Source: Candidatus Parcubacteria bacterium
GTDB lineage: Bacteria; Patescibacteriota; Patescibacteriia; PEXW01
NCBI GenBank assembly: GCA_003597955.1
Contig: QZJU01000012.1
Coordinates: 1-49,939 of the forward strand
Direction: 5' to 3'
DNA: 49,939 bases
A program made the translations under genes and the position numbers. This document shows, piece by piece, positions 1 through 49,939 of the stretch; positions within the stretch are counted from its first letter, which is position 1; every line of letters starts with the position of its first letter. The notes beneath the pieces were generated by a model, which saw nothing but the letters and a program-made list of their open reading frames with translations, did no database searches and was not told the DNA's origin.

Positions 1-40
1 GCTCCTTTACTTCAGGAGCTATCGAGTGATGTTTTTTCAT
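1..40 (-). CDS. Transposase OrfA N-terminus (partial, runs off the window)
   Basis: An ATG at 40 (minus strand) opens a frame reading MKKHHSIAPEVKE before the window ends. Basic starts followed by a ...PEVK... segment are typical of the helix-turn-helix OrfA of IS3-type elements. It lies about 57 nt inside the element terminus, where OrfA normally begins. Thirteen codons are too few for a firm family call. Confidence 0.45.
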   Translation of the reverse strand, partial: MKKHHSIAPEVKE

Positions 41-96
41 ATGCCCATACGTTAATTAGTCTAGACCGTCGTGTCTAGTATATGGGGGTCAGTACA
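1..96 (-). mobile_element. IS3-family-like element terminus (left copy)
   Basis: Positions 1-96 are the exact reverse complement of 49843-49938. Read on the minus strand from 96 outward, the shared sequence starts TGTACTGACCCCC, the TG-initiated terminus style of IS3-family elements. It contains two short hairpins (CTAGAC/GTCTAG near 61-78 and GCTCCT/AGGAGC near 1-19) and the start of an OrfA-like reading frame. The similarity stops exactly at the TG, so this is the element boundary. Only the outermost bases are present; the rest lies outside the window. The IS3 assignment rests on the terminus and the frame start, not on a whole transposase. Confidence 0.7.
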
Positions 97-455
97 GACT
101 GAAAAATATAATTCGGCATTCCGTGAGCTCCCCGGGCTATTCTAAAGGCGGTCAGTGAACCCAGAGTCGCCAGCAGGACAATAAGAAAAATTGCCGCAAT
201 GGCTGAAGCAATAGGCGAGGTCCATTTTTGCGGAACAAAGGCAAACTCCAGACCAGCCAGTATCGGGAATGGATTTGTGGGTATGCCGGGCACGATGTTG
301 CCAATAAAACTCAAGATTATTAGTCCAGCTAAAAACCAAGGCGTTTCTAATATATTTACCAGAGCGTGCCTAAACTCCGGGAAAATAATCAGGCTTAGAA
401 GCCAGGGTAGATACAACCAGGTACAGGTTTTTGAAAGCTTGTCCAAAAAACTCAA
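75..455 (-). pseudogene. Membrane protein, 3' end cut off by the IS (VTT/DedA-like?)
   Basis: A hydrophobic protein with about three membrane segments and a conserved-looking NIVPGIPTNPFP stretch between helices. This recalls the VTT/DedA (SNARE-associated) membrane family, but I am not certain. The TTG at 455 is preferred as start because AAGGAGG (467-461) sits 5 nt upstream; an upstream in-frame TTG at 485 has no such site. Native sequence ends at about position 97. The last residues (VLTPIY) and the stop come from the inserted element terminus, so the C-terminus is lost. The recombinase at the other end of the window finishes with the same residues for the same reason. Confidence 0.6.
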
Positions 456-563
456 ATTTACCTCCTTAAAATATTGATTTTTCAAAGATCATCAAAATAG
501 TCTTTCAAATTTTAGTATTTTTGTCAAGCGGCGGCCTCTGTTTCAAAGGCCGTTTGGACAAAT

Positions 564-600
564 AAAAACCGCCCATTATGATTTGTGAGCGGTTTTTTTA
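564..600 (-). terminator. Intrinsic terminator after the HAD gene
   Basis: AAAAACCGC (564-572) pairs with GCGGTTTTT (589-597). On the minus strand the hairpin is followed by a U-rich run, directly after the stop codon of the HAD phosphatase gene. Confidence 0.75.
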
Positions 601-608
601 AAAAAGCA

Positions 609-1268
609 TTAGATGATTTGCGGCCATTGGCTGGGTTGCAGGGTAATAAATTCAGCCTGGACGCCGGCTGCGGCAAATTCTTCGGATGTGGTGACACCAC
701 TGCAAAATGCCACGAATTCTAGGTTAAGGTTGCGAGCGGTTTCCAGGTCCACCAAGCTGTCGCCTAAGCAAACAATTTCATACGGCTTGACCCCGGCTTG
801 GAAAGCCAGCGCCAAGGCTTTTTCATACATATCAATCGCGGGCTTGGGCTTTAAGCCGTTGGTGACACCTTGAACGAAGAAAAACAAGCCTTGCGGTAGG
901 TTAGTCTGACCGAGCCGCCATTGCAGGCTTTCGTGATCGCGATTGGAAATTAATGCTAGTTTTATTTGTCTTGCCTTCATTTCCAACAAAACTTCGTTGA
1001 CACCGGCAATCATCGGGAATTTTTTGCCTGCAAAAAAAGTTAAAAATGCTCGTTTGGCTAACTGCCAATCTTTTGGCCATAAGATTTTTAACATTTCATC
1101 CCAATCCCGGCCCCAGATTTTTCGGAAAATTTCAAAATTGGGTTCAGGCAAGTTGAGCTGTTGGGCCAGGGAAAGGTGCAGGCTGTAGCTCACTGTGAAA
1201 CTATCAATCACGGTTCCATCAAAGTCAAAAATGCAGGCCTTGAATTTTGGCCGTTTGTGATTTGTCAA
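609..1268 (-). CDS. HAD-superfamily hydrolase (phosphoglycolate-phosphatase-like)
   Basis: A 219-residue haloacid-dehalogenase-type phosphatase. Motif I is DFDGT (about residues 15-19, with the nucleophile Asp first), motif II is the SNR segment, motif III the Lys in LKPKP, and motif IV GDSLVD binds Mg2+. The helical cap between motifs I and II fits a C1-capped, PGPase/beta-phosphoglucomutase-like enzyme; the substrate cannot be read from sequence. The start is TTG, supported by a GTGAGG ribosome-binding site (1280-1275) six nt upstream. It is divergent from the thymidylate-kinase-like gene and ends at a strong terminator. Confidence 0.85.
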   Translation of the reverse strand: MTNHKRPKFKACIFDFDGTVIDSFTVSYSLHLSLAQQLNLPEPNFEIFRKIWGRDWDEMLKILWPKDWQLAKRAFLTFFAGKKFPMIAGVNEVLLEMKARQIKLALISNRDHESLQWRLGQTNLPQGLFFFVQGVTNGLKPKPAIDMYEKALALAFQAGVKPYEIVCLGDSLVDLETARNLNLEFVAFCSGVTTSEEFAAAGVQAEFITLQPSQWPQII

Positions 1269-1480
1269 TTTTTACCTCACTTTTTTGGTTTTTTGTCTTA
1301 TGGATTTGGTGAATCTAGCATTCCGATTTAAAACCGTCAAATTTATTCGTGCGCTATTTACCCCGCATCAAAAGCAAATCGGTTTCTGGCTTAAAAGGCG
1401 GAGGGGCGGTCACGCCGCTTCCCGTAGTTTCTGCCCCCCGGGTGGTTTAAGCTTCATTTTATTTTTAGGTTTTTAGTTGG

Positions 1481-1486
1481 TAGAAT
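1481..1486 (+). promoter_or_regulatory. -10 box placing transcription start at the ATG (tmk-like gene)
   Basis: TAGAAT lies exactly 6 nt before the ATG at 1493 and there is no Shine-Dalgarno sequence. This is the spacing expected for a leaderless mRNA. The upstream AT-rich stretch has no good -35. Confidence 0.5.
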
Positions 1487-1492
1487 GTAGTT

Positions 1493-2221
1493 ATGAAACT
1501 CAAAAAAGGCGCTTTTATAATGGTTGACGGCATTGATGGATCGGGCAAGGGCACGGTGGTTAGTGCCTATGGGGCTTGGGCGAAGAGACAGGGCCTGAAA
1601 ATCTTGGATGTGCGAGCATTCTCGCAAAAACAAAGACGGTTGCCAGAACCTGAAGAATTGAAGCCGTATCAGCTGATATTATCCGGTGAACCGACTTATG
1701 ACGGTATTGGCCAAGCAATTCGGGAAGAATTTATCAAAGCAAACGGACGATTGTATTCTGCCCAGGCCACGGCCGAAGCTTTTAGTTTGGATCGATTGGT
1801 TCTGTACACCCGAGTAATTCTGCCGGCGACAAAACAGAAAAAACTTGTCATCCAAGAGCGGGGCTTAACCACCTCGATTTGTTACCAGCCCATTCAAGGC
1901 CAAATTTCTTTAAAAGTTTTGCTGCGTTTGGAAGGCAATCGGTTTGCCTTAAAAAACCGGCCGGACCTTCTGTTAATCGTTGTCTGTGAGCCGAAGATTT
2001 GTATCCAACGTCTGCAGAAAAGACTGCATAAACAAGACCAGGCGATTTTTGAGAAATTGAATTTTTTAAAAAAGGCCGATACGCGCTTTCGGAGCCCGTG
2101 GTTTGCGGATATTTTCCGGAAGCGGGGTAGTGTTGTGGGTTATTTGGACACCCAAGACACAGTTTTGGAAACTCAAAAAGAAGCGGTGGGCTACATTAAT
2201 GATTTTTTGGAAAGAATATGA
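1493..2221 (+). CDS. tmk: Thymidylate-kinase-like NMP kinase
   Basis: A 242-residue P-loop kinase with GIDGSGKGT (about residues 13-21), the EPTYDG segment that follows beta2 in dTMP kinases, a SLDR segment equivalent to the ADR motif, and an ERG motif before the lid. It would phosphorylate dTMP to dTDP in DNA precursor synthesis. It is about 30 residues longer than typical Tmk and divergent, so another (deoxy)nucleoside monophosphate kinase activity is possible. Its TGA stop overlaps the gatB start (ATGA), implying translational coupling. The -10 box 6 nt upstream suggests leaderless translation. Confidence 0.75.
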   Translation: MKLKKGAFIMVDGIDGSGKGTVVSAYGAWAKRQGLKILDVRAFSQKQRRLPEPEELKPYQLILSGEPTYDGIGQAIREEFIKANGRLYSAQATAEAFSLDRLVLYTRVILPATKQKKLVIQERGLTTSICYQPIQGQISLKVLLRLEGNRFALKNRPDLLLIVVCEPKICIQRLQKRLHKQDQAIFEKLNFLKKADTRFRSPWFADIFRKRGSVVGYLDTQDTVLETQKEAVGYINDFLERI

Positions 2222-3762
2222 AATTAGAACCTGTTATTGGTTTGGAAATTCACATTCAGCTGGCCACGGCCAGCAAGATGTTTTGCGCCTGCGCAAATGT
2301 GGAAACCGAAGCGCCGGCCAATTCCGCGGTCTGTCCAGTGTGTTTGGGTCACCCCGGGGTTTTGCCGGCGCCGAATCAGCAGGCTTTCAATTTTGCCATT
2401 CGTTTTGCGCAAAGTTTGAATTTTGAAGTTCCGAAACTGACCAAATTCGATCGTAAGCATTATGCGTACCCAGATTTGCCCAAAGGTTATCAGATTTCCC
2501 AGGCCGATCTGCCGCTCGGCAAAAACGGCCACTTGCTCATTGATGTGGCGGGCGGAACGCATCGTGTCCAGTTTGAGCGGATCCATTTGGAAGAAGATTC
2601 GGCCAAGAATGTGCATGCCCCGGATGGAAAAATTTTGGTGGATTTCAACCGCGCTGGCACACCGCTTTTGGAGCTGGTCACCACACCAAGTCTGCCCTCG
2701 CCGGAAATCGCCAAGGCGCTTTTGATCGAACTTCAAAAAATCGCCCGGCACCTGGGAATTTCCAATGCCGATATGGAAGCCGGACATTTGCGCTGTGATG
2801 CTAACATTTCCTTACGGCCCAGCCCGGAATTTTTTTCTCAAGCGCCGATTCAGCCAAATGCCCAGGGGTTTTTCCCCAAGACGGAGGTCAAGAATTTAAA
2901 TTCTTTCCGCAGCGTGGAAAGGGCTTTAAAGTATGAAATTCAGCGCCAAACGAAGCTTTGGCAAACCAAACAGCCGCCCGTTTCAGACTCAACCCGCGGT
3001 TGGGATGAGCGGCGAGGCGAAACCACGCCCCAGCGTGAAAAAGAAACCAGCGCTGATTATCGATATTTCGCCGAGCCGGACATTCCGTTTGTTGCGTTGT
3101 CGGACAAATATTTACAAACCAACCAGACTGATTTAATTGAACTGCCTCGAGAAAAAGCCAAAAGGTTTAAAACCCAGTATCAGCTTTCAGCCAATGACGC
3201 AAAGTTATTAACTACGGATTTGCATTTGGCAAATTGGTTCGAAGCTGTTATTTCCGAATTGCAGAAATGGCTGACCAGCCGCCAGGGGCAAATTGCAGAA
3301 ATGGCTGAAGAAGATTGGACCAAAGCCAACCAAAAATTGGTAAAGCATGCGGCTGGCTGGATTACCACCAAACTTTTTGGGATTTTAAAGGCAGAACAGC
3401 TGGAAACCCGGGATTTAAAAATCACAGCTGAAGATTTTGCGGAGTTTCTGACCATGCTTTACGAGCATCAAATGAACAGCACCGTAGCCCAAGTGGTTTT
3501 AAAGGAGATGGTAAAAACCGGCATGGATCCGCACCGGATTTTAACCGAAAAGGATTTGCGGCAACTAAGCGACCCAAAGGACATTGTCGGCTTAGTCGAC
3601 CAAGTCTTGGCCGAGAACCAGGAAATTGTGGCCGACATTCAGGCTGGTAAGCGGACCAAAGCCCAATATCTAATTGGCCAAGTAATGAAATTAAGCAAAG
3701 GCAAAGCCGATCCTGATATCATCAAAGAATTGCTTTCAAACAAGCTAAATCTTCTGATCTGA
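2218..3762 (+). CDS. gatB: Asp/Glu-tRNA amidotransferase subunit B
   Basis: GatB of the GatCAB complex, which converts Glu-tRNA(Gln) and Asp-tRNA(Asn) to the amidated forms. Its 514 residues include the zinc-binding FCACA...CPVCLG cysteines near the N-terminus, the cradle domain with YPDLPKGYQISQ, the DYRYFAEPDIP motif, and a C-terminal YqeY/tail-like helical domain. gatA and gatC are not in this window. It overlaps the kinase gene by 4 nt upstream. Its 3' end overlaps miaA on the other strand by 18 nt, so the two genes converge without a visible terminator. Confidence 0.95.
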   Translation: MKLEPVIGLEIHIQLATASKMFCACANVETEAPANSAVCPVCLGHPGVLPAPNQQAFNFAIRFAQSLNFEVPKLTKFDRKHYAYPDLPKGYQISQADLPLGKNGHLLIDVAGGTHRVQFERIHLEEDSAKNVHAPDGKILVDFNRAGTPLLELVTTPSLPSPEIAKALLIELQKIARHLGISNADMEAGHLRCDANISLRPSPEFFSQAPIQPNAQGFFPKTEVKNLNSFRSVERALKYEIQRQTKLWQTKQPPVSDSTRGWDERRGETTPQREKETSADYRYFAEPDIPFVALSDKYLQTNQTDLIELPREKAKRFKTQYQLSANDAKLLTTDLHLANWFEAVISELQKWLTSRQGQIAEMAEEDWTKANQKLVKHAAGWITTKLFGILKAEQLETRDLKITAEDFAEFLTMLYEHQMNSTVAQVVLKEMVKTGMDPHRILTEKDLRQLSDPKDIVGLVDQVLAENQEIVADIQAGKRTKAQYLIGQVMKLSKGKADPDIIKELLSNKLNLLI

Positions 3763-4653
3763 AGTTAAAAATCGTCTGACTAAAACCTGCGCTTGGCGAA
3801 AATTTTTTAGCCAGTGGATGTTCGGATTTCTTTTAAACCAGGTTATTTGGCGTTTGGCGTAATGCCAAATGGCATAAGACAATCGGCTTTCCATTTCAGT
3901 TCGGGTAATTTTTTTCTGCAAAAATAAGGTCACAAACCGATATTCCAAACCCAAAGCCAGCAGCCGTTTTGCAGGCACACCCTGGCGCAATAAGCCCTTG
4001 ACTTCCGAAATCATACCTGCTCGAATTCTTTGCTTAAGTCGTTTCTGGATTTTCTTTTTCAGTGCTGGTTTGTTGGTCTGAATACCTACCCAAAGAACCT
4101 TATACGGTTGGCTTTGGCGCAGCCGCGGGACGGATTTTTTGCTGGCTAAAACTATTTCCAAAGCCCGAACTAATCTTATGGGATTCTGCTTGTCGATGTT
4201 TTTGGCCCGCCCCGGGTCTAGTTTTTTTAAGCTCGCGAACAACTTTTCCGTTGACCAGCGGCTAAGCTTTCTTCGCAGTTTAAAGTTTGGTTTAATATGG
4301 GGTATTTGCCAGCCGTAAAGCAGAGCGTCTAGCCAAAAACCCGTGCCGCCGACCACTATGGGAATCTTGCGACGATAATTAATGTCTTGAATTTTCGCCT
4401 GCGCTATTTTTTGAAAATCCGTTACCGTGAAAAGTTTTTTGGGGTGGGCGACATCCAAAAGGTGATGGGGGATCCCGCCCATTTGACTCTTCGTAATTTT
4501 GCCGCTGCCAATATTTAAATTTTTGTAGACTTGCCTGGAATCCGCGGAAATTATTTCACCCCCAACCAGCTTGGCTATTCTTACTCCCCAGGCAGACTTG
4601 CCCGCAGCATTGGGTCCCACCAGTGCTATGACTTTTACGGTTTTTTTTGGCAT
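3745..4653 (-). CDS. miaA: tRNA dimethylallyltransferase
   Basis: MiaA transfers a dimethylallyl group from DMAPP to A37 of tRNAs reading UNN codons. The 302-residue protein has the P-loop GPNAAGKS (about 13-20), ISADSRQVYK with the catalytic Asp, IPHHLLD, and VVGGTGFW, all in the family order. The C-terminal half has the basic segment ending in QITWFKRNPN (equivalent to the QxTWFR motif). Length is normal. It converges on gatB with overlapping 3' ends. The start is an ATG with no clear ribosome-binding site. Confidence 0.95.
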   Translation of the reverse strand: MPKKTVKVIALVGPNAAGKSAWGVRIAKLVGGEIISADSRQVYKNLNIGSGKITKSQMGGIPHHLLDVAHPKKLFTVTDFQKIAQAKIQDINYRRKIPIVVGGTGFWLDALLYGWQIPHIKPNFKLRRKLSRWSTEKLFASLKKLDPGRAKNIDKQNPIRLVRALEIVLASKKSVPRLRQSQPYKVLWVGIQTNKPALKKKIQKRLKQRIRAGMISEVKGLLRQGVPAKRLLALGLEYRFVTLFLQKKITRTEMESRLSYAIWHYAKRQITWFKRNPNIHWLKNFRQAQVLVRRFLTSDQKI

Positions 4654-4672
4654 ATTCTAATTTCAGTATGAT

Positions 4673-4701
4673 TTGCTTTTTAAGTCAATCCGTGGTAAAA
4701 T
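4673..4701 (+). promoter_or_regulatory. Sigma-70-like promoter for the dockerin-subtilase gene
   Basis: TTGCTT (4673-4678), a 17-nt spacer, then TAAAAT (4696-4701). Transcription would start near 4708, leaving a leader of about 150 nt that contains the small leader ORF and hairpin. Confidence 0.5.
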
Positions 4702-4805
4702 ATAAGAGACAAATTAGCTAAAATAATGAGGATATGGCAGATTTGAAGGCAAATTTTGCAAAATTCTACTTCTTTCAACTTCTTATTAAATTTTAGGAGG
4801 TTTTA

Positions 4806-4850
4806 ATGACCGAGCTTTTAACAGCTCGTTTTTTAAAATTAAAATTTTAA
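4806..4850 (+). CDS. Putative 14-residue leader peptide
   Basis: A strong AGGAGG (4795-4800) sits 5 nt before an ATG that encodes MTELLTARFLKLKF and stops at 4850. The stop is only 6 nt before the start codon of the large subtilase gene, which itself lacks a ribosome-binding site. The coding sequence contains an intrinsic-terminator-like hairpin. The arrangement suggests either translational coupling (reinitiation at 4857) or attenuation. There is no direct evidence that the peptide is made. Confidence 0.5.
   Translation: MTELLTARFLKLKF
4811..4834 (+). terminator. Terminator-like hairpin inside the leader ORF (attenuator?)
   Basis: CGAGCT (4811-4816), loop TTTAAC, AGCTCG (4823-4828), followed by six T residues (4829-4834). 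A ribosome translating the 14-codon leader would cover this stem, so translation and termination could be mutually exclusive. Confidence 0.55.
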
Positions 4851-4856
4851 GACTAT

Positions 4857-7800
4857 ATGGCTATACCCGAAAATAAAATAAAACCGAACGGCAAAAAGGT
4901 TTTGGTGAAAACCAAAGCGACGACTTATTCGGCCGTTAGGCTTTCACAAGTTCTAATGACCGCGGCTGCTATGTTTGCCACCGGTGTAATTAGTGCCAGC
5001 TTGATTATCGCAGCTCTACCCAAGAGTATAAAGCAATCCGTTGCTAAGCCTATGGCGCCACTTTCGGTAAACGAAAGTCTGCCCGGCGAAGTCCTGGTGA
5101 AATTTAAAAGCGGTCTTACCCAATCAGTTCGGTTGGCCGCTATCAACACAGCTCTTAAGCAGTCGATTAAATGTGTAGTGACCCGGACTTATGTTGAGAA
5201 GAAGTGGCTCAAGAGCAGCGTAAAAACCGCAAGTTCGTTGACAAGTTGTCAAGTGAAACTCAAGAGTTTGAGTCCGGTCGCGTCGGTCGTCGAGGTAGTA
5301 AACGATAAGTATCCCGACCGGGCAAAACGCGCCCAAACCGAGCTGGCGAGTTCAACCCGGGATGATTTAAAAAATTGGTACATTTTGCGAGTGACCGGTA
5401 ACCCGGATTTAAATTCTTTGGTTAAGGCCTTGGTGGGTGCTAAAAATGTGGTCAAAGTCGAAAAGAATCCAAAATTATCCGCGGCTATGGCTTCGGCCTA
5501 TAACCCAGCCTCCGTTGAAGCGGCACAGAATAGTGTATACAGTTTAGCGGGCGATGTTAACAGCGACGGCATTGTAAATTGGGCTGATGCTAAATATGTG
5601 GAAAACCACTTGTTCACTGGCGGTCCCGCCCCCGCCAAGGTTGAACTTGCAGATTTTAACGGTAACCGAAATGTGGACCAAGCCGATCTGGTTTTGTTGA
5701 CTAAGTCTTTGAATACCGGTTTGGCCACGCCCAAAGATTTGAACGCAGACGGCAAAGTTGATTTGAATGATGCTTACTATTTGAATAATTATGTCGTTGG
5801 TTCTGGTTCGCCGCCCGCTACCTTAAGTAATGCGGATTTGAATGTTGATGGGCATGTGGGTATTGTCGATGTGATTTTGTATTCGCTTTATGTTCAGAAC
5901 AGCGCCGGCCAACCGACCTGCCTTAAGGGTGATGCGAATGCCGATGGTTTGGTAAATTTACAGGATGCCTATTATATCAGCGATAATTTATTTAGGAACG
6001 GGGCTTCTCCCGCCGCAGTGGGTTGCGCCGACGTCAGTGGGAATGGGGAAGTTGACATTAGTGACGCCTTGATTTTGACTCGCTTGCAGGCCAAAACGCC
6101 CCTGGTAAAAGCATTGGACTTTTCGGCGGCTACCTATATAAATGAAATTATTAGCCCTTTGCCCGTGCCTCAAGAATTCCCAGTGCCAGCTTTCTTAACC
6201 GGTGATGTTAATGGGGATAACAAAGTCGATTACGCCGACGCTTTGTTTTTGGCAAATTATGTTTTTAATTCTGGACCTTCGCCAGAGCCTTTGAGTCGGG
6301 GTGATTTAAATGCCGACAATAAAGTCGATGTGGCTGATGTGAATATATTGTTTGACTTGACCCTGCCGTATAGTCAATTCGCGCCGCGTTTAAGTTTGGC
6401 TGATTTAAATTCTGATGGTAAGGTTGACGAAAGTGACGCACAAATTATATTTAATTTTTCAATCAATAAAATCTCTACTATCGATGTGAGTAAAGCCGAC
6501 ATTACTAATGATACTAAAGTGGACTTTGTTGATTTTTATGTTTTAAACGATTATCTAAAAGATCAGCTAACGACCACGTTTACCATCGGTTCATTAGTTA
6601 CGGATGCATCTTACGAATTCATTTTTGGTGATGTAAACGGTGACAACCAGGTAAACCTTACTGATGCTGATTTCTTGTTAGCATACCTTTATAAAAAGGG
6701 CCCAGCTCCTTCACCTTTAGTCCGCGGTGATATAAATGGTAACAATGTGATAACTATCCTGGATGTCACGGCTTTGTTAACATTGCTTAATACTCAAAGC
6801 GAAAACACACCAGTGCTTGACGGTGATATTAATAAAGATCAGGTTGTTGACGGCAAAGATGTCGATGTCTTATTTGATGCCCTGAGGAGAGGAACGGTTT
6901 TAGGAGGCGACATTAATCGTGACGGTCGTAACAACGATTTGATTGATCTATTCGCATTAGTTGATTTGCTAAAATTGGATGAAAACAATAAGCCTTTGTA
7001 TGATTTTAATAATGATGGGGTAGTGAATTTGAGCGATGTTGATTTTCTACTGGCTTACCTTTACAAAAACGGTCCTGCGCCGACAAACTTGGTTGCGGCA
7101 GATTTAAATAGTGATGGCCAAGTGAGTATGGCTGATGTAATCGCTATGCTTAATGGCTTGAAGGCCATTAATTCACTACAATTTACAGTTGGGGATGCAA
7201 ATAAAGACGGTTTAATAACTCCAGTTGATGTTGATTTTCTACTGGCTTACCTTTACAAAAACGGTCCTGCGCCAGATCCATTGGGCAGAGGGGATTTAAC
7301 TAATGATGGCAAAGTTAATATGATTGATGTTGTTTGGTTATTAAATCGTTTATACCCGACTGTAAATCCGCCTGCGGCCACGAATCGAATTAAGGTTGGA
7401 ATTTTAGACACCGGCCTAAACAAAGAACCGGGCACGGTCAGCGCCACGGCAGTAATTAACTATGACGTGCCTGGCAACAAGAAAGATGACGACAAAAATG
7501 GTTACGTTGATGACGCGTTTGGTTGGAATGCGTTGACCAACGGTTCAACAAGGGACTTTAACGGTCACGGCACCGCGGTTGCCAAAGTTATCCATACCAT
7601 CGCCCCAAAGGCCGAATTATTTCCGGTTACGGTTCTGAATCAACAGGGCGTAGGGGATTGCAAGACGGTATCGCAAGGTATAAATTACGCTGTTCGCCAA
7701 GGCGCGGATATTATTAATATCAGCGCCAGTGGTAAAGGCATTTGTACTTTACTGAAAGACGTGGTGGCTTACGCTCAAGCAAATGGCGTAATTGTGATCA

Positions 7801-8114
7801 TGGCGGCCGGCAATGATTCGACAAATGTCGTCAATCTGCAATCTCGAACTGACGCTTTGGTGGTTGGCGCCGCTGAATCAGGAAAACGCGTTAAATACAC
7901 TAATGCCGCCAACATCTATGCCCCAGATAGGGATGTCAAAAGCCAGAAGCGTGGAACCTCGTACAGTGCGGCATATGTCAGTGGAGGTGCGGCCTTAGTT
8001 TTAACAAAGAGTAATAACTTAACCGTTGACCAGCTGCAAAATCAATTGGTCAACACAGCCAAGCTCTACACCAGCGGCGTAAAAATGATAGATTTGCAAG
8101 AAGCGACCAAATAA
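4857..8114 (+). CDS. Exported subtilisin-like protease with 18 dockerin-type calcium loops
   Basis: A 1085-residue protein. A membrane segment at about residues 32-54 is a signal or anchor. Residues 75-225 resemble a subtilase propeptide (LPGEVLVKFK). From about 232 to 835 there are 18 dockerin type I/EF-hand-like loops of the GDVNGDNKVD type, mostly in pairs linked by helices ending in GPAP or similar. The C-terminal S8 domain has Asp851 (GILDTG), His904 (NGHGT), Asn986 (AAGND) and Ser1035 (GTSYSA), a complete catalytic set. The calcium modules lie between propeptide and catalytic domain rather than at a terminus, which is unusual. No cohesin is seen here. Expression is probably coupled to the leader ORF 6 nt upstream; a small membrane protein follows 4 nt downstream. 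Confidence 0.85.
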   Translation: MAIPENKIKPNGKKVLVKTKATTYSAVRLSQVLMTAAAMFATGVISASLIIAALPKSIKQSVAKPMAPLSVNESLPGEVLVKFKSGLTQSVRLAAINTALKQSIKCVVTRTYVEKKWLKSSVKTASSLTSCQVKLKSLSPVASVVEVVNDKYPDRAKRAQTELASSTRDDLKNWYILRVTGNPDLNSLVKALVGAKNVVKVEKNPKLSAAMASAYNPASVEAAQNSVYSLAGDVNSDGIVNWADAKYVENHLFTGGPAPAKVELADFNGNRNVDQADLVLLTKSLNTGLATPKDLNADGKVDLNDAYYLNNYVVGSGSPPATLSNADLNVDGHVGIVDVILYSLYVQNSAGQPTCLKGDANADGLVNLQDAYYISDNLFRNGASPAAVGCADVSGNGEVDISDALILTRLQAKTPLVKALDFSAATYINEIISPLPVPQEFPVPAFLTGDVNGDNKVDYADALFLANYVFNSGPSPEPLSRGDLNADNKVDVADVNILFDLTLPYSQFAPRLSLADLNSDGKVDESDAQIIFNFSINKISTIDVSKADITNDTKVDFVDFYVLNDYLKDQLTTTFTIGSLVTDASYEFIFGDVNGDNQVNLTDADFLLAYLYKKGPAPSPLVRGDINGNNVITILDVTALLTLLNTQSENTPVLDGDINKDQVVDGKDVDVLFDALRRGTVLGGDINRDGRNNDLIDLFALVDLLKLDENNKPLYDFNNDGVVNLSDVDFLLAYLYKNGPAPTNLVAADLNSDGQVSMADVIAMLNGLKAINSLQFTVGDANKDGLITPVDVDFLLAYLYKNGPAPDPLGRGDLTNDGKVNMIDVVWLLNRLYPTVNPPAATNRIKVGILDTGLNKEPGTVSATAVINYDVPGNKKDDDKNGYVDDAFGWNALTNGSTRDFNGHGTAVAKVIHTIAPKAELFPVTVLNQQGVGDCKTVSQGINYAVRQGADIINISASGKGICTLLKDVVAYAQANGVIVIMAAGNDSTNVVNLQSRTDALVVGAAESGKRVKYTNAANIYAPDRDVKSQKRGTSYSAAYVSGGAALVLTKSNNLTVDQLQNQLVNTAKLYTSGVKMIDLQEATK
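7035..7273 (+). repeat. 47-bp exact direct repeat inside the dockerin region
   Basis: 7035-7081 and 7227-7273 are identical over 47 bp and lie 192 bp (64 codons) apart, in frame. Both encode DVDFLLAYLYKNGPAP. A diverged third copy (ADFLLAYLYKKGPAP) lies near 6666-6706. This marks recent internal duplication of a dockerin pair. Confidence 0.85.
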
Positions 8115-8118
8115 TCGT

Positions 8119-8253
8119 ATGGACGAAACCGTCACAAAAACCGCCAAAACATCCAAAGCGACAAAAGTCGTCATTGGCATAGTCGCTGTTACAGTGGTTG
8201 CTTTAGGTGTAGTATTTGGTTACGCTATGTATATTGGTGGATTCTCCAAGTAA
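8119..8253 (+). CDS. Small single-pass membrane protein (44 aa)
   Basis: The frame opens 4 nt after the subtilase stop and ends just before a strong terminator, so it is the last gene of that transcript. It encodes a Thr/Lys-rich N-terminus followed by one membrane helix (about residues 17-40, VVIGIVAVTVVALGVVFGYA). There is no strong ribosome-binding site, so coupling to the upstream gene is likely. The family is not recognised; it may be an accessory or anchor for the protease. Confidence 0.6.
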   Translation: MDETVTKTAKTSKATKVVIGIVAVTVVALGVVFGYAMYIGGFSK

Positions 8254-8275
8254 GTAAATTTAGTTTTAATTGTAA

Positions 8276-8317
8276 AAACCCCGTCTTTTTGGTTAAAGGC
8301 GGGGTTTGATTTTTTTG
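8276..8317 (+). terminator. Intrinsic terminator, probably bidirectional
   Basis: AAACCCCGTC (8276-8285) pairs with GGCGGGGTTT (8298-8307) with one G-U pair, followed by a T run. It lies between convergent genes and also has a T tract on the minus strand. Confidence 0.85.
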
Positions 8318-8320
8318 TCC

Positions 8321-8641
8321 CTAGCTGCCGCAAATTCTGTTCATTTCATTGTAATATTGGATTTTCTCCCACTGTCCTCTTTTTAGTTCAATTTCAGTCT
8401 TTTCATGAAAAGGGCAGAACCCCTTTTTGCTACTTATTGCGTAACATTGAGGACAGTAATAAATTTCTTGGTCAAATTTTGGGTTTGAAGAATCGGGCAT
8501 TATTCGAATGCCGACTTTCGGAAACCGATTCTGATACTTATACCTTTTGCGGCAATAGCGGAAAACCGTAAACAGAAAAAGCAAACTTAAGCTGATATAG
8601 AGGGCCGGGTGCACATTCAGCAGCCAATTCAAAGGCTTCAT
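8321..8641 (-). CDS. Membrane-anchored protein with a possible zinc site
   Basis: 106 residues: an N-terminal membrane helix (about 10-27), a basic stretch, then YYCPQC...GFCPFH, a CxxC...CxxH pattern that could bind zinc. The family is not recognised. The start is secure because AAGGAGG (8653-8647) lies 5 nt upstream of the ATG. It is transcribed toward the terminator shared with the subtilase operon. Confidence 0.7.
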   Translation of the reverse strand: MKPLNWLLNVHPALYISLSLLFLFTVFRYCRKRYKYQNRFPKVGIRIMPDSSNPKFDQEIYYCPQCYAISSKKGFCPFHEKTEIELKRGQWEKIQYYNEMNRICGS

Positions 8642-8689
8642 TTTATCCTCCTTTTTTGAAGAGCGCTTTTGTTGCCTTTGAATTTAGCA

Positions 8690-8718
8690 TTGAAATTTTT
8701 ATCGGTCAAATGTATAGT
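8690..8718 (+). promoter_or_regulatory. Sigma-70-like promoter of the C39-like peptidase gene
   Basis: TTGAAA (8690-8695), 17-nt spacer, TATAGT (8713-8718). Transcription should begin near 8725, so nearly the whole 5' UTR is the hairpin described next. Confidence 0.65.
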
Positions 8719-8719
8719 G

Positions 8720-8749
8720 AATCAAAGGCTTTTTAAAGTTTGATTTTTT
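8720..8749 (+). terminator. Hairpin plus T run directly before the start codon
   Basis: AATCAAA (8720-8726) pairs with TTTGATT (8739-8745), followed by TTTT and then immediately the ATG at 8750. Internal CTTT/AAAG can extend the stem. No ribosome-binding site is present. It may attenuate, protect the 5' end, or present the start codon. Confidence 0.5.
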
Positions 8750-9211
8750 ATGTATCTGAAGCTTCCGTATTTTAAGCAAATTAATGGCTACGCTTGCGGT
8801 CCCGCAGTCTTGCAGATGCTTTTGCGGCATTATGGTATTGCCAAAAGCCAAAAAACCCTATTCAGGCAAGCCAAAACAAATTCCAAGGTCGGCACTTCAA
8901 CCACTAATATGGTTAAAGTTCTTAAAGCTTATGGTTTGAAGACGCGTGAATTTAATTCGGCAAATTTTGACATTCTGACACGGGAAATCAAAAAATCGCA
9001 GCCGATTCTTGTGAAATATTTAGAACCGGGAGAAAATGAAGTCCATTATGCCATAGTGTTAGGCTTGAAAAGAGAGAATTTGATTTTGAACGATCCCTGG
9101 CACGGCCGGGCATACGCTTTCCCCAAAAAAGCTTTCAGATTGCGATGGCGTAACCTTAAACACCCAAAAAGATTATCCGGCTGGTTTTTAACGGTTTTGG
9201 CAAAAAAATGA
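8750..9211 (+). CDS. C39-like papain-fold cysteine peptidase
   Basis: 153 residues with the full C39-type set: Gln10 (oxyanion), Cys16 in GYACGPAV, His99 in HYAIVLG and Asp115 in NDPW. C39 peptidases cut leader peptides at double-glycine sites when fused to ABC transporters; this is a free-standing domain with no transporter partner and no signal peptide. It probably acts in the cytoplasm on an unknown substrate. The start ATG follows a 5' UTR hairpin. Confidence 0.8.
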   Translation: MYLKLPYFKQINGYACGPAVLQMLLRHYGIAKSQKTLFRQAKTNSKVGTSTTNMVKVLKAYGLKTREFNSANFDILTREIKKSQPILVKYLEPGENEVHYAIVLGLKRENLILNDPWHGRAYAFPKKAFRLRWRNLKHPKRLSGWFLTVLAKK

Positions 9212-9243
9212 AAAATTTTACCTTCGGCAGATAAGGGCTACCC

Positions 9244-9271
9244 TTGACAAATCCTGCAGATCTGCTAAGCT
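9244..9271 (+). promoter_or_regulatory. Promoter of the structured RNA gene
   Basis: A perfect TTGACA (9244-9249), 16-nt spacer, and an extended -10, TGC followed by TAAGCT (9266-9271). Predicted start is near 9278-9280. Confidence 0.65.
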
Positions 9272-9278
9272 CATTTGC

Positions 9279-9644
9279 TTGGTTCTTTAAAGTAAAAAAT
9301 ATTGAGAAGGGCGTGCCGATTACAGTTGCCAGCATGATTACAAAGATAGCGTTGGCGCTTTACCGAACGCAGGCCAAAAAAGCCTTTGGTGATGACCCCA
9401 GCCAGCAAAAAAGCCGGTCGGAATGCTCTACCAGAGGCACTTAAACCCCGCGGGTTCGCCCGCCTGCCATAAATGGCATGTCGGGCAGGTCCGCTGTTCT
9501 GTTCAGGCTAAATGCCTGGTTTCCGCGCAACATCAGACTTGTAACCTAGTTTAGCGGTGGCACGCCCTTCTCTTACTCCGGATTTAAAAAACCAGCAAGA
9601 TTTATCTTTAGCCGTTTAAAGCAATTTGAACGGCTTTTCTTTTT
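9279..9644 (+). ncRNA. Unidentified structured noncoding RNA
   Basis: A transcription unit with its own promoter and terminator but no credible ORF. A perfect 14-bp helix (9304-9317 with 9559-9572) closes a 269-nt domain. Inside are TTACAA/TTGTAA (9338-9343 with 9539-9544) and hairpins GCGTT/AACGC (9349-9370), AGGC/GCCT (9371-9385), GCGGG-TTCG-CCCGC (9450-9463), GCCA-TAAA-TGGC (9466-9477) and CAGGC/GCCTG (9504-9518). I looked for hallmarks of tmRNA, RNase P RNA, SRP RNA, 6S RNA and group I introns and saw none. This 608-nt gene-free stretch is therefore occupied by an RNA of unknown family, about 365 nt long. Confidence 0.65.
9610..9644 (+). terminator. Intrinsic terminator of the structured RNA
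   Basis: An 11-bp stem (9610-9620 with 9625-9635, one G-U) capped by a GCAA tetraloop and followed by TTTCTTTTT. Confidence 0.85.
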
Positions 9645-9645
9645 G

Positions 9646-9750
9646 ACCCAGCACCACTTTTCAAAAAGATGTTTAATGCTAATTAAGGATATTTTGCCGG
9701 ATTAATATCTATATTGTGAAGAGATATTATCATTGAAAGTGGTGCTGGGT
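9646..9750. repeat. 15-bp perfect inverted repeat around a 75-nt AT-rich core
   Basis: ACCCAGCACCACTTT (9646-9660) is the exact reverse complement of 9736-9750. The core has further GATATT/AATATC pairing. It has the shape of a MITE-like element or a long 5' hairpin. The right arm runs into TTGACA (9750-9755), which with TAAGGT (9773-9778) could be the promoter of the next gene. Confidence 0.65.
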
Positions 9751-9819
9751 TGACAAAGCAGAATGTCCGTGTTAAGGTTGCGGCGGAAATTTAGCTCATT
9801 AAAAAAATTGGAGGTGTAC

Positions 9820-10236
9820 ATGGGACGCTGTTACGAAATACCCGAAACCCTTATTGCTGAACTTTTGAGCGTGCTGGAAAAGCATTACCAAAAATGGCAT
9901 TGGCGAGGCAAAAATAATAGTTGGGGCGAAGAGTGTAAAGTAAAGACCGAAGAGCCACAGACCAAATTTCTCATCACTTTGAGAAAAAACAGGTACGGTG
10001 AGATTTTTATCGTCATTATTGATTCCGCCGAAAAATTAGGCTGGCGAAGCGTGTTAGATTACGAAATTCGCCAAGACGGTGTCTTGCTTGGCCGCGCCCA
10101 AGTTTTGTTTGAAAGGCTTATGAAGGTGGCGAGTTTTTCCACGATTCGCCAATTTAAGAAACGGCGTGGACCAGTGTTATTGGAAACGATTTCAAAGGCT
10201 ATCGAGATGCTAGATTCAGCCGGTTCGAAAAGCTGA
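9820..10236 (+). CDS. Hypothetical protein (138 aa)
   Basis: A soluble, mixed alpha/beta-looking protein with no membrane segment and no motif I recognise. The ATG at 9820 is chosen because GGAGG (9810-9814) lies 5 nt upstream; an upstream in-frame ATG at 9763 lacks such a site and would overlap the promoter. Tryptophan-rich near residues 25-35 (KWHWRGKNNSW). It ends before an intrinsic terminator. Confidence 0.7.
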   Translation: MGRCYEIPETLIAELLSVLEKHYQKWHWRGKNNSWGEECKVKTEEPQTKFLITLRKNRYGEIFIVIIDSAEKLGWRSVLDYEIRQDGVLLGRAQVLFERLMKVASFSTIRQFKKRRGPVLLETISKAIEMLDSAGSKS

Positions 10237-10270
10237 AATTCGTGTCTGTTGTCCATTACTAACGCAGTCG

Positions 10271-10306
10271 AAACCGCAGGCTTATTTTTCAAGTTTGCGG
10301 TTTTTT
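10271..10306 (+). terminator. Intrinsic terminator
   Basis: AAACCGCA (10271-10278) pairs with TGCGGTTT (10296-10303) and is followed by further T residues. Confidence 0.75.
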
Positions 10307-10495
10307 ATCAGCCTCCGTCACAATCTCCCAGCGTTAGCTTAAGGAATGAAGGCGGTACCAATTGATCAAGTTAATTCCGAAGAATATAGCTGCGCTTCGG
10401 CTGATTCCGCACAAAGAGAGCAGACTGATAACCCGCCGTAGCCCTTGGCGAAGGCGGGTATGAGGCTGGCACTATGGACACAAGCCCTTGAAGCT
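10307..10495. other. Noncoding segment with nested inverted repeats
   Basis: The 189 nt between the terminator and the thrS stop hold no credible gene. CAGCCTC near 10310 can pair with GAGGCTG near 10462. Inside are CGAAG/CTTCG and a palindrome ACCCGCC (10431-10437) with GGCGGGT (10453-10459). The last may serve as 3'-end structure for thrS or be a dispersed palindromic repeat. No promoter of good quality was seen. Confidence 0.4.
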
Positions 10496-12247
10496 TCACT
10501 TCTTCATTTTTATCCGTTCAATCAAATCTTTCAAGAATTCGAGTTTAGCCATAACCTTGAGCGCTTTTTTGCCCCGAATCCGAATCATCAGCTTCCCGGT
10601 ATTTTTTTCCTTTTCGCCAATCACCAGGATGTAGGGGACTTTTTGTTTTTCCGCCGCGCGGATTTTGTAGCCAACGGTTTCATTATCGCCATAAAGCTCC
10701 ACTCGGATTTGAGACCGAAGGAATTCCTGGAAAAGTTTTTTGGCAAAAGACTTGTGCGCCTTGCCGACCGGAATAATCGCCACTTGGACGGGCGAGAGCC
10801 AGAGCGGGAATGCGCCGGCGTAGTGCTCAATCAGAAAAGCAATGGTTCTTTCCAAGCAGCCGATGGAAGCCCGGTGAATAACGATTGGTTCGCGCTCTTT
10901 GCCGCGATTGTCAATGTAGCGCAGGTTAAAGCGCTTTGGCATAACAAAGTCGTATTGCACGGTAAAAGCGGTTTCTTCCTGGCCGTTGATTTTTTTGACT
11001 TGCACATCAATTTTCGGGCCGTAAAAAGCCGCCTCGGCTGGCGCCTCATAGAACGGCGCCTTGGTTTTTTTCAGGATTTTTCGTAAAACATTTTCCGCGT
11101 ATTCCCAGGCTCTGTCGTCTTTATAATATTTTTTTTGATCCTGCCGATCGCCTAAAGACAGGCGATAGCGGTAATCCAAGCCTTTTTTCAAACCCAAGAT
11201 TTTATTGCTTGAATCTATAAATCTTAAAACATTTTCAATCTCCTTTTCTACTTGGTCAGCCGTGCAAAAAATATGGGCGTCCACCAGAGTGAACATTCTC
11301 ACACGCATTAAGCCGGTCAGTTCGCCGCTTTTTTCATAGCGGAATTGGGGGGAAATTTCCGCATAACGCAAAGGCAATTCCTTGTAGCTGCGAGGCCGGC
11401 TGGCGAAAAGCATAAAATGGTGCGGGCAGGTCATGGGCCGCAAGATCAGCTCTTCTTCATCCACGCGCATCGGCGGGTACATTGTGTCTTTGTAATACGG
11501 ATAATGCCCCGAGGTTTTATACAGCTCGGTTTTAGCCAAAGGCGGAGTAAAAACATGTTGGTAGCCGCGTTTGACTTCTTCATCAACAATAAATCTTTCC
11601 AGCTCGCGCCGGATCACGCTGCCTTTGGGCGTGAGCAAGGGCAGGCCCTTGCCCACCAATTCGGAAAATGCGAATAAATCTAGATTTTGGCCTAAAATTC
11701 GGTGGTCTCTTTTCTTCGCCTCGGCTTGCTGGGCTAAGTAAGCACCCAGGATTTTTTTGTTTTCAAATGCCACCCCGTAAATACGAGTCAGCATTTTATT
11801 TTTTTCGCTGCCGCGCCAATATGCGCCCGCCAAGTGCGTTAATCGAAAACCGTCCGCAGGAATTTCCTTAGTGGAGATGACATGCGGACCCGAACAGAGA
11901 TCCAGGAATTGGCCACTTTCGTAAAAAGTGATGGGTTTTTTTGCCTTTTCAAGTTCCGTCACCAGTTCAAGCTTGAATTTTTGTCGACCAAGCAGGTTTC
12001 GGGCTTCGGCAGGAGTCTTGTTCAGTTGGCGAAAGCTTAAATTTTGGCTGATCAGTCTTTTAATATGTTTTTCTAACTTTGGCAAATCTGTTTCGGAGAT
12101 TTTTTCCGGCAGGTCAAAGTCGTAATAAAAGCCGTTTTCAATAACCGGACCTATACCCAATTTTGCTTGCGGGAATTTTTCTAAAACCGCCATTGCCAGC
12201 AGATGGGAAAGCGAGTGTCGAATTTTATGCAGTTGTTCAGTGGTCAT
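10496..12247 (-). CDS. thrS: Threonyl-tRNA synthetase (without TGS domain)
   Basis: 583 residues against about 640 in E. coli. The N-terminal TGS domain is missing and the protein opens directly in the second additional (editing) domain with HSLSHLLA (HxxxH) and DLCSGPH, so post-transfer editing is probably retained. The class II catalytic domain follows, with the MTCPHHF zinc/active-site segment, LPLRYAEISPQFRYE (motif 2) and VIHRASIGCLERTIAFLIEHYAGAF near motif 3 (split here only in description), then the anticodon-binding domain. There is no ribosome-binding site at the ATG. The gene is preceded by a T-box-like leader with its own promoter, so it is probably induced when tRNA-Thr is uncharged. 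Confidence 0.95.
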   Translation of the reverse strand: MTTEQLHKIRHSLSHLLAMAVLEKFPQAKLGIGPVIENGFYYDFDLPEKISETDLPKLEKHIKRLISQNLSFRQLNKTPAEARNLLGRQKFKLELVTELEKAKKPITFYESGQFLDLCSGPHVISTKEIPADGFRLTHLAGAYWRGSEKNKMLTRIYGVAFENKKILGAYLAQQAEAKKRDHRILGQNLDLFAFSELVGKGLPLLTPKGSVIRRELERFIVDEEVKRGYQHVFTPPLAKTELYKTSGHYPYYKDTMYPPMRVDEEELILRPMTCPHHFMLFASRPRSYKELPLRYAEISPQFRYEKSGELTGLMRVRMFTLVDAHIFCTADQVEKEIENVLRFIDSSNKILGLKKGLDYRYRLSLGDRQDQKKYYKDDRAWEYAENVLRKILKKTKAPFYEAPAEAAFYGPKIDVQVKKINGQEETAFTVQYDFVMPKRFNLRYIDNRGKEREPIVIHRASIGCLERTIAFLIEHYAGAFPLWLSPVQVAIIPVGKAHKSFAKKLFQEFLRSQIRVELYGDNETVGYKIRAAEKQKVPYILVIGEKEKNTGKLMIRIRGKKALKVMAKLEFLKDLIERIKMKK

Positions 12248-12260
12248 ATATTTAGATTAT

Positions 12261-12465
12261 AAAATAAACCCAAAGTTTTCGCTTTGGGGTCCAGTTTTGT
12301 CAGGCTTTATTAGTAGGCTGATTGTTTGGACGGTTCCACCCAATTTTCTCTGCCTTTTTGGGCAAAGACGCTTTTTCGCCTTCGGAATTAGACCGAAAAT
12401 CAAGAACAGTTTCCCCAGAAATCATTTTGGGGAAGGATGGTTGGTAGCCATCCCAATTTTCCGTT
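12261..12465 (-). promoter_or_regulatory. T-box-like threonine riboswitch upstream of thrS
   Basis: Read on the minus strand. A hairpin GGATGG/CCATCC (12453-12448 with 12440-12435) shows ACC, a Thr codon, in its loop (12445-12443) followed by a purine. Hairpins follow at 12434-12411, 12397-12381 and 12368-12347. The antiterminator matches the canonical form: TTGGG (12343-12339), the 7-nt bulge TGGAACC, GTCC (12331-12328), then GGAC (12292-12289) and CCCAA (12288-12284). The competing terminator CCCAAAG/CTTTGGG with TTTATTTT uses the same CCCAA. The TGGA bulge fits a tRNA ending UCCA, and both tRNA-Thr genes in this window have discriminator U. Stem I is very short compared with classical T-boxes. 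Confidence 0.8.
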
Positions 12466-12470
12466 TTCAA

Positions 12471-12499
12471 ACTATACCGTAAACTCGCGGTTCTGGCAA
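12471..12499 (-). promoter_or_regulatory. Promoter of the thrS leader
   Basis: TTGCCA (12499-12494), exactly 17 nt, then TATAGT (12476-12471); each box matches consensus at five of six positions. Transcription would begin a few nt before the specifier hairpin. Confidence 0.7.
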
Positions 12500-12509
12500 T
12501 AACCAGCCG

Positions 12510-12857
12510 CTAAGCCGCTCTTTTTCGGGAGTAAAAAATATCCTCGGCGCGTTTTTTTGCCGCGGAGTTGATTTCCGCGTGCGTGAGCTTGCTGCCGTCA
12601 TAATCCGCCTCAAAATCCGTTAGGGCTTCGTGTTTTTGACTGACCTCAGCGTCAGCCAGCTCCTCCCGGCTGTAAAATTCTTGCCATTCTGCGTCGGGAG
12701 TTTTTGGGTTTTTTTCCAATTCCGCCTTCTCGGTCAGTAGAAGCAATTGTCCGGTCTTTGCCTCGATTAAAGCATCAACCAGGTTTTGGTAATTTAAAGT
12801 TTGGTCAATGTTAGCTTCCGGCTTCTCGACTGTCGGCGCGTTTTCGAAGGGTTGCAT
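12510..12857 (-). CDS. Hypothetical acidic protein (115 aa)
   Basis: A soluble, strongly acidic and probably helical protein rich in Glu, Ala and Lys, without recognised motifs or membrane segments. It lies 22 nt after the baseplate-J-like gene and in the same direction as dnaE, so it is probably the last gene of that unit. No clear ribosome-binding site. GCGGCTGG/CCAG-CCGC pairing right after the stop may end the transcript, although it lacks a T run. Confidence 0.6.
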   Translation of the reverse strand: MQPFENAPTVEKPEANIDQTLNYQNLVDALIEAKTGQLLLLTEKAELEKNPKTPDAEWQEFYSREELADAEVSQKHEALTDFEADYDGSKLTHAEINSAAKKRAEDIFYSRKRAA

Positions 12858-12879
12858 ATTTTTTAAATTATTTTTATAG

Positions 12880-14073
12880 TTATTCTCCCCGCTGGATTTC
12901 CAAGCGAAGTTTTTTGGCGTCCGAAGGAACTTTTTTTACCCAAAATGGGGTAATCTCAACGGCGATGTTGGAAATCGCCGGGTTTTGCGTCAACAATTTT
13001 TCAATCTCCGCTTGATTTTTGCCCACATAGGTTGAAGGTTGAAAAAGAGCGTGGCTAGGCGCCGGTGCGGTTTTGCCTTTGGCCATCAACTCGAATTCGG
13101 CCTTCGCTTTTGTCGCGTCATAGGCACTGACTTTAAAAAGAAAATCCTGAGTGTTTAGCGTCAATAATTGCAGCTCTTGGGTTAATGTGGAATTCAAAAG
13201 TTCTTCCGCCGCTTTCCTTAATTCAGTTTCGGCAACTGCCACGCCCACGGTTTTCACGGTCAATTTCAAAGTGTAATTGCTTTTTTGCTCACCGATTTTC
13301 GGTCCAGACCGGGCCGTGGTTTGGGCATAAATCATGCCGGGTAGTAATTTTTTTCCTTCAGGCACCAGTTTTTGGAGTTCGGGCTCGGCTTGAGCAATGG
13401 CGGTCTGTTTTAATTCTGCCTCGGCGTTGGCCAATTCATTGGCGGTCAAGCCAGATGTGCCCGAGCTTGTTTGGCTTGTTTCCCCATAAAAATTTTCTGC
13501 AGCTACACCGTAAATTTTATCCTGCAGACCCAGCCATAATCCTGGAATCGTAAAACGGGTGTTTTTGGCGAGCGCGCCTTTTTCGCCAGCCTCATCGGCG
13601 ATTATCAAAGTCGTTACGCTGCTGCCGGCCGGTACATCTACTCTTGCCTGCGTTCGAAAAATTAAACCGTCAGGGGATTGGAAACGAGTGCCTGCCTGTA
13701 AAGGTTGGGTTTTGGAGTAACTGTTGATAATTTTGACATTACCTCGGGCTTTGCCTTGAAAAGTCGGGGTTTCGGCCGGAGTTTCTCCGGCGGTCTCGGC
13801 TTGGGCTTCAAAAGTCTTTTCCACCTCAACGTTTTTTTCCAAAAAAACCGCTGGCAGGTCAGTGCCGACCGGTGTGACGGCGGCGGTTAAAGTCGTTTTG
13901 GCCTCGGAAGTCTGCGGAATCCAAGTAAAGGCCACCCGGCTTTGGCCTGTGGCCAGAAAAATCACTCCGGCCAAGATTAAAATGGCGAGAATTAAAAAAC
14001 CAATTGCCAGGAAGCGTTGTTTGGGCGTTGTGGCGGGTTTATTTTGAGTTAGATTATGGGTTTGGCTAGGCAT
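12880..14073 (-). CDS. Membrane-anchored baseplate-J-like protein
   Basis: 397 residues: a short cytoplasmic N-terminus, one membrane helix (about 25-45), then a large extracytoplasmic region. The segment with NSYSKTQPLQAGTRFQSPDG and VPAGSSV, followed by a TIPGL-like stretch, resembles the proteins annotated baseplate J/gp47-like in Patescibacteria. The C-terminus has a PASTA-like or repeat-like region. Its role is unknown; a surface or envelope structure is likely. It begins 1 nt after the dnaE stop, so translation is probably coupled. Confidence 0.6.
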   Translation of the reverse strand: MPSQTHNLTQNKPATTPKQRFLAIGFLILAILILAGVIFLATGQSRVAFTWIPQTSEAKTTLTAAVTPVGTDLPAVFLEKNVEVEKTFEAQAETAGETPAETPTFQGKARGNVKIINSYSKTQPLQAGTRFQSPDGLIFRTQARVDVPAGSSVTTLIIADEAGEKGALAKNTRFTIPGLWLGLQDKIYGVAAENFYGETSQTSSGTSGLTANELANAEAELKQTAIAQAEPELQKLVPEGKKLLPGMIYAQTTARSGPKIGEQKSNYTLKLTVKTVGVAVAETELRKAAEELLNSTLTQELQLLTLNTQDFLFKVSAYDATKAKAEFELMAKGKTAPAPSHALFQPSTYVGKNQAEIEKLLTQNPAISNIAVEITPFWVKKVPSDAKKLRLEIQRGE

Positions 14074-14074
14074 A

Positions 14075-17000
14075 TTATTGAAAGCTTAAATTTTCATTTC
14101 CCACCAGTCTAATCAGATCCGGCCAGACAGATTGGCGGTTTACTTTTAGGTTGGTTTTAATCTTTTTTTCACCCGACCCGTTTTGTGTAAGTATTTCCAC
14201 GGGGGTGGCTCCCGGGTGGGCCTCCAGAATTGATTTTAAGGTTTTAAATTTTTCTTTATCGATTTTTGCCTGAAGCTTGATGGTTAAAGGCTGATGGTTG
14301 GGCTGTTGGTTAGCGTAATCTTGCAAGGCCTTGGTGTCCAGTTCTCGCGCAGTATTAGCGAGAAATTTGATTTCCCCGTCTTTGTCGGAAACCTTGCCCT
14401 CCATTATAACCAGGCGGCCCTCTCGCCACAGTTCGTTAGTTTGCTGGAGAAGTTTTGGGAAGATCAGAGCTTCCACTCCACCAACAGCATCTTCAATTTT
14501 CACAAAAAGCATGGAATCGTTTTTTTTCGTGAGGATTTTTTGGATTTTGGAAACCACGCCGCCCACTCTGACCCGCTCATCGCCCAAGCGCTCGGCCAAT
14601 TGGTTCAAGGGCGTGGCGATTAAACCTAAATCCGCTTGGTAGGCCCTTAAGGGGTGATCAGACAGATATAAACCCATTAGCTCTTTTTCCCATTGCAGGC
14701 ATTGGTTTTTGGTGGCGGGTTCAAAGGGTTTTAGCCTTAATTTCGGAGCATGGCCATCGGGCAGATCCGAAAATAGGGAAATTTGGTTGCTGACATTCGA
14801 TTGGCTGGCGGTTTTATTGAACTGTAAAAGGGTTTCTAAGTTACCCAAGAGTTGGCCCCTTTCGCCAAAACGGTCCAAAGCTCCGGATTTAATCAGGCTT
14901 TCCAAGGCTTTTTTGTTAAAGTCTTTTACCTGAACTCGGCCAAGCAGGTCCTCCAATGATCTATACGGACCATTGGCTTTTCGTTCGTGCACGATAGTTT
15001 TCACAACATTTTCGCCAACATTTTTTATAGCCGTCAAGCCAAAGCGGATGGTTTGCGTGGGATTTTTGGTTTGGGGATCATAGACTGCCGTAAAGGTTGA
15101 GTAGCTTTCGTTGATGTCTGGGGGCAAGACTCGAATGCCCATGGCACGGCATTCGTCAATTTCAATGGCAATGCGGTCAATCGAACCGTGGTCGCCGGTA
15201 AGCAAAGCTGCCATAAAAGCCTCAGGCTCGTGGGTCTTGAAAAAAGCGGTCTGATAGGCAATAAGGGCGTAGCAGGCGGCGTGCGACCGGTTAAAGCCGT
15301 ACCGGGCGAAAGGCTCGATAAAATCAAAGACCTTTTCCGCCGTGTTTTTCTTTATGCCATTTTTGACGCAACCATTTATGAATTTTTCCCTTTGCTCTTT
15401 TAAAAGCTTTGCGATTTTTTTGCCCACCGCTTTTCTGAGGACATCGGCTTCACCTAAGGTAAAGCCCGCTAGGTCACGGGCGATTTCCATAATTTGCTCT
15501 TGGTAAACTGCCACACCGTAGGTTTTTTCTAAAATTGGTTTCAGCTTAGGATGGAGATAATTGGCGGTCTTGCGGCCGTGCTTTCGGGCGATAAAATCCG
15601 GAATGAACTCCATAGGCCCCGGTCGATATAAAGACACCATGGCGATCAGATCTTCCAGTTGAGTAGGTTTCAATTCTTTTAAATAGCGTCGCATGCCCGA
15701 AGATTCAAATTGAAATATGCCGATAGTATGCCCGGCTTGGAGCAATTCAAAAACCTTTTTATCATTCAGAGGCAATTTGTCCATGTCGTAATTCTTGCCT
15801 TGGGCTTTCTGAACTATTTCAATAGTTTGCTCTAGAACCGTCAGGTTTCGCAAACCTAAGAAATCCATTTTCAAAAGCCCGAGATCTTCAATTGGATGCA
15901 GGGAATATTGGGTGATTATAGTATCGTCGTCCGGACCCGCGTGTTGCAAAGGAACTTGTTCCATCAAGGGTTCTTTGGTAATCACTACGCCGCAGGCATG
16001 AACCGAGGCGTGGCGCGCCACGCCTTCCAGGCGCGCCGCCGTGTTTAGAAGTTTTTGGCCATCCAGGTCATTCTGCATAATTTCCTTGAGTTCGGGCACG
16101 GTGGCCAAAGCTTGGGGCAGGGCGGTAAACATTGGAATGAGCTTGGCAACCCTGTCGCAATAGGCGTAAGGGAAACCCATGACCCGGCCAACATCGCGCA
16201 CGGCGGCGCGCGCCGCCATTGTGCCGAAGGTTATAATTTGCGCCACATGATCTTCCCCGTATTTTTCCGCGACATACCGCAGGACATCGTCTCGCCGGGT
16301 GTCAGCAAAATCAAGGTCAATATCCGGCATGGAGATTCTCTCCGGGTTTAGAAATCTTTCAAACAGCAGATCATAGGCCAGCGGATCTACATTCGTGATG
16401 TTGGTCAGATAGGAGACGATCGAACCGGCAGCCGACCCTCGGCCCGGACCCACGACAATCTGATTGTTTTTCGCCCAATTTACAAAATCCTGAACAATTA
16501 AGAAATAGCTAGCAAAGCCGGTTTTTTCTATCACGCCTAGCTCGTAATTGAGGCGTTCCAGTATTTTCGGTTCTTTTACCCTGCCCGGGTAGCGTTTCGG
16601 CAGACCGGTTAAAGCCAGTTTTCGCAAATAGCTGTCCGCGGTTTCACCCTTTGGCACCTCAAAATGGGGGAGCTGGGTATTGCCCAGCGGCAGCTCGAAA
16701 TTGCAGCGTTCCGCGATTTTTAAAGAATTGGAAATAACCTCGGGATTTTTTGGAAAGGCTTTTTGGAATTCCGCCTCGGTCAGCATGCTCACATTAACGC
16801 CTTTGTAAGTCATGCGTTTGGGATCATCCATGGTCGTTCGAGTTTGAATGGCCAACAGCACATCTTGAATGTCCGCGTCATTTTCGGACAAATAGTGAAC
16901 ATCGTTGGTAGCCACGACGCCGAGATTGAATTTTTTTGCCAACTGAAAAATCACTTCATTTACCCTGACTTGGTCGTCAATTTTCAAATGAGGCTGAACT

Positions 17001-17518
17001 TCCAAGAAATAATTTTCCGAGCCAAAGATTTTCAAATATTTCTCGACAACCGCTTCGGGGGTCGCGTTTATTTTACCCAAAATCGAAGCGGCCAACTCGC
17101 CTTGCAGGCAAGCGGACAGAGCAATTAAGCCGTCGTGATATTTTTCCAGCAATTCCTGATCGATTCTCGGCCGATAATAAAAACCTTCCAAGTGGGAATG
17201 GGAAACCAGCTTTAATAAATTTTTGTAGCCGACCTGGTTTTGGGCAAGCAAGACCAGATGGAAAGGCCGCTCGTCAATTTTTGTTTCGCGGTCAAAGCGC
17301 GTGCGCCTGGCCACATAAGCCTCCACACCCAAAATTGGTTTTAAGTTGGCCGCCCTGGCTTTCTGAAAAAATTCCACCGCCCCATACAAGACCCCGTGGT
17401 CAGTCAAAGCCAATGCTGAAGCGCCTTGGTTTTTTGCGTAAGTAACTAGTTCGTCGATTTTTGGCAAACCGTCGAGCAGGGAATAATGGGAATGTACATG
17501 CAAATGCGTGAAACCCAT
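14075..17518 (-). CDS. dnaE: DNA polymerase III subunit alpha
   Basis: The replicative polymerase, 1147 residues, normal for DnaE. An N-terminal PHP domain (LHVHSHYSLLDG, ALTDHG) retains metal-binding histidines. The palm carries PDIDLDFAD (about residues 398-406) and KMDFLGL, which supply the three catalytic aspartates. GPGRGSAAGS and YRPGPMEFIPDFI are typical. A helix-hairpin-helix region and a C-terminal OB fold (VGGVVSKI) follow. It is the first gene of a leftward unit that continues with the baseplate-J-like and acidic proteins. Confidence 0.97.
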   Translation of the reverse strand: MGFTHLHVHSHYSLLDGLPKIDELVTYAKNQGASALALTDHGVLYGAVEFFQKARAANLKPILGVEAYVARRTRFDRETKIDERPFHLVLLAQNQVGYKNLLKLVSHSHLEGFYYRPRIDQELLEKYHDGLIALSACLQGELAASILGKINATPEAVVEKYLKIFGSENYFLEVQPHLKIDDQVRVNEVIFQLAKKFNLGVVATNDVHYLSENDADIQDVLLAIQTRTTMDDPKRMTYKGVNVSMLTEAEFQKAFPKNPEVISNSLKIAERCNFELPLGNTQLPHFEVPKGETADSYLRKLALTGLPKRYPGRVKEPKILERLNYELGVIEKTGFASYFLIVQDFVNWAKNNQIVVGPGRGSAAGSIVSYLTNITNVDPLAYDLLFERFLNPERISMPDIDLDFADTRRDDVLRYVAEKYGEDHVAQIITFGTMAARAAVRDVGRVMGFPYAYCDRVAKLIPMFTALPQALATVPELKEIMQNDLDGQKLLNTAARLEGVARHASVHACGVVITKEPLMEQVPLQHAGPDDDTIITQYSLHPIEDLGLLKMDFLGLRNLTVLEQTIEIVQKAQGKNYDMDKLPLNDKKVFELLQAGHTIGIFQFESSGMRRYLKELKPTQLEDLIAMVSLYRPGPMEFIPDFIARKHGRKTANYLHPKLKPILEKTYGVAVYQEQIMEIARDLAGFTLGEADVLRKAVGKKIAKLLKEQREKFINGCVKNGIKKNTAEKVFDFIEPFARYGFNRSHAACYALIAYQTAFFKTHEPEAFMAALLTGDHGSIDRIAIEIDECRAMGIRVLPPDINESYSTFTAVYDPQTKNPTQTIRFGLTAIKNVGENVVKTIVHERKANGPYRSLEDLLGRVQVKDFNKKALESLIKSGALDRFGERGQLLGNLETLLQFNKTASQSNVSNQISLFSDLPDGHAPKLRLKPFEPATKNQCLQWEKELMGLYLSDHPLRAYQADLGLIATPLNQLAERLGDERVRVGGVVSKIQKILTKKNDSMLFVKIEDAVGGVEALIFPKLLQQTNELWREGRLVIMEGKVSDKDGEIKFLANTARELDTKALQDYANQQPNHQPLTIKLQAKIDKEKFKTLKSILEAHPGATPVEILTQNGSGEKKIKTNLKVNRQSVWPDLIRLVGNENLSFQ

Positions 17519-17557
17519 GAATTTAATGCCAAAGTTAAAAAATGAAAAGCTCCTCGT

Positions 17558-17585
17558 TTTAAATAAAAAAGAGGCAAAATGTCAA
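17558..17585 (-). promoter_or_regulatory. Promoter of dnaE
   Basis: On the minus strand TTGACA (17585-17580), 16-nt spacer, TTTAAA (17563-17558). It leaves a short leader before the ATG at 17518. Confidence 0.55.
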
Positions 17586-17596
17586 GGCAAAGTTTT

Positions 17597-17917
17597 TTAT
17601 TCCGAATCAGTTTGGGATTTTGTGTTTTTCTTTTTTGCTCGCCGAGACTGTACGAATGTGACGACTTCGCCTACAGCCTTAACGATTCCAGCGATGGCCG
17701 AAGCCGAAGAGCTGACTTTGTTTTGGATCGCGTCCAAAATTTCTCCCAAGTGTTCAAGCCGGTGATGTATACTTTCGATCATTTTCCGAAATTCTTGAAC
17801 GGCTTGGTTTACTGTTTTAATAATTTGAACCAAATAATATAGCAGCCAGACCAAAAATCCGCCAACGGCCAACAAAACAAAGGCGATTACTATGTTCAAA
17901 ATATCCCCAGTGCTCAT
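17597..17917 (-). CDS. Small membrane protein with amphipathic helices (DUF948-like?)
   Basis: 106 residues from the ATG at 17917: an N-terminal membrane helix (about 5-27), then a long helical segment with regular hydrophobic spacing, and a lysine-rich tail. The shape recalls DUF948/YtxG-type proteins, but I cannot assign it. An in-frame ATG at 17935 would lie inside the -10 box (TATACT, 17931-17926), so 17917 is preferred. No ribosome-binding site; a leaderless mRNA fits. Confidence 0.6.
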   Translation of the reverse strand: MSTGDILNIVIAFVLLAVGGFLVWLLYYLVQIIKTVNQAVQEFRKMIESIHHRLEHLGEILDAIQNKVSSSASAIAGIVKAVGEVVTFVQSRRAKKKNTKSQTDSE

Positions 17918-17925
17918 AGGCAAAA

Positions 17926-17974
17926 AGTATATCATATTTCGGGTTTGGCGGACAGTGAAAATATTGGCTATACT
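17926..17974. promoter_or_regulatory. Divergent promoter region, both genes apparently leaderless
   Basis: TATACT occurs on the minus strand at 17931-17926 and on the plus strand at 17969-17974, each 8 nt before an ATG (17917 and 17983). A plausible plus-strand -35 (TTGGCG) lies 18 nt upstream. Neither gene has a Shine-Dalgarno sequence. Confidence 0.5.
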
Positions 17975-17982
17975 TATTGTAT

Positions 17983-18819
17983 ATGACTGAAACGCTTTCT
18001 GATCTAGGTTTAAGAATCAATTATTGGTTTTTGACTAATCGTCAGCAATTTCGGAAATGGTGGGTTATTTTATTACTGGCTATGGATGTTTTCATTTTAA
18101 CCGCAGTTATAACCCAGGGTTTACTTTTGTTGTTTCGCATCCGTGACGCCAGCAACATTATCGCTAGCGTTGTAAGCAGCACCCAAAAGCTTGGGGAAAG
18201 CCAATTGAAGTTAGCGCCCAAAGCCGTGGTGCAATCAGCCGCAACCGTGACCCCACATGGCCTTGGTCGGTACGATTTTTCCGTACGCTTGGAAAACCCC
18301 AACGAGAATTGGTTAGCCAGGGTCACAATTAAATTTCAAGGCGGAAAAAACGATTTATCACCGGTAGTTGTGGTTCTGCCGCCAAAAAGCGTTCGGTATG
18401 CTCTGGCCTTGGACGTGAAGCCGCTTATGGAAAATCAGACTCCCCAAGTTTCCATAACCCTCCCGGCCGTAATCTGGGAGAAACTTTCGATTCAAGAAAT
18501 TGCAAAGAACAAGATTGATGTCAAAGTTGAAAATCTTCAGCAGTCCCAAACCATTTTAGTTTCTGGGGACGGCACCAAACGTTTAGTGAGCCGCGTGATT
18601 GGCGAAATTGTGAATAGTAGTTTTTACTCTTTGAACGGCCTGCGCGTGGCGATTATTTTGACTCGAGGCACTGAAACTCTGGGTGTCCGCAGCGCAATCA
18701 TTTCCAAACTGGGACCGGAAAGTCGGGCGGACTTATCGGTTGAATGGGATACGGTTTTGCCTTTGGCTGACAAGGTTGAAGCATATCCGGAAATTTTTGC
18801 TGATTTAATTAGCGTTTAG
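17983..18819 (+). CDS. Membrane-anchored hypothetical protein
   Basis: 278 residues from the ATG at 17983. A single membrane helix (about residues 28-50) follows a basic cytoplasmic segment. The rest looks like a beta-rich extracytoplasmic domain, with a central part (RYDFSVRLENPNENWLARV) resembling immunoglobulin-like or LEA-type folds. I recognise no family. It is 10 nt upstream of the SEDS gene and co-oriented, which suggests a cell-envelope role. Confidence 0.65.
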   Translation: MTETLSDLGLRINYWFLTNRQQFRKWWVILLLAMDVFILTAVITQGLLLLFRIRDASNIIASVVSSTQKLGESQLKLAPKAVVQSAATVTPHGLGRYDFSVRLENPNENWLARVTIKFQGGKNDLSPVVVVLPPKSVRYALALDVKPLMENQTPQVSITLPAVIWEKLSIQEIAKNKIDVKVENLQQSQTILVSGDGTKRLVSRVIGEIVNSSFYSLNGLRVAIILTRGTETLGVRSAIISKLGPESRADLSVEWDTVLPLADKVEAYPEIFADLISV

Positions 18820-18829
18820 AAAGCTTGCA

Positions 18830-19936
18830 ATGTCACCGGTCGTTTTCCAAACGTTTCGGCGAATTGATTGGCTGCTTTTAGTTGCCACCATTTTATTAAT
18901 CTTTATCGGCCTGATTGCATTGGCCAGCGTGACGGTTGCAAAAGCGCCACCTGAATGGAAGACATTCTTACACCAGTTGGCGTACCTGGGGCTTGGTTTG
19001 ATTCTTGCCTTGGGCGCGATCACGGTTGATTATCGAGTTTTGCGGGGCTACAGCACTCACGCGTACATACTGGCGGTTTTGTTGTTGGTTGGGGTTTTGT
19101 TTTTTGGCACCACGATCCGTAGTACCACGGGTTGGTTTATTATTGGGGGAGTCAGCTTTCAGCCCGTGGAAGTCGCCAAGCTTTTGTGGATTTTGGCCTT
19201 CAGCGCTTATTTAGCTAGATACGCCAGGGCCTTTGATCAGTGGCGGCACTTAGCCATTAGTGGCGCGTTTATGGTGGTTTTGGTGGCTTTGGTTTTGCGT
19301 CAGCCGGACTTGGGTTCGGCCGTGGTGATAATTGTCATTTATTTAGGTTTGTTATTATTGGCGAATGTGCGACCTAAGCAGCTGGCGATTTTATTTCTAA
19401 TTTTGATCAGCGCCGGGGTTTTAAGTTATTTCTTCATCCTGCAGGATTACCAGAAAGACCGGATTCGAGTTCTGTTTCAACCCAATGCCGATCCGTTGGG
19501 TCGCGGATACAATGTCACTCAGTCAATCATAGCCATCGGTTCGGGCAATTTATTTGGCCGGGGTTTCGGACAGGGCACTCAAAGCCAGCTTAATTTTTTA
19601 CCCGAACAGCAGACCGACTTTATCTTTTCAGTTTTCGCAGAAGAGTTTGGATTCTTGGGTAGCGCGATTTTGCTGGCTGCCTACATTTTAATGTTGGTTA
19701 GAACGGCGCTGATTGCCAGGCAAGCGCGTGAAGATTTCGGCGCATTTTTGGCCGCGGGCATCGGCATTTGGCTGGTCGCACAGCTGTTCATTAATGTCGG
19801 CATGAATATGGGGCTTTTGCCGGTCGCCGGCATTCCTTTGCCTTTGGTTAGCGCCGGCGGTAGTTCACTGGTGGCCACGCTCATTGGGCTGGGTCTGGTG
19901 CAAAGCATTGCCTTAAGGTCCCGTTTGACGGTTTAA
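18830..19936 (+). CDS. rodA: SEDS peptidoglycan polymerase (RodA/FtsW family)
   Basis: 368 residues with about ten membrane segments. FQPVEVAKLLWIL, VLRQPDLGSAVVI, and QQTDFIFSVFAEEFGFLG followed by the GGSSLVATLIGLG end are SEDS signatures. SEDS proteins polymerise lipid II into glycan strands together with a class B PBP. The length and the QQTDFIFSVFAEE block fit RodA better than FtsW, but no partner PBP is nearby to settle it. Confidence 0.88.
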   Translation: MSPVVFQTFRRIDWLLLVATILLIFIGLIALASVTVAKAPPEWKTFLHQLAYLGLGLILALGAITVDYRVLRGYSTHAYILAVLLLVGVLFFGTTIRSTTGWFIIGGVSFQPVEVAKLLWILAFSAYLARYARAFDQWRHLAISGAFMVVLVALVLRQPDLGSAVVIIVIYLGLLLLANVRPKQLAILFLILISAGVLSYFFILQDYQKDRIRVLFQPNADPLGRGYNVTQSIIAIGSGNLFGRGFGQGTQSQLNFLPEQQTDFIFSVFAEEFGFLGSAILLAAYILMLVRTALIARQAREDFGAFLAAGIGIWLVAQLFINVGMNMGLLPVAGIPLPLVSAGGSSLVATLIGLGLVQSIALRSRLTV

Positions 19937-19991
19937 ATACTTACTAAAAAATTTTTCGGTCATTGCTCCCGGGCAGTAAGTCTTAAGGTTG

Positions 19992-20020
19992 TTGACTACC
20001 TTGACAAAGAATGTTATAGT
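19992..20020 (+). promoter_or_regulatory. Promoter for the zinc-ribbon-like gene
   Basis: TTGACT (19992-19997), 17-nt spacer, TATAGT (20015-20020). An imperfect hairpin, ACTTACT/AGTAAGT (19939-19945 with 19975-19981), lies just upstream and may end the SEDS transcript. Confidence 0.6.
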
Positions 20021-20055
20021 GTATTTGTTAAAATTTTAAAAATTAATAAATTTTC

Positions 20056-20376
20056 ATGAGTTTTCCGCTTTCTTCAATGCACTCGGGTTTTGATTTGCGC
20101 GCGGGCGTAGATTTCTTTGGAGTCTGCCCGCTCTGCAAAACCAGTTATGAGCCTTTATCAGTGCGTTTGCTGGCGGCGCAGGAAGAAAGACACCTTTTGC
20201 ATATTGTTTGCCAAAAATGCCGGGTCGCCTCTTTAGCCTTAGTTTTAGTGCAAAATACCGGCATTAAAGCCGTGGAAGTGGTTACGGATTTAAACAGTAC
20301 CGATGCGGTCCGTTTAGGCCAGCAAGCGCCGATCAGCGCGGATGAGGTTTTGGCGTTGCATCAAGCCTTGGCCTAA
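20056..20376 (+). CDS. Small protein with two CxxC pairs (zinc-ribbon-like)
   Basis: 106 residues with VCPLC and VCQKC about 30 residues apart, a spacing typical of zinc ribbons. The C-terminal part is acidic and ends with a helix. The function is unknown. It has its own promoter with a roughly 40-nt AT-rich leader and no ribosome-binding site. Confidence 0.65.
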   Translation: MSFPLSSMHSGFDLRAGVDFFGVCPLCKTSYEPLSVRLLAAQEERHLLHIVCQKCRVASLALVLVQNTGIKAVEVVTDLNSTDAVRLGQQAPISADEVLALHQALA

Positions 20377-20377
20377 A

Positions 20378-20402
20378 CTCCAGGTTTTTGGAGGGATTTT
20401 TA
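20378..20402 (+). terminator. Weak intrinsic terminator
   Basis: CTCCA (20378-20382) and TGGAG (20389-20393) flank a 6-nt loop and are followed by GGATTTTT. The stem is short, so some readthrough into rplY is likely. Confidence 0.4.
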
Positions 20403-20479
20403 AAATAAACCCTAGGGTTTTTCCAGAGCTTTAAAAAGCCCAAAAATTTCTAAAGACGCGTTTTTCATTATTCCAAATT

Positions 20480-21187
20480 ATGAATCTAAAACTCCAAGCC
20501 AAGAATCGAGAAGTCGGCAAGGTTGCAAATGTAAAATTGCGAAAGCAGGACTTGCTGCCGGCAGTCCTTTACGGGCACGGCATTAAGAACCAAAATTTAG
20601 CCTTAAACAAGGCGGAATTTGAGAAAATCAGCCAGCAAGCCGGCGCCTCGGGAATTATAGATGTGGTTTTAAGCGGGCATTCGCCGGTTAAGGCCTTGAT
20701 TCAGGATGTGGCCCGGCATCCAACCAGCGGCAAGATTTTGCACGTGGATCTGTATCAAATCCGGATGGATGAGAAGATCACCCACGATGTGGTTCTGAAT
20801 TTCACCGGTGAATCGAAAGCCGTAAAGGAATTAAGCGGCATTTTAGTGAAAAATCTTTCAATGGTTCCGGTAAAGTGCTTGCCTGCGGATTTACCGGCGG
20901 AAATTAGTGTCGATATTTCAAAATTGGTTGATTTTGAATCGAAAATCACCATCGCGGATCTGGCCATACCCAAAGGTGTGGAGCTCTTGGCTAAACCCGA
21001 AGAAGTTGTAGTTTTGGTTGAACCGCCCCGCAGCGAAGAAGAATTAAAGGCCCTGGATGAAAAGGTGGAAGAAAAAGTGGAAGAAGTCGCCAAGATTGAA
21101 AAAGAAAAGCCAGTGGAAGAGGAGGGTGAGGCTGAAGCGGTCGCAACTCCACCGACGCCGGCCAAAACTGAAAAAAATAAATCATGA
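20480..21187 (+). CDS. rplY: Ribosomal protein bL25 (Ctc form)
   Basis: 235 residues: the L25 domain (LRKQDLLPAVLYGHG, then HVDLY) binds 5S rRNA, followed by the TL5/Ctc C-terminal beta domain (VPVKCLPADLPAEISVDIS) and an acidic Glu/Lys-rich tail. This long form is the general-stress Ctc type. Its TGA overlaps the next gene (ATGA), so L25 is co-translated with the DUF3048 protein. Confidence 0.92.
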   Translation: MNLKLQAKNREVGKVANVKLRKQDLLPAVLYGHGIKNQNLALNKAEFEKISQQAGASGIIDVVLSGHSPVKALIQDVARHPTSGKILHVDLYQIRMDEKITHDVVLNFTGESKAVKELSGILVKNLSMVPVKCLPADLPAEISVDISKLVDFESKITIADLAIPKGVELLAKPEEVVVLVEPPRSEEELKALDEKVEEKVEEVAKIEKEKPVEEEGEAEAVATPPTPAKTEKNKS

Positions 21188-22245
21188 CTGAAAAACTGAT
21201 CGACAGTCCAAAAGATTTTACATTCGGCAAGAGGAAAAACCGCTGGCCTTGGTTGATAGGCGGAGGAGTGGCGGCTTTAGGGCTGATTGTTTTTGGCGGC
21301 TATTTGGCGTTTGGAAAGACCGGCGGGCTGGGCGGTTCAGACGAGTCTAAAAGTTCCGTAAATGTCCCGCGGAAGATCGACGGGGTGGTCATTGATTCCG
21401 AAAAATCAAATTTGTTTCCTTTGTGCATGGTAATCGAAAACCATTCCAGCGTCAGGCCACAAAGCGGTTTAAGCCAGGCGGGCGTTGTTTATGAAGCTTT
21501 GGCTGAAGGCGGCATCACCCGGTTCTTGGCGGTTTTCGCGGTTAACGGTGTTTTGGAAATCGGGCCCGTGCGCTCGGCTCGGCCATATTTAGTTGACCTG
21601 GCCAAGGAGTATAACTGCCTTTTCGTGCATGCGGGCGCTTCCCCTCAGGCGGAAACGGAAATAAAAACCACCAACATCTTGGATTTTAACCAATTTTTTA
21701 AGCCATATAATTTTTACCGAATTCCAGGTCGTCAGTATGAACATTCGTTGTTTACTACTTTAAGCAAGATGGAATTGGGTCGGATTGATATGGGCATTAA
21801 AGATCGCGGGAATTACGAAGCCTGGGAATTTAAGGAAGATTCTCCGGTCGCGGAAGCGACCGTTAAAAATTTAAAAATAGATTTTTCAACGCAGGCCTAC
21901 AAAGTAGAATATACCTACGATGCGCAAGCCAATGCTTACCGGCGTTTTCAGGGCGGTTCGGCCAGCAAGGATAAATCTACGGATACGGAAATCGTTCCGA
22001 AGAATGTTGTAGTGATGTATACGGTTTCCAGCCTTTATGATGAATTGCGCCGGAATATCACAGTGGTGGGCGAAGGCAAAGCTTTGGTTTTTCAAGACGG
22101 CCAGGTTATTACTGGAACGTGGAAAAAATCCAGCGTAGAAGCCCGCTTAAAATTTTTTGATGCTACCGGTGCTGTGATAAAATTAAATCGCGGCCAGACT
22201 TGGGTGGAAGTGGTCGATGTACCGGAAAAAAATGTCACTTATTAA
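21184..22245 (+). CDS. DUF3048 protein (YerB-like), membrane anchored, copy 1
   Basis: 353 residues with an N-terminal membrane helix (about 19-40). The extracytoplasmic DUF3048 domain shows MVIENHSSVRPQSGL, VYEALAEGGITRF and IGPVRSARPY, followed by a C-terminal domain (GQVITGTWKKSS). The role of the family is not established; an envelope function is likely. It overlaps rplY by 4 nt and is followed by a paralogue about 30 nt downstream. Confidence 0.85.
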   Translation: MTEKLIDSPKDFTFGKRKNRWPWLIGGGVAALGLIVFGGYLAFGKTGGLGGSDESKSSVNVPRKIDGVVIDSEKSNLFPLCMVIENHSSVRPQSGLSQAGVVYEALAEGGITRFLAVFAVNGVLEIGPVRSARPYLVDLAKEYNCLFVHAGASPQAETEIKTTNILDFNQFFKPYNFYRIPGRQYEHSLFTTLSKMELGRIDMGIKDRGNYEAWEFKEDSPVAEATVKNLKIDFSTQAYKVEYTYDAQANAYRRFQGGSASKDKSTDTEIVPKNVVVMYTVSSLYDELRRNITVVGEGKALVFQDGQVITGTWKKSSVEARLKFFDATGAVIKLNRGQTWVEVVDVPEKNVTY

Positions 22246-22274
22246 TTAATTTCGATCATTAAATAAAAAAGCCC

Positions 22275-23474
22275 ATGCCCCCAAAACCAACACCTTCAAA
22301 AATTCCAAATAAAAATTCCCAAGACAAAAAACCCATGGAAACAGAAGATTCGGTCGTTCCTGTCAGATTGAATGTCGGCGATGCTAAGAAAGACAAGAAA
22401 ACTAAAGTTCCCGGCCATCACTGGTCCAGGTTGACATATTTGATTTTGGGTTCAGTGGTGATTGTAGTCTTAGCCGTCGGTGCCGTGGCTTTTGCATGGC
22501 CGGGGTTAGGGAAAAAGTCCACAAAAGCTGATACCACCCAAACTTCAGAACCAGTTGCGCAAAATCCGGTTTTGCCGGACCTGGTCGGGGGCAATCGTTT
22601 TGACAAAGGTCACTACTATCCGGTTGCGGTGATGATCGACAATGCTTCGCCTGCCCGGCCGCAATCAGGTTTGCAAGCCGCTTCAGTGGTTTACGAGGCT
22701 TTAGTCGAAGGGGGTATCACGCGTTTTATGGCCGTATATGACCACGGCGAAATTGAACAGATCGGACCCGTCCGTTCGGCTCGTCCGTACTATCTGGAAT
22801 GGCTGGCTGAATATGACGCGGCTTACGCTCACGCTGGCGGTTCGCCCGAAGCCCTGGGCAGCATTGTTAAAAACCGTATTCACGATATTAACGCCATTCG
22901 CAATGCCGCCGTGGCTTTTTATCGCGATAAAGGCCGGCCGGCCCCTCACAATCTGTACACTTCTTCAACCCGGCTTTATACCACCACGGTGGCAAACAAC
23001 TTAAAAATTTCAGATGTTGATATCGAACCTTGGGTTTTCGCGACCCCGGCTGATATTTTGCCTTTGACCGCGACCCCGGCCAATAAAGTGACCTTAAACT
23101 TCTCCGGTTCAGCCAAGGGCTCGGAAGTGAGTTACGCCTATGATTCGGCCAGTCAAACTTATTTGCGAAGTCAGGCCAGAGTTAGCCACGAAGACCGATT
23201 GACCAAAGCGCAAATCAAAGTCAAAAATCTTATCATTCAAACTATTTCCAACAACATCACCGTTGGCGAAAAAGGCCGGTTAAGTATGAAGGTCACCGGG
23301 ACGGGCAAAGCCAAAATTTTTCAAAACGGTAAAACCTTTGAAGCCGTCTGGACCAAGACTGACACGAGCGACCGGACGATTTTCACCTTAGTCGACGGCA
23401 CGCCGGTAAAATTCCAACCCGGAAATACTTGGATTGAAGTTCTACCCGAAGGCCGCCAGGTCAAGGTTGAATGA
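22275..23474 (+). CDS. DUF3048 protein (YerB-like), membrane anchored, copy 2
   Basis: 399 residues. After a Lys/Pro-rich cytoplasmic N-terminus there is a membrane helix (about 55-77) and then the DUF3048 signature: VMIDNASPARPQSGL, VYEALVEGGITRF and IGPVRSARPY. The shared blocks indicate tandem duplication with the upstream gene, but overall divergence is considerable. Its stop overlaps the start of the following HAD gene (ATGA). Confidence 0.85.
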   Translation: MPPKPTPSKIPNKNSQDKKPMETEDSVVPVRLNVGDAKKDKKTKVPGHHWSRLTYLILGSVVIVVLAVGAVAFAWPGLGKKSTKADTTQTSEPVAQNPVLPDLVGGNRFDKGHYYPVAVMIDNASPARPQSGLQAASVVYEALVEGGITRFMAVYDHGEIEQIGPVRSARPYYLEWLAEYDAAYAHAGGSPEALGSIVKNRIHDINAIRNAAVAFYRDKGRPAPHNLYTSSTRLYTTTVANNLKISDVDIEPWVFATPADILPLTATPANKVTLNFSGSAKGSEVSYAYDSASQTYLRSQARVSHEDRLTKAQIKVKNLIIQTISNNITVGEKGRLSMKVTGTGKAKIFQNGKTFEAVWTKTDTSDRTIFTLVDGTPVKFQPGNTWIEVLPEGRQVKVE

Positions 23475-24286
23475 CAAAAAAGCCAAAAACTAAGTTGCTC
23501 CTGATTGATCTCGATGACACCTTAATCGGTCCGGATCTGCGGGTTTCGCCTCGCAACCGCAATGCCATTCGGCAAGCTACGCGGGCGGGCCTGATTGTCA
23601 CTTTGGCAACGGGTCGAACTTTCACCACAACTCTGCCCTTTGCTTTAAAATTGGGCTTAAAACACACCTTAGCCTGCTTTCAGGGTGCCTTGCTACGCGG
23701 CAGGAGTAAAATTTTAGCTTCGCGAACTTTGCCGCCCCAGCATTATTTAGACATCATTAAGTTCGGCTTAAAGCATAGAGTGCAAATCTGCGTGTATGTT
23801 TTGGATCATGACACAGTTTTTTTTCAACGGCCCCTGGATCGATACGGCAAGGAATATTTGGACAAGATTGAGCAGGTCAGGCAGATCAGCTTGGTAAATT
23901 TATTGACTTTTCCCTTCACCCATCCCCCGATCAAGATAATGTTTGTCGCGCACCCAGAGAAAATCATAAAGCTTGAAAGGCTGGCTCAAAAAAGATTCGG
24001 CAGGAAGTTGTACATTACCCGAACGCGCAACACGCTTTTGGAATTTTTGCATCCCCAGGTTAACAAGGGTTTTGCCTTGAGAAAATTGGCGGAACATTAT
24101 CATTTGCGCCTCAAACAGACAGCGGCCATCGGCGACGGCTATAACGACATTCCGTTGCTCAAAACCGCGGGCTTGAGCTTTGCCGTAAAAAACGCGCCGG
24201 CTAAAGTGGAGCGCTCCGCCGACCGCGTGGTTTCGGCCTGGGACCAGGACGGCGTGGCCGAGGCGATCGAGCAGATCATAAAATAG
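23471..24286 (+). CDS. Cof-type HAD phosphatase
   Basis: 271 residues with motif I DLDDTL (about 11-16), motif II ATGRT, the cap domain, and motif IV GDGYNDIPLL, which is the Cof/type IIB signature. These enzymes dephosphorylate sugar phosphates, nucleotides or flavin precursors; the substrate cannot be inferred. It is the last gene of the rplY-DUF3048-DUF3048 unit, overlapping the previous gene by 4 nt. Confidence 0.88.
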   Translation: MTKKPKTKLLLIDLDDTLIGPDLRVSPRNRNAIRQATRAGLIVTLATGRTFTTTLPFALKLGLKHTLACFQGALLRGRSKILASRTLPPQHYLDIIKFGLKHRVQICVYVLDHDTVFFQRPLDRYGKEYLDKIEQVRQISLVNLLTFPFTHPPIKIMFVAHPEKIIKLERLAQKRFGRKLYITRTRNTLLEFLHPQVNKGFALRKLAEHYHLRLKQTAAIGDGYNDIPLLKTAGLSFAVKNAPAKVERSADRVVSAWDQDGVAEAIEQIIK

Positions 24287-24304
24287 CCTTTTTTGAACTC
24301 GTGA

Positions 24305-24310
24305 TAAAAT
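24305..24310 (+). promoter_or_regulatory. -10 box 6 nt before the M16 peptidase ATG
   Basis: TAAAAT ends 6 nt before the start codon and no ribosome-binding site is present, which fits a leaderless mRNA. No convincing -35. Confidence 0.45.
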
Positions 24311-24316
24311 AGATTT

Positions 24317-25576
24317 ATGTTCAAAAGATTTTTTTTGACCAATGGGGTCAAGGTTCTAATATCACCGCTTAAAGAAACCCAGGCCGTAACGGTCATGGCC
24401 ATTGTTAAAGTTGGTTCAAGATACGAAAATATTAAATTGAACGGCGCCTCGCATTTTATCGAGCACATGATGTTTAAGGGCACCCGGAAAAGGCCTGACA
24501 CCTTAACTTTAACCAAAGAGCTTGACGGCATCGGGGCAGAGTACAACGCTTTCACTGCCAAAGACCATACGGCTTATTACATTAAGACCAACCGTTTCCA
24601 TGTCGATTTGGCCTTGGAGATCCTTTCGGACATGCTGGTTAATTCCAAATTTGACGAAAAAGAACTTAATCGAGAGCGGGGCGTGATCATCGAAGAAATC
24701 AATATGTACGAAGATAATCCTATGGTTTTGGTGGAAGATGTTTTGGAAGGCGGTTTGTACGGCGATTCTCCTTTGGGCCGAAACATCGCCGGGACTAAGT
24801 CTGGCATAGCCAAAATGGACCGCCGAGAAATGCTGCGCTTCAAGGACCAATATTACATTGGCCCAAACATTTGGTTGGTGATTGCCGGTCGCGTGCCGCC
24901 TAATATCAAGAGCCTAGCCGAGCGCTATTTCCGGCTTATGCCAAAACAGCCGAGCTCGCCGATTTTTCAAAGACAGAAAAAGCTGAACGCCAAACGCGTG
25001 CATCTGAAATTCAAAAAAACCGAGCAAGTGCATTTAATAATCGGTGGTCCAGCCCTGCCTTATGCCGACCGGAACCTTACGGCCTTGTCCGTGTTGTCCA
25101 CCATGCTCGGCGGCACCATGAGTTCCAGACTGTTCATTGAGATTCGAGAAAGAAGGGGATTGTGTTATTTTATTCGAGCTTCGTTAAGCCCCTATCAAGA
25201 CCTAGGGCACTTTCAGATCCAAGCGGGCTTAGATAAAAACCGAATTAGCGAAGCCATCCCGGCCATCCTGGGTGAGTTGCAAAAGATGCGCAGAGGCGAA
25301 TTCAGAACTGAAGAACTGAACCGGGCCAAAGAGTATATGAAGGGCAAATTCATTTTGGATTTGGAAGATTCGGAAAATTTGGCCGGTTGGCTCGGCAAGC
25401 AGGCATTGTTTTTGCCGGAAATTAAGACGGTTAAAACTCGGTTGGCCGAAATTGACCAAGTCACTTCAGCAAAGGTGAAAAAATTAGCAAAGACCATTTT
25501 TCAGCCTCGGCGATTTCATTTGGCGGTTATTGGTCCGTATAGGCAGGAAAGGGCTTTTCTTAGGTTTTTGCCCTAA
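24317..25576 (+). CDS. M16-family zinc peptidase (processing-peptidase-like)
   Basis: 419 residues with the inverted zinc motif HFIEH (about residues 49-53) and the downstream Glu in ERGVIIEEINMYED. The second half-domain has RGLCYFIRA, matching the R/Y site. One-polypeptide bacterial M16B enzymes of this size degrade short peptides or process precursors. No signal peptide is visible, so it is probably cytoplasmic. Confidence 0.9.
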   Translation: MFKRFFLTNGVKVLISPLKETQAVTVMAIVKVGSRYENIKLNGASHFIEHMMFKGTRKRPDTLTLTKELDGIGAEYNAFTAKDHTAYYIKTNRFHVDLALEILSDMLVNSKFDEKELNRERGVIIEEINMYEDNPMVLVEDVLEGGLYGDSPLGRNIAGTKSGIAKMDRREMLRFKDQYYIGPNIWLVIAGRVPPNIKSLAERYFRLMPKQPSSPIFQRQKKLNAKRVHLKFKKTEQVHLIIGGPALPYADRNLTALSVLSTMLGGTMSSRLFIEIRERRGLCYFIRASLSPYQDLGHFQIQAGLDKNRISEAIPAILGELQKMRRGEFRTEELNRAKEYMKGKFILDLEDSENLAGWLGKQALFLPEIKTVKTRLAEIDQVTSAKVKKLAKTIFQPRRFHLAVIGPYRQERAFLRFLP

Positions 25577-25590
25577 AACTCCAAAGCGGT

Positions 25591-25596
25591 TATACT
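25591..25596 (+). promoter_or_regulatory. -10 box 6 nt before the AI-2E transporter ATG
   Basis: TATACT ends 6 nt before the ATG. A TTGCCC box lies 17 nt upstream of it. No ribosome-binding site; leaderless transcription is likely. Confidence 0.55.
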
Positions 25597-25602
25597 GAAT
25601 TT

Positions 25603-26658
25603 ATGGCAGAAAATCCTGGCAACCCTTCGTTAAACATCTCCACCTCAACTATGTTGCGGTTGATATTAGTGGTGATCGTGTTGGCTTTCGCATACACCAT
25701 TCGTGAAGTTTTCGTGCTGTTCATTGTGGCTTTAGTGCTGGCTACGGCGCTGGATCCCTGGGTTGACAAAATGCAAGCTCGGAAAATTCCGCGTTCATTG
25801 GGTGTCGTATTGCTGTACATTTTATTGTTCGGTACAATCGCATTAATTCTCGCCATCATTATTCCTCCGCTGATTAATCAAATCAACGAACTTTCCTCGA
25901 ATTTTCCAAGCCTCTACCAAAAATTCATAGATGAATTCACTGCGCTTCGGGATTTGACCACCCAAGCGGGCTTGCAAAACAATGTCAACAGCTTTTTGCA
26001 GTCTTTGCAGTTAAGCATTGGCAAAGCCGGTTCGAGCGTCTTTGGCGCCATCACCAGCTTTTTTGGCGGTTTGATTTCTTTTTTGGCGATTTTGATCATG
26101 ACTTATTACATGTTAAGCGAAGAAAGCGGCATGAAGCGTTTTTTCAGCGCCATCGTCCCTTTAAAGTATCAGCCGTTTTTAAATCACCTGTTTTCCAAGA
26201 TTCAATTCAAAATGGGCGGCTGGTTGAGGGGTCAGCTCTTTCTGATGCTGATTGTGGCCGTGGCGGATTTTATCGGCTTGAGCATCATTGGCGTTAAATA
26301 CGCCTTGGCTCTGGCATTATTCGCCGGTTTGCTGGAAATCGTGCCTTTGATTGGTTCCACCATCGCTGCCATTCCCGCGGTTTTTGTAGCTTTTACTTTA
26401 AGCCCCACTAAAGGCATTTTAACCATTCTCTTGTTTTTCGTGGTTCAGCAGATTGAAAATAACCTGATTGTGCCCAAGGTTATGAAAAGTACCACCGGAC
26501 TGCATTCAGTGGTGGTCATTGTGGTCTTGCTGATCGGCGCAAAATTAGCCGGGATCCTGGGCGTGCTTTTAGCCATTCCGGTCACTTTGATTTTGAGCGC
26601 GATTTATTCTGAAATCTGGGGCCAACGCCGCGAGGAGGAAATGCGTTTGGAGCAATAA
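25603..26658 (+). CDS. AI-2E family transporter (PerM/UPF0118)
   Basis: 351 residues with seven or eight membrane segments: two near the N-terminus, a large central soluble loop (INELSSNFPSLYQKF), then five or six more with VPLIGSTIAAIP and QQIENNLIVPKVM, which are characteristic of the family. Members export AI-2 or act as Na+/H+ antiporters, so the substrate is open. It is directly followed by metG. Confidence 0.9.
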   Translation: MAENPGNPSLNISTSTMLRLILVVIVLAFAYTIREVFVLFIVALVLATALDPWVDKMQARKIPRSLGVVLLYILLFGTIALILAIIIPPLINQINELSSNFPSLYQKFIDEFTALRDLTTQAGLQNNVNSFLQSLQLSIGKAGSSVFGAITSFFGGLISFLAILIMTYYMLSEESGMKRFFSAIVPLKYQPFLNHLFSKIQFKMGGWLRGQLFLMLIVAVADFIGLSIIGVKYALALALFAGLLEIVPLIGSTIAAIPAVFVAFTLSPTKGILTILLFFVVQQIENNLIVPKVMKSTTGLHSVVVIVVLLIGAKLAGILGVLLAIPVTLILSAIYSEIWGQRREEEMRLEQ

Positions 26659-26664
26659 TTGAAT

Positions 26665-28128
26665 ATGCGAAACTTCCGGGTTCCGTTGCTTATAACCACG
26701 CCAATTTATTATGCGAACGCCGCACCGCATTTAGGTTCGGCATATACAACGATTGCGGCAGATGTTTTGGCCAGACACTGGCGGAATCAAAAACGCCGGG
26801 TTTTTTCTTTGACCGGCACCGATGAGCATGGGCAGAAAGTGGCGGACGCGGCGAAACAGGCCGGAGTCGATCCCCAGGCGTTTGTGGATCAACAAGCCAA
26901 GGTTTTTAAAACCGCCTTTCAGGGCTTGAATGTCGGTTTTGATCGATTTATTCGAACCACCGAACCCGACCACCTGAAGGGCGTGGAATTTTTTCTGAAT
27001 CAGCTAAAAAAAGCCCAAACGCCCAAGAAACGTCCGGCCATATATAAAGGCATATATCAAGGCTGGTATTGCCAAGGTTGTGAAAAATTTTTAACTGAAA
27101 AAGAATTAGTCGAAGGCAAGTGTCCTTTGCACCAGACCGCGCCGCAATACTTAACGGAAGAGAATTATTTTTTCCGGTTAAGCGATTATTTACCCCAAAT
27201 CCGGAAAGCCATAAGCCAGAATAAATTGAAAATTTTCCCGTCGACCGCGCGGCAAGAAACCCTGGGTTATTTTAAGCAGGGAGTGCAGGATTTTTCCATT
27301 TCCCGCCAAAAGGTTGATTGGGGCGTGCCTTTGCCGTTTGACAAGCGACAAACCGCCTATGTTTGGGTGGACGCATTGCCGAATTATTTGACCGGCGTCG
27401 GTTATGGCCAGGGCCGTCGTTACCGAAATTGGTGGCGGGGCGAAGTCGTGCATTTTATGGCGCGCGATATTTTAAAGTTTCACGCCATTTATTGGCCGGC
27501 TTTGCTTCTGGCAGTCGGCGAGCCTATGCCGTACACGATTGTCGCTCACGGATTTTTTACCGTGGAGGGCAAAAAAATGAGCAAGTCATTGGGTAATGTG
27601 ATTTTGCCAAAAGAGGCAATCGCCAAATTTGGCGTGGACGGCACCCGCTATTTGTTGCTCTCGGCCTGCCCCTTTGGCCAAGACGGAGATTTATCAATGG
27701 TCAGATTTTTGGAAAAATACAATGCCGATTTGGCAAATGGTCTGGGAAATTTAGCCAGCCGGACCACGAATATGCTGGAAAGATATTTAGTCGGTCGGGT
27801 GAGCTTAGGTCAGCCGCCCAAACCACTGCTTCGAGCCAATCAGCATATCGAAAATTTTGATTTTTTTCGCGCGTTGCAGGAAATTTGGAAGACCATCACC
27901 TGGGCTAACCAGGCTATCGATAAAGTCCAGCCTTGGGAGCTGGCTAAAAAGCAGGATAAAACCAGCCAAGCGAAACTGAAGAAATTTTTGAGCGAATTAG
28001 CTGCCCAGCTTTTGGAAATCGCCAAAGCCATCAAGCCGTTTATGCCCGAAGCCGGCAAGAGGATCGAAGCAAGTCTGCATGCCGAGAGTATCAAAAAAAT
28101 TCCTCCGCTTTTTATCCGAGCAGTATGA
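26665..28128 (+). CDS. metG: Methionyl-tRNA synthetase
   Basis: 487 residues from the ATG at 26665; a TTG two codons earlier is also possible. The class I signature is TPIYYANAAPHLGSAY (HIGH-like) with GTDEHGQK. A zinc-knuckle-like segment WYCQGC...CPLH sits in the connective peptide, and KKMSKSLGN supplies the KMSKS loop near residue 305. There is no C-terminal tRNA-binding extension. It follows the transporter by a few nt and overlaps cvpA (ATGA). Confidence 0.95.
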   Translation: MRNFRVPLLITTPIYYANAAPHLGSAYTTIAADVLARHWRNQKRRVFSLTGTDEHGQKVADAAKQAGVDPQAFVDQQAKVFKTAFQGLNVGFDRFIRTTEPDHLKGVEFFLNQLKKAQTPKKRPAIYKGIYQGWYCQGCEKFLTEKELVEGKCPLHQTAPQYLTEENYFFRLSDYLPQIRKAISQNKLKIFPSTARQETLGYFKQGVQDFSISRQKVDWGVPLPFDKRQTAYVWVDALPNYLTGVGYGQGRRYRNWWRGEVVHFMARDILKFHAIYWPALLLAVGEPMPYTIVAHGFFTVEGKKMSKSLGNVILPKEAIAKFGVDGTRYLLLSACPFGQDGDLSMVRFLEKYNADLANGLGNLASRTTNMLERYLVGRVSLGQPPKPLLRANQHIENFDFFRALQEIWKTITWANQAIDKVQPWELAKKQDKTSQAKLKKFLSELAAQLLEIAKAIKPFMPEAGKRIEASLHAESIKKIPPLFIRAV

Positions 28129-28640
28129 ACACCACTGACATTATTTTGTTAATTTTACTTTTTGGCTTTGTCTGGGCGGGTTTTTGGTATGGCCTAATCC
28201 AAACCTTGGGTGGGATCGTGGGGGTAATCGCAGGTGCAGTCATTGCCGGTCGGACTTATGCCGTTGCGGCAGGCTGGTTGGGCGGCGCGGGCGCAAGGGC
28301 GGGTTTGGCGGAATGGCTGGCTTTTTCCGTAATTTTCGTCATCGTAAACCGAGCCGTCGCCATGGCCACGGGTTCGGTCGGCAAAATTTTAAATGTGGTC
28401 AAAGTCGTGCCTTTAGTCGGTTCAGCCAACCGCTTGGGCGGCGCTTTGGTAGGGCTGGTGGAAGGCCTTTTGGTTTTAGGCCTGATAATCGCTATGGCCC
28501 AAAGGTTTGAACTAAGCCCTCAGTTGGTCGAACTTTTGGATAATTCCCGAGTCGCTAATTTTTTAAGCGCCATCGGATCCAGTTTAATGCCTTTGCTGCC
28601 AACAGCCATCCGGGGCGTTCGGTCGATTTTACAGGTCTGA
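28125..28640 (+). CDS. cvpA: CvpA-family membrane protein
   Basis: 171 residues with four membrane helices. The N-terminal DIILLILLFGFVWAGFWYG and GLVEGLLVLGLI segments fit the CvpA family (colicin V production, envelope-stress related). The function in this organism is not known. It overlaps metG by 4 nt and rsmI by 1 nt (TGATG). Confidence 0.8.
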   Translation: MNTTDIILLILLFGFVWAGFWYGLIQTLGGIVGVIAGAVIAGRTYAVAAGWLGGAGARAGLAEWLAFSVIFVIVNRAVAMATGSVGKILNVVKVVPLVGSANRLGGALVGLVEGLLVLGLIIAMAQRFELSPQLVELLDNSRVANFLSAIGSSLMPLLPTAIRGVRSILQV

Positions 28641-29317
28641 TGTCAGGAACGCTTTTCATTATCGCCACGCCCATCGGCAACCTAAGCGACCTTTCAGCGC
28701 GCGCCAAAGAGGTTTTGGCCCAAGTCGACGCGGTCCTGGCCGAGGATACGCGGGAAGCCGCAAAATTATTGGGGCATGTTGGCGCGTCAAAAACTGTTAT
28801 TCGTTATGATGAACACACTCGAGGCCAAAGGGAGGACGCGATTTTAGAAAGCTTAAAAGCTGGAAAAAAATTAGCTTTGGTGGCAGATCGCGGCACGCCA
28901 AACATTTCGGATCCCGGCGGTAGATTGGTCGAAAGAGTTTATAAAGAAGGCCCTGGAGTAAAAGTCGTGCCAATTCCTGGGCCTTCGGCCATGAGCGCGG
29001 CTTTATCAGTATGCGGTTTCCCGTTGCAGCAATTTTGCGGTTATGGTTTTTTGCCTTTGAAAAATAAAAGGCAGGCAATTTTAAAGCAGATGGCTGAAGA
29101 CCCTCGACCAGCCGTATTTTTTGAATCCCCGCATCGGATCGAAAAAGTTTTGAGTTTTTTCATTGAGGTTTGTCCGGCAAGGGAGGTTTTTATCGGTCGG
29201 GAATTGACTAAGACTTTTGAACATCTTTACCGCGGCAAACCCGAGGAAGTTTTAAAAGCTCTGCGAGCTGACACGATCAGAGGGGAATTTGTGGTGGTTT
29301 TGGGGCCAAAGGATTAG
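28640..29317 (+). CDS. rsmI: 16S rRNA (cytidine-1402-2'-O)-methyltransferase
   Basis: 225 residues of the tetrapyrrole-methylase fold: LFIIATPIGNLSDLS at the N-terminus, AEDTREAAKLL, RGTPNISDPG and IPGPSAMSAAL. RsmI 2'-O-methylates C1402 in the decoding centre using SAM. It is slightly shorter than E. coli RsmI because the C-terminal extension is missing. It is the last gene before a strong terminator. Confidence 0.93.
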   Translation: MSGTLFIIATPIGNLSDLSARAKEVLAQVDAVLAEDTREAAKLLGHVGASKTVIRYDEHTRGQREDAILESLKAGKKLALVADRGTPNISDPGGRLVERVYKEGPGVKVVPIPGPSAMSAALSVCGFPLQQFCGYGFLPLKNKRQAILKQMAEDPRPAVFFESPHRIEKVLSFFIEVCPAREVFIGRELTKTFEHLYRGKPEEVLKALRADTIRGEFVVVLGPKD

Positions 29318-29324
29318 GGATATG

Positions 29325-29359
29325 AAAAAAGCGAGCTTTATAAAAAAACTCGCTTTTTG
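29325..29359. terminator. Bidirectional intrinsic terminator
   Basis: AAAAAGCGAG (29326-29335) pairs with CTCGCTTTTT (29349-29358). T/A runs on both sides let it serve the convergent rsmI and pseudo-receiver genes. Confidence 0.85.
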
Positions 29360-29368
29360 AATAACCAG

Positions 29369-29761
29369 TCACGATTGAATCAACTCCAGGATTTTCCGCA
29401 AAGGCGCCGCGCCGTCAACCATGCCCCGCAAAACAAAACTGTCTGCGCCATTTTCGATAAAACTGTTTTCCAGCGCCGAATTGCCTGAACAGCCGATAAT
29501 CGGGCAGGTAATGCCTCGCTCCCGCAGCAGGCGCACAATTTTTGGGCCGGCAGAAATCCGGCATTCGGATAAAAATCCACCGACGATTATCGCTATAAGC
29601 GCGTTTTTTCTTTGCAGAGTCAAAGCTATATCCAAGAATCCGCAATTTCTTAATTCAGCCGTCATCATTACGCGGAGGCAGAAATCCGGCGGCGTTCGGA
29701 CTTTTTGGTTGTCCCGGATGATTGATTCATCGTCTTCAAGGAGCAATATAGTTTTATCCAT
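29369..29761 (-). CDS. Degenerate response-regulator receiver domain
   Basis: 130 residues. The acidic pair Asp10-Asp11 (LLEDDES) and the general alpha/beta order fit a receiver fold, but the position expected for the phosphoacceptor Asp reads IIVGGF (about 59-63), and the conserved Lys is replaced by Arg (FVLRG). A CSGN segment stands in for the Thr/Ser region. It is thus a pseudo-receiver that may work without phosphorylation, or a decaying gene. A GGAG 5 nt before the ATG supports translation. Confidence 0.65.
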   Translation of the reverse strand: MDKTILLLEDDESIIRDNQKVRTPPDFCLRVMMTAELRNCGFLDIALTLQRKNALIAIIVGGFLSECRISAGPKIVRLLRERGITCPIIGCSGNSALENSFIENGADSFVLRGMVDGAAPLRKILELIQS

Positions 29762-29858
29762 CTCGTCTCCAAATAGATTTTTTTGAGTTTAGGGTTTTTA
29801 GACTGAAATGTCAAAAGTCTGGTACCCGAAAATTGCTGATGCGGGGTTTTGAGCAGGC

Positions 29859-29886
29859 TTGACTTTTTCGAATTAGTTTTTACAAT
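29859..29886 (+). promoter_or_regulatory. Promoter of the ATP synthase operon
   Basis: TTGACT (29859-29864), 16-nt spacer, TACAAT (29881-29886). The start would be near 29893, about 60 nt before the first gene. Confidence 0.65.
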
Positions 29887-29954
29887 AATTTTGCGGTCTT
29901 TTATAAGCAAATTCTGGGGAAGACCCGGGATATTACGCATTTTAAGTCCGAAAA

Positions 29955-30206
29955 ATGGAAAAAAATGGAAAAACCGGCTTTTGGCAGGCCTTAAGTCTTG
30001 CTTGGGAGTTTGGTTATGTTATTGCCATTCCGATCGTGATTTTCGCCCTTTTGGGACGAATTCTCGATAAGAAGTTCGGTACCTCGCCTTGGCTTTTGCT
30101 GGCGGGCATTCTAATTTCTATCCTCATTTCTTCTTTTGGTTTAATCGCAAAATTTAAAAAAATGCTGAAAAAGCTCGAATCTGATAATCGAAAGGAAAGC
30201 AAATAA
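29955..30206 (+). CDS. atpI: AtpZ/AtpI-like membrane protein
   Basis: 83 residues with two membrane helices (about 15-35 and 43-65) separated by a GRILDKKFGTSPW loop, the layout of AtpZ/AtpI (ATP synthase protein I), which assists c-ring assembly or Mg2+ handling. It is first in the operon and its stop overlaps the atpB start region. Confidence 0.75.
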   Translation: MEKNGKTGFWQALSLAWEFGYVIAIPIVIFALLGRILDKKFGTSPWLLLAGILISILISSFGLIAKFKKMLKKLESDNRKESK

Positions 30207-30955
30207 TGGCCTCGGAGGTTTCTTTGGCTGCGGAAAAAGTTTTTCACCTGGGGCCGTTGCCGATAACCAACAGTTTATTGGCGACCTGGGCGGTGATGGT
30301 GATTTTAATCGTGGGGGCGTTTATTTTGAACAAGAAGATTCAAAAAGAGAAACCCGGCGGGTTTCAAAATTTGGTGGAAATGATATTTGAAGGCGCTTTG
30401 AATCTGATGGACTCGGTTACGCAAGACCGGCAGCAATCTCTTAAGTTTTTTCCATTTGTCTTTACGTTGTTTATTTTAATAATTTTGGGAAATTGGTTCG
30501 GGCTGATGCCGGGCGTCGGCACGGTCGGATTTCACGAAATCCACGAAGGCAAAGAATTGTTCGTGCCATTATTGCGGGGTTCGGCTGCGGATTTGAATTT
30601 TACCTTAGCCTTAGCCGCCATTTCCGTGGTCGCCACGCAAGTAATCGCAATTTTCACTCTTGGCACCTGGAAGCATTTAAAAAAATATATTAATTTCAAA
30701 AATCCTATCTTGGGCTTTGTCGGCGCATTGGAAGGCATTTCCGAATTTGCGAAAATTTTGTCCTTTTCTTTTCGGCTTTTCGGCAACATTTTTGCCGGCG
30801 AAGTATTGCTTATTGTCATCGGGTTGATTATCCCGTATCTGGTGCCCATACCGTTTTTGTTCTTGGAACTTTTTGTCGGTTTTATTCAAGCGTTCATATT
30901 TTCGGTTTTAACTTTGGTGTTCCTGAAAATCGCCACGACGGCCAGCGAGCATTAA
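30206..30955 (+). CDS. atpB: ATP synthase Fo subunit a
   Basis: 249 residues with about six membrane helices. The essential Arg is in FRLFGNIFAGE of the penultimate helix region, and the N-terminus has AAEKVFHLGPLPITNS, typical of subunit a. It forms the proton half-channels against the c-ring. Confidence 0.95.
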   Translation: MASEVSLAAEKVFHLGPLPITNSLLATWAVMVILIVGAFILNKKIQKEKPGGFQNLVEMIFEGALNLMDSVTQDRQQSLKFFPFVFTLFILIILGNWFGLMPGVGTVGFHEIHEGKELFVPLLRGSAADLNFTLALAAISVVATQVIAIFTLGTWKHLKKYINFKNPILGFVGALEGISEFAKILSFSFRLFGNIFAGEVLLIVIGLIIPYLVPIPFLFLELFVGFIQAFIFSVLTLVFLKIATTASEH

Positions 30956-31079
30956 TAATAAGACGCTTTGCGTTTTCTTAAAAAACGCCAGCCGTTTCAT
31001 TATTAATTAACCAGCATTTCGGTCCCGACTTTAAAAATCCAAAATCAGTCGAGAACCAAAAAATGCGAAAGGAAAAAAT

Positions 31080-31307
31080 ATGGAAGCAGATTCCGCAAAA
31101 CTCTTTGCCGCCGCTCTGGCCATCGCCATTGGTGGTTTCGGCCCCGCGTTTGCCATCGGAAAATTGGCTGCCAAAGCCATGGAAGCCATTGGCCGCAACC
31201 CCGAAGCCGCCGGCAAAATCCAAGTGCCAATGCTGATCGCTATGGCATTCGCCGAAGCCATCGCGGTTTACGCTTTGGTCGTGGCGCTGATTATAAAATT
31301 CGTGTAA
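31080..31307 (+). CDS. atpE: ATP synthase Fo subunit c
   Basis: 75 residues forming a helical hairpin with the polar loop GRNPEA and the ion-binding Glu at about residue 59 ([11 protein letters not shown]). The residues after the Glu are Ala-Ile, not the Ser-Thr of Na+-type rings, and there is no Gln partner in helix 1, so H+ coupling is expected. A GAAAGGA ribosome-binding site lies upstream. It is flanked by noncoding gaps of about 120 nt on both sides, unlike the rest of the operon. Confidence 0.95.
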
Positions 31308-31317
31308 ATATTCCCGC

Positions 31318-31415
31318 GTACCGTCCCGCCTAGCGGGGGGTACGGGGTTTCGTTCCTGCACCTCAGCGGGGATGAAACTTCGTATCTTTAATCGCGCGAA
31401 AGTTTTCACTCGCGC
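31318..31415 (+). promoter_or_regulatory. Three consecutive hairpins between atpE and atpF
   Basis: Hairpin 1 is GTACC...CCCGC-CTA-GCGGG...GGTAC (31318-31343). Hairpin 2 is GTTTC/GAAAC (31347-31378). Hairpin 3 is GCGCGA/TCGCGC (31394-31415). None is followed by a T run, so these look like mRNA-stability or processing elements that could raise subunit c relative to downstream subunits. Confidence 0.5.
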
Positions 31416-31426
31416 CTGAACTAAAA

Positions 31427-31930
31427 ATGGATGAATTAATAAAAAAATTCGGCATTGAACCCGCGTTATTAATTGCGCAAATAATCAATTTCGGTATTGT
31501 GCTGTTTGTCTTGTGGAAATTTGCGTATAAACCGGTTCTAAAAGTCTTAAGAGATCGGCAGGCAAAAGTTAAACAGAGCTTGGTCGACGCGAAAGCGATT
31601 GAGGAAAAACTGCACGCCGCGGAAGCGCTAAAAAAAGAAAAAATTCTGGAAGCCCGCGCTGAAGCAGAGCAGATTTTGGAAGCCGCCAACATTGAAAGTC
31701 AAAGGTTGAAGCAGCGAACCATCGCTGAAACCCAAACCGAGATCGCTAAGCTTAAAACCCAAGCCCAAGCCGAGATTGTCGCTCAAAAAGCCCAGGCCTT
31801 AAACCAGGCGAAAGCCGAAATCGTGGATTTGGTAATTGACGCCAGCGGTAGGGTAGTGGGGAAAGCTGGTTTGGAAAAGGTAAATCGCGCCTTGGTTGAA
31901 GAAGCGTTAAAAGAAACTGAAAATGCCTAA
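31427..31930 (+). CDS. atpF: ATP synthase Fo subunit b
   Basis: 167 residues: one N-terminal membrane helix (about 13-32, LIAQIINFGIVLFVLWKF) followed by a long charged coiled coil rich in Ala, Glu and Lys, the peripheral stalk. The last codons overlap the atpH start. Confidence 0.93.
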   Translation: MDELIKKFGIEPALLIAQIINFGIVLFVLWKFAYKPVLKVLRDRQAKVKQSLVDAKAIEEKLHAAEALKKEKILEARAEAEQILEAANIESQRLKQRTIAETQTEIAKLKTQAQAEIVAQKAQALNQAKAEIVDLVIDASGRVVGKAGLEKVNRALVEEALKETENA

Positions 31931-32330
31931 ATTCACGCCCAACCAATACGCCGCCGCATATTTGGAATTGGCTTTGCCAGCACCAAATGAAAAGCGCGAG
32001 CAACTGGCTTTACGGCTGGTTAAAAACTTGGCTTACAAAAGACAACTTAAGCTTTTGCCAAGAATCATTTCGGCATTGGAAAACTTGATCGCCAAGCGCG
32101 GCGGTCCGCTGGTGATTAATTTTCAAACTGCCACAAAACTTGGAACATCCGCTGACAAGGAAATAAGCCAGCAGCTGAAAAAAATTTCGGGGCGGGAAAT
32201 AAAATTGCGCCATCAGACAAACCCTAAACTCTTGGCCGGCGCCAAATTGAAAATCGACGATCGCTTGATTGATAACTCCTTAAGTTCCCGTCTGCAAAGT
32301 TTAAAATCACATCTTTTAACTAACGTTTAA
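31923..32330 (+). CDS. atpH: ATP synthase F1 subunit delta
   Basis: 135 residues, shorter than the usual 175-180. The N-terminal YAAAYLEL start and the C-terminal [22 protein letters not shown], which matches the GGxxIRIGDxxIDGSVRxRL end of delta, are both present; the middle is reduced. It links the peripheral stalk to F1. It overlaps atpF by 8 nt. Confidence 0.85.
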
Positions 32331-32332
32331 TT

Positions 32333-33835
32333 ATGCCCCATACCATTGTTGAAGTTTTAAAACAGCAATTGCAAAATTTTAAAGCCGAGGCCGTGAAAAC
32401 CACGGTCGGTCAGGTTATTGAAACCGGCGACGGCATTGCGCGCGTGGAGGGCCTGTCGAACATCCGCGCGAGCGAGAAAGTGGAATTCGCTTCGGGCGCC
32501 AGGGGCGTGGCTTTGAACCTGGAAGAAGACACAGTCGGCATAATGATAATGAAAGGTGCGATTGAAGTTAAGGAAGGCGAGGAAGTCCGTGGCACGGGTG
32601 AAATTCTATCGGTGCCGGTCGGCCCGGAAATGGTCGGCCGCGTGGTCAACCCTTTGGGCGAAACCATCGACGGCAAAGGCGCCATCCAAACCAAGCAAGC
32701 CTACCCGGTAGAAAGGATTGCGCCGGGTGTTATTACCCGTGAATCCGTCCATCAGCCCTTGCAAACCGGCATCAAAGCCATTGACGCGCTCATCCCAATC
32801 GGTCGCGGCCAGCGAGAATTAATCATCGGTGACCGGCAAACCGGTAAAACCGCGATTGCCATTGATACGATTATTAATCAGAAAGGCACGGGCGTTATTT
32901 GTATTTACGTGGCCATCGGCCAAAAAGCCTCTAAAGTGGCGCGAATCGTGGCTGAATTGGAAAAGCAAGGCGCGATGGAACATACCATCGTAGTTTTAGC
33001 CGGCGCTTCGGATCCGGCCGCCTTATCATTTCTGGCGCCGTATGCGGGCTGCGCTTTGGGCGAATATTTCATGGACCAGGGCAAGGACGCCCTGATTATT
33101 TACGATGATCTTTCCAAACACGCTTGGGCTTACCGCCAAGTTTCCTTATTATTGCGCCGGCCGCCTGGCCGAGAGGCTTACCCAGGTGACATTTTCTATT
33201 TGCATTCCCGGTTGCTGGAGCGCGCAGCCAAACTTAACCCGGATTTTAAAGGCGGTAGTTTGACGGCCTTGCCGATCATCGAAACCCAGGCCGGCGATGT
33301 TTCAGCTTACATTCCCACCAATGTCATTTCCATTACCGACGGTCAGATTTATCTGGAAGCCGATTTGTTTTACCAAGGCCAGCGGCCGGCATTGAACATC
33401 GGTTTGTCGGTTTCCCGGGTGGGTTCTGCCGCGCAGAACAAAGCCATGAAAAAAGTGGCAGGAAAATTAAGGTTGGACATGGCGCAATATCGGGAATTGG
33501 CGGCTTTTGCCCAATTTGGTTCGGATTTGGACGCGGCCACCAAGCAGCAGCTGGAAAGGGGCAAACGTACATCCGAAATTTTAAAGCAGAATGTCCTAAT
33601 GCCTTTGCCGGTCACGCATCAAGTTGCGGTTTTGTACGCGGTCACCCAAGGGCTTTTGGATGAAATTAAGGTTGAAGAAGTTCAGAAATGGGAAAAAGAC
33701 TTTTTGCACGCTTTAACGACCCAGCACTCTAAGTTCCTGCAGAATTTGGAAAAAACCGCAGAATTGTCGCCGGAAATCGAAAAGGAGTTGAAGGAAATTA
33801 TTTCGAACTTTAACGCTTTAAGAACGAAAAAATAA
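32333..33835 (+). CDS. atpA: ATP synthase F1 subunit alpha
   Basis: 500 residues with the non-catalytic nucleotide site GDRQTGKT, the [14 protein letters not shown] segment, and the arginine-finger region [10 protein letters not shown]. Length is normal. It starts 2 nt after the atpH stop. Confidence 0.97.
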
Positions 33836-34731
33836 TGCCCAGCACCCGCGACATCCGCCGACGGATCAAATCCATCGGCAATACCCGGAAAATCACCAAG
33901 GCCATGGAATTGGTCGCGGCTTCAAAAATGCGCAAAGCCGTGGCCCAAGCTTTGGCGACCCGGGCTTATGCGCTGGCGGCGTGGGAGGTTTTGACTAATG
34001 TTTCCAGAGTGACGAACCGAGAAGCGCATGCTTTGTTGATTCAGCGCCCGATAAAGAAAGTCGCAGTAATCGTGATTAGCTCGGACCGGGGCTTGGCCGG
34101 CGGTTTTAACGCCAACATTGTTCGCCAAGCCTTGCAGGTGATTGCTGAAGAAAATAAGGTGCCGGTTGAAGTGATTGCCCTGGGCAACAAAGGCGCTGAT
34201 GGCTTACGCCGCGCCGGCGTGAATTTGGTCGCAGCTTTTTCAAATCCGCACACTAAACCGACCCTGGAAGACTTGGCGCCCTTAACGAAAATAGCCATTG
34301 CTGATTTTGTAGCCGGGATTTACGACAAAGTTTATGCCGTCTACACCGATTTCGTTTCTACCTTAACCCAAAAAGCACGAAGCCGGGTGGTCTTGCCCAT
34401 CCAGAAGGAAACGGTCAGACGGATTTTAGACGATGTGGCCCCGGAAATCGACCAAACTCAAACCCAGGAGATCAATCCGTACTTGTTCGAACCGAGCGGT
34501 GACGAAGTGTTGGAAAAAATGCTTAAAGCCTTAGTGCAGTCGCAAGTTTATCAAGTAGTTTTGGAATCCTTGGCTTCGGAACATGCGGCGCGGATGGTGG
34601 CCATGCGTAACGCCAATGACGCGGCCGGCGAACTGATTGATGATTTGACCTTGACCTATAACCAGGCGCGCCAAGCGGGCATTACCCGGGAAATCGCGGA
34701 AATTAGCGCAGGAAGGGCGGCGTTGGAATAG
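33835..34731 (+). CDS. atpG: ATP synthase F1 subunit gamma
   Basis: 298 residues of the central shaft: RDIRRRIKSIGNTRKITKAM at the N-terminus, SSDRGLAGGFN in the Rossmann-like part, and the C-terminal MRNANDAAGELIDDL helix. It overlaps atpA by 1 nt. Unlike most operons, atpD does not follow directly: about 560 nt with an opposite-strand gene intervene. Confidence 0.95.
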   Translation: MPSTRDIRRRIKSIGNTRKITKAMELVAASKMRKAVAQALATRAYALAAWEVLTNVSRVTNREAHALLIQRPIKKVAVIVISSDRGLAGGFNANIVRQALQVIAEENKVPVEVIALGNKGADGLRRAGVNLVAAFSNPHTKPTLEDLAPLTKIAIADFVAGIYDKVYAVYTDFVSTLTQKARSRVVLPIQKETVRRILDDVAPEIDQTQTQEINPYLFEPSGDEVLEKMLKALVQSQVYQVVLESLASEHAARMVAMRNANDAAGELIDDLTLTYNQARQAGITREIAEISAGRAALE

Positions 34732-34739
34732 GTTTATCT

Positions 34740-34799
34740 GGGAGTAGAGACTTTAGTCCCTCGTTCGTAAAAAACAAAGAGGCTGAAGCCTCTACTCCC
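34740..34799. repeat. Palindromic repeat with cloverleaf-like pairing
   Basis: GGGAGTAGAG (34740-34749) is the exact reverse complement of 34790-34799. Inside are the small palindromes GACTTTAGTC and GAGGCTGAAGCCTC. There is no T run, so it resembles a REP/MITE-like palindromic unit more than a terminator, though it lies directly behind atpG. Confidence 0.65.
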
Positions 34800-34804
34800 C
34801 CGTC

Positions 34805-34844
34805 ATTCGTAATCCGTATATTCGTACTGATTCGTACATTCGTA
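34805..34844 (+). repeat. Four copies of ATTCGTA in 40 bp
   Basis: ATTCGTA occurs at 34805, 34820, 34830 and 34838, separated by 1-8 nt. It is a short irregular direct-repeat cluster next to the palindrome. Confidence 0.7.
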
Positions 34845-34924
34845 GGAAAGCCGCAGGTGTATAAAAAAGCGCCTTGAAGTTATCGCAGCGCCTAGTGAGA
34901 AAATAAAATATGGTAATAACTGTG

Positions 34925-35161
34925 CTATGGCCATCGAGTAGTGGAAACAATTGTGGTAATTAGTCCAGCGGCGAGAAGCAATGCGCCCACGAATGCATCC
35001 CATGTCGCATGTTCTAAATATCCATTGGGAGTTAAATGTTGTGAAATTAGATAGAACCCAACGAAAGTTAGTAGCGGCCCAATGGCAACATGGAAAGCTT
35101 GTTTTACCAGCTTGGCTTTGGACAGAACGATCGCTTTAAAGCTTTTTAATAGAAAGAACAT
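34925..35161 (-). CDS. Small two-helix membrane protein inside the atp locus
   Basis: 78 residues with two membrane segments (about 22-42 and 54-72), a basic N-terminus, and a WDAFVGALLLAAG second helix. The family is not recognised. Reality is supported by GGAGGT 6 nt before the ATG and by its own promoter (TTTACA-17-TATATT). It is on the opposite strand between atpG and atpD, so it looks like an insertion into the operon. Confidence 0.65.
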   Translation of the reverse strand: MFFLLKSFKAIVLSKAKLVKQAFHVAIGPLLTFVGFYLISQHLTPNGYLEHATWDAFVGALLLAAGLITTIVSTTRWP

Positions 35162-35177
35162 GTTGCACCTCCAATGT

Positions 35178-35211
35178 TTTTCAATATACTATGGGTTGTT
35201 TATAATGTAAA
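35178..35211. promoter_or_regulatory. Overlapping divergent promoters upstream of atpD
   Basis: Minus strand: TTTACA (35211-35206), 17 nt, TATATT (35188-35183), driving the small membrane gene. Plus strand: TTTTCA (35178-35183), 17 nt, TATAAT (35201-35206), which could drive atpD-atpC. The two promoters share the same 34 bp, so they should compete. Confidence 0.5.
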
Positions 35212-35266
35212 TTCTCGCTTTAAATACATAAAGAATCCGAATAACCAGCCCTATAAATTATATTAA

Positions 35267-36670
<1,404 letters not shown>

Positions 36671-36679
36671 GTTTAAAGG

Positions 36680-36766
36680 TTTGGGTGCGGATCTCAGTAT
36701 CGTTACGCGGTGTGGTCATACGGCCTATGACTATCAGCTACACCGATACGAAGGTCAACACCCAAA
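36680..36766 (+). promoter_or_regulatory. Long intercistronic hairpin between atpD and atpC
   Basis: TTTGGGTG (36680-36687) pairs with CACCCAAA (36759-36766). Inside, GTATC (36697-36701) pairs with GATAC (36745-36749), GGTGT (36709-36713) with ACACC (36740-36744), and GTCATA (36715-36720) with TATGAC (36726-36731) around a CGGCC loop. There is no T run. atpC follows 26 nt later without a ribosome-binding site. Confidence 0.65.
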
Positions 36767-36792
36767 ACTACGCACTACAACCATTAATAAAC

Positions 36793-37212
36793 ATGCCCAA
36801 GACCATCAATCTCACCATAACCACCCCAGAAAGAATCGTTTTTCAAGACCAGGTTGACGAAGTGGTTTTGCCGACCCCGCAAGGTGAGATTGGCATCTTG
36901 CCAAACCACCTGCCTTTAATTTCTTTAATGTCGGCGGGTGAGATTCGGGTTAAAAAGGGGGAGGAAATGACCCCCCTGGCCGTTTCTTCGGGTTTTATTG
37001 AAGTTCGGAATAATCAAGTGACGATTCTGGCTGATACTGCGGAAAAAGCCGAAGAAATTGACGAGCAGAGAGCCCAAGCCGGCCGGGAACGCGCCCAGGC
37101 TTTGATGAAAGAGCGCGCGACCGATGATGTGGGCTTAGCTGGCGCCCAGGCGGCATTGGCAAAGGAATTGGCCAGGTTGAAAGTCGCGCGCAAGAAACGG
37201 AAATATACATAA
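36793..37212 (+). CDS. atpC: ATP synthase F1 subunit epsilon
   Basis: 139 residues from the ATG at 36793, giving the normal family length. The reading frame stays open upstream to 36685, but that part lies in the hairpin region and has no epsilon similarity. The N-terminal beta sandwich has TTPERIVFQDQVDEVVLPTP...GEIGILPNH, and the C-terminal helical hairpin is Ala/Glu/Arg-rich. It couples the rotor and regulates ATPase activity. Confidence 0.9.
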   Translation: MPKTINLTITTPERIVFQDQVDEVVLPTPQGEIGILPNHLPLISLMSAGEIRVKKGEEMTPLAVSSGFIEVRNNQVTILADTAEKAEEIDEQRAQAGRERAQALMKERATDDVGLAGAQAALAKELARLKVARKKRKYT

Positions 37213-37255
37213 ATATTTTTTCCTTGGTCAAGCTTGTGAACCTAAAGGTTTTTGT

Positions 37256-37261
37256 TATACT
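37256..37261 (+). promoter_or_regulatory. -10 box 6 nt before the Cys-rich protein ATG
   Basis: TATACT ends 6 nt before the ATG at 37268, with TTGTGA 16 nt upstream as a possible -35. Leaderless transcription is likely. Confidence 0.55.
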
Positions 37262-37267
37262 AAAAAT

Positions 37268-37639
37268 ATGCCTGCGGAAAATTTTAATATAAAAAAATTT
37301 GTTCTTGCCAGCGCAATCGTCATGGGCGCGTTTCTGCTTGGCGGGGGAGCGTGGCTGTTTTGGTCAAACCAAAGTTTGCCCCAAGCCCGGGCGGCCTGTG
37401 GCATTGAAAATTGCCACGGCATGGAAATTACTTGCGGCCCCAATATCGCGGAAATTTGCACGGATATTTATTTAATGGGGGACAGATGCCGGCAGTTCGC
37501 GTCGTGCGGAATTGTAAACAACACCTGCCAGCAAATCCAGAACCCGCAATTCACGGCCTGCAAAACTTGCGTGGAATCGTGTCTAAATCAGTTTGCCAAT
37601 GATCAGGTCAAGGCTTTTGAATGCGAAAGCGCCTGTTGA
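37268..37639 (+). CDS. Membrane-anchored cysteine-rich protein
   Basis: 123 residues. A membrane helix (about 11-32) is followed by an extracytoplasmic domain with twelve cysteines (ACGIENCHG, CGPNIAEIC, CRQFASCG, CKTCVESC, CESAC). The even number and spacing suggest disulfides or a metal site. No family recognised. It is a stand-alone gene after atpC with a leaderless-type promoter. Confidence 0.7.
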   Translation: MPAENFNIKKFVLASAIVMGAFLLGGGAWLFWSNQSLPQARAACGIENCHGMEITCGPNIAEICTDIYLMGDRCRQFASCGIVNNTCQQIQNPQFTACKTCVESCLNQFANDQVKAFECESAC

Positions 37640-37658
37640 TTTTGGTTTTAAATAAATA

Positions 37659-37693
37659 AATCCCCCAGGACATTTGGCGTCCAAAGGGGGATT
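37659..37693 (-). terminator. Intrinsic terminator behind the frameshifted gene
   Basis: AATCCCCC (37659-37666) pairs with GGGGGATT (37686-37693). On the minus strand it is followed by TTATTTATTT. Confidence 0.75.
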
Positions 37694-37713
37694 AAGAGGA
37701 AAGAGTCGCACTT

Positions 37714-37991
37714 TTAGGTTTTTGGAATGAACTGCTGGAGCAGAAGAACCTCAATATCGATGTTGAGGTTTTTCAATTCAGCCAGAATCTCATCGATGTG
37801 GGGGCTTGGCGTTGTCACCAGCCGGATGAAAGGCTGTATGACCGCGAGATGATCAAGAACCGCAGATTTCACAAAGGAAAGGTAAGAACATAGTCTTTTT
37901 GCCAGGGCTTGCCATGGAAAGCGCTTATGATCTGTTTTGTTACCCCAGGTAAATCTTCTTCGCGGATTCCATACATTTCAATATTCGGCAT
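37714..37991 (-). pseudogene. Conserved small protein, reading frame broken by a frameshift
   Basis: From the ATG at 37991 (AAGGAGG upstream, strong promoter) the frame reads MPNIEMYGIREEDLPGVT... and stops at a TGA (37871-37869) after 40 codons. Shifting frame at about 37876 gives a further continuous sequence, SAVLDHLAVIQPFIRL... to ...VLLLQQFIPKT, ending at 37714. Both halves match the pattern of a small MPNIEIHG-type protein I associate with Patescibacteria. A one-base loss in the run ctttccttt explains the break. It could be a real pseudogene, a sequencing error, or programmed frameshifting. Confidence 0.65.
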
Positions 37992-38037
37992 TTCTGCCTC
38001 CTTATTTGATTTTTGTTTAAATAGTTTAAAACAAAGA

Positions 38038-38102
38038 AGTATAGCAAAATCATCAGGTTTGTCAAGGGGTTGTTTGACAAAGTCTTGAAGTAGGCTTTAA
38101 AT
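38038..38102. promoter_or_regulatory. Divergent promoters
   Basis: Minus strand: TTGACA (38065-38060), 16 nt, TATACT (38043-38038), for the frameshifted gene. Plus strand: TTGACA (38074-38079), 17 nt, TTAAAT (38097-38102), for the 286-aa gene. The two perfect -35 boxes are 8 bp apart, back to back. Confidence 0.7.
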
Positions 38103-38152
38103 GTGTGTATTAAAACTGAACTTTTAAATTTTTTAAAAAAAAGGAGACAAGC

Positions 38153-39013
38153 GTGAGTAATTATTCCGTGGTTCTGCCGATTGTGGCTGCCGTGCAGGCG
38201 ACTGAAACGCAGTTGGGTTTGGCTCCAAAATGGCAAGCCGTTAATAACGCGCAAGTAGAATTTCTGGAAAATTTCCTGCCCCTAAAATCCTACCTGAATC
38301 TTTTTCCAGAGATAAAAGCTTCGGCCATGGTTTCCGAAACCAGCCCCAGGATAACCGCACCCAACATTAAGACCATCAAAGCCTATGGCAATCTGGATGT
38401 CACCGTTGAATGGCCCGAGGAAGGCCAGGCATGCAACATTATCACGCCAGCTAAAAAAAGCTATCCCGGCGTTAGGTTGCAGAAAAATCGGGTGAGTTTT
38501 CATGAATCAAAAGACTATGAGTTCCCGATCATAAGGATCGAAACTCGGAGCAGCGACTTGGTTTATATGACCATGCTGCCTGCCGGCGGGGAATACACAA
38601 ATTTTGAGTTAGAAAAAGCGGTCAAACACCTGTTCTGGGATTCCCAGCCCCGCTTGATTTTCGGAAAATATGGCGGGCTTCAGTTCCCAATGGCAAAATT
38701 TCGAATTTCGGAAAAGATTTCCTGGCTAATGGGTATGAAGGGCCAAGATGCTGAAGGTTTCCCAGCCGTTATGGCTGATGCCCTGCAAGAAACAAAACTA
38801 AAGTTGAATCGTCAGGGCGCGCGGGTGATTTCAAAGGTTTGGTTGCGAACCGATGTTATGCTGGCGCGAATGCCGGATCCTGAACCGCCTGATTACATAA
38901 TTAACCAGCCGTTTCTCGTCTGGTTTGTTCGGACTAAAGTGGCCCAACCTTATGCGATCTTCTGGCTGGACGAAGCCGACTGGAAGGATCCCGGGGATCT
39001 TGATAGCTTTTAA
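38153..39013 (+). CDS. Hypothetical protein (286 aa)
   Basis: A soluble protein that starts at GTG, with AAGGAGA 6 nt upstream. There is no signal peptide or membrane helix. The C-terminal third (IINQPFLVWFVRTKVAQPYAI) faintly resembles the last strands of serpins, but no reactive-centre loop or hinge is recognisable, so I do not assign it. It ends at an intrinsic terminator, so it is a single-gene transcript. Confidence 0.65.
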   Translation: MSNYSVVLPIVAAVQATETQLGLAPKWQAVNNAQVEFLENFLPLKSYLNLFPEIKASAMVSETSPRITAPNIKTIKAYGNLDVTVEWPEEGQACNIITPAKKSYPGVRLQKNRVSFHESKDYEFPIIRIETRSSDLVYMTMLPAGGEYTNFELEKAVKHLFWDSQPRLIFGKYGGLQFPMAKFRISEKISWLMGMKGQDAEGFPAVMADALQETKLKLNRQGARVISKVWLRTDVMLARMPDPEPPDYIINQPFLVWFVRTKVAQPYAIFWLDEADWKDPGDLDSF

Positions 39014-39027
39014 ACGTGTGTTTTTTT

Positions 39028-39058
39028 AAAACCGCCTGCTTTTTAAGTCGGCGGTTTT
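39028..39058 (+). terminator. Intrinsic terminator
   Basis: AAAACCGCC (39028-39036) pairs with GGCGGTTTT (39050-39058). It lies between the 286-aa gene and the heliorhodopsin. Confidence 0.75.
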
Positions 39059-39122
39059 ATGATTTGCGCAACGTCGGTATTTTTGCGACAATTAAGACAA
39101 ATAAAGCCTTAACCTAAAGAAT

Positions 39123-39902
39123 ATGGAAATTTTCTTTGACGACAGCAAATTTCGGAAAATCCGTGTTTTTAACCTCTTGATGGGTTTTTTACATCTTTTT
39201 CAGGCGATTTTAATGCTGTTTTTGAGTACAGATTTTAGTCTACCCATCACCTCGGCTTTTGTGGAAATGAATCTGTCGAGCGGGAAATTAGAACCGGTTT
39301 TGCGTAACTTGTTTGATTTACAGATTGGACCTTTGGTGGCTGGTTTTTTGTTCCTTTCGGCATTGGCGCATTTTGCGGTTTCCTACGGCGGTATTTACCA
39401 ATGGTATGTCAAGAATTTAAAAAAGGGCATTAATCACGCCCGTTGGCTGGAATACGCCCTAAGCTCGTCCTTAATGATGGTGGTAATCGCTCTATTGGTG
39501 GGCGTCTATGACGGGCTGACTTTAATACTGATGTTTTTCCTAAATGCCGCCATGATTCTTTTCGGCTGGCTAATGGAGCTTCATAACCAATCAACAGCCC
39601 AGACCAATTGGGCCAGCTATATTTTTGGGTGCATTGCCGGCGCTGTCCCCTGGGTGGTAGTGGCTTTTTATCTTTTCAATGCCGGCGGCGATGCGGGCCG
39701 GGCGCCGACATTCGTTTATTGGATTTTCTTTTCAATTTTTATTTTTTTCAACATTTTTGCGCTCAATATGCTCTTTCAGTACAAGCGAGTGGGGAAGTGG
39801 AAAGAATATCTGTACGGAGAGCGGATTTACATTGTTTTAAGCTTGGTGGCTAAGTCGCTTTTGGCTTGGCAGGTTTTTGCCGGAACATTGAGGCCGGTCT
39901 AG
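39123..39902 (+). CDS. Heliorhodopsin
   Basis: 259 residues with seven membrane helices. The Schiff-base Lys is K244 in SLVAKSLLAWQVFAGTL, and the counterion Glu is E110 in RWLEYALSSS. The 134-residue spacing equals that of E107-K241 in heliorhodopsin 48C12. NAAMILFGWLMEL, FGCIAGAVPWVV and GKWKEYLYGERIYIVLS also match. Heliorhodopsins face the membrane opposite to type-1 rhodopsins, do not pump ions in most cases, and have slow photocycles consistent with sensing or enzyme regulation. No retinal synthesis gene is in the window. A response regulator lies about 0.4 kb downstream. Confidence 0.93.
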   Translation: MEIFFDDSKFRKIRVFNLLMGFLHLFQAILMLFLSTDFSLPITSAFVEMNLSSGKLEPVLRNLFDLQIGPLVAGFLFLSALAHFAVSYGGIYQWYVKNLKKGINHARWLEYALSSSLMMVVIALLVGVYDGLTLILMFFLNAAMILFGWLMELHNQSTAQTNWASYIFGCIAGAVPWVVVAFYLFNAGGDAGRAPTFVYWIFFSIFIFFNIFALNMLFQYKRVGKWKEYLYGERIYIVLSLVAKSLLAWQVFAGTLRPV

Positions 39903-39987
39903 GAAAACGTTTGAGATTGCTTATAGTTTACCTATTAGTTCAACTCTGAACCCTCCAGACAGGAAGGCGTTTTTGAAAAAATAAAAA

Positions 39988-40012
39988 AGCCCTCATAAAA
40001 TTTGAGAGCTTT
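39988..40012 (-). terminator. Intrinsic terminator of the 61-aa gene
   Basis: AGCTCTCA (40010-40003 on the minus strand) pairs with TGAGGGCT (39995-39988), followed by a T-rich run. Confidence 0.7.
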
Positions 40013-40024
40013 TAGTCCAAGGAT

Positions 40025-40210
40025 TCAGCAGCCGCGATTGCGATTACCTGGCAGATTAAAGCTGCTCTTGCGACCGACGGCCTTAGTCGAGAGATGAGGG
40101 CAAGTTTTTGGCTGGCGGCTTTTCATTACGATGAAGCGTTTGAAATTTTCACGAGCGTCATTTGCGCCTAGCGCTTTTTCGAAATCCAAAAGCATTTTCA
40201 GATCCAGCAT
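40025..40210 (-). CDS. Small basic hypothetical protein (61 aa)
   Basis: The ATG at 40210 is preceded by GGAGG (40225-40221), 10 nt away, which is longish. An N-terminal helix (LDLKMLLDFEKAL) is followed by a basic tail with CPHLSTKAVGRKSSF. The family is not recognised. It lies between heliorhodopsin and the response regulator on the opposite strand and has its own terminator. Confidence 0.5.
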   Translation of the reverse strand: MLDLKMLLDFEKALGANDARENFKRFIVMKSRQPKTCPHLSTKAVGRKSSFNLPGNRNRGC

Positions 40211-40332
40211 GATTATATTGCCTCCAAGAAATGTTAAAAGACTGTTTGATTTGCTAGGTAGCGTACCAGAAGTTGCGGAGGTTGTCAACCCCGCAGGCTA
40301 GTTTTTGGTTTTTTGCTATACTTTTTTATAGT

Positions 40333-40704
40333 ATGAAGAAAATTTTAGCTTTTGAAGATAATCAAAACTTGTTGGATGAATTTAAAAATGAATATCAAAA
40401 GTTGGGTTTTGAGTTTTTGGGCTTACCTTTCCCGCCAGAGGATTTAATAGCCTTAATTTTGCGATTTAAACCGGATATTATTTCAATGGATGTGACCATG
40501 CCGTATATGGACGGCATTTCCGCGGCTAAAATAATCAAAGCGAATCCCCAAACTGCTGGCATCCCGTTATTTTTTTATACTAACATGGGGAGGCCGGAAG
40601 ATAAGGGACGGGGGAAGGCTTTGGGCGCAGCCGGGTATTTTTTAAAAACCGAAATCAGCCCACTGGAGTTGGTTAAGCTAGTCCCAGGGCTGCTTAATTC
40701 GTAA
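40333..40704 (+). CDS. Single-domain response regulator (receiver only)
   Basis: 123 residues with all receiver residues in place: acidic pair Glu8-Asp9, phosphoacceptor Asp53 (ISMDVTMP), Thr83 (FYTNMG) and Lys105 (FLKTE). No output domain. No histidine kinase is in the window. A TATACT box lies 10 nt before the ATG and there is no ribosome-binding site. CheY-like, acting through a protein partner. Confidence 0.85.
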   Translation: MKKILAFEDNQNLLDEFKNEYQKLGFEFLGLPFPPEDLIALILRFKPDIISMDVTMPYMDGISAAKIIKANPQTAGIPLFFYTNMGRPEDKGRGKALGAAGYFLKTEISPLELVKLVPGLLNS

Positions 40705-40773
40705 TTGCGTTTGCGATTGAACAAAGCTTGGTTTTTCGCCGAAATGTTTTAGATGTATACTTAAATCAAGTTT

Positions 40774-41310
40774 ATGCCGATAAATTCGCCGCCATCAAAT
40801 TCGTCAGTCCGACCGGAAAATTTGGAAAAGGAGCCCGAAGATATTTTTGAATTTGTGGAAAAAACACCAAGCGAAAAGCCGGAAGTGAAGGTTGAAAAAA
40901 TTCGGGAAGCCTTGGAAAAACACGGCGAAAATTTTGAGACCCAGTCCCAACCAACTGTTGAAAGTGAGGAATTGCCCGGTCAAGCGCCGCCAACTGATCA
41001 GCCAACCATGCCTTTGCCGATTACGGCGGAAGAAGAACGTTTTAGGGAAGTAGAACGGGTTTTAGCCGAGGGTTTGCACGACTTGTTTTTAAACTTGCCG
41101 GCGGCTGAACAGCAAAAATTTAAAAACGAAGGCGAGAAAGCCGCTCGAGAGGTGAACGGTCTGTTGGGGCAAGTCAAAGTAAAAATTGATCAGTTAATTT
41201 GGGTGATCCGACGCTGGTTGGCGTCAGTGCCGGGCATAAATAAATTTTTCGTAGAGCAGGAAGCAAAGATAAAAGCGCAAAAATTATTGCTTTTAAAAGA
41301 AAGAAAATAA
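40774..41310 (+). CDS. Acidic protein paired with the TraG/VirB4-like ATPase
   Basis: 178 residues: a disordered Pro/Glu/Ser-rich N-terminal half, then a helical C-terminal half (FLNLPAAEQQKFKNEGEKAAREV and IRRWLASVPGINKFFVEQEAKIKAQKLL regions). Proteins of this shape commonly precede the large ATPase in Patescibacteria. It ends 4 nt before that gene, so co-translation is likely. The function is unknown, perhaps a secretion or conjugation-like apparatus partner. Confidence 0.65.
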   Translation: MPINSPPSNSSVRPENLEKEPEDIFEFVEKTPSEKPEVKVEKIREALEKHGENFETQSQPTVESEELPGQAPPTDQPTMPLPITAEEERFREVERVLAEGLHDLFLNLPAAEQQKFKNEGEKAAREVNGLLGQVKVKIDQLIWVIRRWLASVPGINKFFVEQEAKIKAQKLLLLKERK

Positions 41311-41314
41311 ATTC

Positions 41315-43864
41315 ATGGTAGACTGGCTTTTCCAACCAGCGCTTGCCCAAGAATTAGAAACGGCGGAGGACGCGACCGTCAGTAGTTTGAATGTCCCAAT
41401 CCTAATCGCGACCTTGGGGCTGGCATTAGTTTTTACAGTCTTATTTTTTATTTGGTTGAGAAAACGCAGGCAGCAGAACACGCCCGTGGGTTTACAACGA
41501 GTTTGTTTGCAGATTGCCTTGCCCAAAGAACAACAGAATGAAGATTCTGGCCAAGCTGCTTCTCGCATACAACAAATGCAAGAACAAATTAGCGTCGGCG
41601 AATCATTCTTGTCTTTTTTGGGCAACATGCGGGCGCAACGGTGGTATAACACCTTGGGCCGCGGCCGGAGCGACCATTTTAGTCTGGAAATCGTGGCTGA
41701 CCGGGGGGAAATAAAATTTTATGCGGTCGTGCCCCAACTGATGCAGGAATTCATGGAACAACAGATTCACGCGCAGTATCCGGACGCAGAAATTTCCCTT
41801 GAACCCGAATACAACCCCTTTCGGCCGGATTCCCAAGTGGCGGCGGCCATGTTGGTTCAAAAAAAACAGAAAGTTTTGCCTTTGTTGACTTATCGGCACA
41901 TGGATGTGGATCCGCTTGCCGGCCTGACCAACGCCCTAAGCAAGCTGGAAAAAGACGAAGCCGCCGTCATTCAGTATGTTTGCCGATCTTCGCATCCACG
42001 CTGGCATGCCCAAGCGAATGCCGTCGTTCATCAATTGCAGGCCGGCAAGCGCGGCAGTTTGACCAGCTCGCCTGCCGTTAATGCTATAAAAAATATTTTT
42101 TCGGAGATTTTTCATATCTTTTTTTCCAAGAAAAGCAGCAACGAGCTGGGGAGTCTGAAGCAGCTTTCCCCGGCAGATGAAGAATTAATTCAGCGTTTGC
42201 AGGAAAAAAACAGCAAAGCCGGCTTGGATGTGAATGTCCGGCTGGTGGTTTCCGGGCCGAATCAGAATGCGGCGAGTTTGCGCTTAAAGAACATTATGGA
42301 TGCTTTTGGTCAATACAACGCTTTTGATACCGGCAATGGTCTGGTCAAAAAAAATCCCTGGCGGTTTGAAAAAATCGTGCGGGATTTCATATACCGGGCT
42401 TTTGACCAAAAGCGTTCGGCGCTTTTGAATATCGAAGAATTGGCCGGGATGTGGCATCTGCCTCTGCCTTCCACCGAGACGCCGAATATCCATTGGGTGA
42501 TGTTCCGAACCGCGCCGCCGCCGGTTAATGTCCCCAAAGTCGGGGTGGTTTTGGGCTTAAGCCGTTTTCGGGGCGAAGAACATTTAATCCGGGTGGCGCG
42601 GGAAGATCGGCGCCGGCATATTTACATCATCGGTAAATCCGGAGTCGGAAAGTCAGTTTTGATGACCCAGATGGCCTTGCAGGACATTGCTAATGGCGAC
42701 GGCGCTTGCGTAGTGGATCCGCATGGCGATTTGATCACCGATATTTTGGCGCGTTTGCCAGCTCATCGACAGAAGGATGTGGTGCATTTCAACCCGTCTG
42801 ATGTGGAGTATCCCGTGGGTCTGAATATGCTGGACGCGGCCACACCCGAAGCGCAGGATTTTGCCGTACAAGAGATGATTGCCATATTTATGAAATTGTT
42901 TCCGCCTGAAGTCATTGGGCCGATGTTCGAGCACAATATGCGCAATGTCATGCTAACGCTCATGGCGGATCGCGGAAATCCCGGAACCATCGTGGAAATC
43001 CCGCGGATGTTCACTGACCCGACTTTTCAGAAAGCCAAGGTCGCTAAAGTTACAGATCCCATGGTCCGGGCGTTCTGGGAAAAAGAAATGGCCAAGACTT
43101 CGGATTTTCACAAAAGTGAAATGCTGGGTTACCTGATTTCCAAAGTCGGGCGGTTCGTGGAAAACAGCATGATGCGGAATGTCATCGGTCAGTCCAGAAG
43201 TGGCTTTGATTTTGAAGAAATCATGAACAAAGGCAAAATCCTATTGGTCAATTTGGCCAAAGGCACGACCGGCGAAGTTAATGCCAACCTTTTGGGATTA
43301 ATTATAGTCTCGAAGCTGCAGATGGCGGCTTTGAGGCGCGCCAGCTTGCCGCAAGAACAGCGCAAGGATTTTTTCTTGTATATTGACGAATTCCAAAATT
43401 TCATAACGGATTCCATTGCTACGATTTTGTCCGAAGCGCGGAAGTATCGTTTGAATTTAACCATCGCGCACCAATATGTCGGCCAGCTTACCGATAAGCA
43501 GGACACACGGATTCGCGACGCAGTTTTTGGCAATGTGGGTACGATCGTGGCCTTCCGGGTCGGGGTAGAGGACGCGGACATTTTTGCTCAGGCTTTTGCG
43601 CCAGTCTTTAGTCAATACGATGTGACGAATATGGAAAAATATACGGCCATCGTAAAATTATTGATTGATAACGCCTCTTCCAAGCCCTTTACCATGAACA
43701 CCCTGCCTTTGGGTCAACCCCTGCCGGGCCAGGTGGAAAAATTAATCACCCAGTCCAGGCAAAATTACGGCCGACCCAGAGCGGCTGTGGAAAAAGAAAT
43801 TCTTGAAAGATCCCAGTTGGGTGTTTCCGCCCCGCCGCCAATGGTGGCGGAAAGAAAAGCTTGA
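41315..43864 (+). CDS. Membrane-bound TraG/VirB4-like secretion ATPase
   Basis: 849 residues. One membrane helix near the N-terminus (about 27-48), a long middle domain, then a RecA-like ATPase with Walker A GKSGVGKS (about 440-447) and Walker B FFLYIDEF with D691-E692. CVVDPHGDLI and ARKYRLNLTIAHQYVGQL match type IV secretion/conjugative coupling and HerA-like ATPases. In Patescibacteria such proteins are often near type IV pilus or DNA-uptake genes; none is visible here. It might move DNA or protein across the envelope. Confidence 0.85.
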   Translation: MVDWLFQPALAQELETAEDATVSSLNVPILIATLGLALVFTVLFFIWLRKRRQQNTPVGLQRVCLQIALPKEQQNEDSGQAASRIQQMQEQISVGESFLSFLGNMRAQRWYNTLGRGRSDHFSLEIVADRGEIKFYAVVPQLMQEFMEQQIHAQYPDAEISLEPEYNPFRPDSQVAAAMLVQKKQKVLPLLTYRHMDVDPLAGLTNALSKLEKDEAAVIQYVCRSSHPRWHAQANAVVHQLQAGKRGSLTSSPAVNAIKNIFSEIFHIFFSKKSSNELGSLKQLSPADEELIQRLQEKNSKAGLDVNVRLVVSGPNQNAASLRLKNIMDAFGQYNAFDTGNGLVKKNPWRFEKIVRDFIYRAFDQKRSALLNIEELAGMWHLPLPSTETPNIHWVMFRTAPPPVNVPKVGVVLGLSRFRGEEHLIRVAREDRRRHIYIIGKSGVGKSVLMTQMALQDIANGDGACVVDPHGDLITDILARLPAHRQKDVVHFNPSDVEYPVGLNMLDAATPEAQDFAVQEMIAIFMKLFPPEVIGPMFEHNMRNVMLTLMADRGNPGTIVEIPRMFTDPTFQKAKVAKVTDPMVRAFWEKEMAKTSDFHKSEMLGYLISKVGRFVENSMMRNVIGQSRSGFDFEEIMNKGKILLVNLAKGTTGEVNANLLGLIIVSKLQMAALRRASLPQEQRKDFFLYIDEFQNFITDSIATILSEARKYRLNLTIAHQYVGQLTDKQDTRIRDAVFGNVGTIVAFRVGVEDADIFAQAFAPVFSQYDVTNMEKYTAIVKLLIDNASSKPFTMNTLPLGQPLPGQVEKLITQSRQNYGRPRAAVEKEILERSQLGVSAPPPMVAERKA

Positions 43865-43970
43865 AAATGGGAATTTTTGGCATTATAGCTTATTTTTTCT
43901 TCTGACTCTGACCATACAATTAACAACCAAGGACCTCTGGGGTTTTAATTTTTTAAGACGAGCCGAGATA

Positions 43971-44810
43971 TTATTTCGCACGTTTTTTAATTATCAATCC
44001 CCGGGTTTTTTGGCTTAAATCTTTCAAAAACTCAAGATCAAAGTCGCCAAATTCTCGCATTTTTGTTTCCAGCCAAGGCTGCTGCAAGGGCGAAATTTCC
44101 AAAATTGCATAGGGGATTTGCCGTTTGGAAATTTCCTCAATTAGCCGGTAAATCAGTTCCAAGCCCTGCTTGCCGCCGAATAAGGCGATTCGGGGTTCGG
44201 ACAAAACTCGGGTGGATTCCTGTCGGGTTAAATACGGAAGGTTGCTGACCACAAGGTCAATTTCTTCCGTGGGCTGGAAGGCTTGAAGGAGGTTGCTTTG
44301 CAAAAAGTTAACATTTTTAACCCCGTGATTCCGGCGGTTTTGGCGGGCGACAGTCAAGGCTTTTGAGCTAAAATCCACAGCCAAAATTTTGGCTTGGGGC
44401 AGATATTTGGCCAAAGTAATAGCAATGCAACCTGAACCAGTACCAATGTCAGCGATGGTTATTTTAGAATTTCGCGGAAATTTTTTTAAGACCCAATCAA
44501 CCAGCAATTCAGTTTCCGGCCGGGGGATTAGCACATTTTCATTCACTTTAAATTCCAGGCCGTAGAAGCCTTTTTTGCCTGTCAAATACGCGAAAGGTTC
44601 GCCTTTCAGCCTACGCCTTAGCAGTTTAAAAAGAATCTCGGTATGTTTTCGGCTAATCTTATATTCAGGATGGGAAATGAAAAACTCCCGGGATTTTTTT
44701 GCCGTAAAACCCAAAAGCTCGGCCGCCTCGTTGAAAGTCACGGGAGTTTTTGTTATAAGGCTTTGGACTTTGGAAAAAAGCTCTTGGACCGAAAGATTTT
44801 TAGCCGGCAT
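43971..44810 (-). CDS. prmC: Release-factor glutamine methyltransferase
   Basis: 279 residues from the ATG at 44810, which overlaps the prfA stop by 11 nt; a further upstream start would extend into prfA. The SAM-binding GTGSGCIAITLA and the substrate motif SNLPYL (NPPY in most homologues; here NLPY) are present. PrmC methylates the Gln of the GGQ motif in RF1. Adjacent and coupled to prfA, its substrate gene. Confidence 0.93.
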   Translation of the reverse strand: MPAKNLSVQELFSKVQSLITKTPVTFNEAAELLGFTAKKSREFFISHPEYKISRKHTEILFKLLRRRLKGEPFAYLTGKKGFYGLEFKVNENVLIPRPETELLVDWVLKKFPRNSKITIADIGTGSGCIAITLAKYLPQAKILAVDFSSKALTVARQNRRNHGVKNVNFLQSNLLQAFQPTEEIDLVVSNLPYLTRQESTRVLSEPRIALFGGKQGLELIYRLIEEISKRQIPYAILEISPLQQPWLETKMREFGDFDLEFLKDLSQKTRGLIIKKRAK

Positions 44811-45855
44811 ATTCAAAGTTGTCTCGGCGCCACTTTTGCAGGGCGTCAACGAGCTTGACGATATCGCCGTCCATAATCGCCGAAAGATTATGGAAGTTTT
44901 CCTTAAGCCGATGATCGGTCAAGCGGTCCTGGGGGAAATTATAAGTCCGAATTTTTTCGCTTCGATCGCCGGTCCCCACCTGGCTTTTTCGAAGTCTGGA
45001 TCTTTCCATTTGCCGCTTTTCTTCTTGAATCGCAAAAACACGGGCGCGTAAAACCTCAAGCGCCTTTTCACGATTTTGTTTTTGTGATCTTTCGTCCTGG
45101 CACTTTACCACAATCCCGGTTGGCAAGTGCGTCAACCGTACCGCCGAATAAGTCGTGTTGACTGATTGGCCGCCATGGCCGGAAGAAGTGGTAACTTCAA
45201 TTTTTACATCTTCAGGCCGGATCTGAATATCGCTCTCTTCAACAATCGGCAAAACCGCCACCGTGGCTGTGGAAGTGTGCACGCGCCCGCTTTTTTCCGT
45301 GGCTGGAACCCTTTGTACGCGGTGTACGCCGGATTCCATTCGCAAAGCCCCATATGCTTCAAGACCGCGGACCTCAAAGATGATTTCTTTGTAGCCGCCA
45401 ATGCCCGTGCGGTTGGTATCGACCACGTGCGTGAGCCAGCCTTGGCGCTCGGCAAAACGCATATACATTCTGGAAAGCTCGGCGGCAAAAAGACCTGATT
45501 CGTCGCCGCCCGCGCCGGCTCGGATTTCCACGATAGCTTCTCGGCTGTCTAAAGGGTCTTGGGGTTTTTCAGCTTTGGCGAGTTTTGCTTCGACTTCCTT
45601 GAGCTCCTGCTGAATTCGGGCGGCTTCTTCACTTCCAAGCTTTGCTAATTCCGGATCCGCATCTTGCTGAGCGCCCAGGGCGTCAGCAAGCTGTTTTTCT
45701 AACTGGGTTTTTTCATTCAGCAAGTTTAAATGCTCGACCAAGCTTTTATGGTCGCGAGAAAGTTTCTGCAGGTTTAAAGTGTCGCCGGAAGCCGCGGCGA
45801 CTTGAATTTTCGCCTCCAATGCCTGTTTTTTTTCGAGCAAGCTCTGGGAGTTCAT
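44800..45855 (-). CDS. prfA: Peptide chain release factor 1
   Basis: 351 residues with the GGQ motif (SSGHGGQSVNTT) and the PAT tripeptide of RF1 (RVQRVPATEKSGRVHTS), so it recognises UAA and UAG. RF2 is not in this window. Normal length. Followed by prmC with an 11-nt overlap. Confidence 0.97.
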   Translation of the reverse strand: MNSQSLLEKKQALEAKIQVAAASGDTLNLQKLSRDHKSLVEHLNLLNEKTQLEKQLADALGAQQDADPELAKLGSEEAARIQQELKEVEAKLAKAEKPQDPLDSREAIVEIRAGAGGDESGLFAAELSRMYMRFAERQGWLTHVVDTNRTGIGGYKEIIFEVRGLEAYGALRMESGVHRVQRVPATEKSGRVHTSTATVAVLPIVEESDIQIRPEDVKIEVTTSSGHGGQSVNTTYSAVRLTHLPTGIVVKCQDERSQKQNREKALEVLRARVFAIQEEKRQMERSRLRKSQVGTGDRSEKIRTYNFPQDRLTDHRLKENFHNLSAIMDGDIVKLVDALQKWRRDNFEYAG

Positions 45856-45924
45856 AAGATTAGCGCTTTAATAAAAGCCAAAACGCCCTAACCCAAAAGT
45901 TACGGGTGAAGCCGTGAATTGTAT

Positions 45925-46179
45925 TTACTTCTTGGCCTTGGCTTTTTTGTGGGTCAAACGGGCCGTGACTTTGCCCGTTGATTTTTCTTTAATCCGTTTG
46001 AACCGTTCAACCCGGCCTTGGGTGTCGACCACTTTCTGTTTGCCTGTGAAAAGCGGGTGGCAATTAGAGCAGATTTCCACATGAATTTCTTTTTGGGTTG
46101 AACCCGTGGTAAAAACATTGCCGCAGCCGCAAATTACCTTGGCGTCAGAAAAATATTCTGGATGGGTATTTTTTTTCAT
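45925..46179 (-). CDS. rpmE: Ribosomal protein bL31
   Basis: 84 residues with the zinc-type cysteines of the C+ form (ICGCGN and [13 protein letters not shown]). A basic C-terminal tail follows. It lies upstream of prfA in the same direction with about 70 nt between. Confidence 0.93.
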
Positions 46180-46247
46180 AAGTCTGTAAAATATAACATA
46201 TTTTTAGTCTTAGTCAACTGCCTTAAAAGCTTAAAAAATATTGGGCC

Positions 46248-46276
46248 TTGCTGAATCTGAGCTTTTATGTTAGAGT
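46248..46276 (+). promoter_or_regulatory. Promoter of the rpsB-tsf unit
   Basis: TTGCTG (46248-46253), 17 nt, TAGAGT (46271-46276). It leaves a leader of about 125 nt before rpsB. Confidence 0.5.
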
Positions 46277-46301
46277 CAGAAATGTTCATTTTAACTCTCA
46301 T

Positions 46302-46380
46302 ACGCCGGTTTTAAGATACTTCTTAAATACGGATTGCGTCCTGCCTTATTTAAAACAAGGCCCTAATCCGGCAAAGGCGT
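46302..46380 (+). promoter_or_regulatory. Structured rpsB leader (candidate S2 autoregulatory RNA)
   Basis: ACGCC (46302-46306) pairs with GGCGT (46376-46380), closing a domain with three helices: TTTAAGA/TCTTAAA (46310-46327), GGATT/AATCC (46331-46369), and within it GCCTT/AAGGC (46343-46361). It ends just before the ribosome-binding site GAAAGGA. Leaders with this arrangement often bind the ribosomal protein to repress translation. Confidence 0.5.
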
Positions 46381-46405
46381 AGCGGCAATTAAGAAAGGAT
46401 AATTT

Positions 46406-47119
46406 ATGCGTGAGATTTCACTTTTGGAGATGCTCCAAAAGGGTGTGCATTTTGGTCATCAAGAGTCGAGGTGGAGCCCAAAAATGCGGCCCTATATTTT
46501 TACTTCGCGAAACGGTATTCACATAATTGATCTGGAGGCCACCCGGGATAAAATCCGCTCGGCTTACGATTTTGTCGTTGCCTTGGCCAAAAGTGGCGGT
46601 CAATTACTCTTTGTGGGCACAAAAAGACAGGCGAAAGTTATTGTGCGGAAAGCCGCCGAAACTTGTGGTATGCCTTTCATGGTGGAACGCTGGGTTGGGG
46701 GCGCGTTAACGAATTTCGCGACCATTCACGAATTGATAAAGAAACTAAGACGACTAAAGAGCGAACAGGCAGCCGGCATGCTGGAAAAGTATACAAAAAA
46801 AGAGCAGCTGAACATTCAAAAAGAAATTAACAAATTGCAGAATGAAATTGGCGGACTGGAGATGCTTGAAAAAATTCCCCAGGCTTTATTTGTCGTTGAC
46901 GCCATTAAAGAGCGCACGGCAATTCGGGAAGCAAACAAAATGAACATCCCGGTGGTGGCCATTTGCGACACCAACAGCAATCCCGATTTGATAAAATTTC
47001 CCATTCCGGCTAACGACGATGCCACCAAAGCAATTGATTTCATTTGTAATTTGATGGTTGAGGCCGTGAATGAAGGCAAATCGAATCTTGATTTGACAGC
47101 CAAAGAAATCCAAAAATAA
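46406..47119 (+). CDS. rpsB: Ribosomal protein uS2
   Basis: 237 residues with the S2 N-terminal EMLQKGVHFGHQESRWSPKM, FVGTKRQAK, and the coiled-coil insert and VAICDTNSNPD segment. It is the first gene of the rpsB-tsf-TPR unit and carries a structured leader. Confidence 0.97.
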   Translation: MREISLLEMLQKGVHFGHQESRWSPKMRPYIFTSRNGIHIIDLEATRDKIRSAYDFVVALAKSGGQLLFVGTKRQAKVIVRKAAETCGMPFMVERWVGGALTNFATIHELIKKLRRLKSEQAAGMLEKYTKKEQLNIQKEINKLQNEIGGLEMLEKIPQALFVVDAIKERTAIREANKMNIPVVAICDTNSNPDLIKFPIPANDDATKAIDFICNLMVEAVNEGKSNLDLTAKEIQK

Positions 47120-47131
47120 CCGAGAAATAAT

Positions 47132-47722
47132 ATGGCAAAGATAAATCTTAACGATGTCCAGAAATTACGCGAACAAACCGGCGTTGGAGTGATGGACGCA
47201 AAAAAAGCTTTAGAAGCAAGCGGCGGCGATTTAGCCGAAGCGATTAAAGCCATGCGCGAAGCGGGCCAGAAAATTGCCGAAAAAAAGCAGGACCGGCAAA
47301 CTCATGCCGGCACAATCGGGGTGTACTTGCACTCGAATAAAAAGATTTTGGCCGCCGTAGTCGTGGCTTGTGAAACGGATTTTGTGGAACGGACAGCGGT
47401 TTTTCAAGAATTGGCTCATGAATTAGCCATGCAGGTTGCGGCTGCGAACCCGAAATACATCAGCGCCGAAGGATTATCAACTGAAGTCATTAAGGCAGAA
47501 ACCGAGATTGCCAAGGCACAAGCCGAAAAAGCCGGCCGGCCAGCAAAAGTCATTGACGAAATTATTAAGGGCAAACTCGCTAAGTTTGCTGAAGAGTATT
47601 GTTTAATGCAGCAAAAGTTTTTTAAAGATGATAAGTTGACTGTGGCAATGGTTGTGCAGGCGGCTGTCCAAAAATTAGGCGAAAACATTCAAATCCGAGA
47701 ATTCATTCGTCTGACAATCTAA
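47132..47722 (+). CDS. tsf: Elongation factor Ts
   Basis: 196 residues, with the N-terminal UBA-like domain (QTGVGVMDAKKALEAS) and VACETDFVER of the core. It exchanges GDP on EF-Tu. The length matches short bacterial EF-Ts (about 200 residues). It lies 12 nt after rpsB. Confidence 0.95.
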   Translation: MAKINLNDVQKLREQTGVGVMDAKKALEASGGDLAEAIKAMREAGQKIAEKKQDRQTHAGTIGVYLHSNKKILAAVVVACETDFVERTAVFQELAHELAMQVAAANPKYISAEGLSTEVIKAETEIAKAQAEKAGRPAKVIDEIIKGKLAKFAEEYCLMQQKFFKDDKLTVAMVVQAAVQKLGENIQIREFIRLTI

Positions 47723-47724
47723 AT

Positions 47725-48618
47725 ATGCTTTTTGATTGGATTACCCTGGGCATTTTTGCAGTTTGCGTGATTGTTTGCGCCGTAATCATTTGGCGCAAAC
47801 TGCCGGCTTTGGCCAGCATTCGCATAGACGCCATTCCAAAGCATCAGCAGGCTGCGCAAAAGCAGGCTCTGCTTGATAAAAGGTTGCAAACCAAACTTGG
47901 CAATTTTGAGGCCCGTATTGTAAGGGGGGTTGAGATGGTTTTTGGGCAAGCTTTTAAATTTTTTAAAAATTTAATTTTGCGCCTAAAAAGGATGGAAAGC
48001 GAATATCGACGCAAGGTGATTACCCAGCAGGCTTTGGACAATCCGGATGTTTTGCGGGCGAAAATCGTAGCAACTTTAAATCAGGCGCAAACCGCCTTAA
48101 ATCAGGGTGACTTGGCCCAAGCCGAACAATTTTTCGTAGATGTTGTAAGTATGGATGCTAAAAATCTTGACGCCTACATTGGCATGGCAGATATCGCGAT
48201 TGCTAAGAAAGATTACGGCAATGCTCGAGAAGCTCTGAATTATGTATTGAAGGTGCAAAAAGACAGTGAGGCCGCATATTTGCGCTTGGGTCGCATCGCG
48301 ACTGATGAAGGCAAACTGACCGAAGCCGAAGCTGATTTTTTGACTACGGTTTCTTTGAACGCGACTACAGCCAGTGCGCATTTTGAACTAGCTGGCATCG
48401 AAGAAAAACTTGGGAATCTAGAAAAAGCCGAAAAGGCTTTTGGGGAGGCAATAAAATTAGAACCGGCAAATCCTAAATACCTGGACGGCCTTCTACAATT
48501 TGCTATAAGACAAAAGAATAAAACCTTGGCTAAGAAATCTTTAGCTAAATTATCCAAAGCAAATCCAGAGAACCAAAAATTGGCGGAGTTATCCAAAGAA
48601 ATTGAAAATTTAGGTTAA
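47725..48618 (+). CDS. Membrane-anchored TPR protein
   Basis: 297 residues: one N-terminal membrane helix (about 5-25), a linker, then at least four tetratricopeptide repeats (segments ending AEQFFVDVVSMD, AREALNYVLKVQ, AEADFLTTVSLN, AEKAFGEAIKLEP). TPRs scaffold protein complexes. It starts 2 nt after tsf and is the last gene before the tRNA cluster. Confidence 0.8.
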   Translation: MLFDWITLGIFAVCVIVCAVIIWRKLPALASIRIDAIPKHQQAAQKQALLDKRLQTKLGNFEARIVRGVEMVFGQAFKFFKNLILRLKRMESEYRRKVITQQALDNPDVLRAKIVATLNQAQTALNQGDLAQAEQFFVDVVSMDAKNLDAYIGMADIAIAKKDYGNAREALNYVLKVQKDSEAAYLRLGRIATDEGKLTEAEADFLTTVSLNATTASAHFELAGIEEKLGNLEKAEKAFGEAIKLEPANPKYLDGLLQFAIRQKNKTLAKKSLAKLSKANPENQKLAELSKEIENLG

Positions 48619-48623
48619 TCTAC

Positions 48624-48646
48624 GCCGATGTAGCTCAGCTGGTAGA
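48624..48646 (+). pseudogene. 5' fragment of a tRNA-Thr gene
   Basis: The first 23 nt of a tRNA (GCCGATGTAGCTC... through the D-loop) break off at GGTAGA and continue into unrelated sequence. It shares TACGCC upstream context with the other copies at 48833 and 49001. Confidence 0.7.
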
Positions 48647-48667
48647 CCTGCTCGCCTGTCGCCGGGC

Positions 48668-48742
48668 GCCGGGATAGCTCAGTGGTAGAGCAACTGTTTT
48701 GTAAACAGTAGGTCGGAGGTTCGAATCCTCTTCCCGGCTCCA
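48668..48742 (+). tRNA. tRNA-Thr(UGU)
   Basis: 75 nt including encoded CCA. Acceptor GCCGGGA/TCCCGGC, D-arm AGCTC...GAGC, anticodon stem ACTGT/ACAGT with loop TTTGTAA (anticodon TGT, reading ACA), T-arm GGAGG-TTCGAAT-CCTC, discriminator T. Its flanks can pair with each other (CGCCTG...GGCAGGCG). Confidence 0.93.
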
Positions 48743-48832
48743 GGCGATCGGCAGGCGGGGCAACTGTTTTGCCTCCCTTGGGGGATGCCCCGGAAGGGCA
48801 ACTCCGGGTTGTTTAAAAAATTGTTTACATAC

Positions 48833-48870
48833 GCCGATGTAGCTCAGCTGGTAGAGCAACTCCATGGTAA
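48833..48870 (+). pseudogene. 5' half of a tRNA-Thr(GGU) gene
   Basis: 38 nt from the acceptor through the anticodon loop (ACTCC, loop ATGGTAA), then unrelated sequence with no 3' half. Its loop shows the uninterrupted GGU anticodon that the intron splits in the copy at 49001. The nearby 48750-48830 region also has gcaactgttttg and gcaactcc scraps of anticodon arms. Confidence 0.75.
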
Positions 48871-49000
48871 TAAACAGGTCCCCGGCAAAAGAGACAAAAT
48901 CAGCTAACCACAGCCAAGAATCACCGCGAAATGCCATGAGATGGACCTACTCCATCCCAAAGTGGGCCGCGGGCTTCTCAAAAATCATCGTGTACCGTAC

Positions 49001-49273
49001 GCCGTTGTAGCTCAGTTGGTAGAGCAACTCCATGGTGGGCCGCACGCCCCGCCCACGGCCAGGGAAACCTGGTCGTGAATCCCGAATGACGGTCAAAGTC
49101 CGGCAACCCGGATCAGACCGTGGCGCTATCTCAAGCGCCCGAACGACTGACAAGGGGAGCTAACCCCGAAAGGGAAGCTCAAGATACAGTCTAGCCCGCT
49201 TATAGGCTACAAGCCGAAGAAGCGGTGTAAGCGAAGGAGTAGGTCGCCGGTTCAATTCCGGCCAACGGCTCCA
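49001..49273 (+). tRNA. tRNA-Thr(GGU) interrupted by a group I intron
   Basis: 5' exon 49001-49036 (acceptor GCCGTTG, D-arm, ACTCC, loop ATGGT) and 3' exon 49234-49273 (AA, GGAGT, variable loop, T-arm GCCGG-TTCAATT-CCGGC, acceptor CAACGGC, discriminator T, CCA). Joined, they form a 76-nt cloverleaf with full pairing and anticodon GGU (codons ACC/ACU). The split is directly after U36 of the anticodon loop. Confidence 0.92.
49037..49233 (+). ncRNA. 197-nt group I intron in the tRNA-Thr anticodon loop
   Basis: The intron follows U and ends in G, as group I introns do. A 9-bp hairpin with a GAAA tetraloop (about 49058-49079, P2-like), the AAGATACAGTC segment (3' strand of P7, near 49182-49192) with CGACTG upstream as its partner, and a TAGCC/GGCTA hairpin (P9-like) are visible. 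Size and organisation resemble the small tRNA introns of the IC3 type. There is no homing endonuclease ORF. I could not resolve P1/IGS pairing by eye. Confidence 0.85.
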
Positions 49274-49281
49274 GGGAAAAG

Positions 49282-49307
49282 TACTGCAACGAACTTGCAG
49301 TATTTTT
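49282..49307 (+). terminator. Intrinsic terminator of the tRNA cluster
   Basis: TACTGCAA (49282-49289), loop CGAAC, TTGCAGTA (49295-49302), then TTTTT. Confidence 0.8.
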
Positions 49308-49321
49308 CTAATCCCACACCT

Positions 49322-49864
49322 ATGGACATTTCAACCGCACTTGATAAGTTCTGTGATTATTCTCAGTTCATGCGGGGATATTCGCGAGATACTATAAAAC
49401 GCTATCGAGGGACTGTGCGATTGCTTCAGCGGTTCCTACACGTCCGCCAGCTCGAAGAATGCACCGAGTCTAGGGTTCGAGAGTTCTTTTATCACGGCAG
49501 GCAAGTTCAGCATTGGGCACCGAATTCATTCATTACATACCACAAGTCGCTCGCTGTCTTTTTCAGGTGGTGTGTCGACCAAGGCTACATGCACACAAAT
49601 CCAACCGACGACATGGAAATGCCCAAGACCGAAAAGAAGCTGCCGCCAAAGCTGACCAAGCAGGAGGCCTTAAAGCTACTGGAGATCGTTTACAATTATC
49701 CGTATCCGTACACCTACCAGCGATACCGGAACTATGCGATCTTTGCCACCTTCGTGTATGCGGGATTGCGGAAGAGCGAATTATTGCGCCTCAAAATGGT
49801 CGATGTCGATCTTGCGAATCAATCCATCTATATTCATCAGGGTGTACTGACCCCCATATACTAG
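49322..49864 (+). pseudogene. Tyrosine recombinase (Xer/phage integrase type), cut off by the IS
   Basis: The N-terminal SAM-like core-binding domain (FMRGYSRDTIKRYRGTVRLL...) and the beginning of the catalytic domain, with the first catalytic Arg in YAGLRKSELLRLK, are present. Native sequence stops at about 49842; the last residues (VLTPIY) and the stop come from the element terminus, so the HxxR and Tyr motifs are missing. The ATG at 49322 is preferred over an upstream TTG at 49295, which lies in the terminator. It lies just after the tRNA cluster, a usual position for an integrase of a tRNA-targeted element. Confidence 0.85.
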
Positions 49865-49939
49865 ACACGACGGTCTAGACTAATTAACGTATGGGCATAT
49901 GAAAAAACATCACTCGATAGCTCCTGAAGTAAAGGAGCA
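49843..49939 (+). mobile_element. IS3-family-like element terminus (right copy)
   Basis: 49843-49938 is the exact inverted copy of 1-96, starting TGTACTGACCCCC. The two copies face outward from the window in opposite orientation. The window ends 1 nt beyond the match. Only about 97 nt of the element are visible. Confidence 0.7.
49899..49939 (+). CDS. Transposase OrfA N-terminus (partial, runs off the window)
   Basis: Same 13 codons as at the left end (MKKHHSIAPEVKE), from the ATG at 49899. The family call depends on sequence outside the window. Confidence 0.45.
   Translation, partial: MKKHHSIAPEVKE

Follow-up and report, generated by a model that had tools for sequence, protein, structure and literature searches.

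Upstream of thrS, on the minus strand of the window (the whole 49,939-nt stretch of Candidatus Parcubacteria DNA analysed here), lies a leader that runs from position 12499 to 12261, shortly before the thrS start at 12247. The original prediction had described this leader as a T-box riboswitch, and its promoter, ACC hairpin, antiterminator and terminator were each found in place on the minus strand. The features of the locus, with counts taken from 53 distinct related leaders, are as follows.

12499-12494 and 12476-12471, minus strand: sigma-70-type promoter read directly from the sequence, TTGCCA and TATAGT with a 17-nt spacer
12459-12463, minus strand: 5′ strand of the enclosing helix P1, CGGAA, which pairs with TTCCG (12387-12383); P1 covaries across the family
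12454-12458, minus strand: junction AAUUG (GAUUG in 49 of 53 leaders)
12435-12453, minus strand: specifier hairpin GGATGG-CTACCAA-CCATCC, the equivalent of Stem I (97% paired in 53 leaders, 54% when shuffled)
12443-12445, minus strand: specifier ACC, a Thr codon, within the 7-nt apical loop
12411-12434, minus strand: hairpin A of the predicted four-way junction (segment folded in 53 leaders)
12392-12410, minus strand: hairpin B of the predicted four-way junction (segment folded in 53 leaders)
12388-12391, minus strand: CUAA, a conserved junction element
12383-12387, minus strand: 3′ strand of P1, TTCCG, the partner of CGGAA
12369-12376, minus strand: purine string AAAAAGCG, 5′ of Stem III (RRGxG in 51 of 53 leaders)
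12347-12368, minus strand: Stem III hairpin (with AA after it in 52 of 53 leaders)
12339-12343, minus strand: 5′ strand of antiterminator helix A1, TTGGG
12332-12338, minus strand: T-box bulge UGGAACC (53 of 53 leaders), in which UGGA is complementary to the 3′ UCCA of tRNA-Thr
12328-12331, minus strand: 5′ strand of antiterminator helix A2, GTCC
12284-12292, minus strand: 3′ strands of the antiterminator, GGAC and CCCAA (9 of 9 pairs)
12261-12288, minus strand: intrinsic terminator CCCAAAG-CGAAAA-CTTTGGG-TTTATTTT, with a stem of -9.3 kcal/mol and a T-run; CCCAA is common to the antiterminator
10496-12247, minus strand: thrS, threonyl-tRNA synthetase (TIGR00418, 637.5 bits, cutoff 384)

The antiterminator has a layout of 5 bp, the UGGAACC bulge and 4 bp, with the terminator competing for the same strand. 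The 3′ strand of A1 can pair in the antiterminator of the related leaders examined and, in most of them, also in a downstream terminator. The conserved purine string and the AA that flank Stem III agree with the T-box motif RRRxG - Stem III - AA (PMC7583486), and none of the 53 leaders lacked the UGGA bulge. The A2 pair next to the bulge has been described as a G-U steric sensor in known T-boxes (PMC7583486); it is G-U in 33 of the 53 leaders and G-C in the window leader, which is a point against the assignment. An 18-bit match to Yfr10 over the terminator was far under the cutoff of that model and was dismissed.

Two tRNA-Thr genes had also been noted in the window, and both were confirmed, each with U before CCA and hence complementary to UGGA.

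48668-48742, plus strand: tRNA-Thr(UGU), discriminator U
49001-49273, plus strand: tRNA-Thr(GGU), discriminator U; exons 49001-49036 and 49234-49273, intron 49037-49233

The reader of ACC, tRNA-Thr(GGU), is thus encoded in the window but is split by a 197-nt intron, which follows immediately on the anticodon (last base U36) and has G as its last base. When spliced after U36, the gene folds as a complete tRNA-Thr(ggt), and ARAGORN, with its own splice point, labelled it tRNA-Arg(gcg). Because the intron splits the gene, default scans of the genome with Rfam, ARAGORN and the tRNA model showed no tRNA-Thr(GGU); a weak partial tRNA match was present at 49001-49060, and a pattern search of the same genome found no unsplit copy. 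An unsplit tRNA-Thr(GGU) with U73 is present in the same-family genome G003. The tRNA-Thr genes of the genome are UGU and GGU in the window and CGU on contig C10, all three with U73. An Rfam scan of the intron returned no group I match; the intron strands CGACUGA and AAGAUACAGUCU resemble group I core strands, suggesting an intron of group I type. Near the intact genes lie two degenerate tRNA-Thr-like sequences that correspond to 5′ halves of such genes (48622-48660 and 48830-48880, plus strand), and downstream of them is a XerC-like tyrosine recombinase (49319-49861), ended by an in-frame stop or by the contig end. The combination of tRNA-Thr halves and recombinase suggests a possible integration site.

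Two computational checks had been proposed with the original prediction, a search with the Rfam T-box covariance model and an alignment of related thrS leaders for compensatory changes. In the first, the leader was barely detected, scoring 16.1 bits with RF00230, whose gathering score is 93 (E 0.22 over the 451 bases scanned), so that standard annotation would miss it. A third RF00230 match in the genome (10.2 bits) was dismissed as noise. The search for related leaders drew on ThrS homologues in 57 relatives and in named GTDB genomes; among the latter, the nearest ThrS was that of Candidatus Buchananbacteria (62% identity). UGGAACC after a G-rich A1 strand occurred in about 20 patescibacterial thrS upstream regions, usually together with a hairpin carrying ACCAA. 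A covariance model, R1, was then trained on 14 thrS leaders from Patescibacteria, which biases it towards leaders of this gene; it recovered leaders outside the training set at 81.9, 47.7, 35.7 and 32.5 bits.

In a sample of 286 genomes evenly drawn from the class of the window and mostly metagenome-assembled, R1 had a match at E<=0.01 in 151, among them 132 of the 242 good-quality genomes, and 83 among the matches listed exceeded 60 bits. Among the roughly 50 best matches inspected, thrS lay downstream in all but one, about four-fifths of the time within about 200 nt; in the exception, L230, the downstream sequence retrieved was too short to tell whether thrS follows. These results, with the TIGR00418 score, uphold thrS as the target gene, and the occurrence of related leaders in the same class supports a patescibacterial host. 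In a phylum-wide sample 56 of 380 genomes matched, most of them weakly and outside the class, and the top R1 score among 22 named control genomes outside Patescibacteria was 26.7 bits. Presence is patchy, G003 having thrS and no R1 match. The original prediction had called a T-box in such a genome unexpected; its assignment to Patescibacteria stands, but leaders of this kind are common across the class, not an isolated curiosity. Our literature search on T-boxes in Patescibacteria/Candidate Phyla Radiation, including Parcubacteria and Saccharibacteria, found no paper, with partial coverage that leaves an earlier description possible.

The second check revealed compensatory changes in two helices. 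The 53 leaders share one order of elements in the 5′ domain: the P1 5′ strand, GAUUG, the specifier hairpin, two tandem hairpins, C[UC]AA and the P1 3′ strand. The specifier hairpin consists of 6 bp and a 7-nt anticodon-like loop, YNACCAA, most commonly CUACCAA; ACC was partly a selection criterion for this set, and unfiltered strong matches likewise show ACC. The 97% of cells in which its pairs were kept compares with a maximum of 61% for shuffled partners. For P1, 83% of cells were paired against 56% when shuffled (maximum 68%), in a test limited to the 24 leaders that contain C[UC]AA only once because MAFFT alone misaligns the P1 3′ strand in some leaders; in these 24, the 3′ strand was not picked by pairing. 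When both helices were counted separately from these tests, 90.6% of cells were paired, compared with 57.3% for shuffled and at most 43.3% for slid partners. All 12 pairs of P1 and the specifier hairpin showed changes on both sides, and their covariation score was 0.96 against 0.27 when shuffled, with none of 500 shuffles reaching 0.96 and slid alignments giving at most 0.19; the covariation counts refer to joined blocks (P1, junction, hairpin, CUAA and P1′) that exclude the variable insert. The sequence that joins the specifier hairpin to CUAA folded into two adjacent hairpins in 35 of the 53 leaders and into one in 18. Thus, the 5′ domain is predicted to fold as a four-way junction in which P1 encloses the specifier hairpin and two further hairpins. 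The very short Stem I of the original prediction corresponds to the 6-bp specifier hairpin, but that description understated the domain and did not mention its enclosing helix. Two thrS leaders, L039 and L058, are shorter still, with about 110 nt from the 5′ hairpin to the antiterminator end; both have ACC in the apical loop, and the P1 four-way junction was not seen in them.

The bulge, the purine string, the competing antiterminator and terminator, and the covariation among thrS leaders support the T-box identity of the leader. Published T-boxes comprise at least four classes (PMC10482949). By its core features the leader belongs to the T-box superfamily, its discriminator domain being common to all of them, and judged from its sequence it appears to fit none of the four as described. 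With class I (the Bacillus subtilis tyrS/thrS type, RF00230) it has in common the terminator/antiterminator, the UGGN bulge, the Stem III purine string and a downstream aminoacyl-tRNA synthetase gene. In contrast to class I, it has neither the long Stem I nor the internal specifier loop, the distal double T-loop motif was not seen, and its RF00230 score falls short of the cutoff. Class II (glyQS) is also transcriptional and has the same discriminator domain, but is specific for glycine and combines a long Stem I with a single-stranded linker, whereas the present leader is a compact junction for threonine.

The closest resemblance is to class III, exemplified by ileS of Nocardia farcinica and Mycobacterium tuberculosis, which likewise has a short Stem I lacking the double T-loop motif, an apical specifier and the same discriminator domain. 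The leader could accordingly be an ordinary actinobacterial ileS-like T-box in which P1 and hairpins A and B are the Stem II and Stem IIA/B pseudoknot in disguise; its short Stem I and the apical placement of its specifier loop are both typical of class III (PMC10482949). We consider this unlikely. The loop has 7 nt in this leader and in nearly all its relatives, rather than 5 or 6, and a covarying helix surrounds Stem I together with two extra hairpins, where class III has the Stem II S-turn and the Stem IIA/B pseudoknot, neither of which was found by eye. The leader also ends in a terminator and precedes thrS in Patescibacteria, whereas class III control is mostly translational and the class is actinobacterial. 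The short-Stem-I (translational) model of TBDB was run on Actinobacteria genomes and on class I matches with truncated Stem I (PMC7778990). Overall, the leader family probably represents a further T-box architecture past the four published classes, with a cloverleaf-like decoding domain for thrS in much of the class and with other T-boxes of the phylum lying under the Rfam threshold.

A cloverleaf-like junction with an anticodon-like loop also raises the possibility that the leader senses a signal other than charging, for example ThrRS binding the four-way junction as a tRNA mimic. There is a precedent in the thrS operator of E. coli, a tRNA-like mRNA leader that mimics tRNA-Thr, binds ThrRS and represses translation, giving autoregulation. 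Both thrS leaders have tRNA-like features, but only the patescibacterial one has a T-box bulge and antiterminator, which the E. coli operator lacks; moreover, the loop holds the codon ACC rather than a Thr anticodon, and the purine string and terminator are likewise T-box parts. This makes ThrRS sensing very improbable. Chance resemblance, or decay of the leader in this genome to a functionless remnant, might be read from the very low Rfam score and from the G003 thrS with no R1 match, but two helices with compensatory changes throughout, an invariant bulge and linkage to thrS across dozens of genera exclude chance for the family as a whole, and the intact promoter and terminator speak against decay in the window leader, so that we give this reading hardly any weight.

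We are highly confident that the leader is a transcriptional T-box riboswitch of compact architecture in which uncharged tRNA-Thr would turn thrS on; the earlier observation holds and extends beyond what was claimed. Sequence and structure lead us to infer how the leader would bind tRNA, tell charged from uncharged tRNA and control thrS. The nascent leader would form the four-way junction and display ACC in its 7-nt anticodon-like loop, where it would pair with the GGU anticodon of tRNA-Thr. If this tRNA is uncharged, its 3′ UCCA would pair with UGGA of the bulge and stabilise A1/A2 over the terminator, allowing RNA polymerase to enter thrS. When threonine is abundant, the 3′ end of Thr-tRNA-Thr could not insert, CCCAA would join the terminator and thrS would be turned off.

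Other T-boxes were also found in the class. RF00230 matched 120 of the 286 genomes at E<=0.001 and only 6 above its cutoff, indicating that most T-boxes in the class escape notice at the Rfam threshold. With specifiers read by eye, these include glyS (GGC, UGGA), valS (GUC, UGGU), aspS (GAC or AAC, mostly UGGC) and argG (CGC, UGGU), as well as a His-type T-box (CAC, UGGG) 5′ of uridine-phosphorylase-like genes. The bulge base mostly tracks the amino acid: A for Gly, U for Val, mostly C for Asp and G for His. One His-type T-box is in the window's own genome (L001:1501-1750, minus strand, equal to C7:31586-31835); it is of the classic type and, at 88.7 bits, near the cutoff. In this T-box and in L243, UGGG matches C73 of tRNA-His and a PNP_UDP_1 gene lies downstream; CAC and UGGG with a uridine-phosphorylase-like gene also occur in G044. 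The apical loop of the aspS leaders carries AAC, an Asn codon, in L249, L253, L254, L258 and L262 and GAC, an Asp codon, in L252 and L261; the bulge is UGGU in L253 and L258 and UGGC in the others. The AAC type possibly senses tRNA-Asn charged via a non-discriminating AspRS. Seven glyS leaders (L195, L203, L201, L205, L207, L211 and L232) are short T-boxes whose apical loop, 6 to 9 nt long, carries GGC and whose bulge is UGGA, several of them with K-turn-like GAUGA...GGAG flanks, and would constitute a second compact type in the class.

Patescibacteria are considered to rely strongly on other cells for their amino acids, and to our knowledge little is known about how they sense amino acid supply. 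If our reading is correct, a tRNA-charging sensor at thrS, with those at glyS, aspS and valS in relatives, would fill that role. In the compact domain, a different RNA scaffold would present a codon to tRNA, perhaps with two anticodon-like hairpins touching loop to loop, and the compact thrS T-box would bear on the spread of T-boxes beyond Gram-positive lineages.
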